DNA from: Halolamina pelagica
GTDB taxonomy: Archaea > Halobacteriota > Halobacteria > Halobacteriales > Haloferacaceae
Direction: 5' to 3'
NCBI RefSeq assembly: GCF_900115675.1
Contig: NZ_FOXI01000001.1
Coordinates: 124,001-188,000 of the forward strand
DNA: 64,000 bases
Shown here: positions 1-64,000 of the stretch, piece after piece
How positions within the stretch are numbered: the first letter of the stretch is position 1
Layout: each line of letters opens with the position of its first letter
Notes under the pieces: generated by a model
Databases searched by the model: none
What the model was told of the DNA's origin: nothing
Seen by the model: only the letters and a program-made list of their open reading frames with translations
Translations under genes and position numbers: made by a program

Positions 1-7436: not shown

Positions 7437-8285
7437 ATGCTCAGGCCGAAATCCACCGCCAGGAAGACACCGACGTGGCCGACGCCGACGCCCGAACAGG
7501 TGGAAGTCGTGCTCCTCGGGACCTACCACATGAACAACCCGGGGAACGACGCCGTCAATATCACCGCCGACGACGTGCTCGGCGAGAAGCGACAGGGCGA
7601 GATCGAGGCGTTCGTCTCGCGTCTGGAACAGGCCGACCCGGATCGCGTCGTTGTCGAGCGCCCCGCCTCGGCGACGAACGCTATCAACGAGGTGTACGAG
7701 CGCTACCGGACGGGAGAAGTCGACTACGACGAGGACCGCACGTTCGAGATGGAGCACGAGACGGAACTGGCGTCCCGAAACGAAGTCGTCCAGGTCGGGT
7801 TCAGGCTCGCCGACCGTCACGATCACGAGAGAGTCGTCCCCGTCGACGTACCCGAGGACCTCAGCGACGACCCGGCGTTCGAAGCGTTCGCAGATGACGG
7901 CCCGCCGGCACCGAAACGAGACGTGCCCCGGATCGACGAGGAAACGCTTCAGGAATCAATGGACGAGCGACTGGCCGAGTCGACCGTCGGCAGCTACCAC
8001 CGGTTCCTGAACGAGGAGGCCGCGCTCCACTACAACGACGGGATGTTCGACGAACTCCTCCGGTTCGGCGAGGGAACCAACTACGCCGGTCCGGACGCCC
8101 TCGCCCGCTGGTACCGGCGGAACCTCCGGATGGCCCACAACGTCTGGCAGGCCCTCGACGATACCACCGAGCGAGTTCTGTTCTTGGTTGGCTCCGGCCA
8201 CGTACACGTTCTCCGGCACCTGTTCACGGAGTTCCCACAGTTCTGTCCCGCCAGTCCGCTTCCGTATCTCCCTCGCAGGGAGTAG
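7437..8285 (+). CDS. DUF5694/TraB-like protein of unknown function
   Basis: A 282-residue soluble protein. It begins with a strand and motif VVLLGTYHMNNPG (about residues 23-35) and ends with a FLVGSGHVHVLRHLF motif (about 253-267). The paired GTYHM and GSGHVH motifs are the hallmark of the DUF5694 group, distant relatives of TraB/GumN-type proteins in which conserved His and Glu are suspected to bind metal; no activity is established. The N-terminal 20 residues are Thr/Pro/Lys-rich and could be unstructured. The start at 7437 is set by the TATA box at 7402-7411. Its base composition is slightly less GC-biased at the start of the gene than its neighbours. Family assignment is from the motifs alone. 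Confidence 0.7.
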   Translation: MLRPKSTARKTPTWPTPTPEQVEVVLLGTYHMNNPGNDAVNITADDVLGEKRQGEIEAFVSRLEQADPDRVVVERPASATNAINEVYERYRTGEVDYDEDRTFEMEHETELASRNEVVQVGFRLADRHDHERVVPVDVPEDLSDDPAFEAFADDGPPAPKRDVPRIDEETLQESMDERLAESTVGSYHRFLNEEAALHYNDGMFDELLRFGEGTNYAGPDALARWYRRNLRMAHNVWQALDDTTERVLFLVGSGHVHVLRHLFTEFPQFCPASPLPYLPRRE

Positions 8286-8337
8286 CCGCCGACTAGCGAA
8301 CGGAACGCCCTTTGCCCTTCCCCGGGAGGTTTCGGAC

Positions 8338-10485
8338 ATGGAGCCGAAACGCGAACTGTCGAGCGTCGACCTCGCGGCGCTCGCGACCGAGCTCTCCCGC
8401 TACGAGGGAGCCAAGCTGGACAAGGCGTATCTCTACGACGAGGACCTCCTGCGGCTCAAACTCCGTGACTTCGACCGCGGTCGGATCGAACTCCTAATCG
8501 AGGTGGGCGAGAACAAACAGGCCCACGTCGCCGACCCATCGCGCGTGCCCGACGCGCCCGGGCGACCGCCGGAGTTCGCCATGATGCTGCGGGGCCGCAT
8601 CGAGAGCGCCGATCTGGTGTCGGTCGAGCAGTACGAGTTCGACCGCATCCTCGTCTTCGAGTTCGAGCGCCCCGACCAGAACACCACGCTCGTGGTCGAA
8701 CTGTTCGGCGACGGCAACGTCGCCGTCCTCGACGGCAACGGCGAGGTCGTGCGCTCGCTGGAGACGGTGCGGCTAAAGTCCCGTACCGTCGCGCCGGGGA
8801 GCCAGTACGAGTTTCCAAAGTCCCGACTCAACCCGCTCGAAGTCGACTACGACACGCTGGAAGCCCGGATGGAGCAGTCCGACACCGACGTGGTGCGGAC
8901 CATCGCGACCCAGCTGAATCTGGGTGGGTTCTGGGGCGAGGAACTCTGTCGCCGCGCCGGCGTCGAGAAGGCGATGGACATCGGCGACGCCGGCGAGGAG
9001 GAGTACCGCGCGATCCACCGCGAACTGATGGATCTGGCGGACGCGCTGCGGAGCGGCGACTTCGACCCGCGAGTGTACGTCGAACTCGACGAGGACGGCG
9101 ACGACGACGCGGACCGCCCGCTGACCGAACGCGGCCGGGTCGTCGACGTGAGTCCGGTGCGGCTGGAGGAGCGGTCCGACCTCCCCAGCCGGGCGTTCGA
9201 CTCGTTCAACCCCGCGCTGGAGGAGTACTTCTACCGCCTGAAGGAGCAGGCCCAGCGCGAGGACGAGGGCGGCGGCCGGCAGCGGCCGGACTTCGAGGCC
9301 GAGATCGAGAAGGAGAAACGCATCATCGAACAGCAGGAGCAGGCGATCGAGGGGTTCGAGGAGGAGGCAGAGCGGCTCCGCCGGAAGGCCGAGATCTGCT
9401 ATGCCCGCTACGACCTGCTCGACGAGGTGCTCTCGACGATCCAGGACGCCCGCGAACAGAACACCCCGTGGGCCGACATCCAGGAGACGCTCGAGAAGGG
9501 CGCCGAACGGGGGATCCCCGCCGCCGAGGCCGTCGTCGACGTCGACGGCGCCGAGGGGACCGTGACCGTCGACGTCGACGACGAGCGCGTCACGCTCGAC
9601 GCCACCACGGGCGTCGAGAAGAACGCCGACCGCCTGTATCAGGAGGCGAAACGCGTCGAGGGGAAGAAGGAGGGCGCCCGCGAGGCCATCGAGGACACCC
9701 GCGAGCGGCTCGAAGCCGTCGAGCGACGCCGCGAGGAGTGGGAGGAAGAGCCCGAACCGGAGCCCGAGGAGGAGCCGGAGGAGCGAGAGGAGACCGACTG
9801 GCTCGGTCGGGAGAGCATCCCCCTCCGCCAGCCCGAGCACTGGTTCGAGGAGTTCCGGTGGTTCCACACCAGCGACGGCTACCTCGTCATCGGCGGGCGT
9901 AACGCCGACCAGAACGAGGCGCTCGTGAAGAAGTACCTCAACAAGCACGACCGCTTCTTCCACACGCAGGCCCACGGCGGCCCCGTCACAATCCTCAAGG
10001 CCAGCGGGCCATCGGAACCGGCCAGCGCCGTCGACTGGCCCGAGTCGAGCCTCGAGGAAGCCGCCCAGTTCGCGGTCGCGTACTCCTCGGTCTGGAAGGA
10101 CGGCCGCGGCGCCGGCGACGCCTACATGGTCGAACCGGCCCAGGTGAGCAAGACGCCAGAGTCCGGCGAGTACCTCGAGAAGGGCGGCTTCGCGATCCGG
10201 GGCGACCGGGAGTACTTCCGCGATATGGCCTGCCGGGTCGCGGTGGGGATCACCTGCGACGACGAGACCCGCGTCATCGGCGGCCCGCCCTCGGCGATCG
10301 AACCGGACGCGGCGACGACGATCACGCTCGAACCCGGGAAGTTCGCCCAGAACGACGCCGCCGTCAAGTGCTACCGGGAGTTCAAGTCCCGGTTCACCGA
10401 CGAGTCGTTCGTTCGCAAGGTCGCGAGCGCGGACAAGATCCAGGAGTTCCTGCCGCCGGGCGGGAGCGACCTGCTGGACACGTAG
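8338..10485 (+). CDS. rqcH: Ribosome quality control factor RqcH (NEMF/Rqc2/NFACT family)
   Basis: RqcH binds obstructed large ribosomal subunits carrying a peptidyl-tRNA and recruits tRNA-Ala to add C-terminal Ala tails that mark the stalled peptide for degradation. The 715-residue protein shows NFACT-N (about 1-200) with the conserved Asp102-Arg103 in EFDRILVFEFE needed for tailing, a helical middle, a long Glu/Arg-rich coiled coil (about 300-495) and NFACT-R (about 500-640) with GGRNADQNEALVKKYLNKHD. The start is the ATG at 8338, preceded by a good Shine-Dalgarno (gggaggt, 8324-8330); the frame is open to 8188 but that part overlaps the previous gene. mptE converges from the other strand with only seven bases between the stops. 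Pelota, another rescue factor, lies 2.2 kb downstream. Confidence 0.93.
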   Translation: MEPKRELSSVDLAALATELSRYEGAKLDKAYLYDEDLLRLKLRDFDRGRIELLIEVGENKQAHVADPSRVPDAPGRPPEFAMMLRGRIESADLVSVEQYEFDRILVFEFERPDQNTTLVVELFGDGNVAVLDGNGEVVRSLETVRLKSRTVAPGSQYEFPKSRLNPLEVDYDTLEARMEQSDTDVVRTIATQLNLGGFWGEELCRRAGVEKAMDIGDAGEEEYRAIHRELMDLADALRSGDFDPRVYVELDEDGDDDADRPLTERGRVVDVSPVRLEERSDLPSRAFDSFNPALEEYFYRLKEQAQREDEGGGRQRPDFEAEIEKEKRIIEQQEQAIEGFEEEAERLRRKAEICYARYDLLDEVLSTIQDAREQNTPWADIQETLEKGAERGIPAAEAVVDVDGAEGTVTVDVDDERVTLDATTGVEKNADRLYQEAKRVEGKKEGAREAIEDTRERLEAVERRREEWEEEPEPEPEEEPEEREETDWLGRESIPLRQPEHWFEEFRWFHTSDGYLVIGGRNADQNEALVKKYLNKHDRFFHTQAHGGPVTILKASGPSEPASAVDWPESSLEEAAQFAVAYSSVWKDGRGAGDAYMVEPAQVSKTPESGEYLEKGGFAIRGDREYFRDMACRVAVGITCDDETRVIGGPPSAIEPDAATTITLEPGKFAQNDAAVKCYREFKSRFTDESFVRKVASADKIQEFLPPGGSDLLDT

Positions 10486-10492
10486 GCCGCGG

Positions 10493-11185
10493 CTACCCCT
10501 CGTCCACCGTCGGCAGCGTCAGTCCGTCGCGCCGACCGTCGAGCACCGAGAACCGATCCGCACGGCGCGTTTCGAGCCAGTAGAGCAACTGCTCCGCCCA
10601 GCGAAGTTTCTTCGCCTTCAGGTCGCTCACGGCCGGATCGTCGAACGACCAGCCGACGAACGTGAGCTCGGCCGCCCCGAGCGCGTCGGCGAGGAACGCG
10701 GCGCGGTCGCCGTCGGTGAAGCCGCCGAAGTTCCGGACCGGGCCGGCGGGGGCGGCCTGCGTCGTCGGCAACAGTTGGTCGCCGGCGAACTCCGGCACCC
10801 AGCGCTCCAGGGCGTCGACGTTGTCGCCGTGAGCGTGGACCGCCACCGGGAGCCCCTCGTGGCTCGCGGTCGCGAGTCGCGCCGGCGTGCCGTCGAGATC
10901 CGTTACCGCGAGTGTAACCTCGACGCCGGCGTCCCGCAGCGTCGTCGCGGCCGAGGACGCGGCGACCACGTCGTCGGCAGCCGCGGCCGCGTCGGCCTCG
11001 TCGGCGAGGGTCGGGCCGGCGCCGGCGACGGCGACGGTGGCGCCGGCGAACTCGGGGAGGGAGTCGAGGTCGAACGGCTCGCTCATCGCGGCGAGTCGGT
11101 CGCGGGCACGCTCGTCGCCGGCGCGGTCGAAGCCGAAGTCGGCGAGGATGCGCTCGTAGACGGGCTCCCAGACGTGGAACTCCAT
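10493..11185 (-). CDS. mptE: 6-hydroxymethyl-7,8-dihydropterin pyrophosphokinase MptE-like
   Basis: MptE (DUF115 family) transfers diphosphate from ATP to 6-hydroxymethyl-7,8-dihydropterin in archaeal folate or methanopterin synthesis; haloarchaea use tetrahydrofolate. The 230-residue protein has the expected length. It contains the AVAGAGPTL loop (about residues 52-60), a VTDLDGTP motif (about 93-101), AVHAHGDN (about 113-120) and the FGGFTDGDRA segment (about 150-160), all typical of the family. A C-terminal LKAKKLRWAEQLLYWLE helix fits too. The minus-strand ATG at 11183-11185 is the only sensible start. It is divergent from the 405-residue nuclease-fold gene across 208 bases and converges with rqcH. 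Confidence 0.85.
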   Translation of the reverse strand: MEFHVWEPVYERILADFGFDRAGDERARDRLAAMSEPFDLDSLPEFAGATVAVAGAGPTLADEADAAAAADDVVAASSAATTLRDAGVEVTLAVTDLDGTPARLATASHEGLPVAVHAHGDNVDALERWVPEFAGDQLLPTTQAAPAGPVRNFGGFTDGDRAAFLADALGAAELTFVGWSFDDPAVSDLKAKKLRWAEQLLYWLETRRADRFSVLDGRRDGLTLPTVDEG

Positions 11186-11303
11186 GGGGGATAGCCGTGG
11201 CTGGCGGACGTGAATACTGCGGAGATGAATGGGCCGGCGTGGTACCGAAGTACCCCTACCCAGGTACCGTACCGGCGTCCACCTGAGCGTTTTCTCGGAT
11301 CCG

Positions 11304-11311
11304 GTATAAGC
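11304..11311 (+). promoter_or_regulatory. TATA box in the mptE / 11394 divergent spacer
   Basis: The box ggtataag stands out in the 208-base spacer between mptE and the gene at 11394. It would start a transcript about 58 bases before that ATG. A second weaker T/A patch (ccttgatt, about 11363-11370) is at leaderless distance. The spacer also holds repeated ggtacc and gtacc words at about 11239-11270. Confidence 0.4.
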
Positions 11312-11393
11312 TTTCTTGTCGCATCCGGCGACGGCGGGCCCACGGCGTCACTCGCTGCGTAACCTTGATTGACTGGCTGGGAGTGGGTAGCGT

Positions 11394-12611
11394 ATGAACC
11401 TCTACCGGACCAGCGAGTCGGGACTCGTGGCAGTCGAGCCGCTCGATCACGGGGCGACGACGGGGCTCGCCGCCGCGCTCCTCCGGGGCCCCGGCGGCGC
11501 ACTCGGCGCCGATGACGTGCTGTTCGTGACTACCGCCGTCGACGACGGGAAGGCGACCGCGATCGGGCTCGACGCGGCGGGCGACGCCGTCGTCGTCGGC
11601 GCCGCCGACGGCGAAGTGGGCAGCGCCGTCGTGACCGACGCGCTCCAGCGTGCCAGCGCGGTCGCCGACGGGTCCTACGACGCGCTCGATGAGCGCTACG
11701 AGGGCGACTCCCTGCGCGAGGCCCACGCCGACTACTTCGACCGCGAACCGCTCGCCCCCGACGCGTTCAACGGCGACCAGCGCGTTCGCCTCGTCGGCCC
11801 GGCGTTCGCCGGCGACGCGATCGACCTGGCGCGGTTCCTGAGCGACCGCGAGGTGCCGGTCCGCCCCGTCCGCGTCGAGGCGTTCGGCGCGCCGACCACC
11901 GACGAGTTCCTCGTCCGGTTCGCGTCGGTGGACGGCGACGATAGGGCCGAGGCGGACGTCGAGGGCGACGCCGTCGACGACGACGGCGACCAGTGGGTCG
12001 CCGGCACGGACGCGGCCGGCTCGTCGTCGACAGCCACCGCCGCGAGCGACGACGGAACGGTCGAGGGCGCGGACGACGCCGATGCGAGCGCCGGCCCGGA
12101 GAGCGGCGAGGCGGCGCTCGCGGACGCGGACGGGCCGACGGGTGAGGACGGCCGGGGGGACGACTCGGACGCAAACGAGCCGTTGGAGCTCCCGGTGCTG
12201 CTGGAGGCGGTCTCCGAGGGCGTCCAGGATCGGCTGGTCGGCACGTTCGACGCCGACCCCGAAGACCTCGTCTCGATCGAGCGCGGGAGCGAACTGCTCG
12301 TCCGCCCCGATCACCCCGCCTACGCCGGCGGCGTCCTCCGGTACCGGCTGCGGGTCGAGTCCGACGGCACCGTCGAGTTCGCGGTGAACATCTACGGCGG
12401 GAGCGAGGCCGAGAAGGAGCAGATGCGCGCGCTGATCCGGGACCACGAGACGGCGATCGAGTCGGAACTGGACTACGAGGTGGCCGAGGGCTACGACGGG
12501 TTCCACGGCACTCGCGAGTTCGCCAGCTACGACCAGGTGGCGGCCGCCGAGATCGTCGACGAGTTCGACCGGCTCGTCCGCTTCCTCAACCCCCGCGTGA
12601 TGCGGGCCTGA
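11394..12611 (+). CDS. Nuclease-fold (DUF91/NucS-like plus DUF4268-like) protein lacking nuclease residues
   Basis: A 405-residue protein with two domains joined by an Asp/Ala/Ser-rich linker (about 185-262). The N-terminal part reads like the PD-(D/E)XK proteins of the DUF91/NucS group: an AIGLDAAGDAVVVG strand pair, a VVTDALQRASAV helix (family: ALDYAS), a DYFDREPLAPDAFN segment, then VRLVGPAF and FLSDREVPVRPVRVEAF, matching the usual LVAxxF and WLxxxGVxIxxVxxxxF. The catalytic Asp and the Glu-x-Lys are not there; the position of IELK reads VVGAA. The C-terminal 120 residues resemble DUF4268 (VEFAVNIYG, then EQMRALIRDHETAIESEL). This assignment is my pattern reading and needs a profile search. 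Placed between mptE and pelota, it may belong with translation or RNA metabolism, but this is not shown. Confidence 0.6.
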   Translation: MNLYRTSESGLVAVEPLDHGATTGLAAALLRGPGGALGADDVLFVTTAVDDGKATAIGLDAAGDAVVVGAADGEVGSAVVTDALQRASAVADGSYDALDERYEGDSLREAHADYFDREPLAPDAFNGDQRVRLVGPAFAGDAIDLARFLSDREVPVRPVRVEAFGAPTTDEFLVRFASVDGDDRAEADVEGDAVDDDGDQWVAGTDAAGSSSTATAASDDGTVEGADDADASAGPESGEAALADADGPTGEDGRGDDSDANEPLELPVLLEAVSEGVQDRLVGTFDADPEDLVSIERGSELLVRPDHPAYAGGVLRYRLRVESDGTVEFAVNIYGGSEAEKEQMRALIRDHETAIESELDYEVAEGYDGFHGTREFASYDQVAAAEIVDEFDRLVRFLNPRVMRA

Positions 12612-12707
12612 TCGGCGATCGACGCCCGATACTCCTTCTCGCGAGCGCTCGAACCGGCCGCCGGCCAGAGGGAAAGAGTCGTGACCCCCGCGGCCCCAGT
12701 TCCGCCC

Positions 12708-13778
12708 ATGCGAATCGTCCAGCGCGGTCACGGCGCGGAGGGTCGTGACCGGGTGACGCTCGTCCCCGAGACCGTCGACGACCTCTGGCACCTCTCGCAC
12801 GTCCTGGAACCCGGCGACGTGGTCGAGGGCGACACGACACGCCGGATCCAGCGCAACGACGACCAGATGCGCGACACCGGCGGCGAGCGCGAACACCTCC
12901 ACGTCACCCTCGAGGTCGAGGACGTGGAGTTCGCCCGCTTCGCCAACCGGCTCCGGGTCGGCGGCGTGATCGAGGACTGCTCGATGGAGGACCAGATCGG
13001 GCTCCACCACACGATCAACGTCGAGACCCACGAGGAACTCACCATCGAGAAGTTCCTCAAGCCGGACCAGCGCGACCGGATCGAGGAGGCCGCCGAGGCC
13101 ACCGACGCGCCGGACGTGGCCATCGCGACCGTCGAGGAGGGGGAAGCGTACGTCCACACGGTCCAGCAGTACGGCACCGACGAGTACGTCTCGCTGACGG
13201 CGCCGACCGGGAAGGGCGAGTACGCCCAGCCCCGGACCCGGCTGTTCGAGGAGCTCGGCTCGGCCCTCCAGCACGTCGACGCCGAAGCGATCATCATGGC
13301 CGGCCCGGGGTTCACCAAGCGCGACGCGCTGGACTACCTGAGCGAGGAGTACCCCGACGTGGCCGAGAAGGTCACGACCACCGTCGACACGTCGGCGGCC
13401 GGCGATCGCGGCGTCCACGAGGTGCTCAAACGCGGCGCCGTCGAGGAGGTCCAGGACCAGACCCGGATCGCCCGCGAGAGCGAACTCATCGACGAACTCA
13501 CCGAGCGTATGGCGACGGGCGAGCAGGCCACCTACGGCGTCGAGGAGACCGCCGAGGCGGCCGAGTTCGGCGCCGTCGAGACGCTGCTCGTCGTCGACGA
13601 TCGCCTGCGGACCGAGCGCCAGGACGAGGGGGACTGGGACCGCGACGCGAACGAGATCATCGAGACCGTCGAGCAGAAGGGCGGCGACGTGGTGGTGTTC
13701 TCCTCGGAGTTCGCGCCCGGCGAACAGCTCTCGAACCTGGGCGGCGTCGCCGCGCTACTTCGCTACCGGATCCAGTAG
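12708..13778 (+). CDS. pelA: mRNA surveillance protein pelota
   Basis: Archaeal pelota (Dom34) enters the A site of stalled ribosomes with aEF1A and, with ABCE1, splits them; it resembles release factor eRF1 but lacks the GGQ loop. The 356-residue length is standard. The N-terminal Sm-like domain starts MRIVQRG and includes [16 protein letters not shown]; the central domain contains [17 protein letters not shown]; the C-terminal domain ends in [19 protein letters not shown] and ALLRY, all family signatures. The ATG at 12708 is preferred to the upstream GTG at 12681 because it gives the canonical MRIV start. The gene lies 96 bases after the nuclease-fold gene and 68 before the penicillin-acylase-like gene, which has its own promoter box. 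Confidence 0.95.
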
Positions 13779-13813
13779 CGACCGCCCGGCCGAGAGGGTC
13801 GACCCGCGGACAA

Positions 13814-13820
13814 ACTTTAC
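13814..13820 (+). promoter_or_regulatory. TATA-like box for the penicillin-acylase-like gene
   Basis: The sequence actttac lies 27-33 bases before the ATG at 13847. A purine-rich tgtagggg also precedes the ATG, so both leaderless and short-leader initiation are possible. Confidence 0.45.
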
Positions 13821-13846
13821 GAGGCTTCCCGCGTTCTGTAGGGGCG

Positions 13847-16240
13847 ATGGACAGCGAGACCACCCGCCGAGCCGTCCTCTCCGCGGTCCTCGGCGCCGGC
13901 GTCGGCGGGATGGCGCTGACCGACGCCCGATCGTACCTGCGGCGGTTCGCGCCAGGGTCGGGGAGCGTCTGGGGCGCGGCGACCGAGAACGCGCCCGACG
14001 AGCTATCGAGCCCCTACGGCCCGGCGACAGTGCGCTACGACGACTACCACGTCCCCCACGTCGAAGCTGACAGCGAGCGGGCGGCGTACTACGCGGCGGG
14101 CTACTGCCACGGCGCCGACCGGTTCTTCCAACTCGATCTCTACCGGCGGCTGCTGACCGGCCACCTCTCCGAAGTCGTCGGCGCGTCGACGGTCGAGTCC
14201 GACGCCTTCCACCGCCAGATGGACTTCGAGGCGGCCGCCGCAGCGACGTGGGACCGCGTCCAGGGAACCGGGACCGGCGACGTGGTCGAGGCGTACGTCG
14301 AGGGAGTGAACCACGCCCGCGAGGCCGAGCCGACGCCGCTGGAGTACCGTCTACTCGAGTTCGATCCTCAGCCCTGGACGCCGACGGCGTCGCTGCTCAT
14401 CTCGAAGCAGATCTCGTGGGGCCTCACTGGCTCGTTCCGCACGCTCCGGCGGGCGCTGGCGCGGGACCGCCTCGGTGCCGCGGCGACGGAACGGCTCTAC
14501 CCGCGGATCATGGACCACGGGACGCCGATCCTTCGGGGCGGCGACCCGTCGGCGTCGATGGCGGATGCGGACGCCGCGACCCCCGATTCCGGCCTCGTCT
14601 CGTGGCTCGCCGAGTTCGAGTCCGACCCCGGGATCGGCTCGAACTCCTGGGTCGTCTCGGGCGAGCACACCGCCTCGGGCGACCCGATCGTCGCCAACGA
14701 CCCGCACCTCCAGCTCTCGGTGCCGCCGGTCTGGTACGAACAGCACGTCGTCGCCCCCGAGTTCGACGCCCGCGGCGTCGCGTTCCCGGGCGTCCCGTTC
14801 GTCGTCATCGGGCAGAACCACGCCGGGGCGTGGGGGTTCACCAACGCCGGCGCCGACGTGATCGACTTCTACGCCTACGAGACGGTCGACGGCGGCGACG
14901 GCTACCGCTACGGCAACGAGACCCGCGAGTTCGACGCCCGCACCGAGACGATCGAGGTGGCCGACGGCGAGAACGTCGAGATCGAGGTGAAGCGCTCGGT
15001 CCACGGCGCCGTGCTCACGCAGTACCCCGACGGCGACGGGTTCGAGACTGCGGACGAACTCGGGGTCGCGTGGACCGGGCTCTCGGCCACCCGGACCGTC
15101 GAGGCCGTCCGGGAACTCAATCACGCAGACGGCGTCGACGAGGCCGCGGCCGCGATCCGGAAGTTCGACGAGCCCACGCAGAACTTCGTCTACGCCGACG
15201 ACGCCGGGAACACCTACTACTGGGTCACCGGCCAGATCCCGATCCGGACGACCGACGGCGAGGCAGTCCCCGGCACGCGGATCTTCGACGGCTCCGCCGG
15301 CGAGGGCGAGTGGGGCGACGGCTACACACCCTACGGCGAGTCCTCCTGGGACGGGTTCCTCTCCCACGGGGAGAAGCCGGGCGTCCGGAACCCGGACTAC
15401 CTCGCGACCGCGAACCAGCGCATCACGAACGACCCCGAGCACTACCTCTCGGAGGGGTACGCGCCCCCCTTCCGCGGGCGGCGCATCTACGACCGACTCG
15501 ACGCCCGCGCCGGGAGCGACGAGCCGATGGACGCCGCGTTCCACCGCGACCTGCAGTTGGACGTTGTCGACGGCCGGTACGACCTGTTCCGGCCGATCAT
15601 CGAGGACGCCGTCGAGGCGGGCGTCGCGGGCGACGACGACCTCGACGCACCGACGGCCGAGTCGCTGCTCGACTGGGACGGCGAGATGCGCCCGGACGCC
15701 GCCGAACCGCTGCTGTTCGACCAGTGGCTCCGCGACTTCCGCGAGCGGACGTTCGGCGAGACGTTCGACGACGCCGGCCTCCCGGACGGGTTCCCGCGGC
15801 CGAACTTCTGGGTGCTCGGAAACCTGCCCCCGGACAGCGAGTGGTTCGACGGCGACCGCGGCGCCGCCGCCGCGGACGCGATGGCGAAGGCCCGCGGGCG
15901 CGTCGACGCCGAGGGCTGGGCGACGTACGGCGACTGGAACCGCGTCCGGTTCACCCACCCGTTCGACCAGCCGTTCCTGAACTACGACCACCTGCGGACC
16001 GCTGGCTCCGCGGGCACGATCCGGAACTTTCACAGCGAGGCGTCGACGGGCGCGAGTTGGCGCATGGTCGCGACGTTCGAGGGCGACTCGCGAGCGATCC
16101 TGCCGGGCGGCAACTCGGGCGACTACTTCTCGGCCCACTACGACGACCAGCTCTCGCTGTGGGCCGAGGGCGAGTACAAGTCGATGGAGAGGGCAGTTCC
16201 GGACGGCGTGGACATCGAGTTCGCGGAGGGCGAGCGATGA
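13847..16240 (+). CDS. Tat-exported penicillin acylase family protein (Ntn hydrolase)
   Basis: A 797-residue member of the penicillin/acyl-homoserine-lactone acylase family. These enzymes hydrolyse amides of small molecules after cutting themselves into two chains whose second chain starts with a nucleophilic Ser. Here the cut is expected at Gly264/Ser265, in GSNSWVVSGEHTASG, giving a chain of about 264 and one of about 533 residues. GDPIVANDPHL (about 278-288) and GVPFVVIGQNHAGAWGFTN are further family motifs. The N-terminus has a twin-arginine signal (TTRRAVLSAVLGAGVGG), so the folded protein is exported. The substrate cannot be told; acylated amino compounds or N-acyl-homoserine lactones are possible. 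The next small membrane gene overlaps its stop by ATGA, so the two are probably translated together. Confidence 0.9.
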   Translation: MDSETTRRAVLSAVLGAGVGGMALTDARSYLRRFAPGSGSVWGAATENAPDELSSPYGPATVRYDDYHVPHVEADSERAAYYAAGYCHGADRFFQLDLYRRLLTGHLSEVVGASTVESDAFHRQMDFEAAAAATWDRVQGTGTGDVVEAYVEGVNHAREAEPTPLEYRLLEFDPQPWTPTASLLISKQISWGLTGSFRTLRRALARDRLGAAATERLYPRIMDHGTPILRGGDPSASMADADAATPDSGLVSWLAEFESDPGIGSNSWVVSGEHTASGDPIVANDPHLQLSVPPVWYEQHVVAPEFDARGVAFPGVPFVVIGQNHAGAWGFTNAGADVIDFYAYETVDGGDGYRYGNETREFDARTETIEVADGENVEIEVKRSVHGAVLTQYPDGDGFETADELGVAWTGLSATRTVEAVRELNHADGVDEAAAAIRKFDEPTQNFVYADDAGNTYYWVTGQIPIRTTDGEAVPGTRIFDGSAGEGEWGDGYTPYGESSWDGFLSHGEKPGVRNPDYLATANQRITNDPEHYLSEGYAPPFRGRRIYDRLDARAGSDEPMDAAFHRDLQLDVVDGRYDLFRPIIEDAVEAGVAGDDDLDAPTAESLLDWDGEMRPDAAEPLLFDQWLRDFRERTFGETFDDAGLPDGFPRPNFWVLGNLPPDSEWFDGDRGAAAADAMAKARGRVDAEGWATYGDWNRVRFTHPFDQPFLNYDHLRTAGSAGTIRNFHSEASTGASWRMVATFEGDSRAILPGGNSGDYFSAHYDDQLSLWAEGEYKSMERAVPDGVDIEFAEGER

Positions 16241-16584
16241 CGCCCGACTCGCCGGCGGCGGGGCTGGCCCCCCTGCGGGAGGACCGCCGGCGCCGGCTCG
16301 CGGCGACCGCCGGCGCCGTCGTGCTGGGGTTGGCGCTGTCGACGGTCCACTGGTCGGGACTGCTGCTGGCGGGCGCGCTGGTCGCGCTGCCCCAGCGATC
16401 GCTCGGGCGGGGCGTCGCTGCCGGGGTCGGGCTGGGTGCCCTGATCGCCGTCGGCTTCCTCGGGCAGTTGGCGCTCGCGGGGATGCTCAACCCCGTGCTC
16501 GCGATGGGGCAGCCGAGTTGGCTGGCGCTGGGGCTCGGGCTCTCGTTGCCGGTGTTCGGCTCGTTGGTTCGGGGTGTGGCCTGA
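16237..16584 (+). CDS. Small membrane protein overlapping the acylase gene
   Basis: A 115-residue protein with three or four hydrophobic segments (about residues 23-38, 42-52, 58-85 and 92-110) after a short Pro/Ala-rich N-terminus with a basic patch (REDRRRR). The start ATG at 16237 overlaps the acylase stop in ATGA, which indicates translational coupling and supports the call. No family was recognised. It could assist, anchor or protect against the exported acylase, but there is no direct evidence. Confidence 0.65.
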   Translation: MTPDSPAAGLAPLREDRRRRLAATAGAVVLGLALSTVHWSGLLLAGALVALPQRSLGRGVAAGVGLGALIAVGFLGQLALAGMLNPVLAMGQPSWLALGLGLSLPVFGSLVRGVA

Positions 16585-16610
16585 CTCGCCCGCCCGTCGA
16601 CACCGAACTG

Positions 16611-16620
16611 TCCCTTTTTA
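16611..16620 (+). promoter_or_regulatory. TATA-like box for the CARF-like regulator
   Basis: The T-run tcccttttta, shortly after the stop of the small membrane gene, is 25-34 bases from the ATG at 16645. It is a candidate promoter and perhaps also the terminator of the acylase transcript. Confidence 0.5.
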
Positions 16621-16644
16621 CCCACCCCCGCCTCACCCACACCC

Positions 16645-17553
16645 ATGGGCACCCACATCGTCCCGGTCGGCTTCGACTACGACCGGCTGATCGCGCCGCT
16701 GATCCGCGACCAGTTCGACGTGGACCGGGTGGTGCTGCTCGAGGGCGCCGTCGGCAGCGAGGCCAACGTCGAGTACTCCCAGAACCTCGCGGGCAAACTC
16801 GAACAGGACTTCCAGAACCTGCTGGGCGCCGAGACCGAACGCGTCGCGCTCACGGACGTGTACGACTACGACGCCGCGTTCGAGCGGGCGTACGACCTGA
16901 TCAACGCTCACCTCGACACCGGCCGGGAGGTCTGGGTCAACATCTCCTCGATGCCCCGCCCGGTCAGTTTCGCCTTCGCCACCGCGGCCCACTCCATCAC
17001 GCTCGAACGGCAGGACGACCGCCACCGCATCCACACCTACTACACCGCCCCCGAGAAGTACCTCGAGACCGAGATGGCCGAGGAGCTCCGGGAGACCCGG
17101 GCCCTGCTCGCGGAGCTCCGGAACGAGGACGGCGTCGACGACGCGGTGCTCGCGGACCGACTCGAGAGCATCGGCAGCCTGCTCTCGGAGTTCGACGAGC
17201 GCGGCACCACCATCGGCGCCAAGAAGATCGGCGACAACCACATCGTCGAACTCCCGGTGGCGGCGTTCTCGAGCGTCGAACCGTTCGAGGAGGTGATCCT
17301 GTTCACGCTGGGTGAACACGGCGAGTTCGAGAGCGTGAGCGAACTCGCGAAGACCCTCGCCGCCGACATGGGCGAGGAGTACACCGACAGCTTCCGGTCG
17401 AAGGTCATCTACAACGTCGACCGACTGGGCCCCGGCGGGAAGGCATACATCGAACAGGAGGCACACGGCAACTCCCACCGCACCTCGCTGTCCCGCATCG
17501 GCGAACTCTGGGTGCGCGCCCACGCCGACGACGAGCCGGCCGCGCTCTCCTAG
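16645..17553 (+). CDS. CARF-like plus winged-helix transcriptional regulator (HFX_2341/DUF6293 type)
   Basis: A 302-residue cytoplasmic regulator of the haloarchaeal HFX_2341 type. The N-terminal half (about 1-140) is Rossmann-like and resembles CARF ligand-sensing domains: THIVPVGFDYDRLIAPL, DRVVLLEG, and WVNISSMPRPVSFAFATAA, where the N-I-S-S-MPR loop is where a ligand would sit. A helical stretch (about 148-195) follows, then a winged-helix DNA-binding domain (about 205-290; VILFTLGEHGEFESVSELAK and FRSKVIYNVDRLG). By analogy to Csa3-type CARF-HTH proteins it may respond to a cyclic nucleotide, but there are no CRISPR genes here and its targets are unknown. Its stop shares the bases ctag (17550-17553) with the stop of the convergent subtilisin-like gene. 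Confidence 0.8.
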   Translation: MGTHIVPVGFDYDRLIAPLIRDQFDVDRVVLLEGAVGSEANVEYSQNLAGKLEQDFQNLLGAETERVALTDVYDYDAAFERAYDLINAHLDTGREVWVNISSMPRPVSFAFATAAHSITLERQDDRHRIHTYYTAPEKYLETEMAEELRETRALLAELRNEDGVDDAVLADRLESIGSLLSEFDERGTTIGAKKIGDNHIVELPVAAFSSVEPFEEVILFTLGEHGEFESVSELAKTLAADMGEEYTDSFRSKVIYNVDRLGPGGKAYIEQEAHGNSHRTSLSRIGELWVRAHADDEPAALS

Positions 17554-18890
17554 CCGTCCTCGCTCAGCGTCCCGTTGAACCAGTCGAGTTCCGCGTCCTC
17601 GATCGCCGGATCCCTCGACGAGACTGCCTGCACTGCGCCCGCGGTGTCGAGGTAGAGCTCCCCCTCGTGTCTGACTGCGGTGTCCCGGAGCACGGCCTGT
17701 GCCTCGGCGGGTGTGAGGCTCTCGTTCGCCGCGAGCATCAGCGTCAGCGTGCCCGCGACCAGGGGCGCGGCCGCGGAGCTCCCGTAGAGTTCGCCCGCCG
17801 CGCTGGTGTCGGCGCCGTCGGGCGCCGAGATGTCCAGCGCCGGCCCGGTGGAGCTGTAGGGTCGCCGTTCACCGCTCACCGCGTCGGCGGCGCCGACGGC
17901 GATCACACCCTCCGCCGTCGCGGGCGCGACCATCCCGCCGGAGTCGCTGCTGATCCCGAGTTCGTGGTGGAAGGAGAACAGGTCGGCGCCGGTGCCGTTC
18001 GCGTCGGGGCCGCCCCGGACGGCGACGTAGTACCGCCCCCCGGGAACCGTCGCGTCGATGGCCTCGGTCCGCCCCGTGGCGTTCGTCTCCGACTTCGCGA
18101 TCAGCTGATCCTCGCCGTCGACGGCGCGGTAGAGATAGAGGTCGTAGTCCGCGTCGCCCTGCCAGTAGAGGCGCAACGAGACCGCGCCGGCGATCTCGCC
18201 CCCGCCGAGCGTGTTGTACCGGGTGTCGTTCGCGAAGGCGACCCAGCCCTCGCTCCCGTTGCCGTGCCAGTGGCGGTCCGCGTAGTTCCCGGCGGAGGTG
18301 ACGAACGCCGTGTCGTTCCGGGCGGCCGCCGACGCCACCCGGTTCAGCTCGGCCATCCCGGCGGCGCTGCTGGGGAAGTAGCTCCCGGCGTCGACGACCA
18401 CGTCGACATTCCGCTCGCGCAGCCACGACACCGCCCGTGCGTACGCCTCGTGGCCGCCGTCGGGGCCGATGCTGGCGAGGTAGAGTTCCGCGTCGGGGGC
18501 GGTCCGACTGACGATCTCCGCGATCGCGGTGTCGTGGCTGGTGTCGGCGAACAGGCCGGACGAGCGCCCGGAGAACCGGCGGGTGGCGGCGACGGCGTCG
18601 CTGATCCGACTGTGATCGGGCGCGAACTGGCTGCCGACGATCCCCACCCGTACGTCGTCGCCGGTGACGCCCGTCTCGTGGACCGCGTCGAACCCGGACA
18701 GCGTCGCCGAATCGGTCGCTTCGGGGGGCGGATCGACGGCAGCCGCCTCGTCGGCCGGCCCGCCGTCGCTCGAGAGCGCGCCGATCGGGCGGTCGCGGAC
18801 GGCGCTACTCGAGCCGACGGGAACCGCGAAGGAAGTGCTGCTCACGACGATGACGACGACGAACAGCGTCGCGGCCGTCTCGATCCTCAT
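17550..18890 (-). CDS. Subtilisin-like (S8) protein with catalytic Asp replaced
   Basis: A 446-residue secreted or membrane-tethered protein with an N-terminal hydrophobic segment (about residues 6-24, TLFVVVIVVSSTSFAVPVG) and an S8 fold. His119 (SHDTAIAEI), the oxyanion Asn202 (VTSAGN) and Ser372 (GSSAAAPLVAG) are at the expected places. The first motif reads VRVGIVGSQF, with Gly86 where the catalytic Asp of V-x-D-[ST]-G normally lies, and the usual HGT is HDT. An inserted domain of about 100 residues (about 215-320, RLYWQGDADYDLYLYR) resembles a prepeptidase C-terminal-type beta domain. It may be inactive or a variant peptidase. It ends convergent with the CARF-like gene and lies 22 bases downstream of the membrane HTH gene on the same strand, so they likely form one unit. 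Confidence 0.8.
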   Translation of the reverse strand: MRIETAATLFVVVIVVSSTSFAVPVGSSSAVRDRPIGALSSDGGPADEAAAVDPPPEATDSATLSGFDAVHETGVTGDDVRVGIVGSQFAPDHSRISDAVAATRRFSGRSSGLFADTSHDTAIAEIVSRTAPDAELYLASIGPDGGHEAYARAVSWLRERNVDVVVDAGSYFPSSAAGMAELNRVASAAARNDTAFVTSAGNYADRHWHGNGSEGWVAFANDTRYNTLGGGEIAGAVSLRLYWQGDADYDLYLYRAVDGEDQLIAKSETNATGRTEAIDATVPGGRYYVAVRGGPDANGTGADLFSFHHELGISSDSGGMVAPATAEGVIAVGAADAVSGERRPYSSTGPALDISAPDGADTSAAGELYGSSAAAPLVAGTLTLMLAANESLTPAEAQAVLRDTAVRHEGELYLDTAGAVQAVSSRDPAIEDAELDWFNGTLSEDG

Positions 18891-18912
18891 CCCGCCACCT
18901 CCGAACTGGAAC

Positions 18913-19518
18913 TCATCCCGATCTGCGGTACTGGACGGCGACCGCCGCGAGCGCGACCAGCCCGCCGGCGAGGAACAGCGCCGCGGGCGGGACGGTCCCG
19001 AACAGTGCGCCGGAGCCGATGGAGTCGGCGACCCGGGGCCCCGAGGGGCCGGCGATCCCGTCGGTGCTGACGGAGACCGTCGCGTTCACGAGCAGCGCCC
19101 CGACCAGTACGGCGGCGGCGGCGCCGACGTACTGTCGAAGCGAGTCGAGCAGCCCCGAGCGCTCGTCCTCGTTGCCGACGCAGACGACGAGCGAGTCGTC
19201 GACGGGCGCGTACACCTTCATCTCGCGACCCTTGACCGAGTAGCGCGTCTCGGTCACCTCGACGAGATCCGCCTCCCGTAAGTTGCTGAGGTGGTGGCGG
19301 GCGTTCTGCAGCGACGTGTCGACCGCGTCAGCGAGCTCCGAGGCCGTCCGCGGCTCCTCGTGCAGCGCGGTCAGCAGCGAGCGGGCCGTCTCGGAGGAGA
19401 GCGACCCGATCAGCGGCTCGACCTCCTCGTCGTCGAGCCAGAGCAGCCGCGTGCCCCCCTCCTCGTCCGCCTCGCCGGCGGCGACCGCGTCAGATTCGGA
19501 CGGCAACAGGCCGGACAT
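18913..19518 (-). CDS. Winged-helix regulator with C-terminal membrane helices
   Basis: A 201-residue protein. After an acidic N-terminus, residues about 33-100 form an ArsR-like winged helix (SLSSETARSLLTALHEEPRTAS, then LQNARHHLSNLREADLVE, the recognition helix and wing). Residues about 130-152 and 172-195 are hydrophobic helices (VGAAAAVLVGALLVNATVSV and AALFLAGGLVALAAVAV), so the DNA-binding domain is tied to the membrane. The ATG at 19518 is preferred to the upstream GTG at 19533, because a TATA-like tttagt patch (about 19545-19550) is then 27-32 bases upstream. The partner S8-like gene follows at once; the pair may sense an envelope signal, which is inference. Confidence 0.75.
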   Translation of the reverse strand: MSGLLPSESDAVAAGEADEEGGTRLLWLDDEEVEPLIGSLSSETARSLLTALHEEPRTASELADAVDTSLQNARHHLSNLREADLVEVTETRYSVKGREMKVYAPVDDSLVVCVGNEDERSGLLDSLRQYVGAAAAVLVGALLVNATVSVSTDGIAGPSGPRVADSIGSGALFGTVPPAALFLAGGLVALAAVAVQYRRSG

Positions 19519-19586
19519 GCGTACCCGTACCACATGCAGTAACTAAATGTTTCGGTAACAGCAGAACCGGGGGGTCGACGGGCCGA

Positions 19587-21830
19587 TCAGCCGGATCGGC
19601 GGAGTCGCCCCAGCAGGGGCGTCGTCTCCCCCACCAGCGCGTCCGCCGCCTGGACCGCCTCGTCGGCGTCGGCCGGGGAGGCGTCGCCGCCGTAGTGGGC
19701 CCGCTCGTACAGCGCCGCCACGCGGCGCACGCGGCTGTCCCGAACCCCGAGGCTGTCGAGGTAGTCAGCGACCGTCTCGCCCGCCCGCCGCGGCCGTCGC
19801 TGGGCCGCGAGCAGCGTCTCGACGCGGTCGTACGCCCGCTCCACGTCGGGCACCGGCGCGTCCCGGGGCTGGTAGCGCAGCCAGACGAACCGGTAGAGTC
19901 GGTCGTCGAGGCCGAACCGACGGCCGGCGGCGACCCCGCCGAACAGGAGCACGAGCCCGTAGCCCACCTCCTCGGGCGAGGGCAGTGTCGGCCCGCTCGG
20001 GTCCGCCGGGCCGCCACCGGTGAAGCTCCCGACCTCGCCCCCGCCGGCGGTTCGCTGTCCCCCGGCGATCCCCGCCAGATCCGGCGTCGCCGTCGCGCCG
20101 ACGGTACCGTTCGGCCCCGACTCGTCTTCGGGCGTCTGCGTGGGGGTAGGCGTCCACTCGCCGGGGCCGCTCCGGTTGGTGTCGATCCCCGCCTCGCCGG
20201 CTTCCCGGGCCTGGGAGATGCGCCGTTCGCCCGTCTCCTCACGGGGCGAACTCGGCGTCGGGTCGAACGCGACCCAGCCGACCTCCGGGAAGTACACCTC
20301 GACCCAGGCGTGGGCGTTGAGCCCGCGGACGACCCACTCGTCCTCGGCGACGCGCTCGCCGGTCGTGTAGCCCGTCGCCATCCGGGCGGGGATCCCCTGC
20401 GTCCGCAGCATCACCGCCATCGTCGTCGCGTAGTAGGTGCAGTAGCCGGCCTCCATCTCGAACAGGAAGGCGTCGGCGACGTTCCCCCGCGGGCGTTCGA
20501 CGTTCAGCGAGTACGCCTTGTTCGACTCCAGGTACTCCTCGATCGCGACCGCGGTGGCGTAGGGCGTCGACGCGTTCGCTCGGTCGGCGACGGCGGCCGC
20601 GCGCTCGCCGACGCGATCGGGCGTGCTGTCCGGGAGCCCCAGATACCGGTTCCGGACCGCGTCCGGGTAGTCGGTGCCGGCCGCCCGGAGCGCCCGCGTC
20701 GTGTACGCGGGACGCTCGCTGACGACGGTGTAGGACTCGCCGTCGGCGATGGGCGCCGCCGCGCGGAGCCCGTCCTCGGCGGTCACCTGCGTCGCCTGCT
20801 GGACGTTCCCACCGACGGAGACGGGCTTCCACACGGCGGGCATGGAGTTCAGCGTCGTCTCGGCGGTGATCGTCTGCTCGACGGTGGTGGTCGGTCCCGG
20901 CGGCGGGTCGAGTTCGCCGTCGTAGACCCGGGTCTCGCCCGTCCGCACCCACGAGCCGCCGGTGAACCGGTCGTACGCGCCGACGCGCCAGTAGGAGCCG
21001 CGCTCGGACTCGACGGTGAAGCGGACCTCCGGGGAGAGCCGGATCGAGCCGACGATGCCGACCGAGTCGGCGTTGTCGACGACGTTGCCCTCCAGCGTCG
21101 GCGCCGAACTCCCGGCCACGATCGGGCTGGCCCCGCCCCCCGGGACGACGGAGACGGTCGACGTGACCACCACCATGGTGGTGACGACGAGCGCGACCGT
21201 GTCCCAGTGGGCCGCGAGCGCCCGCCGCGGCGCGAGTTCGCCGAACCCGACGGCGGCGGCGGCGCCGACGACGCCAGTCAGCGTGGTGAGGAAGCCGGCG
21301 TCGCCGGTGAGCACGAAGAAGCCCAGCGCGGTCCCGCCGACGGCGACGCTCGTCGCGAACCGCCCACGGAGCGCGAGCAGCCACGAGCCGAGCAGCGGCG
21401 CGGGCAGGACTGCAAGCGCCCAGACGTCTGCCTGCACAAGACGGAACACCGAGAGCCCGCTGAACAGCGCAACGAGGTCGCGGACCACGGCGCCGAAGTC
21501 GATCAGCGCCCGCTGGCTGGCGGGGATCGAGAGGTAGTAGGTCAGCATCCCCCCGACCAGTACGCCCGCGCTCCCCAGCAGCGCCGTGCGGGCGTCGACG
21601 CGGGAGGCCAGGACGGCCCCGACCGCGAGCACCCCGACCACCTCGGCCGCGAGCAGGGTCGTCCCGCCGACCACGTCGGTGACGTGGAACAGCACCCGGA
21701 GGTACGACGCCGTCAACAGCGCGACGCCGAGCATCGCGGGCTGGGCGACGGCGTCGCGGAGCGACCAGTCCGGGTCGGTTACGAGCCACCGGCGGCGCCG
21801 GGGCTCGCCCACCGCGTCCTCGCGGCTCAC
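19587..21830 (-). CDS. TgpA-type membrane transglutaminase-like protein
   Basis: A 747-residue protein: about six or seven N-terminal membrane helices (about residues 25-220), an extracytoplasmic transglutaminase-core domain (about 400-540) with Cys464 (GYCTYYATTMAVMLRTQGIP), His507 (NAHAWVEVYF) and Asp523 (AFDPTPSSP) as the expected triad, a Thr/Pro-rich linker, another membrane helix (about 625-645) and a cytoplasmic DUF4129-like C-terminus (about 655-740). The GIPARMATGYTTGE segment is characteristic of this family. It is the last gene of a MoxR-DUF58-TgpA unit, overlapping DUF58 by four bases (ATGA). Such units may assemble or process envelope proteins; whether the enzyme crosslinks or cleaves is not known. 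Confidence 0.9.
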   Translation of the reverse strand: MSREDAVGEPRRRRWLVTDPDWSLRDAVAQPAMLGVALLTASYLRVLFHVTDVVGGTTLLAAEVVGVLAVGAVLASRVDARTALLGSAGVLVGGMLTYYLSIPASQRALIDFGAVVRDLVALFSGLSVFRLVQADVWALAVLPAPLLGSWLLALRGRFATSVAVGGTALGFFVLTGDAGFLTTLTGVVGAAAAVGFGELAPRRALAAHWDTVALVVTTMVVVTSTVSVVPGGGASPIVAGSSAPTLEGNVVDNADSVGIVGSIRLSPEVRFTVESERGSYWRVGAYDRFTGGSWVRTGETRVYDGELDPPPGPTTTVEQTITAETTLNSMPAVWKPVSVGGNVQQATQVTAEDGLRAAAPIADGESYTVVSERPAYTTRALRAAGTDYPDAVRNRYLGLPDSTPDRVGERAAAVADRANASTPYATAVAIEEYLESNKAYSLNVERPRGNVADAFLFEMEAGYCTYYATTMAVMLRTQGIPARMATGYTTGERVAEDEWVVRGLNAHAWVEVYFPEVGWVAFDPTPSSPREETGERRISQAREAGEAGIDTNRSGPGEWTPTPTQTPEDESGPNGTVGATATPDLAGIAGGQRTAGGGEVGSFTGGGPADPSGPTLPSPEEVGYGLVLLFGGVAAGRRFGLDDRLYRFVWLRYQPRDAPVPDVERAYDRVETLLAAQRRPRRAGETVADYLDSLGVRDSRVRRVAALYERAHYGGDASPADADEAVQAADALVGETTPLLGRLRRSG

Positions 21831-22891
21831 AGCTCCACCTCCGCGGTCGGCGGGGTCTCGACCGCCACCCGGCTGTCGACCATCTCCGCGAACCGGTGTT
21901 GGTTCCCGCGGACGTCGACGCTGGCGTCGTTCGCTCGGCCCTTGATCACCACGTCGGCGTCGGGGTCGGGGATCGGTCCCGCCTCGATCACCGCGAGCGT
22001 CCGGAGCATCGCCTGCTGGCCGCCGTACTCCGGCCCCACGCGCATCTCGCCGCGCGGGAGCGAGAGTTCGACGGGGACGCCGTCGCCGACCAGCCCCAGC
22101 ACCACGCTCGCGGTCGCCTCGGCCATCGCGTCGGCGCCGTCGGCGTTGGCGCCCGCGGCGACCGTCACCGACTCGGCGTCGGTCTCGGCCGCGAACTCCG
22201 TGACGACGAGTTCGTCGCGCTTGGCCGTCGTCTTCCAGTGGATGTCGCGCAGCGGGTCGCCGGGGACGTACTCCCGGAGCTCCTCGAACTCGCCGCGCTG
22301 GTCGCTGCGGCTGTACTCCTGTAACCGCCCCAGCGAGCGGCGGCCGACGGTCCCGAGGCGGCGGACCCGCGGGTAGACGATCGTGGTCTCGGTCCCCCGG
22401 AGGTCGATCTCGCGCTCGAACAGGCCGAACGCGTCGGTCGCGGTCACCGTCGCCGGCCCGAGCGTGTGCCGGCCGCGTTCCTCGTAAGCCACCTCGTAGG
22501 TCAGCGGCTCGTCGCCGACCGCCGTCTCGAAGGTGATCTCGCTGTCGCCGTCGGCGCGCTCGGTCACCGTGGCGTCCGCTGATTCGACCGGCTGCAGGCC
22601 GCGCTGAACGCGCTCGGTCACGTCGCCGAGGAACGGACGGGAGAGCGCGCTGCCGTCGCGTCGCCGGAAGGAGAGCTCGGCGGGCTCGGTCTCGCCGACG
22701 TGGGCGTTCGCCGGCGGCGTCCGTTCGACGACGACGTCCGGCGTCTTCCGCACCTGTAGGTAGCCGGCGGCCAGCGCGACCGCCGCGGGAGCGACGACGG
22801 CGTTGAGCGATCGGGCGCCGAACGCCGCCGCGAGCACGACCGCGAGCGCCGCGACGCCGACGACGGCGCGGCCACGGCGCGTGAGCATCAC
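21827..22891 (-). CDS. DUF58 domain membrane protein
   Basis: A 354-residue protein with two N-terminal hydrophobic segments (about 9-25 and 30-45), a beta-rich extracytoplasmic part (about 50-180) and the DUF58 motif region at about 185-240 (RSDQRGEFEELREYVPGD, then LRDIHWKTTAKRDELVV). DUF58 proteins are related to von Willebrand A domains and regularly pair with a MoxR ATPase, which is thought to act on them as a chaperone. Both ends overlap neighbours by ATGA (moxR at 22888-22891, TgpA at 21827-21830), so the three genes are one translationally coupled operon. Confidence 0.9.
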   Translation of the reverse strand: MMLTRRGRAVVGVAALAVVLAAAFGARSLNAVVAPAAVALAAGYLQVRKTPDVVVERTPPANAHVGETEPAELSFRRRDGSALSRPFLGDVTERVQRGLQPVESADATVTERADGDSEITFETAVGDEPLTYEVAYEERGRHTLGPATVTATDAFGLFEREIDLRGTETTIVYPRVRRLGTVGRRSLGRLQEYSRSDQRGEFEELREYVPGDPLRDIHWKTTAKRDELVVTEFAAETDAESVTVAAGANADGADAMAEATASVVLGLVGDGVPVELSLPRGEMRVGPEYGGQQAMLRTLAVIEAGPIPDPDADVVIKGRANDASVDVRGNQHRFAEMVDSRVAVETPPTAEVEL

Positions 22892-23889
22892 TCGACGGTG
22901 ACCGAGGAGAGCGCCGAGGCGACCACGTCCTCGCCGGTCTCGCTGCCGGTTCGTGGGCGGATCCGGTGGGCGAACACTGTCCGTACCTCCGCCTGTACGT
23001 CGTCGGGGGTGACGTAGTCGCGGCCGTCGAGCAGCGCCCGGACCTGCGAGGTGCGAGCCAGCGCGATGCTCCCCCGCGGGCTGACGCCGAGTTGGGCGTT
23101 GTTCCGCGTGTGGGCGGCCAGCCGGCCGATGTAGCTCCGAACCGGTTCGCTCAGCGTCACCTGGCCGGCGGTCTCGCGGGCGCGCCGGAGCGTGTGGCCG
23201 TCGGTCACCGGCTCCAGTTCCTCGATCGGGTGGTGGCCGGCGGTGCGGCCGATGATCTCGGCCTCCTGGTCACCTTCCGGATAGCCCAGCCGGAGCTTCT
23301 TCGCGAAGCGGTCGATCTCGGCCATCGGGAGCTCGTAGGTCCGGCCGGACTCCACGTCGTTCTGGGTCGCGATGACGACGAACGGCTCGGGGAGGGGTCG
23401 CGTCTCGCCGTCGACGGTCACCTGTCGCTCCTCCATGGCCTCGAGCAGCGCGCTCTGGGTCTTCGGCGGGGCGCGGTTGATCTCGTCGGCCAGCACGACG
23501 TTCGCGAACACGGGGCCGGCCTGGAACTCGAACTCCTGGGTCTTCTGGTTGAACACGTTCACGCCCGTCACGTCGGAGGGGAGCAGGTCGGGCGTGAACT
23601 GGACGCGGCGGAAAGAGGCGTCGACTGAAGTGGCGACGGAGCGTGCGAGCATCGTCTTCCCGGTGCCGGGCACGTCCTCGAGCAGGACGTGGCCGCGAGC
23701 GACCGTGGCGACGAGGATGTGCTCGACGGCGTCGCGCTTGCCGACGATGACGCGCTCGACGTTGTCGACTATCTCGCCGATCAGGTCGGCGGCGGCCTCG
23801 ACGGAGAGCGGCTCGAACGCCGACGGGCCGGGGTCGCCGCCGGCCTCCACGGCCGCGTCGCCGCCGTCCGACCGGGGCTCGTCGCTCAT
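22888..23889 (-). CDS. MoxR-family AAA ATPase
   Basis: A 333-residue AAA+ ATPase of the MoxR/RavA group. Walker A is PGTGKT at about 74-79 (EDVPGTGKTMLARSV), Walker B is VVLADEINRAPPKTQSALLE (about 130-149), with the following MEERQVTVDG typical of MoxR, and FVVIATQND as sensor 1. MoxR proteins use ATP to remodel or activate partner proteins, usually the VWA-like protein encoded next to them, here DUF58. It is the first gene of the minus-strand operon. The divergent spacer 23890-24063 before the methyltransferase-like gene holds a candidate ttaagt box on the plus strand, and I see no clear box for moxR. Confidence 0.93.
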   Translation of the reverse strand: MSDEPRSDGGDAAVEAGGDPGPSAFEPLSVEAAADLIGEIVDNVERVIVGKRDAVEHILVATVARGHVLLEDVPGTGKTMLARSVATSVDASFRRVQFTPDLLPSDVTGVNVFNQKTQEFEFQAGPVFANVVLADEINRAPPKTQSALLEAMEERQVTVDGETRPLPEPFVVIATQNDVESGRTYELPMAEIDRFAKKLRLGYPEGDQEAEIIGRTAGHHPIEELEPVTDGHTLRRARETAGQVTLSEPVRSYIGRLAAHTRNNAQLGVSPRGSIALARTSQVRALLDGRDYVTPDDVQAEVRTVFAHRIRPRTGSETGEDVVASALSSVTVE

Positions 23890-24063
23890 CGACCCTGCCC
23901 ACCTCCGGGAGCCTGCCTGCGGGGAACGGAACGGTCGTTCACGGGGGGATTGTGTGGCTGTGTCTACCTAACTCTGCCGCCAGGGGCAGGCGGGTTTTCG
24001 AGCGCGATCGACCCGCGGGATTAAGTCAGTCCCCCACGTCGCTCCGACAACTCGGACCAGGAC

Positions 24064-26427
24064 ATGACAGGCACACGAACGCGGGGCGGGTTCGTCTTCC
24101 GGGCGATCGACGGGCTCCGGGATCTCTTCGATCACTCGGCCGCGGTCGAGGCCGCGGACTACGTGCCGCTACTGGTCCGGCAGCTGTTCGACGACGTGCT
24201 GGGCTACGACGACATCGCCTACAGCCAGCGCGAGCAGTGGCGGGAGGTCACGTTCGTCGACGACGAGGGCCAACCGGCGGTCGTGCTCGCGGCGGCGGCA
24301 CCGGGTGAGGACCTCCGCGCCGCCCGCCGGCGGGCGCTCGACGCGCTCGCTGACGAACCCGCGGCGCACTACGCCGTCGCGACCAACCGCGACCGGCTGG
24401 CGGTGCTCGCCTGCTGCCCGGCCGGCCACCCCGACGCCACGGAGCGCCGCGGCGTCGCTACCCGCGAACTCACGGCGATCGACCTCCGGGCGACCGTCGA
24501 GCGCGCGGGCGACCGCTCGATCGCGGAGGCGCTCACGCCCGGCCAGCAGCTCTCCGTCGCCAAACTCACCGCGCTCCAGCGCGCGGCCGTCTCCTCGGCG
24601 CCCGACGACCCGGCCGGCGCCGACGGGGAGCCGACGTTCGGCGGGCTTGCGACGGCTGACGACTCGACGGCGGCGGCGACGCCGGAGACGCTCGCGGAGA
24701 CGCTGACCGAGGTGCTTGCCGAGATCCTCCGACCCGCGGTCTCGGCGGCGTTCGAGCGACTCTCCCACCGGATCCAGGAGTTCGCCGACCGCGAAGCCGA
24801 GATCGAGGCGCGGATCGAGGACGCGAAGGCCGCCGGCGACGAGCCGGCGGTCACGAGCCTCCGCGCGGACCTGTTCGAACTCCGCGAGGCGTACGCGACC
24901 GCCCGCCGGCTCGAGGCCGGCTTCGCCCGCTGGCGCCGCGTCGTCGACGAAACCGAGGCGGCCGCCGTCGATCGGTTCGCGGCCGAGTCCGCGGCGGTCG
25001 CGCTCGACACGCTGCTGCTGGCCCGCGTCGCGGCCGACCGCGGGCTGGCCGGCGATCTGGGCGACTACCGGGAGTTCTGGGCCGATCGGGCCGAACACGC
25101 CGAGCGCGACGCCACCGACATGGTGCGGGCGGTCCGCGAGGAGCTCGCCGGCGTGAGCGCGGGCGCCACCGACGACGGCACGTTCGCGTGGGTGTTCGAG
25201 GCGGACCTGGCCGACGCCTTCGCCGACGCCGTCGGGGCGATTTCCGCCGTCGACGTTGGCGACCTCGACGCCCGCGAGCTCACCGCGGCGTTCGAGAGCC
25301 ACCTGGACGCCGACGCCCGGCCGGTCCGCGGGGCGACACGGCCCTCGACGGCCGGACTGCTGCTCGACCGCGCGGGCTACACGGCCGACGCGACGATCGA
25401 CGACGCCGAGTCGGACCTGCTCGACCCGGCCTGTGGCGACGGGAGCCTGCTGGTCGGCGCGGCCGACCGCCTGCTCGACCGCCTCGGTCGGACCGACGCG
25501 ACGGCCGCCGAGACGCTGTCGACCGTCCGCGACCGGCTCCACGGGGTCGACCGCCACCCCTACGCGGTCCACCTCACGGAGAGTCGACTGCTGCTGCGGA
25601 CCGTCGACGTCCACGCCGACGCGACCGCGGCCGACGACGAGTTCTCGCTCGGGCGCTTCGGCGTCTACCGCGCCGACGCGCTCCGGGCGGAGCGTGAGAG
25701 CTACGCCGGCGCGGTACAGGGTGAGCGAGCCCGCCGCCGCGAGCAGGCGGCCGCGGTGCGGTCCAGCGAGGCGTTCGGTTTCGTCGCGAGCGACGCGCCG
25801 ACGGACTCTCCCGAGGACGCGCCCGGGGCCGTCGACGCGAACGCACCCGACGGGACCGACCGTTCGGCGCTGTTTCTCGACCGCGCCGCCGACTGGCTGG
25901 CGCCCGGCGGGCGGCTCTCGATGGCCGTCGACGGCAGCCTGCTGACGGCCGAGGCCGCCGCCGGCGCGCGCTCGCGGCTGGCGGCGGCGTTCCGACTGCG
26001 CGAACTCGTGGAGTTCGACACCGGCAGCGGCGCGATGCCGCTGTTCGTCGCGGCCGAGCGGGACGGCGACGGGGCTGCCGACGCGTTCACCTACGCCCGC
26101 GTCACCCCGACGTTTCTCGACCTCGTTCGCGAGGGGCTGATCCGTCCCGGGACCGGCGAGGCGACGACGCCCGCGGAACTGCTCTCGCGGTCGTTGCCGG
26201 CCGCCCCCGGTGGCGATCCGCCGCCGATGACGACGGTGTTGGTCGAACTCGACCTCGTCTGTGACGCGACCGTCGAGGGAGCGATGCCCGTCGAGGTACG
26301 ATCGGTCGACCGCGGGGAACTCACTGACGGCGCGTGGACGTTCGCCGCGGGTGAGGAGTCGGCGACCGACGAACGGGGGACTGACGGGCTGGCGCTCGGG
26401 AGCCCACACACGCCGGCCGAGGAGTGA
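24064..26427 (+). CDS. DNA methyltransferase-like protein with broken catalytic motif
   Basis: A 787-residue protein. An N-terminal region (about 1-145) resembles the front part of large restriction-modification proteins (VPLLVRQLFDDVLGYDDIAY and YAVATNRDRLAVLA). A helical part (about 210-350) follows, then a Rossmann methyltransferase-like domain (about 420-700). SAM-binding motif I is good: Asp454-Pro-Ala-Cys-Gly-Asp-Gly460, and HGVDRHPYAVHLTESRLLL is the matching acidic loop and helix. The amino-methyltransferase motif NPPY, expected after FGFV, reads Ala-Ser576-Asp577-Ala578-Pro579, so adenine methylation is unlikely. DWLAPGGRLSMAV is also family-like. No specificity subunit or nuclease gene is adjacent. 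It may be a SAM-binding relic, or a protein with a different role. It is not broken by frameshift. Confidence 0.7.
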   Translation: MTGTRTRGGFVFRAIDGLRDLFDHSAAVEAADYVPLLVRQLFDDVLGYDDIAYSQREQWREVTFVDDEGQPAVVLAAAAPGEDLRAARRRALDALADEPAAHYAVATNRDRLAVLACCPAGHPDATERRGVATRELTAIDLRATVERAGDRSIAEALTPGQQLSVAKLTALQRAAVSSAPDDPAGADGEPTFGGLATADDSTAAATPETLAETLTEVLAEILRPAVSAAFERLSHRIQEFADREAEIEARIEDAKAAGDEPAVTSLRADLFELREAYATARRLEAGFARWRRVVDETEAAAVDRFAAESAAVALDTLLLARVAADRGLAGDLGDYREFWADRAEHAERDATDMVRAVREELAGVSAGATDDGTFAWVFEADLADAFADAVGAISAVDVGDLDARELTAAFESHLDADARPVRGATRPSTAGLLLDRAGYTADATIDDAESDLLDPACGDGSLLVGAADRLLDRLGRTDATAAETLSTVRDRLHGVDRHPYAVHLTESRLLLRTVDVHADATAADDEFSLGRFGVYRADALRAERESYAGAVQGERARRREQAAAVRSSEAFGFVASDAPTDSPEDAPGAVDANAPDGTDRSALFLDRAADWLAPGGRLSMAVDGSLLTAEAAAGARSRLAAAFRLRELVEFDTGSGAMPLFVAAERDGDGAADAFTYARVTPTFLDLVREGLIRPGTGEATTPAELLSRSLPAAPGGDPPPMTTVLVELDLVCDATVEGAMPVEVRSVDRGELTDGAWTFAAGEESATDERGTDGLALGSPHTPAEE

Positions 26428-26482
26428 CACCCGTCTTGCCGCATCGCACAACCCATTAGCCGTGGCGCTTCCAGCCCTCGCT

Positions 26483-27691
26483 ATGGAGACGACTGACGCG
26501 TTCGTCGGGCTGGACTGCATCGACTGCGGCGAGCGGTTCGACGCCGGGACTGCCACCCACCGCTGTCCGGACTGTGGCGGCATTCTCGATCCCGCATACG
26601 ACTACGACGCCGTCGACGTGACTCGGGAGGCGTTCGAGAACGAGCCGTTCGACTCGCTGTGGCGCTACGACGCGCTGCTCCCGTTCCCCCGCGAGTCGGC
26701 GGTCTCACTCGGTGAAGGGGCGACGCCGCTGGTCGAGTGTCCGACGCTCGCCGACGCGATGGGCGTCGGCGAGGTGTACATCAAAGACGAGGGCCACAAC
26801 CCCACCGGCACGTTCAAGGACCGCGGACAGACCGGCGCGGTGACGGCCGCGGCCCAGCACGGCGCCGACACGATCGCGCTCAACACCGCCGGCAACGCCG
26901 GGCAGGCAGCCGCCGCCTACGCCGCCCGCACGGGAATGGATTCGCACGTCTGGATGGCTGAGCGCGCCGGCTACACCCAGAAGGCGATGGTCGAGGTTCA
27001 CGGCGGCGAACTCCACGTCGTCGAGGGCGAGATCACCGACGCCGGCGCGGGCTACGCCGAGCGGATGGCGCAGGAGGACTGGTACTCCACCAAGACGTTC
27101 GTCACGCCCTACCGCCACGAGACGAAGAAGACGATGCTGTACGAGACCGTCGAGCAGCTCGACTGGAAGGTGCCCGACGCGGTGGTCTACCCGACCGGCG
27201 GCGGCGTCGGCCTCGTCGGCATGCACAAGGGCGCCAAGGAGTTCCGCGATCTCGACCTCATCGATGACCTGCCGGGGATGTACGCCGCGCAAGCCGCCGG
27301 CTGTGCGCCCGTCGTGAAGGCGTGGGAGGAGGGCAAGTCGATTCACGAAGCCTGGGGCGACGAGAACATCTCGACGGTGCTCAACGGCATCGCCGTCCCC
27401 GACCCGGGTGCGAGTCCGATGATCCTCGACGCGCTCGAAGAGAGCGGCGGCGGCGCCGTCGCCGCCAGCGACGAGGCGATCCTCGACGCCGCCGTCGAGA
27501 TCGCCCGGACCGAAGGTGTGGAGATGGGTGCGACCTGCGCCGCCGCGGCCGCGGGCGCGTTCGACCTCGCAGAATCGGGCGACCTCGGCGCGGACGACAC
27601 GGTGGTGCTGCTGAACACCGGCGCCGGGAACAAGGACGTGGACACGCTGCGCAGCCACCTCGGCGAGCGGGAGTTCGAGAGCGGGAAGTAG
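26483..27691 (+). CDS. thrC: Threonine synthase
   Basis: Converts O-phosphohomoserine to threonine with pyridoxal phosphate. The 402-residue protein has an N-terminal zinc ribbon (Cys12, Cys15, Cys28, Cys31), and the PLP Lys is Lys112 in NPTGTFKDRG. TIALNTAGNAGQAAAAYAA binds phosphate, YPTGGGVGLVGM is the Gly-rich PLP phosphate loop, and VVLLNTGAGNKD is the C-terminal motif. The start at 26483 is supported by a TATA-like cattag at 26454-26459 and by the ribbon position; the frame is open to 26261 but there overlaps the preceding gene. Cystathionine gamma-synthase and related PLP enzymes are less likely because of the ribbon. It appears monocistronic. Confidence 0.93.
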   Translation: METTDAFVGLDCIDCGERFDAGTATHRCPDCGGILDPAYDYDAVDVTREAFENEPFDSLWRYDALLPFPRESAVSLGEGATPLVECPTLADAMGVGEVYIKDEGHNPTGTFKDRGQTGAVTAAAQHGADTIALNTAGNAGQAAAAYAARTGMDSHVWMAERAGYTQKAMVEVHGGELHVVEGEITDAGAGYAERMAQEDWYSTKTFVTPYRHETKKTMLYETVEQLDWKVPDAVVYPTGGGVGLVGMHKGAKEFRDLDLIDDLPGMYAAQAAGCAPVVKAWEEGKSIHEAWGDENISTVLNGIAVPDPGASPMILDALEESGGGAVAASDEAILDAAVEIARTEGVEMGATCAAAAAGAFDLAESGDLGADDTVVLLNTGAGNKDVDTLRSHLGEREFESGK

Positions 27692-27718
27692 ACACGACTG
27701 GCTCCGTCGAAGCTACGG

Positions 27719-27728
27719 TCCTTTTTAC
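27719..27728 (+). promoter_or_regulatory. TATA-like box for the HD hydrolase
   Basis: The T-run tcctttttac is 24-33 bases before the ATG at 27752, identical in type to the box at 16611-16620. It also lies just after the thrC stop and could help terminate that transcript. Confidence 0.5.
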
Positions 27729-27751
27729 CGGATGCCGCCGAACCCCGGCGT

Positions 27752-28984
27752 ATGACCACGATCAAGGACTCCGTCCACGACCACATCGAGGTGGAGGGGG
27801 TCGCCGCCGACCTGCTGGACACCCCCGCAGTCCAGCGGCTCCGCCACATCAAGCAGCTGGGGACGGTCCAGTTGGCCTACCCCTCCGCGAACCACACGCG
27901 CTTCGAGCACTCCCTGGGCGTGTACCACCTCGCCGAGCAGGCGCTCGACCAGATGGAGGTCGACGGCATCGACGCCGAGCGCGTCCGCGCGGCGGCGATG
28001 CTGCACGACGTCGGCCACGGCCCCTTCTCGCACAACATCGAGTCGCTGACCCACCGCGAGACGGGGAAGTACCACGACGACGTGGACGAACTGCTGGCTA
28101 CGGGACAGGTCGGCGACGTGCTCCGGGCGAACGGACTGGAGCCCTCGCGGGTCGCCGGCCTCGTGGCCGGCGAGGGGAAGTACGGCCAGCTGGTCTCGGG
28201 CGAGCTCGACGTGGACCGCATGGACTACCTCGTCCGGGACGCCCACCACACCGGGGTCCCCTACGGGACGATCGACCCCGGGCGACTCGTGCGGGCGCTG
28301 CGGTTCGTCGACGGCGAACTCGTGCTCGGGCCCGGGAACGTCCAGAGCGCCGAGTCGCTGTTGGTCGCCCGGGCGCTGATGAACCCGACCGTCTACTCCC
28401 ACCACGTCGCCCGGATCAGCAAGGCGATGCTCCGCAGCGCCGCCGAGCGCCTGCTCCGGAGCGACCCGGACCTGACCGCCGGGGAGCTCCGGCGGATGGA
28501 CGACCACGGGCTCATCGTCGCGCTCCGACTGTGTGAGGAGACCGCCGAGTTCGCCCGGCGCTACGCCGAGCGGGACCTGTACAAGCGCGCGGTCTGGGCG
28601 GAGTTGGGCGGCGTCCCCGACTGGCTGCTGGACGCCGACCACGAGGAGATCCGGGAACTCGAGGCCGAGATCGCCGCGACCTGCGACCTCGACCCGCGGG
28701 AGGTGCTCCTCGACGTGCCCGCGGAGCCGTCGATGACCGAATCCACGAGCCGCGTGATGGTCGGCGACGAGATCCGCCAACTCGGGCGGCAGTCGCCGCT
28801 GGTGAAGGCGCTCCGGACCGCCCAGTACCAGCAGTGGCGCCTCGGGGTCTACACCGTCGAGACGTCGACCGAGCGGGTCGGTCGCGAGGCGGTCGACCGC
28901 CTGGGGCTGGACGTGGAGGGGGCGCTGGTCAGCGAGCGCCGGGGGCGGCCGGCGACGCTCGACGAGTTCGTCGGCGTGGAGTAG
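27752..28984 (+). CDS. HD-domain phosphohydrolase
   Basis: A 410-residue HD-family hydrolase of the group that includes dGTPase-like enzymes and SAMHD1. The motifs are HTRFEHSLGVYHLAEQAL (about 49-66), MLHDVGHGPFSHNIE (about 86-100) and DRMDYLVRDAHHTG (about 156-169); the His, His-Asp and Asp residues bind the metal. Relatives cut phosphate from nucleotides, often dNTPs, but the substrate here is unknown. The C-terminal 100 residues are helical and end with TLDEFVGVE. A TATA-like box lies at leaderless distance from the ATG. The following MOSC gene has its own box. Confidence 0.85.
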   Translation: MTTIKDSVHDHIEVEGVAADLLDTPAVQRLRHIKQLGTVQLAYPSANHTRFEHSLGVYHLAEQALDQMEVDGIDAERVRAAAMLHDVGHGPFSHNIESLTHRETGKYHDDVDELLATGQVGDVLRANGLEPSRVAGLVAGEGKYGQLVSGELDVDRMDYLVRDAHHTGVPYGTIDPGRLVRALRFVDGELVLGPGNVQSAESLLVARALMNPTVYSHHVARISKAMLRSAAERLLRSDPDLTAGELRRMDDHGLIVALRLCEETAEFARRYAERDLYKRAVWAELGGVPDWLLDADHEEIRELEAEIAATCDLDPREVLLDVPAEPSMTESTSRVMVGDEIRQLGRQSPLVKALRTAQYQQWRLGVYTVETSTERVGREAVDRLGLDVEGALVSERRGRPATLDEFVGVE

Positions 28985-29031
28985 TCGCCGCCATCCGCGC
29001 GCTTATTGGGAGCCAGTACCCACCCGGGAGC

Positions 29032-29502
29032 ATGACCGGAACCGTCGAGTCCGTTCACGTCGCCGGCGAGGCGGGTGCCCCGCCCGAACGGCGGGAGGCC
29101 GTCGACGCCGTCGTCGGCAAGGGGCTCCAGGGCGATCGCTACTTCGAGAACGAGGGGACGTTCTCGGAGGAGGGGGAGGACCGAACACGGGACGTGACGC
29201 TGATCGAGGCCGAAGCGATCGAGCAGGCCGAAGCGGAGTACGACGTGAGTTTCGACCCCGGCGCCCACCGGCGCAACCTCACGGTTCGCGGGATCGGCCT
29301 GAACCGCCTGCTGGGCGAGCGCTTCCGGGTCGGCGACGCCGTCGTCGAGGGAACCGAACTCTGTGAGCCCTGTACCTACCTCGAACGGGAACTCGAGGAG
29401 AAGGGGGTCCAGGAGGCGCTGGTGCACCGCGGCGGCCTGCGGTGTGCGATCGTCGAGGGCGGCGAGATCGGCGTCGGCGACGACGTGGTCGCGACCGAGT
29501 AG
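29032..29502 (+). CDS. MOSC-domain protein
   Basis: A 156-residue protein of the MOSC family (molybdenum cofactor sulfurase C-terminal domain). Members bind Moco and help transfer sulfur or reduce N-hydroxylated bases. Family features: GLQGDRYF (about 34-41), the DVTLIEAEAI segment (about 56-65), RRNLTVRGIGLNRLLG (about 81-96), GTELCEPCTYL (about 110-120, with two Cys that may bind Mo), and HRGGLRCAIVEGGEI near the C-terminus. The ATG at 29032 fits a TATA-like cttatt at 29002-29007; the frame's open part upstream overlaps the HD gene. Substrate unknown. Confidence 0.85.
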   Translation: MTGTVESVHVAGEAGAPPERREAVDAVVGKGLQGDRYFENEGTFSEEGEDRTRDVTLIEAEAIEQAEAEYDVSFDPGAHRRNLTVRGIGLNRLLGERFRVGDAVVEGTELCEPCTYLERELEEKGVQEALVHRGGLRCAIVEGGEIGVGDDVVATE

Positions 29503-29542
29503 CGACCGACGCGTTCAGGGGTCGGGCTCCCCCAGGGTGGGT

Positions 29543-29719
29543 ATGAGCGAACTCGACTTCGATCGCGAGATCCGGGTCCGACTCGTCTTCGCCGTCGTCG
29601 CGGCGGTGCTGGGCATCGGCGTCGCCGTGTTCACCGACGTGTCGGAGTGGATCGCGTTCGGGATCGTCATCCTGCTCGGGATCGTCGCGCCGCGAGCGTA
29701 CCTCTACTTCGGCGACTGA
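29543..29719 (+). CDS. Small two-helix membrane protein
   Basis: A 58-residue protein with two hydrophobic stretches (about 13-29 and 34-52: LVFAVVAAVLGIGVAV and IAFGIVILLGIVAPRAYLYF) joined by DVSEW. The start is taken at 29543 because it precedes the hydrophobic part directly and lies 40 bases after the MOSC stop. No family was recognised; the role is unknown. It converges with pccX on the other strand, with 18 bases between stops. Confidence 0.6.
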   Translation: MSELDFDREIRVRLVFAVVAAVLGIGVAVFTDVSEWIAFGIVILLGIVAPRAYLYFGD

Positions 29720-29737
29720 GAGAAGCGAACGACCGAC

Positions 29738-30045
29738 TCAGAGCCGGTCCGTCCGGCCCGCGGCGCTCCAGGCGTCGGTCGGCGTGCCGTCCCTGACTCT
29801 GACGGTCCGCCGCTGGAGCGACTCCACGCGGCCGGCGAACCCCCAGCGCTTGTCCTGCCACCTTTCCTCGTCGCTCTCGGCGGCCGCCGCGGCCGCGGCA
29901 GCCTCCTGATCCCGGATGTGCGCCGAGACGGCGGCGGCGATGGCCGCGGCCTCCGCCTCGTCGGCGTCGTCCGGGAGCGTGAGGCGGTCGACGAGGCCGG
30001 TCGGCGCCGGCTCGCCATCCGTCGGCTCGTCCGTCCCCGCGTCGG

Positions 30046-30049
<4 letters not shown>
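29738..30049 (-). CDS. pccX: Acyl-CoA carboxylase third subunit PccX-like
   Basis: A 103-residue acidic protein encoded after the carboxylase beta subunit in haloarchaea; in Haloferax mediterranei a third subunit PccX is needed for propionyl-CoA carboxylase activity. This one shows the same pattern: a variable acidic N-terminus, an Ala-rich helix (about 34-60) with [19 protein letters not shown], then the conserved tail [18 protein letters not shown] with a short [14 protein letters not shown] stretch. The ATG overlaps the pccB stop by four bases (30046-30049), so the two are translated together. The biotin carboxylase subunit gene is not in the window. Confidence 0.75.
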
Positions 30050-31590
<1,541 letters not shown>

Positions 31591-31663
31591 CGTCACTGTG
31601 GACCACCTGTAGTCATTGTCGGCAACGTCGCCCAGGTGTCGCAAAAGGATTCCGAACGAGGGA

Positions 31664-31698
31664 GGGAAACGTCGCGAGTGAAACGAGCGACGGTAAAC
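31664..31698 (-). promoter_or_regulatory. Upstream element of pccB shared with elp3
   Basis: Read on the minus strand, the 35 bases gtttaccgtcg, 13 bases, cgacgtttccc are the same in arms and length as 4660-4694 upstream of elp3 (both 11-base arms identical, about half of the spacer identical). A T-rich aatccttttgcg follows at about 31643-31654, where the elp3 copy is followed by its TATA-like box. The rest of the pccB-birA spacer (31591-31866) holds short hairpins and cgag/gcga-rich DNA, including a 5-bp stem with gaaa loop at 31745-31758. Confidence 0.5.
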
Positions 31699-31866
31699 TC
31701 CCTCGGGGAGCGAGCGGGGAACGGAGTGACCCGCGAGCGACGGACCCCGGAAACGGGGCAGGCGAACGGAAGCAGCGAACTCTCTTCGCGACACACGTCC
31801 CTCAACCACGACGAACGCCGACGCCACACCACGACCGATTTACCCCCACCACCCCCACAACGATCC

Positions 31867-32811
31867 ATGACCGACACGCGCCGCGCACTCCTGGACGCGC
31901 TCGCGGAGGGGCCCGTCGCCGGCCCCGAACTCGCGGACCGCCTCGGGGTCTCCCGCGCCGCGGTCTGGAAGCAGGTCGAGACGCTCCGCGAGGAAGGGCT
32001 GGGCATCGAGAGCGTCGACGACGGCTACCGCGTGACGGAGGTGCCGGAGTTCGGCGGCGCCGCGATCGAGTTCGGCCTCGACACGCCCTTCGACGTGGAG
32101 TTCCACGACAGCATCGGCTCCACCAACGAGCGCGCCCGCGAACTCGCCGACGAGGGCCGAGCGGACGTGGCTGTCGTCGCCGACGAGCAGACCGCCGGCC
32201 GCGGGCGACTCGACCGGGGCTGGAGCGGTCCCGCCGGCGGGGTCTACACCTCGCTGCTGCTCCGCCCGGACGCGCCGCCGGCCCACGCCCCAGTCTACAC
32301 GCTCGCGGCCGCGGTGGCGGTCACGCGCGCCGCGCGGGAGGCCGGCGTCGACGCGCGGATCAAGTGGCCCAACGACGTGTTGGCGGGCGGGTCGGGGGAG
32401 CGCGGCGGGAAGAAGCTCTGCGGGATCCTCACCGAGATGGAGGGCGAAGCGGACCGCGTGGCGTGGCTGGTCGCCGGGATCGGGGTGAACGCGAACGTCG
32501 ACGCCGACGCGCTGCCCGAGGGGGCCACGTCGCTCCAGATCGAACGCGGCGAGCCGGTCGACCGCGGCGTCTTCACCCAGCGGCTGCTGGAGACGTTCGA
32601 CGAGTTGCGGAACGACCCGGACTCGATCCTCGAGGCCTGGCGCGAGCACGCGGCGACGCTCGGCCAGCGCGTGCGGGTGGACACCCCCGGCGGCGAGATC
32701 GTGGGCGAGGCCGTCGACGTGGCGTTCCCCGGCGCGCTGGTCGTCGAAACAGACGACGGGGAGCGCGAGCGGGTGACCGCCGGGGACTGTGAGCACCTGC
32801 GGCCGGTGTGA
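31867..32811 (+). CDS. birA: Biotin--protein ligase with N-terminal HTH (BirA)
   Basis: Attaches biotin to the biotin carrier of carboxylases via biotinyl-AMP. The 314-residue protein has the two-part BirA form: a winged helix (about 1-60; LADRLGVSRAAVWKQVETLREEGLGIESV) and a catalytic domain with IGSTNERARELA (about 84-95), the biotin-binding loop TAGRGRLDRGWSGP (about 110-123), IKWPNDVL and GKKLCGILTE. The C-terminal SH3-like domain follows. The HTH suggests that it may also repress transcription, as in E. coli, and its position divergent to pccB makes the pccB-pccX region an obvious target; this is inference. A TATA-like gatttac lies at 31838-31844. Confidence 0.93.
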   Translation: MTDTRRALLDALAEGPVAGPELADRLGVSRAAVWKQVETLREEGLGIESVDDGYRVTEVPEFGGAAIEFGLDTPFDVEFHDSIGSTNERARELADEGRADVAVVADEQTAGRGRLDRGWSGPAGGVYTSLLLRPDAPPAHAPVYTLAAAVAVTRAAREAGVDARIKWPNDVLAGGSGERGGKKLCGILTEMEGEADRVAWLVAGIGVNANVDADALPEGATSLQIERGEPVDRGVFTQRLLETFDELRNDPDSILEAWREHAATLGQRVRVDTPGGEIVGEAVDVAFPGALVVETDDGERERVTAGDCEHLRPV

Positions 32812-32891
32812 GGGAGGCCGCCGTGGGCTTCGAGATACCGCAGGTTGGCGTCCGGAGCTGCTCGCAGGATCTGCGTGGGGTGGTGTCACAC

Positions 32892-32899
32892 GCTTATAC
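32892..32899 (+). promoter_or_regulatory. TATA box for the DUF2270 gene
   Basis: The clear box gcttatac (32892-32899) is 24-31 bases before a GTG at 32923 and supports that GTG as the start, with no leader. Confidence 0.5.
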
Positions 32900-32922
32900 A
32901 GTCGGGGCGTCTAGAGCCGAAA

Positions 32923-33627
32923 GTGACCGACATCCCGCCCGATTTCGACCCGGAGTCCCCGGAGGAACGCGAGATCGCCGGGGAGGCAGCCACCGACCGG
33001 TCCGACTTCCTCTCGCTCATGGGGCATACCTACCGCGGGGAGCTTTCCCGGATGACCTCGTGGCGGACGCGGATCGACAGGACGACCAACTGGGCCGTCG
33101 TCGTGACGGCGACGCTGCTCACGTGGGCCTTTTCCGCGGGTTCGCGGCCCCACTACATCCTCCTCGTCGGGGTCGCGATGTTGGCGATCTTCCTGTGGAT
33201 CGAGGTCCGCCGATACCGGGTGTACGACATCTGGCGCTCGCGGGTCCGACTCCTCGAGGAGAACGTGTTCGCGAACGCCCTCGACCCGGAGGGCGTCGTG
33301 CAGTCCAACTGGCGGCAACTCCTGAGCGAGGACTTCCGCGAGCCGACGATCAAGATATCCGCGTACGAAGCCACGTCCCGTCGCCTCCGACGGGTGTACT
33401 TCCCCCTGATCTCCGTCCTGATCAGCGCGTGGGTCGTCCGGCTGACCGTGTTCGGCACCGCGACGGGTGTGGTTGGGGCTGCGAGCGTCGGCGCGGTCGC
33501 CGGGGAGTTCGTCCTCCTGGGCGTCGCCGCGTTCTACGGGTCCGTTCTGGCGGTCACGTTCTGGCCGAGCGGGCGGCAAGCGAAAGGCGAACTGCAGTCC
33601 GAATCCGAGACCGGGGTATGGAAATAG
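32923..33627 (+). CDS. DUF2270 membrane protein
   Basis: A 234-residue integral membrane protein of the DUF2270 family, widespread in haloarchaea and without known function. After a soluble N-terminus with the typical SLMGHTYRGELSRMTSWRTR segment (about 31-50), two helices span about 55-74 and 79-95 (AVVVTATLLTWAFSAG and YILLVGVAMLAIFLW). A soluble middle carries the conserved YRVYDIWRSRVRLLEENVFA segment, and two more helices lie near the C-terminus (about 160-178 and 196-216). The GTG at 32923 is chosen from the TATA box at leaderless distance. It lies between birA and hemE with no overlap. Confidence 0.8.
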   Translation: MTDIPPDFDPESPEEREIAGEAATDRSDFLSLMGHTYRGELSRMTSWRTRIDRTTNWAVVVTATLLTWAFSAGSRPHYILLVGVAMLAIFLWIEVRRYRVYDIWRSRVRLLEENVFANALDPEGVVQSNWRQLLSEDFREPTIKISAYEATSRRLRRVYFPLISVLISAWVVRLTVFGTATGVVGAASVGAVAGEFVLLGVAAFYGSVLAVTFWPSGRQAKGELQSESETGVWK

Positions 33628-33726
33628 CCCGCCCGATCGCGCGCCGGCCAGCCGCTCCGGCTCCACGACCCGGGCCGCCGGAGCGCGAACGGAAACGCAC
33701 TAACCCCGACCCGCCGAACCCCCACT

Positions 33727-34740
33727 ATGACCGATCCGCTGCTCGTCCGCGCCGCCCGCGGCGAGCGCACCGAGCGCCCGCCCGTCTGGTTGATGCGACA
33801 GGCCGGCCGCCACCTCCCCGAGTACCGCGACCTCCGCGAACAGTACTCCTTCCGCGAGGCGATCGAGACGCCCGAGGTCGCCGAGGAGATCACGCTCCAA
33901 CCGTACGATCGCTACGGCGTCGACGGCGTCGTGATGTTCTCGGACATCCTCACCTGCCTCGAACCGCTGGGGTTCGACTACCACATCGAGTCCGGCGTCG
34001 GCCCCGTGATCGAGAACCCCGTCGAGGGGCCGGACGACGTGGCCCGCCGGCGCGGCGACGTGCGCGAGGAGCTCGGCTTCGTCGCCGACCTGCTGGACCG
34101 CCTGAGCGGGAGCGTCGCCGACGAGGACGCCGTGCTGGGGTTCGCGGGCGGGCCGTTCACCCTCGCGTCGTACGTCGTCGCCGGCGGTCCGGACCGCGGG
34201 CGGAAGGAAGTCCGGAAGTTCCGCGCCCGCCACCCCGAAGCGTTCCTCGAACTGATGGAGCGCTTCGCGGGCGTCGTCGCCGAGTACCTCCGGATGCAGG
34301 CCGACCACGGGGCCGACGCCGTCCAGCTGTTCGACACCTACGCGGGCGTGCTGCCGCCCGCCGACTACGCGGAGTACGTGCTGCCGCTCCACCGCGAGAT
34401 CGTCGAGAGCGTCGACCTGCCGACGGTGGAGTTCGTCCGGAACATGGGCGGACGGCTGGAGAGCCTCGAGGCCACCGGCGCCGACGTGGTCGCGCTCGAC
34501 TGGACCGTCGACATGGCGACCGCCCGGGCGGAACTCGGCGGGACGCCCGTGCAGGGGAACCTCGACCCCTCGTTGCTGTACGCCGATCCCGAAACGGTCC
34601 GCGAGCGAACCGCGGGGATCATCGAGGCTGCGGGGCCTGAAGGCCACATCCTCAACCTGGGCCACGGCGTCAACCGCGACACGCCCATCGAGGGCGTGGA
34701 GGCGTTCGTCGAGACCGCGAAGAACTGGGAGTGGGAGTAA
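33727..34740 (+). CDS. hemE: Uroporphyrinogen decarboxylase
   Basis: Decarboxylates the four acetate side chains of uroporphyrinogen III to give coproporphyrinogen III. The 337-residue protein has the family motifs: PVWLMRQAGRHLPEYR near residues 19-34 (with the substrate-binding Arg), GVMFSDILT (about 74-83), GFAGGPFTLASYVV and the C-terminal GNLDPSLLY and ILNLGHGV. Full length and no odd features. It converges on hemG with 25 bases between stops, so hemE and the hemH-hemG pair are opposed and cannot share one transcript. A weak actaac box lies about 25-30 bases upstream of the ATG. Confidence 0.95.
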   Translation: MTDPLLVRAARGERTERPPVWLMRQAGRHLPEYRDLREQYSFREAIETPEVAEEITLQPYDRYGVDGVVMFSDILTCLEPLGFDYHIESGVGPVIENPVEGPDDVARRRGDVREELGFVADLLDRLSGSVADEDAVLGFAGGPFTLASYVVAGGPDRGRKEVRKFRARHPEAFLELMERFAGVVAEYLRMQADHGADAVQLFDTYAGVLPPADYAEYVLPLHREIVESVDLPTVEFVRNMGGRLESLEATGADVVALDWTVDMATARAELGGTPVQGNLDPSLLYADPETVRERTAGIIEAAGPEGHILNLGHGVNRDTPIEGVEAFVETAKNWEWE

Positions 34741-34765
34741 GGCCCGAGACGCGGGACCGCTCCGG

Positions 34766-36097
34766 CTACTCGCCCACGGAGTTCGAGAGCTCCCCGGCCA
34801 GCCGCCGCGCCTCGCGAACCCTGGAGGGGAGCCCCATCCGACCGGTGTAGTTGGTCGCGAGCGTGATTCCCTCGGGCAGGTCCACGCGCTCGCTGGCCGC
34901 CCAGGAGTCGTCCCACGCCGGGAACGCCCGCGGCATGCGTTCGACGTGGAGCACCTCGGCGTCGACGCCCATCACGCGCTTGAACTCCTCGGCGGCTGTC
35001 CCGCCCAGCGTCTCGTCGTCGCGCTCGATCGCGTCGGGGTCGTGCATCCCGCCGAGGAAGGCGGTGTAGACGCCGTCGCGGTCGAACAGGCTGGAGTTCC
35101 ACGTCACGCCCAGCGTGCGCATCGGCTCCGTCCGGCGCACCTGGTAGCCGAACCCCTCGGCGCGGGCCCGGCTCTCCAGGTGGACCAGCACCAGCGGGTT
35201 GTAGTTGAACTCCCGGAGCGCGGCGGCGCTCTCGGCGTCGACGCCCTCCACGATGTCGGCGGTGGTGTCGGCGGGCGTCGTGAGCACGACGTGGTCCACG
35301 CGCTGGGTGTCGTCCTCGGTGTGGACGAGCCACACCGAGTCGGCACCCGAACCGGCGCGCTCGATCCCCGTTACCGGCGTCTCGCGGTTGAGTCGTCCCG
35401 CGTACTCGTCGGCCAGCGCCTTCGGGAGCCGCTGGAGCCCCGACTCGAAACTCGCCGCTGGTGGCGTCTCCTCCCCGGAGAACACCAGCCGGGAGAGCGC
35501 CGCGCGCAGCAGGCTCCCCTTCCGGCTCTCGAGCCCCATCATGGGCTTCAGCGCGTGTTTCGCCGGCATCTCGGCGGGGTCGGAGCCGTACGTCCCGCCG
35601 AACAGCGGCGCGATCAGGTTCGTGTACGCCTCGGTGCCGAACTTCCGGACGAACGCGTCCTGTGCGGACTCCGCGGGGTCGATCGGGTCCGTCAGCGGTT
35701 CGGCCAGCAGCCGGAGTTTCCCCCGCGTCGACAGCAGGTCCGTGCGACGGAACGCCGACAGCGACCGCGGCACCTCCCGGAGGTCCCCGTCGGCGTAGAC
35801 GAACAGCGGCAGGTCGTCGTCCGCCGTGAGCACCTCGTCGGCGATGTCGAGGTCGGTCACCATCGCCCGGATCGCGTCGGTCATCCGCAGTCGCTGGGGG
35901 CCGACTTCGAGCAGTTTCCCCCCGATCTCGCGGCTCTTGACGACGCCGCCGACCTCGTCGGTCGCCTCGTACGTCACCGCGTCGACGCCCCGCTCCGCGA
36001 GCGCGTGCAGCGTCGAGAGGCCGGTGAACCCGGCGCCGACGATCGCGACGCTGGGGGCAGTGCCGGCGTCGTCGGCCGCGTCCTCGGCGTCGCTCAT
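34766..36097 (-). CDS. hemG: Protoporphyrinogen/coproporphyrinogen oxidase (HemG/HemY type, FAD)
   Basis: A 443-residue flavoprotein of the HemY family, which oxidises protoporphyrinogen IX, or in Gram-positive bacteria coproporphyrinogen III (then called CgoX), using oxygen. The FAD-binding Rossmann motif is AIVGAGFTGLSTLHALAERG (about 19-38), followed by VVKSREIGGKLLEVGPQRLR. LFGGTYGSDPAEMPAKHAL and the C-terminal ITLATNYTGRMGLPSRV are also typical. The start at 36097 overlaps the hemH stop in ATGA, so the oxidase is translated after ferrochelatase. The upstream open frame inside hemH is ignored. The preference for copro- or protoporphyrinogen cannot be read directly. Confidence 0.85.
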   Translation of the reverse strand: MSDAEDAADDAGTAPSVAIVGAGFTGLSTLHALAERGVDAVTYEATDEVGGVVKSREIGGKLLEVGPQRLRMTDAIRAMVTDLDIADEVLTADDDLPLFVYADGDLREVPRSLSAFRRTDLLSTRGKLRLLAEPLTDPIDPAESAQDAFVRKFGTEAYTNLIAPLFGGTYGSDPAEMPAKHALKPMMGLESRKGSLLRAALSRLVFSGEETPPAASFESGLQRLPKALADEYAGRLNRETPVTGIERAGSGADSVWLVHTEDDTQRVDHVVLTTPADTTADIVEGVDAESAAALREFNYNPLVLVHLESRARAEGFGYQVRRTEPMRTLGVTWNSSLFDRDGVYTAFLGGMHDPDAIERDDETLGGTAAEEFKRVMGVDAEVLHVERMPRAFPAWDDSWAASERVDLPEGITLATNYTGRMGLPSRVREARRLAGELSNSVGE

Positions 36098-37140
36098 TCG
36101 TTGCGCCGGGCGTTCAGACACATCGCGTTCGGCTCCGGCCGGCACTTACACTGCTGGAGGCCGTAGAGGTCCGGGTCGAAGTCGGCGATGAACGGTTCGG
36201 TGAGGTCGGCGAGCAGCCCGACGAACCGCTCGTCGTCGTAGGGGACCGGGACGCGGGTGAAGCCCAGCCCCGCTTCCTCGGCCTCCTCGCGCAGGTCGTC
36301 GTCGAGCTCCCCGAGCGTCTCGCTCTGTTCGTGCATGAAGCTCGTGGGGTCGACGACGATCCGCTCGGCGTCGATCTCCTCGACGACGTCCTCCACGTCG
36401 GGCTGGGTCCACTCCACGTCGCGGTTCGCGTGGTTCTGGTACCCCAGTTCGTAGTCGGGGTTGCCCAACATCCCCGCGACCATGTCGCAGTACTCCTCGA
36501 CGTACTGGACGTAGCGGCTCCCCTCGTCGAGGTAGTAGGTGGGGGTGCCGTGGGCCGAGAAGATCAGCCGCGTGTCCGAACCGAGTTCGAGCCCCTCGCG
36601 GTCGAGCGTCCGGCGGATGTTGTCCGCGCGGAGGCGGGCGTAGGCGGAGTGGGTGTGATAGCCCGTGATCTCGGTGTAGTCGACGTCCCAGTCGAGGTCG
36701 TCGACGGCGCTCGAGAGCTTCTCCAGGGCCTGCACGGTCGTCGACGGACCACACAGCGGGTAGACCGGCAGGCCGATGAGCCGGTCGACGCCGTCGTCGT
36801 GGGCGGCCTCGGCGGCGTCGCCGATGAACGGCTCCATGAACTGGTAGCCGACGTACGTCTCCACGTCGTAGCCGCGGTCCCGGAGTTCGGTCTCGACGAG
36901 CTCGGCCTGTCGCCGCGCGTGGGCGTTCAGCGGCGAGCCGCCGATATCGCCGTACTCCTCCATCAGGCCGGGCGCACGGCGTTCCGCCAGCTTGCTGGCG
37001 CGTTCGCGGGCCGCCGCCTCGGTGGTCTCGCCCTCGATGTCCATGTTCGCGAAGAAGATGCGTTCGAGGTAGTCCTCGACGACCTCCCGGTCGGCCGTGG
37101 CCGGCTCACCGAAGTTGAGCACGGCGATCCCTGTGGTCAT
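36094..37140 (-). CDS. hemH: Ferrochelatase
   Basis: Inserts ferrous iron into a porphyrin; either protoporphyrin IX (classic) or coproporphyrin III (CpfC). The 348-residue protein starts TTGIAVLNFGEPAT (family LLxxxGxP), has GYQFMEPFIGDAAEAA, LPVYPLCGPSTTV, IFSAHGTPTYYLDEG with the catalytic His, and DPTSFMHEQSETLGELD with the metal-site Glu. The C-terminus carries Cys331, Cys333 and Cys341 (CKC and CLN), close in place to the Fe-S cluster cysteines of some ferrochelatases. First gene of the hemH-hemG unit on the minus strand; a gttacc box lies about 28-34 bases upstream. Confidence 0.92.
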   Translation of the reverse strand: MTTGIAVLNFGEPATADREVVEDYLERIFFANMDIEGETTEAAARERASKLAERRAPGLMEEYGDIGGSPLNAHARRQAELVETELRDRGYDVETYVGYQFMEPFIGDAAEAAHDDGVDRLIGLPVYPLCGPSTTVQALEKLSSAVDDLDWDVDYTEITGYHTHSAYARLRADNIRRTLDREGLELGSDTRLIFSAHGTPTYYLDEGSRYVQYVEEYCDMVAGMLGNPDYELGYQNHANRDVEWTQPDVEDVVEEIDAERIVVDPTSFMHEQSETLGELDDDLREEAEEAGLGFTRVPVPYDDERFVGLLADLTEPFIADFDPDLYGLQQCKCRPEPNAMCLNARRNE

Positions 37141-37211
37141 GCCCGGGACTGGGACCCGGCGAGGCAGAAAGGTAACGGTTCAGGCGCGCGCCCGCGCGGA
37201 AGCGCGCCGAG

Positions 37212-38246
37212 TCAGGGATCGCCCTCGGCGTCCGCGCTCTCCGATCCGCTGGCCTCACCACGGACGGCAGCGGAGTCGACGGCCTCCCGCTCGGCCGCCT
37301 CGCGGGTCGCGACCCGGGCCTCGCCGCTGGTGTCGTCGAACACCATGTGGCGGTGGGGGTAGGCGATCTCCACGTCGACGTCCTGCTCGTTCAACCGGTC
37401 CCAGATCGCCGTCTGGACGCGCGAGCGGGCGGTCATGAGCTTGTACGGGCGGTCGACCCAGTAGCGAAGCGTCAGGATCACGCCGTCGTCGTGGAACTCG
37501 TCGATGTAGCAGGTGGGCCGTGCGGGGTAGCGCGCCGAGCCGATCCGGATGTCCGGGCCGCCCTCGAGCACCTCCTCGACCTTCCTCGCCGCGCTCTCGA
37601 TGAGCGACCGGGCGGTTTCCACGTCGCTCTCGTACGTTATCTCGACGGAGAGCGAGAGCCGGGTCCGTTCGTCCTCCGCCGAGAGGTTCGTCACCTTGTC
37701 CTGCCGGATCACGTCGTTGGGGATCACGAGGAACGTGTTGTCGAGCGTGAAGATCTTGGTGTACCGGATGGTGATGTCGTCGATGAACCCCCGGGTGCCG
37801 TCGGGCAGTTCGATCATGTCGCCGATCTCGTAGGGCTCGTCGGCCAACAGGAACAGGCCGTTGACCATCGACCCGACCAGCGGCGCCAGCACGATCCCGA
37901 TCACGGCCGAGAACACCGTGACAGAGAGCACGACGTTGCCCAGTTCGAGGCCGACCAGCCCGGCGCCGATCAGGAAGAAAAAGAGCGAGACCAGCGCCCG
38001 GATCAGCCGGAGTATCTGTTGGGCGACGCTCTGGCGCCGGAAGCGCTTGGCGACCTGGCGGCCCACGAGCCGTACGACGTACCGCGACAGCGTGTAGCCG
38101 AAGACCGTGAACAGCACCAGGATCAGGAAGCTCACGGCTGGGGAGTTCCCCCAGTTGGGGAAGAGGGGGGCCACCCTGTCGATGAGCGACCCGACGAACC
38201 GTATCGGGTCGGGGAACTGACCGACGTTCACGCCCCCACATCCCAC
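37212..38246 (-). CDS. Small-conductance mechanosensitive channel (MscS family)
   Basis: A 344-residue channel that opens under membrane tension to release solutes on osmotic downshift. The N-terminal hydrophobic helices are at about residues 38-58, 78-98 and 103-135; the pore helix region (VLSVTVFSAVIGIVLAPLVGS) is followed by the MscS beta domain with DEPYEIGDMIELPDGTRGFIDDI and the LVIPNDVIRQDKVTNLS motif, which are diagnostic. A soluble C-terminus ends in an acidic, Ala/Ser-rich tail (about 310-344). The start is taken as the ATG at 38246; a GTG 18 bases downstream is possible. The next gene upstream on the same strand is a small conserved protein across about 100 bases. Confidence 0.9.
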   Translation of the reverse strand: MGCGGVNVGQFPDPIRFVGSLIDRVAPLFPNWGNSPAVSFLILVLFTVFGYTLSRYVVRLVGRQVAKRFRRQSVAQQILRLIRALVSLFFFLIGAGLVGLELGNVVLSVTVFSAVIGIVLAPLVGSMVNGLFLLADEPYEIGDMIELPDGTRGFIDDITIRYTKIFTLDNTFLVIPNDVIRQDKVTNLSAEDERTRLSLSVEITYESDVETARSLIESAARKVEEVLEGGPDIRIGSARYPARPTCYIDEFHDDGVILTLRYWVDRPYKLMTARSRVQTAIWDRLNEQDVDVEIAYPHRHMVFDDTSGEARVATREAAEREAVDSAAVRGEASGSESADAEGDP

Positions 38247-38345
38247 CGCCCCGGAAAAAGCGTTGCCGTCGGTGAACTGTTCGGGAGGCGAAGCGGCTGG
38301 GGTCCCGACCGCGGGGGACGGGGAAGCGAGCGCCTCGAACCCCGA

Positions 38346-38723
38346 TCAGCCGTCGCCGAGCGCGGCGCCGAAGGCGGACCGCACGCGCTTGACCTGGGCG
38401 CCGTCCTCGACGAACACGACGGTCCGGGGCGGGGCGGCGGCCTTCGGTCGGACTCGAAGCCCCTCGGCTTCCGCGGCCTCGGCGACCGCCGCGGGCGCGG
38501 CGCGGAACTCCACGCGGACGCGGTCGGGCTGGACGTAGACGGTCGCGATCGTCCCGTCGGTCGCGGTGTCGCGCACGCGATACGCCAGCGCTCCCTCGGG
38601 CGTGGGTTCCACGTCGGGGTCGGCGTCGGTGACCGCGAACGCGTCGGGGCTGGCGCCGCTCTCCAGTTCGGAGGCCAGCAGTTGGGCGATCCGGTGGCCG
38701 TCCCGGATCCGGTCCGTACTCAT
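38346..38723 (-). CDS. Conserved haloarchaeal protein of unknown function
   Basis: A 125-residue acidic soluble protein with no recognised domain. It has an N-terminal helix (DRIRDGHRIAQLLASELESG), a central beta-rich part (TIATVYVQPDRVRVEFRAAPAA, first 20 residues only considered) and a C-terminal FVEDGAQVKRVRSAFGAAL stretch that could be helical. Its start overlaps the stop of the DUF2240 gene (38720-38723) in ATGA, so the pair is translationally coupled and probably cooperates. That is the only functional hint. The call rests on the tight overlap and a normal codon pattern. Confidence 0.65.
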   Translation of the reverse strand: MSTDRIRDGHRIAQLLASELESGASPDAFAVTDADPDVEPTPEGALAYRVRDTATDGTIATVYVQPDRVRVEFRAAPAAVAEAAEAEGLRVRPKAAAPPRTVVFVEDGAQVKRVRSAFGAALGDG

Positions 38724-39169
38724 TCGCTCAGCACCGAGTCGCGGGCCGCGCCCGCGGCATCGCTCACGTCGACGCCCTCGCGGCGCGCGTAGACGACGGC
38801 GGCGGCCTCGATGGTCAGTCCCAGCTCGCGCTGGAGTTCGTTGATGCCCGCGACGGCGGCCTGCTTCTCCACGCCGGCGTCGGTGACGCGGTCGAGCACC
38901 TGCTCGAAGGCGCTCTGTTCGCGCAGCACGTCGGCGTCGGGGGTGAACTCCTCGGGCACGTCGACGCCGTCGGGATCGAACGCCGCGACCAGGTCGCCGT
39001 CATCGCGTTCGAGCAGGCCCCGGCCCAGTGCCACGTCGACCACGCGCTTGGCCTGGTCCGGGGAGAACCAGTCCCGGTCCAGCGAGAGCGCGACGACGAA
39101 CTCGCCGTCGCCCAGTCGGTCCCGGCCCTCCTGCCGGAACGGGACGGCGACGGTGGTCTCCAGACTCAT
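38720..39169 (-). CDS. DUF2240 family protein
   Basis: A 149-residue soluble protein of the DUF2240 family of haloarchaea. The N-terminal region (about 1-60) is helix-rich with VPFRQEGRDRLGDGEFVVAL, a middle VVDVALGRGLLERDDGDLVAAF (first part about 41-60) looks like a winged-helix element, and the C-terminal helices carry INELQRELGLTIEAAAVVYA. Function unknown; a nucleic-acid-binding role is possible but not shown. Start at the minus-strand ATG 39167-39169. It is divergent from rps8e across 91 bases and overlaps the next small gene by four bases. Confidence 0.75.
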   Translation of the reverse strand: MSLETTVAVPFRQEGRDRLGDGEFVVALSLDRDWFSPDQAKRVVDVALGRGLLERDDGDLVAAFDPDGVDVPEEFTPDADVLREQSAFEQVLDRVTDAGVEKQAAVAGINELQRELGLTIEAAAVVYARREGVDVSDAAGAARDSVLSE

Positions 39170-39260
39170 GCTCGTGTGGCGTGTGGCGGCGGGCCTAAGC
39201 GTTGCGGAGCGGCCGTCGGGAGTCGAACGCTTCAAGTGCTCGCTGGCCGTTCCCGCGAGT

Positions 39261-39632
39261 ATGCAAGACCAGGGACCCTCTCCGCGCAAGCGAACCGGGG
39301 GGCGACGCGTCCGATCCCGAAAGAAGAAGCGCCACCAGCTGGGTAACGAGCCCACCGAGACAACCGTCGCCGAGCCGCGGTTCCGAACCATCGACGCCCG
39401 CGGGAACGAGCGCAAGATCCGCGCGCTCTCGACGAACGTGGCGCAGGTCGCCGACGGCGAGGAGACCGTCGAGGCAGAGATCGAGGACGTGACCGAGAAC
39501 CCGGCCAACGTCAACTACGTCCGGCGGAACATCATCACGAAGGGCGCGGTCATCGAGACCAGCGCCGGCACGGCGCGTGTCACCTCCCGTCCCGGCCAGT
39601 CCGGGCAGGTGAGCGCCGTCGTCGTCGAATAG
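39261..39632 (+). CDS. rps8e: 30S ribosomal protein S8e
   Basis: Small-subunit ribosomal protein found only in archaea and eukaryotes. The 123-residue protein has the archaeal length. The basic N-terminus KRTGGRRVRSRKKKRHQLG (about 10-28) and ETTVAEPRFRTIDARGN contact rRNA, and NPANVNYVRRNIITKGAVIE and AVVVE complete the fold. It begins at an ATG 91 bases from the divergent DUF2240 start; a ttcaagtg box is roughly 25-30 bases upstream. Unusually for a ribosomal gene it stands apart from others. The 101 bases after it, up to the AbrB-PhoU stop, hold no gene. Confidence 0.95.
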   Translation: MQDQGPSPRKRTGGRRVRSRKKKRHQLGNEPTETTVAEPRFRTIDARGNERKIRALSTNVAQVADGEETVEAEIEDVTENPANVNYVRRNIITKGAVIETSAGTARVTSRPGQSGQVSAVVVE

Positions 39633-39733
39633 GGACGCGTCTCGTTTCCTGCGGCCGGTCGTCGAGGGGGAGCGACAGCTACGCGAAACGTTCCGGCGTC
39701 ACACAGCGGTCGACGAGGTTCACCGTGGACCGA

Positions 39734-40735
39734 TCAGGGCGTCGGTGCCGCCTTCTGCAGCGCGGTTTCGGCGACGTTCCCGCCGTAGTCCGCCGACCGG
39801 GTGAGCGAATCGACGATGAGTCCGAGGAGCTGTGCCCGTGCCGGATCGAGGTCCCGCAGTAGCTCGTCGATCTCGCGGGCGCTCGCGTCGATCTCCTGGA
39901 CGCGCTCGCGGGCGCCGTTGGCCAGCCGGATCGCCTCGTCGTTCCCGTCGGCGACCAGCGCGGCCATCGCGTCCTCGATCACGGTCGCGGCCGCGCCGTG
40001 GAGCTCGCGGAGCGACTCGGTTACCTCCTCGGGCGGCGTGCCCTCGAGTTCACGCGAGAGGTGGGCGATCTTCGTCGCGTGGTCGGCGACGCGCTCCAAC
40101 TGCCGGGCGCTCGAGTGGTAGTCGAAACAGACCTCGCGGGGGAGGCCCAGCTCCTCGGCGGCGGTCGGGCTCCGGAGCGTCGCCCGGAAGATCCGGGAGA
40201 CCACCATGTAGAGGCGGTCCACGTCGTCGTCGCGCTGGATCACGTCCGCCGCGAGGTCCCCGTCGCCAGTGGCCAGGGCTTCGACGGCGTCGTCGAGCAT
40301 CGACGACGCGATCAGCCGCATCCGGTCGACCGCGTTGTGGATCGACAGCTCCGAGGAGTCGAGCAGGTCCCGGACGACCATGCGGTCGGCGGTCTCCTCT
40401 AACACCTCCAGCCCGACGAGGCTCTGGGTCGCCTGCCGGATCGTCCGGCGCTGATCGGTCGTGATCCGGTCGGCCTCGAAGGAGATCACGTCGAACCCCG
40501 AGACGTACATCGTCATCACGGCGCGGCGGAGCTCCTCGCCCTCCAGCCCCGCCACGTCGAGGCTCCCCTCGGTGCGTTCGGCCTCGCTGACGGGCGTCAG
40601 GATCAGCGAGTCGCCCTCCGGGTGGAACTCGACGCGCGTGCCGGCCCCGACGTCGTTCCCGGTGGCCCAGTCTTTAGGAATCGACACGGTGAACGTCGAA
40701 CCGCCGGTCACCTGCACCTTCCGGGTCTCGACCAT
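39734..40735 (-). CDS. AbrB/PhoU-domain phosphate regulator
   Basis: A 333-residue regulator with an N-terminal SpoVT/AbrB-like DNA-binding domain (about residues 1-45: VETRKVQVTGGSTFTVSIPK, DWATGNDVGAGTRVEF) and a PhoU-type helical domain (about 115-325, with the repeated PhoU signatures CFDYHSSARQLERVADHATK and SLTRSADYGGNVAETAL). AbrB-PhoU fusions are common beside haloarchaeal pst genes and are thought to repress phosphate uptake when phosphate is plentiful. It is divergent from pstS with a 272-base spacer, which it may bind. It differs from the short PhoU at the end of the operon. Start at the ATG 40733-40735 with AT-rich patches gtttaac and tatata upstream. Confidence 0.88.
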   Translation of the reverse strand: MVETRKVQVTGGSTFTVSIPKDWATGNDVGAGTRVEFHPEGDSLILTPVSEAERTEGSLDVAGLEGEELRRAVMTMYVSGFDVISFEADRITTDQRRTIRQATQSLVGLEVLEETADRMVVRDLLDSSELSIHNAVDRMRLIASSMLDDAVEALATGDGDLAADVIQRDDDVDRLYMVVSRIFRATLRSPTAAEELGLPREVCFDYHSSARQLERVADHATKIAHLSRELEGTPPEEVTESLRELHGAAATVIEDAMAALVADGNDEAIRLANGARERVQEIDASAREIDELLRDLDPARAQLLGLIVDSLTRSADYGGNVAETALQKAAPTP

Positions 40736-41007
40736 CGACGGTACGTAGACGCGCCGCCGATGTTAAACGTTCCTCTCAACTATATACTCCGGCACGTCGG
40801 CGTCCATCGGGCGGCGCTCCCCGGAACGTAACTCCGGATACCGACTCGGTTCGGTAGTCGGTATTCGACGGTCCGGAGAAGGAAACCGGGGACGCGGCGG
40901 TGATCAGTTCCCGCTGGGCGGAGCCGTGCATGCGAACAGTTTGCAAACGTGTGTCTATATAGATTTCATAGTAGTGTATTTACCTTCGAACGTCCTGGCA
41001 CTCAGTG
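40736..41007. promoter_or_regulatory. Divergent phosphate-locus control region
   Basis: This 272-base spacer holds two AT-rich patches. On the plus strand, ctatatag at 40955-40962 would start a pstS transcript with a leader of about 20 bases; a second patch, gtgtattta at 40974-40982, is at leaderless distance. A perfect 10-base palindrome, gtttgcaaac (40939-40948), sits just upstream of the first box and is a candidate operator. On the minus strand, tatata at about 40780-40785 and gtttaac at about 40762-40769 are candidate boxes for the AbrB-PhoU gene. Positions are seen; roles are inference. Confidence 0.55.
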
Positions 41008-42012
41008 ATGGCAAAACAGACCGACGGCGTTTCCCGACGAACGTTCCTGGCCGGCGCCGCCGCGACGGGGGCGGTCGCGGCAGCCGGCTGTACCAGCAAC
41101 ACGGGGACCGAAACCGACGGCGGGCTCTCGGGTGACATCAACATCTCGGGGAGCTCGACGGTGTTCCCGCTCGCGGTCGCGATGCGCGGGGAGTTCACTG
41201 CCGAAGACGTACACCCGAACGTCGACATCTCGGTCAACTCAACCGGGAGCGGCGGCGGCTTCACGAACTACTTCTGTACGGGGGACACCGACTTCAACAA
41301 CGCCTCCCGCCCGATCACCGAAACCGAGGAGGAGCAGTGTTCGAGCAACGACGTGACGCCGGTGGAACTGAAGGTCGCCACCGACGCGCTCACCGTCGTC
41401 GTCAACAACGACGCCAGCTGGTTCGGCGAGGACGGCGAGGAGTGCGTCACGGTCGAGCAGCTCGCGGAGATCTGGTCGGCCGAGAGTAAGCCGACGACCT
41501 GGAGCGACGTGAACGGTGACTGGCCCGACGAGGAGATCCAGCTCTACGGCCCGACCGACGCCTCCGGGACGTTCGACTACTTCCTCGAGGAGGTCCTCGG
41601 CGAGGAAGAGCAACACCGGACCGACTACCAGTCGACCGAGCAGGACAACCAGATCATCAACGGCGTCGCCAACAGCGAGTTCGCGATCGGCTACATGGGC
41701 TTCGCCTACTACTCCGAGAACACCGACCGCGTGACCGCGCTCGGGATCGACAACGGCGACGGCTGCGTGAAGCCGACCCTCGAGACGGCGAGCAGCGGCG
41801 AGTACCAGCCGCTCTCGCGGCCGCTCTTCACGTACCCCGCGCAGTCAGAGCTGGCGGATGAACACGTCGCCGAGTTCGCCCGCTTCTGGCTCGAGAACAG
41901 CACCAGCGAGTCGATCGTCGCCGACGAAGTGGGCTACGTGCCCAACACCGAATCCGAGCGCGACGAGATGCTCGACCGACTCGAGTCGGCAGTCGAGGCC
42001 GCCTCGGAGTAA
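41008..42012 (+). CDS. pstS: Phosphate ABC transporter substrate-binding lipoprotein
   Basis: Binds phosphate outside the membrane and delivers it to the PstCA permease. The 334-residue protein begins with a Tat signal (SRRTFLAGAAATG) and a lipobox, with Cys28 (AAAGC) as lipid-attachment site. INISGSSTVFPLAVAM (about 46-61) carries the phosphate-binding Ser/Thr loop, and ITETEEEQC, GPTDASGTFDYFLEEVLGE (about 175-193) and the C-terminal VGYVP are typical of PstS. The ATG at 41008 is preferred to the adjacent GTG at 41005. First gene of pstSCAB-phoU. Confidence 0.95.
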   Translation: MAKQTDGVSRRTFLAGAAATGAVAAAGCTSNTGTETDGGLSGDINISGSSTVFPLAVAMRGEFTAEDVHPNVDISVNSTGSGGGFTNYFCTGDTDFNNASRPITETEEEQCSSNDVTPVELKVATDALTVVVNNDASWFGEDGEECVTVEQLAEIWSAESKPTTWSDVNGDWPDEEIQLYGPTDASGTFDYFLEEVLGEEEQHRTDYQSTEQDNQIINGVANSEFAIGYMGFAYYSENTDRVTALGIDNGDGCVKPTLETASSGEYQPLSRPLFTYPAQSELADEHVAEFARFWLENSTSESIVADEVGYVPNTESERDEMLDRLESAVEAASE

Positions 42013-42041
42013 CCTCGAGTCGTGCGCCTCACAACGAAGCG

Positions 42042-42047
42042 TTTTTT
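42042..42047 (+). terminator. T-run between pstS and pstC
   Basis: Six consecutive T in the 62-base pstS-pstC gap. Archaeal RNA polymerase tends to stop at such runs, so partial termination could leave extra pstS mRNA. It is also 28-33 bases before the pstC ATG, so it could equally serve as a TATA-like box for a second promoter. Sequence alone cannot separate the two. Confidence 0.35.
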
Positions 42048-42074
42048 CGGGGATACGCCGATGAATAACTCAAC

Positions 42075-43064
42075 ATGAGCGGGGACGCGGCGACCGAGGG
42101 GCTGACCCGACGGACGCAGAACTCCTCGCGGGAACTGCTCGCGAAAGCGTTCTTCTTCGGGTGTGCGGCGCTCTCGGTTGCGACGACGCTGAGTATCATC
42201 GGCCTCCTCGTCTACGAGGCCGCGAAGTTCTTCACGATCACGGCGCCGCTTTTGGGCATCGACGGCCCGACGGCGACGCTGACGGAGTTCTTCACCGGCA
42301 GCGAGTGGGGCCTCCAGGGGCCGAACCTCGGCGTCATGCCGCTGGTGGCGGTGACGCTGATGGTGACTTTCGGTGCGGGGCTGATCGCGATCCCGCTGGG
42401 CGTCGCGACCGCGCTCTACCTCAGCGAGTACGCGAGCGAGCGAGCGCGGTCGTACCTCAAGCCCGCACTGGAGATCCTGGCGGGCGTCCCCTCGATCATC
42501 TACGGGATCTTCGCGGTGGCGTACATCACGCCGGTGCTCGACACGTTGTTCGGCGTCGACGGCCTGTTCAACGTCGCCTCGGCCTGCATCGTCGTCGGCA
42601 TCATGATCCTCCCGATGGTCGCATCCGTCAGCGAGGACGCGATGCAGGCGGTGCCCGACGACCTCCGACAGGCCGGCTACGGGATGGGTGCGACCAAGTA
42701 CGACGTGTCGACGGGGATCGTCGTCCCCGCGGCGGCGTCCGGCATCTTCTCCTCGTTCATCCTCGCGCTCTCGCGAGCCATCGGCGAGACGATGGCGGTG
42801 ACCCTCGCCGGCGGCTCGCTGGCGCGGAGCTTCGACCCGACGAGCCTCGCCTCCTACCTCTCGCTGTTCGATCCCGACTCCTACCTCGAACCCGGGATGA
42901 CGATGACGGCGGCGATGATCCAGCTCCTGACCGGCGACGTGACCGGCGGGGGGCTGGCCTACCGCAGCCTGTTCGCGGTCGGGCTGGTGCTGTTCGTGAT
43001 CACCCTCGGCATGAACGTACTGAGTGACCTGATCGCCCGGCGGTACCAGGAGGAGTACCAATGA
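42075..43064 (+). CDS. pstC: Phosphate ABC transporter permease PstC
   Basis: A 329-residue membrane subunit of the phosphate importer, forming the channel with PstA. Six hydrophobic helices (about residues 35-57, 90-118, 131-160, 170-190, 215-240, 290-318). The EAA-type cytoplasmic loop PDDLRQAGYGMGATKYDV and [17 protein letters not shown] are the permease signatures; LEILAGVPSIIYGIFAV is also diagnostic of PstC/PstA. Its stop overlaps the pstA start by four bases (ATGA, 43061-43064). Normal length; no odd feature. Confidence 0.95.
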   Translation: MSGDAATEGLTRRTQNSSRELLAKAFFFGCAALSVATTLSIIGLLVYEAAKFFTITAPLLGIDGPTATLTEFFTGSEWGLQGPNLGVMPLVAVTLMVTFGAGLIAIPLGVATALYLSEYASERARSYLKPALEILAGVPSIIYGIFAVAYITPVLDTLFGVDGLFNVASACIVVGIMILPMVASVSEDAMQAVPDDLRQAGYGMGATKYDVSTGIVVPAAASGIFSSFILALSRAIGETMAVTLAGGSLARSFDPTSLASYLSLFDPDSYLEPGMTMTAAMIQLLTGDVTGGGLAYRSLFAVGLVLFVITLGMNVLSDLIARRYQEEYQ

Positions 43065-44647
43065 GCAACGCCGACGAGCGGTTCGGCCGGGTCAGTCGAC
43101 GGATCGGCAAGCTGTTCCGCGCGGTGCTGTTCGCGTCGACGTTGGCGGGGATCCTGACGCTCGCGGTGCTGCTCGTCTACGTCGCCAACGACGCGTTCCA
43201 GCCACTGTCGGCCGATCCGGGCTGGCACCTCGTCTTCCTCCTCACGCTCGTCGTCCCCACCGTGGCGACGGGCTGGTGGTGCTACCGGCGGAGCTACGGT
43301 ACGCTCGCGACGGGGCTGCTCGGCACCGTGATGCCGGGCATCGCGGCGCTGTACGCCGGCGGCCTGGCGGCGCTGTTCATCGACGTGATCCCGACGCTGG
43401 TCTGGCTCTCCTTCGTGATCGCGCTCGCGGTCCCCGCCGGCGTCGTCGTCGCGCTCCGTCGGACCGACCGCTCGATCCCGTTCCTCGCCGAACTGGGTGC
43501 GGTGCTGGGCGTCACCGCCGGCTCCCTACTGGTCGTCCCGGGGCTCGTGCAGGGGCTGCCGACGGTGCCCGCGGACTGGATGGTGCTCGTGCTGACGCTC
43601 GGCCTCCCCGAGGCGTTCCTGCTCGGTCGCTGGATCGAGGGGCGCTGGGGCCGTCGCGACGGCTGGATCGCCGGCGCGGCGATCCTGTTCGGGAGCGCCG
43701 TCGGCGGCGTCCTCGGGACGGCGACCGGGTTCGGGGCGATCCCGGGTGTCGCCCTCACGATGTTCGCCGCCGTTCCGACCGCGCTCTACGTCACGATCGT
43801 TCTGCGGGAACGACCCGAGCGCCGGATCGGGCTCCTGCTGCCCGCGGTGATCGTCGGCGGCGCGCTCGCGGGCGAACTGCTCGTCGGCGCGCTCGGCTTG
43901 ACCGGGCCCGCGGCCTGGGTCGACTGGGGCTTCCTGACCAGCACGACCCAGAGCGGCGACCCCCGCTCGGTGGGGATCTACTCCGGCATCGTGGGCACGA
44001 TCCTGCTGATGTTCGTCGTCGCCGCCATCGCCGTTCCGGCGGGCGTCGGCGCCGCGGTGTATCTGGAGGAGTACGCCCCCGATACGACGTTCACCCGGAT
44101 CATCGACGTGAACATCAGCAACCTCGCCGGGGTACCGAGCGTCGTGTACGGCCTGCTGGGGCTGGGCCTGTTCGTCCGATACGCCGGCCAGCCGACCGGG
44201 ACGCTGCTGGTCGGCGGCGCGACGCTCGCGCTGCTCGTCTTCCCCATCGTGATCATCTCCGCCCGCGAGGCGATCCGGGCGGTCCCGGACTCCGCGCGGC
44301 AGGCGTCCTACGGCATGGGCGCGACCCGCTGGCAGACCGTGAAGAACGTCGTGCTGCCCCGGGCGTTCCCCGGGATCCTGACGGGGACGATCCTCGCGCT
44401 CTCGCGGGCGATCGGCGAGACCGCGCCGCTGCTGGTGATCGGCGCGGCGCAGGTGTTCGGGATCCCCGACTCCTGGACCTCCACCATCGGCGCGATGCCG
44501 CTCCAGCTGTACGTCTGGGCGTCGACGTACGCGAGCCCGGCGTTCTACACCACCGTGCTCGCGGCGGGCATCGTGGTGCTGCTGACGGCGATGCTGAGCA
44601 TGAACTCGATAGCGATCTACGTGCGCAACCACTATGAGCAACGCTGA
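43061..44647 (+). CDS. pstA: Phosphate ABC transporter permease PstA, N-terminally extended
   Basis: A 528-residue PstA, against about 290 in most bacteria. The canonical part is the C-terminal 250 residues: [32 protein letters not shown], the EAA-loop [17 protein letters not shown] and [19 protein letters not shown]. The extra N-terminal part (about 1-280) is almost entirely hydrophobic helices, about eight by eye, interrupted by short charged loops. No separate domain family was recognised. The start overlaps pstC by four bases, and the end overlaps pstB by fourteen, so the frames are strongly coupled. Its first codons are almost identical to those of pstB (MSNAD). Confidence 0.92.
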
Positions 44648-45494
44648 CAAGAGGACTGACGTGAGCGAGGGATCGAGCGGCGACGAGTACGCGGTGGGCG
44701 TCCCCGAGGGCCGGGGGCGCGACCGGGACGCCGACGGTGAGGCGTCGACGATCATCGAGAGCCGCGACCTCAGCGTCTGGTACAACGACAACCAGGCGCT
44801 GCGGTCGGTGAGCATGGAGATCCCCGAGAAGCGGGTGACCGCGATGGTCGGCCCCTCGGGCTGTGGCAAGTCGACGTACCTCCGGAGCATCAACCGGATG
44901 AACGATCTGATCGACGCCGCGCGCGTCGAGGGCGAGATGCTGTTCGACGGGAAGAACGTCTACGACGACGACGTGGACCCCGTGGCGCTGCGACGGCGCA
45001 TCGGGATGGTGTTCCAGCAGCCCAACCCCTTCCCGAAGAGCATCTACGACAACGTCGCCTACGGGCTGCGCCTGCAGGACCGCACCGAGAACTTAGACGA
45101 GAAAGTCGAGGACGCGCTGCGGAATGCGGCGCTGTGGGACGAGGTGAAGGACCAACTCGATCAGTCCGGGCTCGACCTCTCGGGCGGACAGCAGCAGCGA
45201 CTCTGCATCGCCCGCGCGATCGCCGTCGACCCCGAGGTGGTGCTGATGGACGAGCCGGCGTCGGCGCTCGACCCCGTCGCCACCTCGAAGATCGAGGACC
45301 TCATCGACGAGATGGCCGAGGAGTACACCGTCGTCATCGTCACGCACAACATGCAGCAGGCCGCCCGCATCTCCGACAAGACCGCCGTGTTCCTCACCGG
45401 CGGGGAACTGGTGGAGTTCGACGACACGGAGAAGATCTTCGAGAACCCGGAGAACGAGCGGGTCGAAGACTACATCACGGGGAAGTTCGGATAA
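44634..45494 (+). CDS. pstB: Phosphate ABC transporter ATPase PstB
   Basis: Energises phosphate import through PstCA. The 286-residue protein has Walker [10 protein letters not shown] (about 78-86), the Q loop region [15 protein letters not shown], the signature LSGGQQQRL (about 182-190) and Walker [14 protein letters not shown], then [12 protein letters not shown] with the switch His. An N-terminal 37-residue Asp/Glu/Gly-rich tail precedes the ATPase core, which is a common haloarchaeal extension. Overlaps pstA by fourteen bases and phoU by one base (TAATG), so translation is coupled in both directions. Confidence 0.96.
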
Positions 45495-46165
45495 TGCCAC
45501 GAGACGACTACCAACGACAGCTCGAATCGCTCCGCGAGGACGTGCTCTACATGGGGGAGGTCGTCGCCGAGCGCCTCCGCATGGGACTGGACGCCCTCGA
45601 ACAGCAGGACGAAGAACTCGGCCAGGAGGTGATCGAGCGCGACAGCGAGGTGAACGAGCTCTACCTCGAACTCGAACGGGACTGCGTCGACCTGCTGGCG
45701 CTCCAGCAGCCCGTCGCCGGGGACCTGCGCTTCATCGCCTCCTCGTTCAAGATCATCACCGACCTCGAACGCATCGCCGACCTGGCCACGAACCTCGGCG
45801 GGTACGCGAAGGAGGCCCGCTACGAGGTGTTCCCCGACGTGGACGTCCAGCGCATCGGCGACGAGACCCTGGAGATGCTCGCGATGGCGATGGCGGCCTA
45901 CGAGGACGAGGACGCCGACGGCTGCTTCGCGGTCGCGGAGCGCGACGACGACCTCGACGCGCTCTGTGAGGCCGCCTCCGAGACCATCGTCCGGGACCTG
46001 ATCGAGAAGGAAGCCAACGACCAGGAGGAGGTCGAGGACCTGATGGCCGACGTGTCCCGCCTCCTGCTCACGGTTCGGGACCTCGAACGCGTCGGCGACC
46101 ACGCGGTCAACGTCGCCGCCCGGACGCTGTACATGGTCGAGAACTCCGACGAACTGATCTACTGA
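45494..46165 (+). CDS. phoU: Phosphate uptake regulator PhoU
   Basis: A 223-residue PhoU made of two helical repeats: about 1-110 (LGQEVIERDSEVNELYLELE, DLRFIASSFKIITDLERIAD) and about 115-215 (VRDLERVGDHAVNVAARTLY). The acidic residues in each DLERIxD-type motif bind metal and contact partners. PhoU links the Pst transporter to phosphate signalling and protects from excess uptake. It is the last gene of the operon, overlapping pstB by one base. The DNA after the stop, ggatttttcag, can serve as the next promoter's TATA-like box and also supplies a T-run for termination. Confidence 0.95.
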   Translation: MPRDDYQRQLESLREDVLYMGEVVAERLRMGLDALEQQDEELGQEVIERDSEVNELYLELERDCVDLLALQQPVAGDLRFIASSFKIITDLERIADLATNLGGYAKEARYEVFPDVDVQRIGDETLEMLAMAMAAYEDEDADGCFAVAERDDDLDALCEAASETIVRDLIEKEANDQEEVEDLMADVSRLLLTVRDLERVGDHAVNVAARTLYMVENSDELIY

Positions 46166-46179
46166 GCCGTCGACCCCGG

Positions 46180-46185
46180 ATTTTT
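46180..46185 (+). promoter_or_regulatory. T-rich box after phoU, before the DUF4177 gene
   Basis: The sequence attttt is 25-30 bases before the ATG at 46210. It likely marks a leaderless promoter for the DUF4177-membrane protein pair, and the T-run may end the pst transcript. Confidence 0.45.
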
Positions 46186-46209
46186 CAGTCGTGGTCAAGA
46201 GGTACGCCC

Positions 46210-46395
46210 ATGGCGTCCGAACAGTGGGAGTACGAGACCCTGAAGCCGCCGCGCGGGGCGACGAAGAAGGAATCGGTTGACCCGAAAGCGGCACTCAACG
46301 AACTCGGGAAGGAGGGCTGGGAGCTCGCGGACACGATCGACTACGTCGGGGGCGGGACGAACCTCCTCGTCCTCAAACGGCGGGTCGACGAATGA
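46210..46395 (+). CDS. DUF4177 small protein
   Basis: A 61-residue protein of the DUF4177 type, which reads W-x-Y-E-x-L... near its start and LNxLGxEGWELxxxxxxxG in the middle; here EQWEYETLKPP and ALNELGKEGWELADTIDYVG match closely. Function unknown. The ATG at 46210 fits the box at 46180-46185. The stop overlaps the start of the next gene by four bases (ATGA, 46392-46395), so the small protein and the membrane protein are made together and probably interact. Confidence 0.8.
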   Translation: MASEQWEYETLKPPRGATKKESVDPKAALNELGKEGWELADTIDYVGGGTNLLVLKRRVDE

Positions 46396-47462
46396 GCATC
46401 GACCCGGACGACGGCGTCGACGCCGAAGCGGGCTCGGGGACGGAGTTAGAGACGTCCGGCGACACGGATATCTCGACGGCGAACACGATGCGTGAGCGGG
46501 CCGACGAGAGCCGGCTGAAACTCTACGTGATCCTGAGCGCGAACAGGCTGGTCGTCACTGCCGCGCTCGGGCTACTCCTGTTCGCCACGTTCGTCGCGAT
46601 CGGAAGCGTCGGCGGCTTCTACGAGAACCTCAACACGGGCGACACGAAAGCGACCATCTTCTCGACGATGCTCGGAGCGATCATCACCGGCACCACCCTG
46701 ATCGTCACGATCAGCCAGCTCGTCATCTCACAGGAGAACGGGCCGCTGGGCGACCAACACGCGCGGATGAGCAACACGATGGATTTCCGCAACTACATGA
46801 GCGACATGGTCGAAGAGCCCGTGCCCGTCGATCCCTCGGCGTTCCTCCAGGAACTCGTGAACGAGACGAAAGAGCGTGCCGAGACGCTGCGGGGGTCGGT
46901 CTCGGGGAGCGACGACAACGATCTCCGGGCGGAGGTCGACGAGTTCACCGACAGCGTCACCGGCAACGCCGACGCCGTCCAGGAAGAGCTCGACGGCGCA
47001 CGGTTCGGCAGCTTCGACGTGCTGTACGGCGCGCTCAACTTCAACTATAGCTGGAAGATATTCCAGGTCGAACGGATCGCCGACGAGTACGCCGACGAGA
47101 TCGACGAGGACACCGAGACGGTGTTGTCCGAGTTCAAAACCGCGCTCTCGATGTGGGGGCCGGCCCGGGAGCACATCAAGACGCTGTACTTCCAGTGGGC
47201 GCTGATCGACCTCTCCCAGCTGATCCTCTACGTGTCGGTACCCGCCCTGCTCGTCGCCGGCGCGATGCTCGGCTTCTTCGGGACCGCCCCCATCCCGGGC
47301 GTAACTCTCGGCGTCCAGAACGTCGTCTGGGTCGTCGGTGCCGGGTTCACCGTGACCTCGCTCCCGTTCCTGCTGCTCGTCTCCTACATCTCCCGGATCG
47401 CGACCGTCGCCAAACGGACGCTCGCGATCGGTCCGCTCATCCTCCGTGGCTCCCAGCGGTAG
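46392..47462 (+). CDS. Uncharacterised four-helix membrane protein
   Basis: A 356-residue membrane protein. Helices are at about 53-75 (LVVTAALGLLLFATFVAIG), 89-112 (TMLGAIITGTTLIVTISQLV), 285-305 (ILYVSVPALLVAGAMLGFFG) and 318-340 (WVVGAGFTVTSLPFLLLVSY). A soluble domain of about 160 residues separates the second and third helices; it holds conserved-looking stretches QENGPLGDQHARMSNTMDFR and FQVERIADEYADEIDEDTET. I know similar haloarchaeal proteins only as uncharacterised. Coupled by ATGA to the DUF4177 gene. No evidence for function. Confidence 0.7.
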   Translation: MSIDPDDGVDAEAGSGTELETSGDTDISTANTMRERADESRLKLYVILSANRLVVTAALGLLLFATFVAIGSVGGFYENLNTGDTKATIFSTMLGAIITGTTLIVTISQLVISQENGPLGDQHARMSNTMDFRNYMSDMVEEPVPVDPSAFLQELVNETKERAETLRGSVSGSDDNDLRAEVDEFTDSVTGNADAVQEELDGARFGSFDVLYGALNFNYSWKIFQVERIADEYADEIDEDTETVLSEFKTALSMWGPAREHIKTLYFQWALIDLSQLILYVSVPALLVAGAMLGFFGTAPIPGVTLGVQNVVWVVGAGFTVTSLPFLLLVSYISRIATVAKRTLAIGPLILRGSQR

Positions 47463-47495
47463 GGCCCGACCACACCGGGCGAAGCCGTGGCGGCG

Positions 47496-48332
47496 CTACT
47501 CGCTCAGCCGCCCGAGCTCCCCGTCGCCGAGGTCGATCGCGCTCGCCGCGACGTTCTCCCGCAGGTGCTCGACGCTCGACGTCCCCGGGATCGGGAGCGT
47601 CACGTCCGACCGCTGGAGCAGCCACGCCAGCGCGATCTGGTAGCGCGAGGCGTCGTGGGCGTCGGCGACCGCGTCGACGGCCGCGGCTTTCCCGTCGAGG
47701 TCGCCAGCACCGACGGGGAAGTACGGGATGAATCCGATCCCGGCGGCCTCGCAGGCGTCGAGCACGTCCTCGTGCTCGCGGTTCGTGAGGTTGTACTCGT
47801 TCTGGACGGTCGCCACCTCGACGTGGTCCCGGGCGGTCTCCAACTGCTCGACCGAGACGTTGCTCAGCCCGACGTTCTCGACCAGCCCGTCGTCCTTGAG
47901 TTCGCCGAGGGTGGCGACCGACTCCTCGAAGTCGGTGTCCGGATCCGGCCGGTGGAGTTGGTAGAGGTCGATGCTGTCGACGCCGAGTCGGTCCGTCGAC
48001 GCCAGCGCGGCGTTCCGGAGGTAGTCGGGATCGCCGTGGGGCAGCCAGTCCCCGTCCGGGTTCCGGAGCAGGCCCCCCTTCGTCGCGACGAGGGCGTCGT
48101 CGACGACGCCGGCCTCGCTCAGCAGGCGCTCGCTCGTCCCGGGGCCGTAGGAGTCGGCCGTGTCGACGAAGTCCACGCCGAGGTCCACCGCTTCGCGTGC
48201 GACCTCGCGGGCCGCTTCCTCGTCGTCGGGCGCGCCGATGACGTTCTCGCCACAGAGTCGCATCGCGCCGAAGCCGAGTCGGTGGACGGTGTACTCGCCG
48301 ATCTCGAACGTGTCGCTCTGGTTGGTCGTCAT
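47496..48332 (-). CDS. Aldo/keto reductase
   Basis: A 278-residue NADPH-dependent aldo/keto reductase. The catalytic tetrad is visible as Asp in DFVDTADSYGPG (about 54-65), the adjacent Tyr, Lys in VATKGG (about 82-87) and His in LYQLHRPD (about 121-128). LGFGAMRLCG at the start and GLSNVSVEQLE and IPYFPVGAGDL in the second half complete the TIM-barrel family pattern, and LPIPGTSSVEHL is the cofactor phosphate loop. Substrate unknown; such enzymes reduce carbonyls of sugars or ketones. It stands alone on the minus strand; the plus-strand membrane gene ends 33 bases away. Confidence 0.9.
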   Translation of the reverse strand: MTTNQSDTFEIGEYTVHRLGFGAMRLCGENVIGAPDDEEAAREVAREAVDLGVDFVDTADSYGPGTSERLLSEAGVVDDALVATKGGLLRNPDGDWLPHGDPDYLRNAALASTDRLGVDSIDLYQLHRPDPDTDFEESVATLGELKDDGLVENVGLSNVSVEQLETARDHVEVATVQNEYNLTNREHEDVLDACEAAGIGFIPYFPVGAGDLDGKAAAVDAVADAHDASRYQIALAWLLQRSDVTLPIPGTSSVEHLRENVAASAIDLGDGELGRLSE

Positions 48333-48381
48333 ACACGAATCGAGGGTCGGTCCGGGGTTGGGTGTTGTGCTACCGGCAGCG

Positions 48382-49908
48382 CTACTCCATCCCCGACGCC
48401 GAGAGTTCGTAGGCCTGCCCGTCGACCCGGAAGCGCCGGGTCGATCCGTCGTAGCCGATCGAGCCGTGGGCGGCGCGTTCGGTGGTTCTGAGTCGAACCG
48501 CTTCGACGCCGTCCTCGACGAACGCGAGCGTGTTCCGGAGGCTGCGGAACCGTCGGCGCATCACCTGCTCGCTGATCAGCGTCTCCCCGGCCGAGTCGGC
48601 CCGCGTGAGCGTGAGCGTCGCCGCCTCGTCGCCTCCCTCCCTCCACTCGGGGTGAGTCACGACGACCGTGCTCCCGTCGCGGTCGCTCGTCACGTCGTCG
48701 GTCGGGACGATCTCGATCGGGTCGCCGGTGAGTTCGATCATCGCCGTGCTCGACGACGACTCGTCGCCGTAGCCGACCGAGACGGCGTAGCGGCCGCCGC
48801 CGAGGAAGGGGTACGCGCGGCCGTTCTCGGGCGGGAGGCTCCCGCCGCCGCGGTAGGCGTGCAGCGTCCAGGACTTCGTCCCCGCGGGCGGGACCATCCG
48901 GCACTCGGCGGTCCGGACGTACGGACCGAGATCGAACCACTCGCCGTCGTGGAGTTTATACACGTACCAGTGACCACAGCCCAGCTCCTCGCGGGTGTGG
49001 TTGACGAACTGGAACGTGATCCCCGCGGGGAGGTCGGCCCGCTCGGTCTCGGGGCGGAGATACGCGCCCGAGGACGCGTCGGCAGTGTGGTACCAGCCGA
49101 GTCCGGCCTCGCCGTCCCCGCCGATCGACGGGACCGACTCGCCCGCGAATCGCGACTCCCCGTCGGGGCCGGGCGCGCTCGTCTGCCAGACCGTGACGCT
49201 CGCGTCCGCCGCGTCGCCGGGGCGGAGGAACTCGTAGACGCCGGTCGGCCGGCCCGAACCCTCGGGGTGGCCGACGACCGCGTACTCGCCGCGGACTGCC
49301 TCCCCGACGTCGAGCGTGAGCGTCTCTGGCAGCCAGCGGTCGATCCCGCCGGCCAGGCGCCAGTGGCCGTCGGCGTCGCGCTCGACCGCCGGCGGATCGT
49401 TGACGAGATCGTGGTTCGGCGTCGGCGCGAGCACCAGACTCCCCTCGTCGCGGAGGCCGGCGCCCATCAGTCGCTCGTGGTGCTCGCGAGGCGGTTCGCT
49501 GCTGGGCCGGCCGAAGGGTGGCAGCCAGTCGAGGTCGAACTGCTCGGGGTACTCGTCGACGTTCTGGATGGAGGCGACCAGCCGAGCGGGGTGCTCGGCC
49601 GTCGCCGTCGCGTCGAACCGCATCCGGACCTCGGCGCCGGTTTCGGTACGGAACCGCATCGGCGAGAGGGCGTACGTGCGGTCGGCCGTCTCGAGGTCGA
49701 CGACGCTGGCGCCGAACAGCGCGTTGCCGTCCAGTTCGACCACTTCGTCGGGGGCACCGGTCGGTTCAGTCGGCGACGGCTCGGTACCGCCGGGCGTCGA
49801 CGTGTCGGTATCGGTTCGCGGATCCGTCCCGGTCGGGTCGCCGGCGGCACAGCCGGCGAGCAGGGCGCTCCCGCTCGCGAGCGTCGTGAGGAGGGCACGT
49901 CGTCGCAT
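48382..49908 (-). CDS. Tat lipoprotein with immunoglobulin-like domain, unknown function
   Basis: A 508-residue exported lipoprotein. RRRALLTTLASGSALLAGC gives a Tat signal with the lipid-attachment Cys at about residue 20. A Thr/Pro/Asp-rich linker (about 24-55) follows, and the rest is beta-rich. A segment at about 296-330 (TFQFVNHTREELGCGHWYVY) resembles the bacterial Ig-like fold seen in other haloarchaeal lipoproteins. The first domain (about 60-240) reads RMRFDATATAEHPARLVASI and is otherwise unknown. There are no catalytic motifs that I recognise. It may be a surface or adhesion-type protein. It starts 60 bases from the cdc48 stop on the same strand. Confidence 0.7.
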   Translation of the reverse strand: MRRRALLTTLASGSALLAGCAAGDPTGTDPRTDTDTSTPGGTEPSPTEPTGAPDEVVELDGNALFGASVVDLETADRTYALSPMRFRTETGAEVRMRFDATATAEHPARLVASIQNVDEYPEQFDLDWLPPFGRPSSEPPREHHERLMGAGLRDEGSLVLAPTPNHDLVNDPPAVERDADGHWRLAGGIDRWLPETLTLDVGEAVRGEYAVVGHPEGSGRPTGVYEFLRPGDAADASVTVWQTSAPGPDGESRFAGESVPSIGGDGEAGLGWYHTADASSGAYLRPETERADLPAGITFQFVNHTREELGCGHWYVYKLHDGEWFDLGPYVRTAECRMVPPAGTKSWTLHAYRGGGSLPPENGRAYPFLGGGRYAVSVGYGDESSSSTAMIELTGDPIEIVPTDDVTSDRDGSTVVVTHPEWREGGDEAATLTLTRADSAGETLISEQVMRRRFRSLRNTLAFVEDGVEAVRLRTTERAAHGSIGYDGSTRRFRVDGQAYELSASGME

Positions 49909-49967
49909 GCTCTCAGATGGGACCGGCCGCTAAAGGCCGTTGTGTAAACGAAAAGGGCTGTTTGCGC

Positions 49968-52187
49968 TTACTGGAAGCCGAGGCGGTTGCCCCGGTCCAC
50001 GTTCGCGCTGGAGCTGCCGCGGAACTCCTCCTCGACGCTCTCGTAGTAGCTCATCAGGTCGTCGGTGATGGTGGGCCGGACCGCCTCGATGGCCTGCCGG
50101 AAGTGACGCATCTCCACGTCGTCGGCGTCGTCGTCCTCCCGGAGCGCCTCGATGGCGGCCTCCCGACAGATCGACTCCAGGTCCGAGCCGACGTAGCCGT
50201 CGGTGATCTCGGCGACCTCCCGGAGGCTCACGTCGGGGGCGAGCGGCGTGTTCTCGGTGTGGATCTCGAGGATCCGCTCGCGACCCTCCTGGTCGGGCGC
50301 GCCGACCATCACGAGCCGGTCGAACCGCCCCGAGCGGATCAGCGCCGGGTCGATCATGTCCGGGCGGTTGGTGGCGCCGATGACCATCACCTCGCCCATC
50401 TCCTCGAGGCCGTCGAGCTCGGTGAGCAGCTGGTTGACGACGCGCTCGGAGACGTTCGTGCCGGCCTGGTCGCCCCGGCTCGGCGCGAGCGAGTCGAGCT
50501 CGTCGAAGAAGATGATCGTGGGCGAGACCTGCCGGGCCTTCCGGAACGTCTGCCGGATCGCCTTCTCGGACTCGCCGACCCACTTCGAGAGGAGTTGCGG
50601 GCCGCGGACCGAGATGAAGTTGGCGTTGGTCTCGTTGGCGACGGCTTTCGCCATCAGCGTCTTCCCGGTGCCGGGCGGGCCGTACAGTAGCACCCCCTTC
50701 GGCGCCTCGACGCCCATGCGCTCGAACTTCTCGGGGCTGGAGAGCGGCCACTCGACGGCCTCCTTCACCTGCTGTTTGGGGTCGGTGAGCCCGCCCACGT
50801 CGTCCCAGGTGATCTTGGGGAGTTCGACCAGCACCTCCCGCATCGCGCTGGGTTCGACCTCGTTAAGCGCGCCGCGGAAGTCGTCCCGCTTGACGATCAT
50901 GCGGTCGATCAGGCTGGGCGGCACCTCCTCCTCGTCGAGATCGATCTCGGGGAGGTAGCGCCGCAGCGCCTTCATCGCGGCCTCCTTGCTCAGGCTCTCG
51001 ATGTCGGCGCCGACGAAGCCGTGGGTCTCGGCGGCGAGGTGGTCGAGGTCGATGTCGTCCGACAGCGGCATCCCGCGGCTGTGGATCTGGAGGATCTCCT
51101 TGCGCCCGGTCTCGTCGGGGACGCCGATCTCGATCTCGCGGTCGAACCGGCCCGGCCGGCGGAGCGCGGGATCGACGCTGTCGACGCGGTTGGTGGCGCC
51201 GATGACGATCACCTGCCCGCGGGAGTCGAGGCCGTCCATCATCGTCAGCAGCTGGGCGACGACGCGGCGCTCGACCTCGCCGGTCACGTCCTCACGCTTG
51301 GGCGCGATCGAGTCGAGTTCGTCGATGAAGACGATGGCGGGGCTCTCGTCTTTGGCGTCCTCGAAGATCTCCCGCAGTTGCTGTTCGGACTCGCCGTAGT
51401 ACTTCGAGATGATCTCCGGGCCGGCGATGGAGAAGAAGCTCGCGGAGGTCTCGTTGGCGACGGCCTTCGCGAGCAGGGTCTTCCCGGTGCCGGGCGGCCC
51501 GTGGAGCAACACCCCCTGGGGCGGCTCGATGCCGAGTTTCTTGAAGATCTGGGGGTGTTTCATCGGCAGTTCGACCATCTCCCGGACGCGCTGGATCTCG
51601 TCCTCGAGGCCGCCGATGTCCTCGTAGGTGATCCCGCCGCCGGTCTTGTCGAACCCGGAGATGGGCTCCTCCCGGAGTTCGACCTCGGTCTCCTCGGTGA
51701 TCAGGCAGACGCCGTCGGGCTCGGTGTCGACGGCGATCAGCGGGATCGCCTGCCCGGGCGAGCGCATGAACGGGTGGTTCGTGCTCGACATCACGGGGAC
51801 GATGTCGCGCTCGACCACCGGGCGCTTGAGGATCTGCCGTTTGACCATGCCGGCGGCCTCGGAGCCGAACTGTACGGAGGCGTCCTCCGGCGGCGCGAGG
51901 GTGAGCTTCTCGGCGGTCTCGGCTTCGGCCTTGCGGATGGTGACGCGCTCGCCGATGCTCACGTCGGCGTTCTGTCGCGTGAAGCCGTCGATGCGAACCG
52001 TGTCGGTGTTCCAGTCCTGTCGATCGGCGCGCCAGACCTTCGCGGCGGTGGTCTCGGCGCCCTCGATTTCGATGATGTCCCCGGGGGAGAGCTTGAGGTG
52101 CAGCAGGGTGTCGGGATCGAGCCGAGCGATGCCACGGCCCGAATCGTTCGGGTACGCTTTCGCGACTTCCAGTTGAACTTCGTTCAT
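49968..52187 (-). CDS. cdc48: Cdc48/VCP-like AAA ATPase
   Basis: A 739-residue AAA+ unfoldase with two ATPase rings, the archaeal Cdc48/VAT. The N-domain (about 1-185) starts [19 protein letters not shown] with the double-psi barrel motif [11 protein letters not shown]1 Walker A is [12 protein letters not shown] near residue 227 and Walker [15 protein letters not shown]2 Walker A is near residue 500 ([12 protein letters not shown]) with [33 protein letters not shown] and [20 protein letters not shown] give the arginine fingers. Cdc48 feeds substrates to the proteasome. The start at 52187 is chosen to give the full N-domain; an upstream open stretch is ignored. A cttatg box lies about 40-48 bases upstream. 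Divergent from larC across 130 bases. Confidence 0.97.
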
Positions 52188-52317
52188 GAGTGACCCGGAG
52201 TGAGTTACGTACAACCACGGGTCGTCGGCGCATAAGTGTGGCGTTAGGGCGAAGTTTTCTGCACCAATCCGGACGTCGAATCGTCGCCTCTTTCTCCGCC
52301 GGCGCCCCAGCGGCGGT

Positions 52318-53631
52318 ATGCAGACGCTCGCGTTCGACGGCCGGACCGGCGCCGCCGGCGACATGCTGCTCGGCGCCCTGCTCGCGGCCGGCGCCGACGG
52401 GTCGGTGTTCGACCGCGTCACGGAATCGCTCCCGGTCCGGTTCGAGACTGAACGGGTCATGCGGAACGCCATTCGCGCGACCCGGGTTCGGGTGGTGCAC
52501 GAGGACGCCGCCGACCACGACGACGAGGAGGGCGCACACAGCCCCTCCCACGATCACGGCGACGGCGGTCACGACCACGGCGAGGGCGACCCGCACGATC
52601 ACGACCACTCCCACGGCGGCGACGCCGAGGGGCATGGCCACACCCGTACCTACGCGGAGGTCGTCGACCTCGTCGAGTCGATGGCCCTCCCCGAGGCCGT
52701 CGAGGCGGACGCGCTGGCGGCGTTCCGGATCCTCGGGGAGGCCGAAGCATCGGTCCACGGCATGGAACTCGAGGAGACGGGCTTCCACGAGGTCGGCACC
52801 GACGACGCCATCGCCGACGTGGTGGGGTGTATGCTCCTGCTCGATGACCTCCGGGAGCAGGGCGTCGAGCGCGTCGTGACCACGCCGGTCCGGGCGGGCG
52901 GCGGCGAGGTGACGTTCTCCCACGGCACCTACCCCGTCCCCTCGCCCGCGGTGGTCGAGATCGCCGAGCGCGCGGACTGGTCGATGCGCGGCGGCCCGAT
53001 CGGGACGGAACTGCTCACGCCCACGGGCGCGGCGATCCTCGCCGCCGTCGCGGAGGGGGTCGAGAGCCTCCCCGAACTGCGCGTCGACGCCTCCGGCTAC
53101 GGCGCCGGGGCGAAGGAGTTCGAGCAGCACCCGAACGTGGTGCGCGCGCTGGTCGGCGAGGCCGAGGGCGGCCTCACTCGGGAGGGGATCTCGGTCCTCG
53201 AAACGAACCTCGACGACGCCACCCCGGAGGTGCTGGGGAGCCTGCAGGAGACGCTCACCCAGGCGGGCGCGCGGGACGTGACCATCGTCCCGACGACGAT
53301 GAAGAAGTCCCGCCCCGGTCACCTGGTGAAGGTGATCTGCCGCCCGAACGACGCCGAGCGCGTTGCGCGGCGGCTGGCCGAGGAGACCGGGACCCTCGGC
53401 GTGCGGGAGCACGGCGCCGGCCACCGGTGGGTCGCGAACCGCGAGTTCGGGACGGCCACGGTCGAGGTCGACGGCGAGCGGTACGAGGTGGCGGTGAAGA
53501 TCGCGAGCGACGAGGACGGCGACGTGTTCGACTACAGCGCGGAGTACGACGACGCGCTGTCCGTCGCCCGGGAGACGGGGGCCCCGGTCCGGGAAGTGGT
53601 ACGGCGGGCCGAGGACGCGGTCCGGGAGTGA
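52318..53631 (+). CDS. larC: Nickel insertion protein LarC
   Basis: LarC inserts nickel into the pincer nucleotide cofactor of lactate racemase-type enzymes. The 437-residue protein begins with the family pattern [18 protein letters not shown] (usually FDCxxGASGDM). A His/Asp/Gly-rich loop (about 63-106, with [14 protein letters not shown]) is expected to hold nickel. [40 protein letters not shown] and [16 protein letters not shown] are further family motifs, and the C-terminal [18 protein letters not shown] ends the fold. It is one uninterrupted gene, unlike the frameshifted larC1/larC2 of Lactobacillus. No larA, larB or larE is in this window, so the client enzyme must lie elsewhere. radB follows after 62 bases. 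Confidence 0.9.
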
Positions 53632-53693
53632 TCGGTCGGCCCCCCGGGAGGACTCCCGAGCGCTTTCGTACCACCCCGCGTAAACCGTTCGTA

Positions 53694-54392
53694 ATGAGCG
53701 ACCCCGTCCCCACCGGCTGTGGACCCATCGACGACCTGCTCGGCGGCGGCTTCGAGCGCGGCACCGTCACGCAGGTGTACGGCGAACCCGCCGCGGGGAA
53801 GACCAACCTCGCGCTCGCGGCGGCCGTCGAGGCGGCCGTCGACGGCGGCCGCGCGCTGTACATCGACACCGAGGGGCTCTCGATCGACCGGTTCCGCCAG
53901 ATCGTCGACGGCAAGACCGCGGGCGACGCCGACTTCGAGGAGGTCGCCTCCCGCATCGTCGTCTCCGAGGCCCACGACTTCGAGGAGCAGTCCGAGGCCG
54001 TCCGGGACGCCGCCGAGCTCGCCGAGACCGCGGACCTGATCGTCCTCGACTCCGCGACGGGGTTCTACCGGCTCGAACGCGCCGGCGACGACGCCGGCGG
54101 CGAGTCGCTGCGGAAGGTCGCCAGCCAGGTCACCCACCTGCTCTCGCTGGCCCGCAAACACGACCTCGCGGTCGTCATCACCAACCAGGTGTTCCGCGAT
54201 CCGGACGCCGACCGGACCCGGGGGCTGGGCGGCAACACGCTGGAGCACTGGACCGGCGTCGTCCTCCGCCTGGAGCGGTTCCGTGGCGGCAACCGCCGGG
54301 CCGGGCTGGAGAAACACCGCTCGAAAGCGACCGGCGAGACGGCGACGTTCCGGATCGCGGAGGGCGGGCTCGAGTCGACCGAGGAGTTCTAG
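53694..54392 (+). CDS. radB: DNA repair and recombination protein RadB
   Basis: RadB is an archaeal RecA-family recombination mediator that assists RadA. The 232-residue length is standard. Walker A is GEPAAGKT (residues 30-37), Walker B is LIVLDSATGFYRLE (about 110-123), and the C-terminal motif GGNTLEHWTGVVLRLERF is family-typical. VVITNQVFRDPD (about 158-169) is the RecA L2-neighbour region. RadB lacks the N-terminal HhH domain of RadA, as here. The ATG at 53694 gives the usual MSDxVPTGCxPxDDLLGGG start. Downstream is a convergent hairpin region. Confidence 0.95.
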   Translation: MSDPVPTGCGPIDDLLGGGFERGTVTQVYGEPAAGKTNLALAAAVEAAVDGGRALYIDTEGLSIDRFRQIVDGKTAGDADFEEVASRIVVSEAHDFEEQSEAVRDAAELAETADLIVLDSATGFYRLERAGDDAGGESLRKVASQVTHLLSLARKHDLAVVITNQVFRDPDADRTRGLGGNTLEHWTGVVLRLERFRGGNRRAGLEKHRSKATGETATFRIAEGGLESTEEF

Positions 54393-54613
54393 ACCGGCTC
54401 TTTTCCGTCAAACGGTACCGCTAGCCGGGCCGATCTCGCCGGCGATGTAGCCGGCAGTGAGAGGGGAACGCTGCCACCAGAGTAGCAACAGCCCGAAAAA
54501 TCGCGCGGTTCAGTCGTGGATACGCTGCTAGGGCGGGCAAGTACTGCGAGCGAGCGAAGTGAGCGAGCAGGCCGACGAACGACCGTCGGGAGTGAGGAGG
54601 CTTTTGGTCGAGA

Positions 54614-54653
54614 TTTTGCCAGGGAAGCGCCGAAGGCGCCGACCGCAGCAAAA
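54614..54653. terminator. Nested hairpin between radB and the CBS gene
   Basis: In the 271-base convergent gap 54393-54663, an outer stem ttttgc/gcaaaa (54614-54619 with 54648-54653) encloses a perfect 5-bp stem gcgcc/ggcgc (54627-54631 with 54635-54639, loop gaa). It lies 11 bases after the CBS stop on the minus strand, so it may end that transcript; T-runs occur on both strands nearby. The rest of the gap is cgag-rich repetitive spacer. Confidence 0.5.
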
Positions 54654-54663
54654 GGTCGCGGTT

Positions 54664-55830
54664 CTACAGCTCGTTCAGCTTCCGGAGCAGCTGCCCGCGG
54701 TACTCCTCGTCGGCCTTCACGCCCTTGAGTTCGAGCACGTTGCGCTCCAGCCGGTCGAGCGCGACGTGGAAGGCGTGCTCGGCGCCGTAGCCCTCGCCGG
54801 AGCCGGCGACCTGCCCCTGCGTGGTGCGCAGGCGGATCTGACACCGCAGCAGCGGCGTGCCACGGAGCTTCTCCTTGTGCTGGGTGAAGCGAACGTGGGC
54901 GTGGAGCACGTTCATCTCCTGGAACTTGTCGGCGACGCTGGTGATGTCGTCGACGATGTCCTCCCGCGTGAGCACGTCCAGCAGGTTGACGTTCGTGATC
55001 TGGACGTCCATCGACTCCTCCTCGGTGTGGGTCAGCGCACGCAGCACGTCGGTCTTGGTGATGACCCCCTCGATCTCGGAGCCGTCGGGCGTCGCCGTCA
55101 CGACCAGCCCGGAGATGCCGTTCTCGAACATGACCGACACCGCCTCGTCGACGGTCTCGCCCGAGGTGATCGTCTGGACCGGACTCGACATCAGGTCGTA
55201 CGCGGGGATGTCGAGCATCCGGTCGAGTTCCCCCCGGCGGTCCTTGGAGCCCTGTCGCTCCTCGTCACGGACCGCGAAGTCGACGATGTCGTTGGTGCTG
55301 ATGATCCCGGTGAGCTCCTCGTTCTCGTTGGTGACCGGGAGCCGGGAGATACCGTTCTCCCGCAGGCGGTTGATCGCCCTCCCGACGTGGTCGTCCTCGG
55401 TTACGGTGACGACGGACTCGGAGGCGATCTCGCCGACCGTGATCGCCGCGAGGTTCTCGTGAACCGCGTGCAGGATGTCGTCGGCGGTCACGACCCCCCA
55501 GAGGTTGTCGCCCTCGTAGACGGGCGCGATCTTCACGTCACCCTCGACGAGCACGCGCGAGACTTCGCGGACGTCGTCGTAGCGTCGCACGTTCGGCGGG
55601 CTGCCGCCGCTGCGGGAGGAGCGGACGATCGCCTCCGCCTTGGTGTCGTCCTCGACGTGGGACTGGATCAGCTGTTTCTCGCGGATGACGCCGATGCACT
55701 CGCCGTCGTCCATGACGACGATCCCCTTCGGGTTCTCCCGATCGAACAGCGACCGAACCTTCGCGACACGGGTGTCGGCGTCGACCTCGACGAACTCCTT
55801 GACGGCGATATCAGAGATGTCCATAGACAC
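54664..55830 (-). CDS. Four-CBS-domain protein with extra C-terminal domain
   Basis: A 388-residue cytoplasmic protein with four CBS modules in two pairs (about residues 1-60, 70-125, 135-190 and 205-265), each with the xVxVxDxDGxxxGxI-type strand pattern (KGIVVMDDGECIGVI, LWGVVTADDIL, LTGIISTNDIVDF and IEGVITKTDVLRAL). CBS pairs bind adenine nucleotides and sense energy state. The last about 110 residues form a separate domain (VADKFQEMNVLHAHVRFTQH, then LRCQIRLRTTQGQVAGSGEG and AFHVALDRLERNVLELKG) whose beta-sheet plus amphipathic helix resembles the ribosome hibernation factor HPF/RaiA. This similarity is my reading; it suggests an energy-dependent ribosome regulator. Start at the ATG ending at 55830. 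Confidence 0.85.
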   Translation of the reverse strand: MSMDISDIAVKEFVEVDADTRVAKVRSLFDRENPKGIVVMDDGECIGVIREKQLIQSHVEDDTKAEAIVRSSRSGGSPPNVRRYDDVREVSRVLVEGDVKIAPVYEGDNLWGVVTADDILHAVHENLAAITVGEIASESVVTVTEDDHVGRAINRLRENGISRLPVTNENEELTGIISTNDIVDFAVRDEERQGSKDRRGELDRMLDIPAYDLMSSPVQTITSGETVDEAVSVMFENGISGLVVTATPDGSEIEGVITKTDVLRALTHTEEESMDVQITNVNLLDVLTREDIVDDITSVADKFQEMNVLHAHVRFTQHKEKLRGTPLLRCQIRLRTTQGQVAGSGEGYGAEHAFHVALDRLERNVLELKGVKADEEYRGQLLRKLNEL

Positions 55831-56017
55831 CTAATCGTTCTCCCGGAGGTGCCTTGAAGGTTGCCGCCGCGTCCCAGCGCCCGGGCTTTCCACCTTCAGC
55901 GCCCTCTCGCGGCCGACATCGGTCGAACCCCGACGACGCCTCGGCCCGCCGGGCGGCGCGTCGCTGCCGGATCCGTACCCGAGCGTTCTTGGGGCTGGCT
56001 CACGGATGCCGAGAACC

Positions 56018-56824
56018 ATGCACGAACACGCAGCGACCGATCGCGCCGCGTTGGCCCGCAGCGCCGCGGTCGCGGGCGGCGAGGTCGCCGCGGAGTTCTT
56101 CCGCACCGGCGTCGCCGTCGAGACGAAAGCCGGCAAGACGGACGTGGTGACGGAGGCCGACCGCGCGGCCCAGCGGGAGGTCGAGGAGGCCATCCGCGCG
56201 GCCCATCCCGCGGAACCGATCGTCGGCGAGGAGGGCGAGGCGCTGAAGTCGGTGCCGGAGACGGGGCCGGCGTGGGTCGTCGACCCGATCGACGGCACCA
56301 ACAGCTTCGTCCGGGAGCTGACGACGTGGGCGACGGCCGTCGCCTGCGTCGTCGGCGGCGAACCAGTCGCGGCCTGTAACGTCCTGCCGGCGCTCGACGA
56401 CGTGTACACCGCCGACGGCGAGGCCGCGTACCGCAACGGCGCCGAGATCTCGGTCTCGACGGTCTCGGACCCCGAGCGCGCCGCCGTGGTCCCGACGGTC
56501 TGGTGGCCCCGCGAGCGCCGCGACGAGTACGCCCGCGCCTGCGAGGCCATCGTCTCCCGGTTCGCGGACCTCCGCCGGCCCGGCAGCGCACAGGCCGCGC
56601 TCGCGATGGTCGCCGCCGGCGCCGTCGAGGGCGTGATCACCAACGTCCAGACGAGGCCCTGGGACACGATTTCCGGGGTCCACCTCGTGCGACAGGCCGG
56701 CGGGACGGTGACGGATCTCCGGGGCGAGCCGTGGCGCCACGACGCCCGCGGGCTGGTCGTCTCGAACGGGGAACTCCACGACGAGATGCTGGCGGCGGCC
56801 CGGGAGATCGACGCCGACCGATGA
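56018..56824 (+). CDS. Inositol monophosphatase family enzyme
   Basis: A 268-residue metal-dependent sugar phosphatase of the SuhB/inositol monophosphatase group, which in archaea can also hydrolyse fructose 1,6-bisphosphate. Metal-site motifs: VTEADRAAQREVEEAIRA (about 45-62), IVGEEGE (about 69-75) and WVVDPIDGTNSFVR (about 86-99), where the Asp, Asp and Gly-Thr bind metals and phosphate; PWDTISGVHLVRQAGGTVTD (about 215-234) is the C-terminal signature with the final Asp. The ATG at 56018 was preferred to 56006 because the upstream codons add only MPRT. Substrate not determined. An Lrp gene starts 66 bases after the stop. Confidence 0.87.
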   Translation: MHEHAATDRAALARSAAVAGGEVAAEFFRTGVAVETKAGKTDVVTEADRAAQREVEEAIRAAHPAEPIVGEEGEALKSVPETGPAWVVDPIDGTNSFVRELTTWATAVACVVGGEPVAACNVLPALDDVYTADGEAAYRNGAEISVSTVSDPERAAVVPTVWWPRERRDEYARACEAIVSRFADLRRPGSAQAALAMVAAGAVEGVITNVQTRPWDTISGVHLVRQAGGTVTDLRGEPWRHDARGLVVSNGELHDEMLAAAREIDADR

Positions 56825-56890
56825 ACCCACCCCGCGGTCGACGCCGCCACAGTCGCAAACCCAAAGAGGCCACACGTCTCACCTCCGGGT

Positions 56891-57340
56891 ATGGAACTCG
56901 ACGACACGGACCGGCAGATCCTCCGGATCCTCCAGGAGGACGCCCGGACCCCTTTCAGCGAGGTGGCGCGCCGGATCGACATGTCCAGCGCGACCGTCCA
57001 CGACCGGGTGAACCGCATGGAGGACGCGGGCGTCATCGAGGGGTACCACGCCAACGTCGACGCCCGGGCGCTCGGCTACGGCGTGAGCGCGTTCGTCGGC
57101 CTCCGGACCGAACAGGGCCGGGAGGAGGAGGCGCTCGCCCACCTCGCCGGGCTCCCCGAGGTGCAGGAGGTTCACCTCACCACGGGGCAGTGGGACGTGA
57201 TGGTCCGACTCCACGCCGAGGACACCGACGCGCTCCGGGACCTGATGTTCGACCACATCGCCGACACCGAGGGGTTCACGCGATCGCAGACGATGGTCGT
57301 GCTCGGGACCGATTACGAGGCGGAGGGGCTCCCGATCTGA
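56891..57340 (+). CDS. Lrp/AsnC-family transcriptional regulator
   Basis: A 149-residue regulator. The N-terminal winged helix (about 1-60) has LDDTDRQILRILQEDARTPF, then IDMSSATVHDRVNRMEDAGV as the recognition part, and the C-terminal ligand domain (RAM, about 66-140) has VQEVHLTTGQWDVMVRLH with the TGxxD motif that binds amino acids or effectors. Such proteins form octamers and regulate amino-acid metabolism, often their own gene. The target genes are unknown. It begins at the ATG at 56891 and ends 15 bases from the convergent TRAM gene. Confidence 0.9.
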   Translation: MELDDTDRQILRILQEDARTPFSEVARRIDMSSATVHDRVNRMEDAGVIEGYHANVDARALGYGVSAFVGLRTEQGREEEALAHLAGLPEVQEVHLTTGQWDVMVRLHAEDTDALRDLMFDHIADTEGFTRSQTMVVLGTDYEAEGLPI

Positions 57341-57355
57341 CCGCTCGGGCCAGGT

Positions 57356-57724
57356 TCAGCTGCCGACGTACTCCGCCTCCGCGGAGGTGCGGTCCGGACC
57401 GAACGAGACGACTTCGGCGTCGATCACGTCGCCGACGTCGGCGCTGTCGGGGACGCCGTCGACGAAGACGACGAACCCCTCCTGCTTGCAGACCGCCACT
57501 CGCTCGCCCGAGTGGTGGACGTTGAACTCCTTGATGCCGAGCGTGACGCGATCCCCGACGTCGACGGGCGGCTCGCGCTCGGTCGCGTCGTCGTGGGCCT
57601 CCCGGGAGGCGGTTCGCTGGGCCTGCTGGATCCCGTCGGCTTTCCCCTTCCGGTAGGCGACGAAGACGACGAGCGCGGCGAGTGCGACGCCGGCAGCGAC
57701 GTACATCGGTGTCGGCGAGACCAT
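57356..57724 (-). CDS. Membrane-anchored TRAM-domain protein
   Basis: A 122-residue protein with one N-terminal membrane helix (about residues 6-24, PMYVAAGVALAALVVFVAY), a basic stretch (RKGKADG) and a C-terminal TRAM domain (about 54-120; VDVGDRVTLGIKEFNVHHSG, and GFVVFVDGVPD). TRAM domains bind RNA; small TRAM proteins act as RNA chaperones in archaea. Anchoring to the membrane is less usual, so the protein may sit close to ribosomes or RNA at the membrane. Start at the minus-strand ATG 57722-57724. A DUF63 gene starts 85 bases upstream on the other strand. Confidence 0.8.
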   Translation of the reverse strand: MVSPTPMYVAAGVALAALVVFVAYRKGKADGIQQAQRTASREAHDDATEREPPVDVGDRVTLGIKEFNVHHSGERVAVCKQEGFVVFVDGVPDSADVGDVIDAEVVSFGPDRTSAEAEYVGS

Positions 57725-57809
57725 ACCGAGGCTGGCGGCGGCGGCCGGGGTAACGTTACTGGTCGGGGATACCGCAACCCTGAAGCCCCGCCCTGTGTGC
57801 TGTTGGGGT

Positions 57810-58904
57810 ATGTTCTCCCTCCGCGAGCGCGCCGACGAGAACCCGGCGCGAGCCTGGATCGCGGTCGTCGGGACGCTTCTGGCTGCCCTCATCGGGGGTT
57901 CGATCCTGTTCCCCGAGACGGTGTACGACGGCTTCATCTGGCACTACTTCTGGGGGCCGGTGCAGGCCGACGCCCACAACGCGGTCTGTGCGGTCCGCCC
58001 CGGGAGCACGGTCGAGTACCTCTACAGCACGTCGGCCTGCCAGGCGGCCGCCGAACCCGTCGCCGAACCCGGCTACACGGTGGTCAGCGAGATCGGCTAC
58101 ATCGTCACGCTGCTGATCACGATCACGGGCGTCGTGCTGCTGCTCGACTACCTGGACATCGGCGAGGACCGCGGGCTGTTCTGGGCGATGGTGCCGTTCA
58201 TGCTGCTCGGCGGCGCGCTCCGGACCGTCGAGGACGCCCACAACGCGATCGGCGACAGCTGGTTCGACTACCCGTTGAACACGCTGCTCATCAGCCCGAT
58301 CATCTACGTCACCATCTTCGTGATCGCGGTGGCCTGCGTCCTCCTCGCGCTGTGGCTCTCCCGACGGGGCGTCGTCGACGACTACGTGCGTCCGCTGGCG
58401 GCGATGGGGAGTGCCGCGTTCCTGCTCTCGGTCGCGTACCTCTCGGTGCTGGCGGCGACCGAGTCGCAGGTGACGTTCTACCCGCTGGTGCTGCTCGCGA
58501 TGGTCGGGCTCAGCGCGGCCGCCGCCGCCGGGACGTGGTACGCCATCGAGACGTTCGCCCCGAAGATCAACGAGGGGACCGGCCTGGCCGGCGCGATGGT
58601 GCTGGTCGCCCATGCCGTCGACGGCGCCGCGAACGTGATCGGCCTCGACTACCTGATGGCGCTGGGCGTGCCGTACAACCTGACGCCCAAACACCCCGCG
58701 AACCGGTTCATCGTCGACCTGTTCGGCGCCGCGTGGCCGTTCCTCGTGGTGAAGATGGCGGCGGCGACGTTCCTGATCTGGGTGTTCGAACCCGAACTCG
58801 TCGAGGAGACGCCGCGGTACACGACGCTGCTGTTGATCGCGGTCAGCGCGGTCGGGCTCGGCCCCGGCTCGCGTGACCTGCTGCGCTCGGTGTTCGGGGT
58901 CTGA
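57810..58904 (+). CDS. DUF63 family membrane protein
   Basis: A 364-residue membrane protein of the DUF63 family, conserved in archaea with unknown function. After a short N-terminus, hydrophobic helices are at about 18-38, 93-110, 120-140, 158-182, 196-215, 222-245 and further C-terminal ones. The typical family motifs include YFWGPVQADAHN, RTVEDAHNAI and VAHAVDGAANVIG. The start is the ATG at 57810, MFSLRERADENPARAW; an earlier ATG at 57795 would add five residues (MCCWG) and is less likely. The following 255 bases hold the RNase J leader. Confidence 0.85.
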   Translation: MFSLRERADENPARAWIAVVGTLLAALIGGSILFPETVYDGFIWHYFWGPVQADAHNAVCAVRPGSTVEYLYSTSACQAAAEPVAEPGYTVVSEIGYIVTLLITITGVVLLLDYLDIGEDRGLFWAMVPFMLLGGALRTVEDAHNAIGDSWFDYPLNTLLISPIIYVTIFVIAVACVLLALWLSRRGVVDDYVRPLAAMGSAAFLLSVAYLSVLAATESQVTFYPLVLLAMVGLSAAAAAGTWYAIETFAPKINEGTGLAGAMVLVAHAVDGAANVIGLDYLMALGVPYNLTPKHPANRFIVDLFGAAWPFLVVKMAAATFLIWVFEPELVEETPRYTTLLLIAVSAVGLGPGSRDLLRSVFGV

Positions 58905-58984
58905 GGCGGTGGCCGGCGGCGTCGAGGGCGCCGACGCGGTGGCGTCGACCACGCCCCGCCGACCCCGACCGTCGACCCGCGCCA

Positions 58985-59159
58985 TTTTTACCCCCTGGCC
59001 AAGAAGAACGGGTAAGAACATCCCGCGGGTAAACGCCAGTGTGGCGTTGCGGGGATCGGTGACCGACGCGCTGTAAGACGCCGGGGTCCACGACCCCCAG
59101 AACTCGCGGCTGTTTCAGTACGCACACCGCCACCAACGTGGCTTTGAGTGCATCCAACC
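58985..59159 (+). promoter_or_regulatory. TATA-like box and hairpin-rich leader before rnj
   Basis: ttttta at 58985-58990 would start a transcript near 59013-59016, about 145 bases before the RNase J ATG at 59160, unlike the leaderless genes here. The leader has consecutive short stems: 59032-59038 with 59042-59048 (7 bp, loop gtg), 59056-59059 with 59063-59066 (4 bp, loop tga) and 59083-59088 with 59092-59097 (6 bp, loop cac), plus a possible cggg/cccg stem upstream. The run may be a regulatory leader or a small RNA; no function is proven. Confidence 0.5.
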
Positions 59160-60506
59160 ATGGAAGTCGAAATCGCAACAATCGGCGGCTACGAAGAGGT
59201 CGGTAGACAGTGTACCGCGGTCCGCGCGGGACAGGACGTGGTCATCTTCGACATGGGCCTGAACCTGAGTAAGGTCCTGATCCACGACAACGTCGAGACC
59301 GAGCAGATGCACAGCCTCGACCTGATCGACATGGGCGCCATCCCGGACGACCGGGTCATGTCCGAGATCGAGGGCGACGTGCAGGCCATCGTGCCCACGC
59401 ACGGCCACCTCGACCACATCGGCGCCATCTCGAAGCTGGCTCACCGCTACGACGCGCCCGTCGTCGGCGCCCCCTTCACCATCGAACTGGTGAAACAGCA
59501 GGTCCAGAGCGAGTCCAAGTTCCAGGTCGACAACGACCTGATCAAGATGGAAGCGGGCGAGACGATGCAGATCGGCGACGAGACCGAACTCGAGTTCGTC
59601 AACGTCACCCACTCCATCATCGACGCGATCAACCCGGTCCTCCACACGCCGGAGGGCGCCGTGGTATACGGGCTGGACAAGCGCATGGACCACACGCCGG
59701 TCATCGGCGACCCGATCGACATGGAGCGGTTCCGCGAGATCGGTCGCGAGGGCGAGGGCGTGCTGGCCTACATCGAGGACTGTACCAACGCGTCGAAGAA
59801 GGGCCGCACCCCCTCCGAGCGGGTCGCTCGTGAGCACCTGCGCGACGTGATGGAGAGCATCAAGGACTACGACGGCGGCATCGTCGCCACCACGTTCTCC
59901 AGCCACATCGCCCGCGTCAAGAGCCTCGTCGAGTTCGCCGAGGAGATCGGCCGTGAGCCGGTGCTGCTCGGTCGCTCGATGGAGAAGTACTCCGGCACGG
60001 CCGAGCGCCTCGGCTTCGTCGACTTCCCGGACGACCTCGGGATGTACGGCCACCGCAAGTCCGTCGACCGCACGTTCAAGCGGATCATGAAGGAGGGCAA
60101 GGAGAACTACCTCCCCATCGTCACCGGCCACCAGGGCGAGCCCCGCGCGATGCTCACCCGGATGGGCCGCGGCGAGACGCCCTACGACATCGAGGACGGC
60201 GACAAGGTCATCTTCAGTGCCCGGGTCATCCCGGAGCCGACCAACGAGGGCCAGCGCTACCAGTCCGAGCAGCTGCTCCGGATGCAGGGCGCGCACATCT
60301 ACGACGAGATCCACGTCTCGGGCCACCTGAGCCAGGAGGGCCACTACCAGATGCTGGACGCGCTCCAGCCCGAACACGTGTTCCCCGCCCACCAGAACCT
60401 CCAGAACGCTGCGCAGTACGTCGACCTGGCTTCCTCCGAGGGGTACACGCTCGGCGAGGACATCCATCTCTCGCGCAACGGGCAGGTCCACCAGCTCACG
60501 GAGTAA
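59160..60506 (+). CDS. rnj: Archaeal RNase J (beta-CASP 5' exonuclease)
   Basis: A metallo-beta-lactamase/beta-CASP nuclease that degrades RNA from the 5' end; involved in mRNA decay. The 448-residue protein has the metal motif [10 protein letters not shown] at residues 81-90 (His81, His83, Asp85, His86), the second His in FVNVTHSI, and the beta-CASP segment with [13 protein letters not shown] and [14 protein letters not shown]. The C-terminal [16 protein letters not shown] and [11 protein letters not shown] carry the last metal ligands. The ATG is at 59160, two codons after a possible alternative at 59148. It is followed by idsA after two bases, so they are coupled. In many archaea these two follow ipk; here ipk is 58 kb away. 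Confidence 0.95.
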
Positions 60507-60508
60507 CG

Positions 60509-61555
60509 ATGAGCGACGAAGCGACGGTCGAACGGCTGCTCGCCGCGGTGAAACAGCGCCGCGAGCGGGTCAACGACGCTATCACCGAGGAGCTCCCGAT
60601 CCGGGATCCGGAACGGCTCTACGAGGCCTCACGGTACCTCCTCGACGCCGGCGGGAAGCGCCTGCGGCCGACGGTCTGCCTCCTGGTCGGCGAGGCGCTG
60701 ACCGACGTTGAACCCGGCAGCGCCGACTACCGCGAGTTCCCCGCGCTGTTCGACGGCGAGGTCGACCTGCTGCGGGCCGCGGTCAGCATCGAGGTCATCC
60801 AGTCGTTCACGCTGATCCACGACGACATCATGGACGACGACGACCTCCGGCGGGGCGTGCCGGCGGTCCACCGCGAGTACGACGAGGAGACCGCGATCCT
60901 CGCGGGCGACACGCTGTACGCCAAGGCGTTCGAGTTCATGACCGACACGGGCAGTCGGCCCGAACTCTCCGTCGCCGCCACGAACCGCCTCGCGCGAACC
61001 TGCACCGAGATCTGCGAGGGGCAGGCGCTCGACGTGGAGTTCGAGAACCGCTCGGGCGTCCTCCCCGAGGAGTACCTGGAGATGGTCGAACTCAAGACGG
61101 CGGTGCTCTACGGCGCCTCCGCGGCCATCCCCGCGATCCTGCTCGGCGCCGACGACGAGACCATCGAGGCGCTCCGGCAGTACGGCATCGACTCCGGGCG
61201 CGCCTTCCAGATTCAGGACGACGTGCTCGACCTCACCGTCCCCAGCGAGGAGCTGGGCAAGCAGCGCGGCTCGGACCTCGTCGGCGAGAAGGAGACGCTG
61301 ATCACGCTGCACGCCCGTCAGCAGGGCGTCGACGTGGACAACCTCGTCGACGCCGGGACGGCCGACGACCTCACCGAGACGGAGGTCGCCGACGCCGTGG
61401 CGACGCTGGAGGAGGCGGGCAGCATCGAATACGCCCGCTCGAAGGCCGAGGAGCTGACCGCCAACTCGAAGGAGCACCTCGACGTGCTGCCGGACAACGA
61501 GGCGAGCCGCCTCCTCGCGGATCTGGCGGACTACCTGATCAACCGGGGCTACTGA
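60509..61555 (+). CDS. idsA: Geranylgeranyl diphosphate synthase (type I polyprenyl synthase)
   Basis: Builds C15/C20 isoprenyl diphosphates from IPP and DMAPP for archaeal lipids. The 348-residue protein has the first Asp-rich motif DDIMDDD at 105-111 and the second, DDVLD, at 237-241, GGKRLRPTV (about 48-57) at the substrate-binding edge, and Phe100 five residues before the first motif, which fits the C20 chain-length rule seen in archaeal type I enzymes. KTAVLYGASAAIPA and RGSDLVGEKETL are further motifs. The start is two bases after the rnj stop. Confidence 0.95.
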   Translation: MSDEATVERLLAAVKQRRERVNDAITEELPIRDPERLYEASRYLLDAGGKRLRPTVCLLVGEALTDVEPGSADYREFPALFDGEVDLLRAAVSIEVIQSFTLIHDDIMDDDDLRRGVPAVHREYDEETAILAGDTLYAKAFEFMTDTGSRPELSVAATNRLARTCTEICEGQALDVEFENRSGVLPEEYLEMVELKTAVLYGASAAIPAILLGADDETIEALRQYGIDSGRAFQIQDDVLDLTVPSEELGKQRGSDLVGEKETLITLHARQQGVDVDNLVDAGTADDLTETEVADAVATLEEAGSIEYARSKAEELTANSKEHLDVLPDNEASRLLADLADYLINRGY

Positions 61556-61599
61556 CCCCCGAGCCGCATCGGTTTTACGGACCCCGGCGACGGGCACGT

Positions 61600-61824
61600 A
61601 TGGATTCGACGCCCAGCGACCGCCGTCGCCGCTCGGTCCGCCCGCTGCTGTTCGTCATCGCCGGCGCCCACACGGGCGCCTTCGCCGGCTCGGCGCTCCC
61701 CCGGTTCGGCCTGCCGGGAGACGTGATCAGCGGCCTCACGGTACTCGCGCTGTTCACGCTGCCGTTCGTCGTCGACGCCAAGTGGGAGTACGTCGACCCC
61801 CTGTTCGAGCGGATCATGCGGTAG
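61600..61824 (+). CDS. Small membrane protein
   Basis: A 74-residue protein with two hydrophobic stretches (about residues 12-29, LLFVIAGAHTGAFAGSALP, and 38-56, ISGLTVLALFTLPFVVDA) and a short charged tail. A TATA-like ggttttacgg lies 23-31 bases before the ATG, supporting the start. No family recognised; role unknown. Confidence 0.6.
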   Translation: MDSTPSDRRRRSVRPLLFVIAGAHTGAFAGSALPRFGLPGDVISGLTVLALFTLPFVVDAKWEYVDPLFERIMR

Positions 61825-61884
61825 CCCGCCCGCCGCTCGCGCCGCGATGAACACGCTCAAGCCGTCCCCGCCACGAGTTCCGAC

Positions 61885-62841
61885 GTGTCTCGCTACGAGG
61901 ATGCGATCCTGTTCGTCGTTCTCGCGATCGCGTGGGGCGCGGGGTTCTCGGCTATCGAGGTCGGCCTGGAGACGATCCCGCCGATCCTGTTCGCGGCCTT
62001 CCGGTTCGACATCGGCGCCGCCGTCACGGTCGTCGCGCTCGCGGCGCTGGGGCGTCTCGACCGGCCGACCACCCGCGCCGACTTGGGGGCGATCGTCGTC
62101 GCCGCCTCGCTGCTGGTGTTCGCCAACGTGTTCTTCCTGTTCTTCGGCCAGCTCTACACCTCCGGCTCGATCGCGTCGGTGGTGTACAGCCTCAACCCCG
62201 TGCTGACCGTCGGCTTCGCCGCCGTACTGCTCTCGGGTGGCGGGCTCGGCCCCCGTGACGCCGTCGGGATCGTGCTCGGGCTGCTCGGCGTCGTGCTGAT
62301 CGCGCGCCCCTCGCCGACCGCCGTTGCCGAGCCGCCGGCTGGCGCGCCCGCCGTCCTCGACGGCGCCTTCGCGCTGTTCGGTCCCGACGGGCTGGGCGCG
62401 CTGCTGGTGTTCTGTGCGGTTATCGCCGTCGCCGCGGGCAGCGTGCTGCTGCGTCGGGTCGACGCGCCGATGGCGAGCCTCCCGACCACGGGCTGGGCGA
62501 TGGCGCTGGGCGCGCTCATGCTCCACGCCGCGAGCCTTGGGATCGGGGAGTCGGTGATGCTCCCCTCGGGGACCTGGACGTGGGTCGCCGTCGGCTACGT
62601 CGGCGTCGTCGCGAGCTCGGTGGGCTACGGCGCCTACTTCACGCTGATGCGCCGCCGGGGGCCGTTCACCGCCAACCTCGTGAGCTATGCGGTCCCCGCG
62701 GTCGCGTCAGTCACCGGGTGGGCGCTGCTTGACGAACAGTTGCCGCCGCTGGCGATCGCCGGGTTCGTCTGTATCCTCGCCGGCTTCCTCGTTCTGAACC
62801 GGACCGTCGTCGCGGAAGAACTCCGGACGCTTCGCGCCTGA
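61885..62841 (+). CDS. EamA/DMT-superfamily transporter
   Basis: A 318-residue membrane transporter of the drug/metabolite transporter superfamily, with ten hydrophobic helices in two EamA repeats (about residues 8-150 and 175-310). The first repeat has AIAWGAGFSAIEVGL (about 12-26) and LNPVLTVGFAAVLLSGG, and the second VGYVGVVASSVGYGAYFTLM and GPFTANLVSYAVPAVASVTG, in place of the typical YxxPVxxxxxG pattern. Substrate unknown, possibly amino acids or nucleotide-sugar-like metabolites. The start is a GTG at 61885. It converges on the peroxiredoxin with 13 bases between stops. Confidence 0.88.
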   Translation: MSRYEDAILFVVLAIAWGAGFSAIEVGLETIPPILFAAFRFDIGAAVTVVALAALGRLDRPTTRADLGAIVVAASLLVFANVFFLFFGQLYTSGSIASVVYSLNPVLTVGFAAVLLSGGGLGPRDAVGIVLGLLGVVLIARPSPTAVAEPPAGAPAVLDGAFALFGPDGLGALLVFCAVIAVAAGSVLLRRVDAPMASLPTTGWAMALGALMLHAASLGIGESVMLPSGTWTWVAVGYVGVVASSVGYGAYFTLMRRRGPFTANLVSYAVPAVASVTGWALLDEQLPPLAIAGFVCILAGFLVLNRTVVAEELRTLRA

Positions 62842-62854
62842 CCCGTCGACGGAC

Positions 62855-63316
62855 TCAGGCCAGATCGAGATCGCCGAGGATCTCGTCGGCGTGGTTCTCG
62901 GGGTCGACACCCTCGTAGACGGCGACGATCTCCCCGTCGTCGTCGACGACGAACGTGTTGCGGAACACGCCCGTCACCTCGTTGCCGAAGACGTTCTTCT
63001 CGCCGTAGGAGTCGTACGCCGCCGACACTTCGCCGTCCTCGTCGGAGAGCAGGTCGAACGGGAGGTCGTACTTCTCGCGGAAGTCGGCGAGGTCCTCGAC
63101 GGGGTCGTCGCTGATCCCGACGACCGAGACGCCGGCGTCCTCGTAGGCGTCCCAGTCGTCGCGGAACGAGCAGGCCTCGGTTGTACAGCCGGGGGTGTCC
63201 GCACGGGGGTAGAAGTAGACCACCGCGTGCTCGCCGGGGAGGCCGTCGAGCGACACGTCGTCGCCGTCCTGGTTCGGGAGCGAGAACTGGGGTGCGTCGT
63301 CGCCGGGTTCGAGCAT
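62855..63316 (-). CDS. bcp: Peroxiredoxin (thioredoxin-dependent peroxidase, Bcp type)
   Basis: A 153-residue peroxiredoxin of the BCP/PrxQ group that reduces peroxides. The peroxidatic Cys is Cys44 in TPGCTTEACSF and the resolving Cys is Cys49, the short spacing typical of PrxQ. VVYFYPRADTPG and FRNTFVVDDDGEIVAVYEG are family motifs. DDWDAYEDAGVSVVGISDD and the C-terminal part complete the thioredoxin fold. Start at the minus-strand ATG at 63314-63316. It is divergent from cysE across 119 bases. Confidence 0.95.
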   Translation of the reverse strand: MLEPGDDAPQFSLPNQDGDDVSLDGLPGEHAVVYFYPRADTPGCTTEACSFRDDWDAYEDAGVSVVGISDDPVEDLADFREKYDLPFDLLSDEDGEVSAAYDSYGEKNVFGNEVTGVFRNTFVVDDDGEIVAVYEGVDPENHADEILGDLDLA

Positions 63317-63435
63317 GGGCTAACGTGTGGTCGGCGGGGACTAACGCTTTCCGCTACCAGCGGCGTGAACGCGCACGCTCACCGATCGGGGGAGCCACTA
63401 AAGGGATTACGCGGCTCCACGAAGGGGTGTACGAA

Positions 63436-64000
63436 ATGGCTTACGAGTACGACGGTGACGCACACACGGCCCTCGTCGAATCGTACCGCGCGGACGAGTC
63501 CCCGTTCCCGACGGGCGCGCCGGCGGACTACCCGCCCCGGGACTCCCTCCGCGAGGAGCCCCCGCTGCTCAAGCGACTCCTGTTCCCGCGGTGCTGGAAC
63601 GGGGACGAGCTGCTGGACGACCCGCGAGCGACGCGCGACCTGCTGACCGAGCTGGGGCGCCGTCTCCGCCGGGGGATCGAGGCCTACTCGGGGGGAGAGG
63701 CGTCGGCGACCGCGATCGTCGACGAGACGCTCGACCGGCTCCCGGCGGTCAGGCGGACGCTGAAGCGGGACGCCGAGGCCGCGTACAAGGGCGACCCGGC
63801 GGCGACGCGGTACTGCGAGATCATCCGGTCGTACCCGGGGTTCCACGCGATCCTCACACATCGCGTCGCTCACGGACTCTACGAGCAGGGATGCGTCGGT
63901 TACGCCCGCGAGCTCGCCGAGTACTCGAAGTCGGAGACGGGGATCGACATCCACCCCGGTGCGGAGATCGGGGAGTACTTCTTCGTCGATCACGGGACCG
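63436..64000 (+). CDS. cysE: Serine O-acetyltransferase, 5' part (3' end outside window)
   Basis: Acetylates L-serine, the first step to cysteine. 188 residues are visible from the ATG at 63436 to the window edge. The long helical N-terminus (about 1-140) has the extended form of the EpsC-like CysE subgroup; the hexapeptide core begins at GIDIHPGAEIGEYFFVDHGT (about 168-187), and its His residues include the catalytic one in HRVAHGLYEQG (about 146-157 region) and FVDHGT. The 119-base spacer to bcp contains a weak cactaaag patch about 32-40 bases upstream of the ATG. The frame stays open to the end. Confidence 0.9.
   Translation, partial: MAYEYDGDAHTALVESYRADESPFPTGAPADYPPRDSLREEPPLLKRLLFPRCWNGDELLDDPRATRDLLTELGRRLRRGIEAYSGGEASATAIVDETLDRLPAVRRTLKRDAEAAYKGDPAATRYCEIIRSYPGFHAILTHRVAHGLYEQGCVGYARELAEYSKSETGIDIHPGAEIGEYFFVDHGT

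What the first reader, a model, noticed from the sequence alone, without database searches (positions are those of the whole stretch)
11394..12611. Nuclease-fold protein without nuclease residues between mptE and pelota
The protein reads like DUF91/NucS plus DUF4268, with the AxxYAS-type helix, the LVAxxF strand and the hreeIE-type helix in order, but without the Asp and Glu-x-Lys of the active site. It sits between RqcH/MptE and pelota. Inactive PD-(D/E)XK proteins could bind RNA or DNA ends, so a role in ribosome rescue or RNA quality control is possible. That link is only positional.
Basis: partly seen in the sequence, partly recalled or inferred. Interest (0 to 1): 0.6.

Follow-up and report, generated by a model that had tools for sequence, protein, structure and literature searches.

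The report
Dead defence nuclease fixed in Halolamina
Every examined species of one genus of salt-loving archaea carries, next to a ribosome-rescue gene, a protein descended from a suspected virus-fighting DNA-cutting enzyme that has lost all of its cutting residues yet is still kept by natural selection, so it was probably re-employed for a new, non-cutting job.

Summary
The 405-aa ORF at 11394-12611 (X) is a full-length relative of NucS/DUF91-like PD-(D/E)XK nucleases (PADLOC PDC-S11, 'phage defence candidate') with the catalytic Asp, Glu, Lys and Gln all replaced. A profile built only from intact relatives finds it at E 1.6e-23; no other ORF of the window comes near. It is in 7 of 7 Halolamina genomes, always in the order rqcH - mptE(-) - X - pelA. 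All 7 lack the catalytic set; all 64 other relatives examined keep the D...E-x-K motif. The loss is one event on a very long stem branch. Both folded domains have since been under purifying selection (omega about 0.28); the acidic linker between them is nearly unconstrained. The old active-site loop changed from net basic to net acidic. The ribosome-rescue link stays positional: rqcH-pelA is an old haloarchaeal pair and X a late guest in it. Best reading: a defence-type nuclease domesticated in the Halolamina ancestor as a non-cleaving binding or adaptor protein. New variant of a known kind; partner unknown.

The parts
11394..12611 (+). X: 405-aa catalytically dead PDC-S11 / NucS-like protein
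11394..11921 (+). N-terminal PD-(D/E)XK-like domain (residues 1-176)
   Evidence: hhalign to intact relatives: probability 99.5, E 1.6e-22; omega 0.29
11547..11669 (+). former active-site strand-loop-helix (residues 52-92): D55 to T, E69 to G, K71 to A, Q82 to D; acidic D72 and E74 invariant in the genus
   Evidence: omega 0.24
11922..12176 (+). acidic, length-variable linker (residues 177-261)
   Evidence: omega 0.83, 4% invariant positions
12177..12608 (+). C-terminal domain (residues 262-405), shared with intact nucleases L018/L019/L026 and with PDDEXK_4 proteins L131-L133
   Evidence: modelled at pLDDT 78, alpha+beta
11301..11320 (+). TATA-like block CCGGTATAAGCTTTCTTGTC upstream of X, 15 bases of it identical in 7/7 Halolamina; presumed own promoter of X
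10493..11185 (-). mptE-like gene (PF01973), divergent neighbour
8338..10485 (+). rqcH (NF041120)
12708..13778 (+). pelA / pelota, 46-96 bp downstream of X in the seven genomes

Best explanation
X descends from an intact haloarchaeal PDC-S11 nuclease (NucS-like PD-(D/E)XK domain plus a C-terminal accessory domain) that settled between mptE and pelA in the ancestor of Halolamina. It lost its whole catalytic set in one episode, changed fast, and then became a fixed, selected gene. Shown: homology of both domains, loss of all catalytic residues in every Halolamina protein, a single clade, synteny, purifying selection on both domains. Inferred: that it no longer cuts nucleic acid, and that it works by binding, most likely protein-protein, using the C-terminal domain and the rebuilt acidic face of the N-domain as contact surfaces joined by a flexible acidic linker. 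In short, a domesticated defence-type nuclease turned adaptor or regulator. Its partner is not known.
For: Profile of intact relatives matches X at 79 bits against at most 13 for shuffles; PDC-S11 hit; both domains matched by hhalign. D, E, K and Q are kept in 51 of 51 aligned relatives and the D...E-x-K motif in 13 further ones, 9 of them from viral contigs; all are lost in 7 of 7 Halolamina. Tree: Halolamina one clade (100/100), stem 2.45 changes per site, nested with intact haloarchaeal PDC-S11 proteins (100/98). omega 0.29 (N), 0.28 (C), 0.24 (old active-site segment), 0.83 (linker). Intact relatives lie beside type I and type IIG restriction genes and helicases, typical defence-island company. 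X has a conserved TATA-like upstream block and is at one locus in 7 of 7 genomes.
Against: No experiment and no named partner. omega is pairwise Nei-Gojobori in a GC-rich genome, so only roughly right. X has about 8 times the dN of pelA, so the constraint is moderate. The N-domain was modelled at low confidence, so the geometry of the old pocket was not seen. Composition of the Halolamina rows differs from the rest of the tree, so its exact position and stem length are approximate.
Confidence: 0.6

Rival explanations
1. X works in ribosome rescue or RNA quality control with pelota and RqcH, for instance by binding the ends of stalled mRNA or a rescue factor.
For: Always directly upstream of pelA on the same strand, 46-96 bp away, in 7/7 Halolamina; rqcH and pelA are an old linked pair, same strand within 5 kb in 38 of 53 non-Halolamina genomes (my count from coordinates).
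Against: No such protein in other genera, which have RqcH and pelota without it. Other genomes have unrelated genes in the same gap. The former nucleic-acid face has turned acidic. pelA is conserved far more strongly (omega 0.09) than X (0.39).
Confidence: 0.12
2. X is a dominant-negative or immunity protein: it pairs with, or competes with, active PDC-S11/NucS-like nucleases brought in by mobile elements.
For: Full-length dead homologue of nucleases that occur in mobile islands and viral contigs; NucS itself is dimeric (own knowledge).
Against: No close active copy in the Halolamina genomes (one match each); a long stem branch and a rebuilt surface are not what one expects of a decoy that must still resemble its target.
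Confidence: 0.1
3. X is still an enzyme with a re-sited catalytic centre built on D60, D72 and E74.
For: These acidic residues are invariant in the seven Halolamina proteins and the segment is the most constrained of the protein (omega 0.24). Residue migration is known in the PD-(D/E)XK superfamily (own knowledge).
Against: No lysine is left in the segment; D60 is common to intact relatives too, so it is not a new feature.
Confidence: 0.06
4. X is a dead gene in slow decay that merely has not yet broken.
For: Fastest-evolving of the four genes compared at the locus; found in one genus only.
Against: Intact in 7/7 genomes without a stop or frameshift; omega 0.28 on both domains against 0.83 in the linker; conserved promoter-like block.
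Confidence: 0.06

Closest known systems
PDC-S11 (PADLOC 'phage defence candidate' S11)
   Same: N-domain homologous over residues 57-190 in direct hmmscan (E 5.5e-7) and over 1-180 by profile comparison; same two-domain layout as intact haloarchaeal members
   Different: all catalytic residues gone; fixed position in the genus instead of a defence island
Endonuclease NucS/EndoMS (PF01939, DUF91; PDB 2VLD, 5GKE)
   Same: PD-(D/E)XK core; intact relatives of X hit PF01939 and NucS profiles
   Different: X has no catalytic residues and does not itself reach any Pfam model; its nuclease-like domain is N-terminal, not C-terminal; true NucS is encoded elsewhere in the same genome
DUF4268 (PF14088)
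   Same: also a C-terminal partner of PDC-S11-type nuclease domains (L017)
   Different: the C-terminal domain of X does not match it by sequence profile
C-terminal module of L018/L019/L026 and of PDDEXK_4 proteins L131-L133
   Same: matches the C-terminal domain of X
   Different: in those loci it accompanies a nuclease domain whose motif residues are present

Membership tests
PDC-S11 / NucS-like PD-(D/E)XK family (by descent) | sequence homology over the nuclease domain | tested here: met
PDC-S11 / NucS-like PD-(D/E)XK family (as an active nuclease) | catalytic Asp, Glu-x-Lys and Gln | tested here: not met
   0 of 7 Halolamina, 51 of 51 aligned relatives
PDC-S11 as a defence system | location in defence or mobile islands | tested here: not met
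   X is at one fixed locus in 7/7 genomes; intact relatives do lie in such islands
NucS (EndoMS) | PF01939 match above the curated cut-off | tested here: not met
   no Pfam match for X
DUF4268 | PF14088 match of the C-terminal domain | tested here: not met
   no Pfam match; hhalign probability 5%
PD-(D/E)XK fold | alpha-beta-beta-beta-alpha-beta core in a reliable model | tested here: inconclusive
   secondary-structure order fits, but pLDDT about 30 in the N-domain with 4 sequences
ribosome rescue factor | association with ribosome, pelota or RqcH | not testable with these tools
   only gene order available
YbjN / type III chaperone-like or MotA-like fold (C-domain) | structural match clearly above background | tested here: inconclusive
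   Z 7-9 against several unrelated folds, within the stated background

The most novel reading that the evidence does not exclude
A phage-defence-type nuclease was captured into the ribosome-rescue locus of one archaeal genus and, after losing catalysis, became a working regulator or adaptor of pelota/RqcH-dependent rescue: defence-to-housekeeping exaptation.
Probability: 0.1. Interest if true: 0.75.

Novelty: new variant of a known kind. Interest (0 to 1): 0.4.

Why it matters
It is a clear case of a defence-type nuclease becoming a fixed non-catalytic gene: one loss of the whole active site, a long fast branch, then constraint. That makes it a clean system for asking what a dead nuclease is kept for. 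It also gives PDC-S11, for which I found no functional test, a natural catalytic-null relative to compare with.

Tried and rejected
Pfam, NCBIfam and PDB sequence searches with X alone: no match. Chance similarity from acidic, GC-rich composition: rejected by the shuffle and whole-window controls. DUF4268: rejected by profile comparison. A divergent homologue between rqcH and pelA in other genera: the genes there read as DUF4013-like membrane proteins and others, by inspection. Viral contigs and plasmids for X itself: nothing. Fold search with the C-domain: Z 7-9 to MotA, type III chaperones, YbjN, CapZ and Arp2/3 parts, no clear winner, so no conclusion drawn. The weak G352 C-terminal match has a stop inside and lies in what reads as a CinA-like gene: chance. 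No paper on this protein was found.

Full report
1. What is there. The ORF at 11394-12611 (+) is 405 codons long, has an in-frame stop just upstream of its ATG, and has the codon bias of its neighbours (GC3 0.94). Neighbours: rqcH at 8338-10485 (+), an MptE-like gene at 10493-11185 (-), pelota at 12708-13778 (+), then a penicillin-acylase family gene. The genus is Halolamina (one search returns H. rubra, H. pelagica and H. salifodinae as matching named genomes).

2. The nuclease relationship. X alone matches nothing in Pfam, NCBIfam or the PDB. Searching 60 relatives found it in all seven Halolamina genomes and, at 33% identity, in one other genus, where the protein has an intact NucS-like motif FDILAIDELGNTVVVELKR...QALEYAS. 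Profile searches of 392 genomes of the order and 393 of the phylum brought in many more intact relatives. These hit NucS_C (PF01939) and NucS models, and the joint profile hits P. abyssi NucS 2VLD. PADLOC names the family PDC-S11; X itself is hit at E 5.5e-7. PDC stands for 'phage defence candidate' (PMC11514479); I found no functional test of PDC-S11. The clean control: a profile of six intact relatives finds X at 79 bits in the window, next ORF 6 bits, best of 2,000 shuffles 13 bits.

3. The lost active site. In the family alignment the Asp, Glu, Lys and the motif-helix Gln are each invariant in 51 of 51 relatives and absent in all seven Halolamina proteins. Thirteen more relatives, nine from viral contigs, also keep the D...E-x-K motif. 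The following loop, mostly basic in relatives (R/K at 72, 74 and 77), carries D72, E74 and S77 in all seven; net charge of residues 66-82 is -2 to -4 in Halolamina against 0 to +3 in intact haloarchaeal members.

4. The C-terminal domain. It matches the C-terminal domain of intact L018/L019/L026 (probability 96.7) and not DUF4268 (5%), whereas another intact relative, L017, does carry DUF4268 (97.8). The same module follows a different, PDDEXK_4-type nuclease domain in 318-320-aa proteins L131-L133. AlphaFold2 gives an alpha+beta domain at pLDDT 78, with no clear structural neighbour.

5. History and selection. The Halolamina proteins form one clade (100/100) on a stem of 2.45 changes per site inside the haloarchaeal PDC-S11 group (100/98) (long branch and skewed composition, so the position is approximate). 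Within the genus, mean omega is 0.29 for the N-domain, 0.28 for the C-domain and 0.83 for the linker; for comparison pelA 0.09, rqcH 0.14, mptE 0.22. Both folded domains are therefore still selected although the catalytic residues are gone. A TATA-like block upstream of X is near-identical in all seven.

6. Location. The order rqcH-mptE(-)-X-pelA is kept in 7/7 Halolamina, with X 46-96 bp from pelA. In other genomes rqcH and pelA are often close on one strand: by my count of the coordinates, within 5 kb in 38 of 53, in five of them 42-117 bp apart. Genes found between them elsewhere read as DUF4013-like membrane proteins and others. X is a late arrival in an old pair. Among 170 genomes of the family, the only other full matches (G010, G227, G715, G726, G776) have intact motifs.

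7. Reading. Intact relatives sit in defence-type company: type I restriction genes (L081), type IIG enzymes (L080, L082), a DISARM/BREX-like helicase (L079). X left that setting, lost catalysis once, and was kept. The most economical function is non-cleaving binding; the acidic rebuild makes protein a likelier partner than nucleic acid. That last step is inference. The ribosome-rescue idea is possible but rests on gene order alone.

Noticed in passing
coordinates; e.g. L068, L074: rqcH and pelA are close neighbours on one strand across haloarchaea (38 of 53 non-Halolamina genomes within 5 kb, five of them under 120 bp apart): a ribosome-rescue gene pair that I did not find described in the papers searched.
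   Followed up: partly
L131 1521-2474, L132 1483-2442, L133 1459-2418: The C-terminal domain of X also follows a PDDEXK_4-type nuclease domain, so it looks like a shared, unnamed partner module of haloarchaeal nucleases.
   Followed up: partly
window 11186-11393: The mptE-X intergenic region holds long blocks near-identical in seven species, including GGTACCGAAGTACCCCTACCCAGGTACCGTACC with GGTACC repeats; possibly a regulator site or divergent promoter.
   Followed up: no
L064-L074, between rqcH and pelA: DUF4013-like membrane proteins, often two or three in a row, lie upstream of pelA in other genera.
   Followed up: no
L058 around 7325-7882 (G002): mptE of the H. pelagica genome matches in two pieces, which suggests a frameshift or a sequencing error.
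   Followed up: no
L135 1437-2480 (own genome, contig C13): The window's genome also carries an intact NucS-like nuclease of another subfamily, nearly identical to copies in two other genera, which suggests recent transfer.
   Followed up: no
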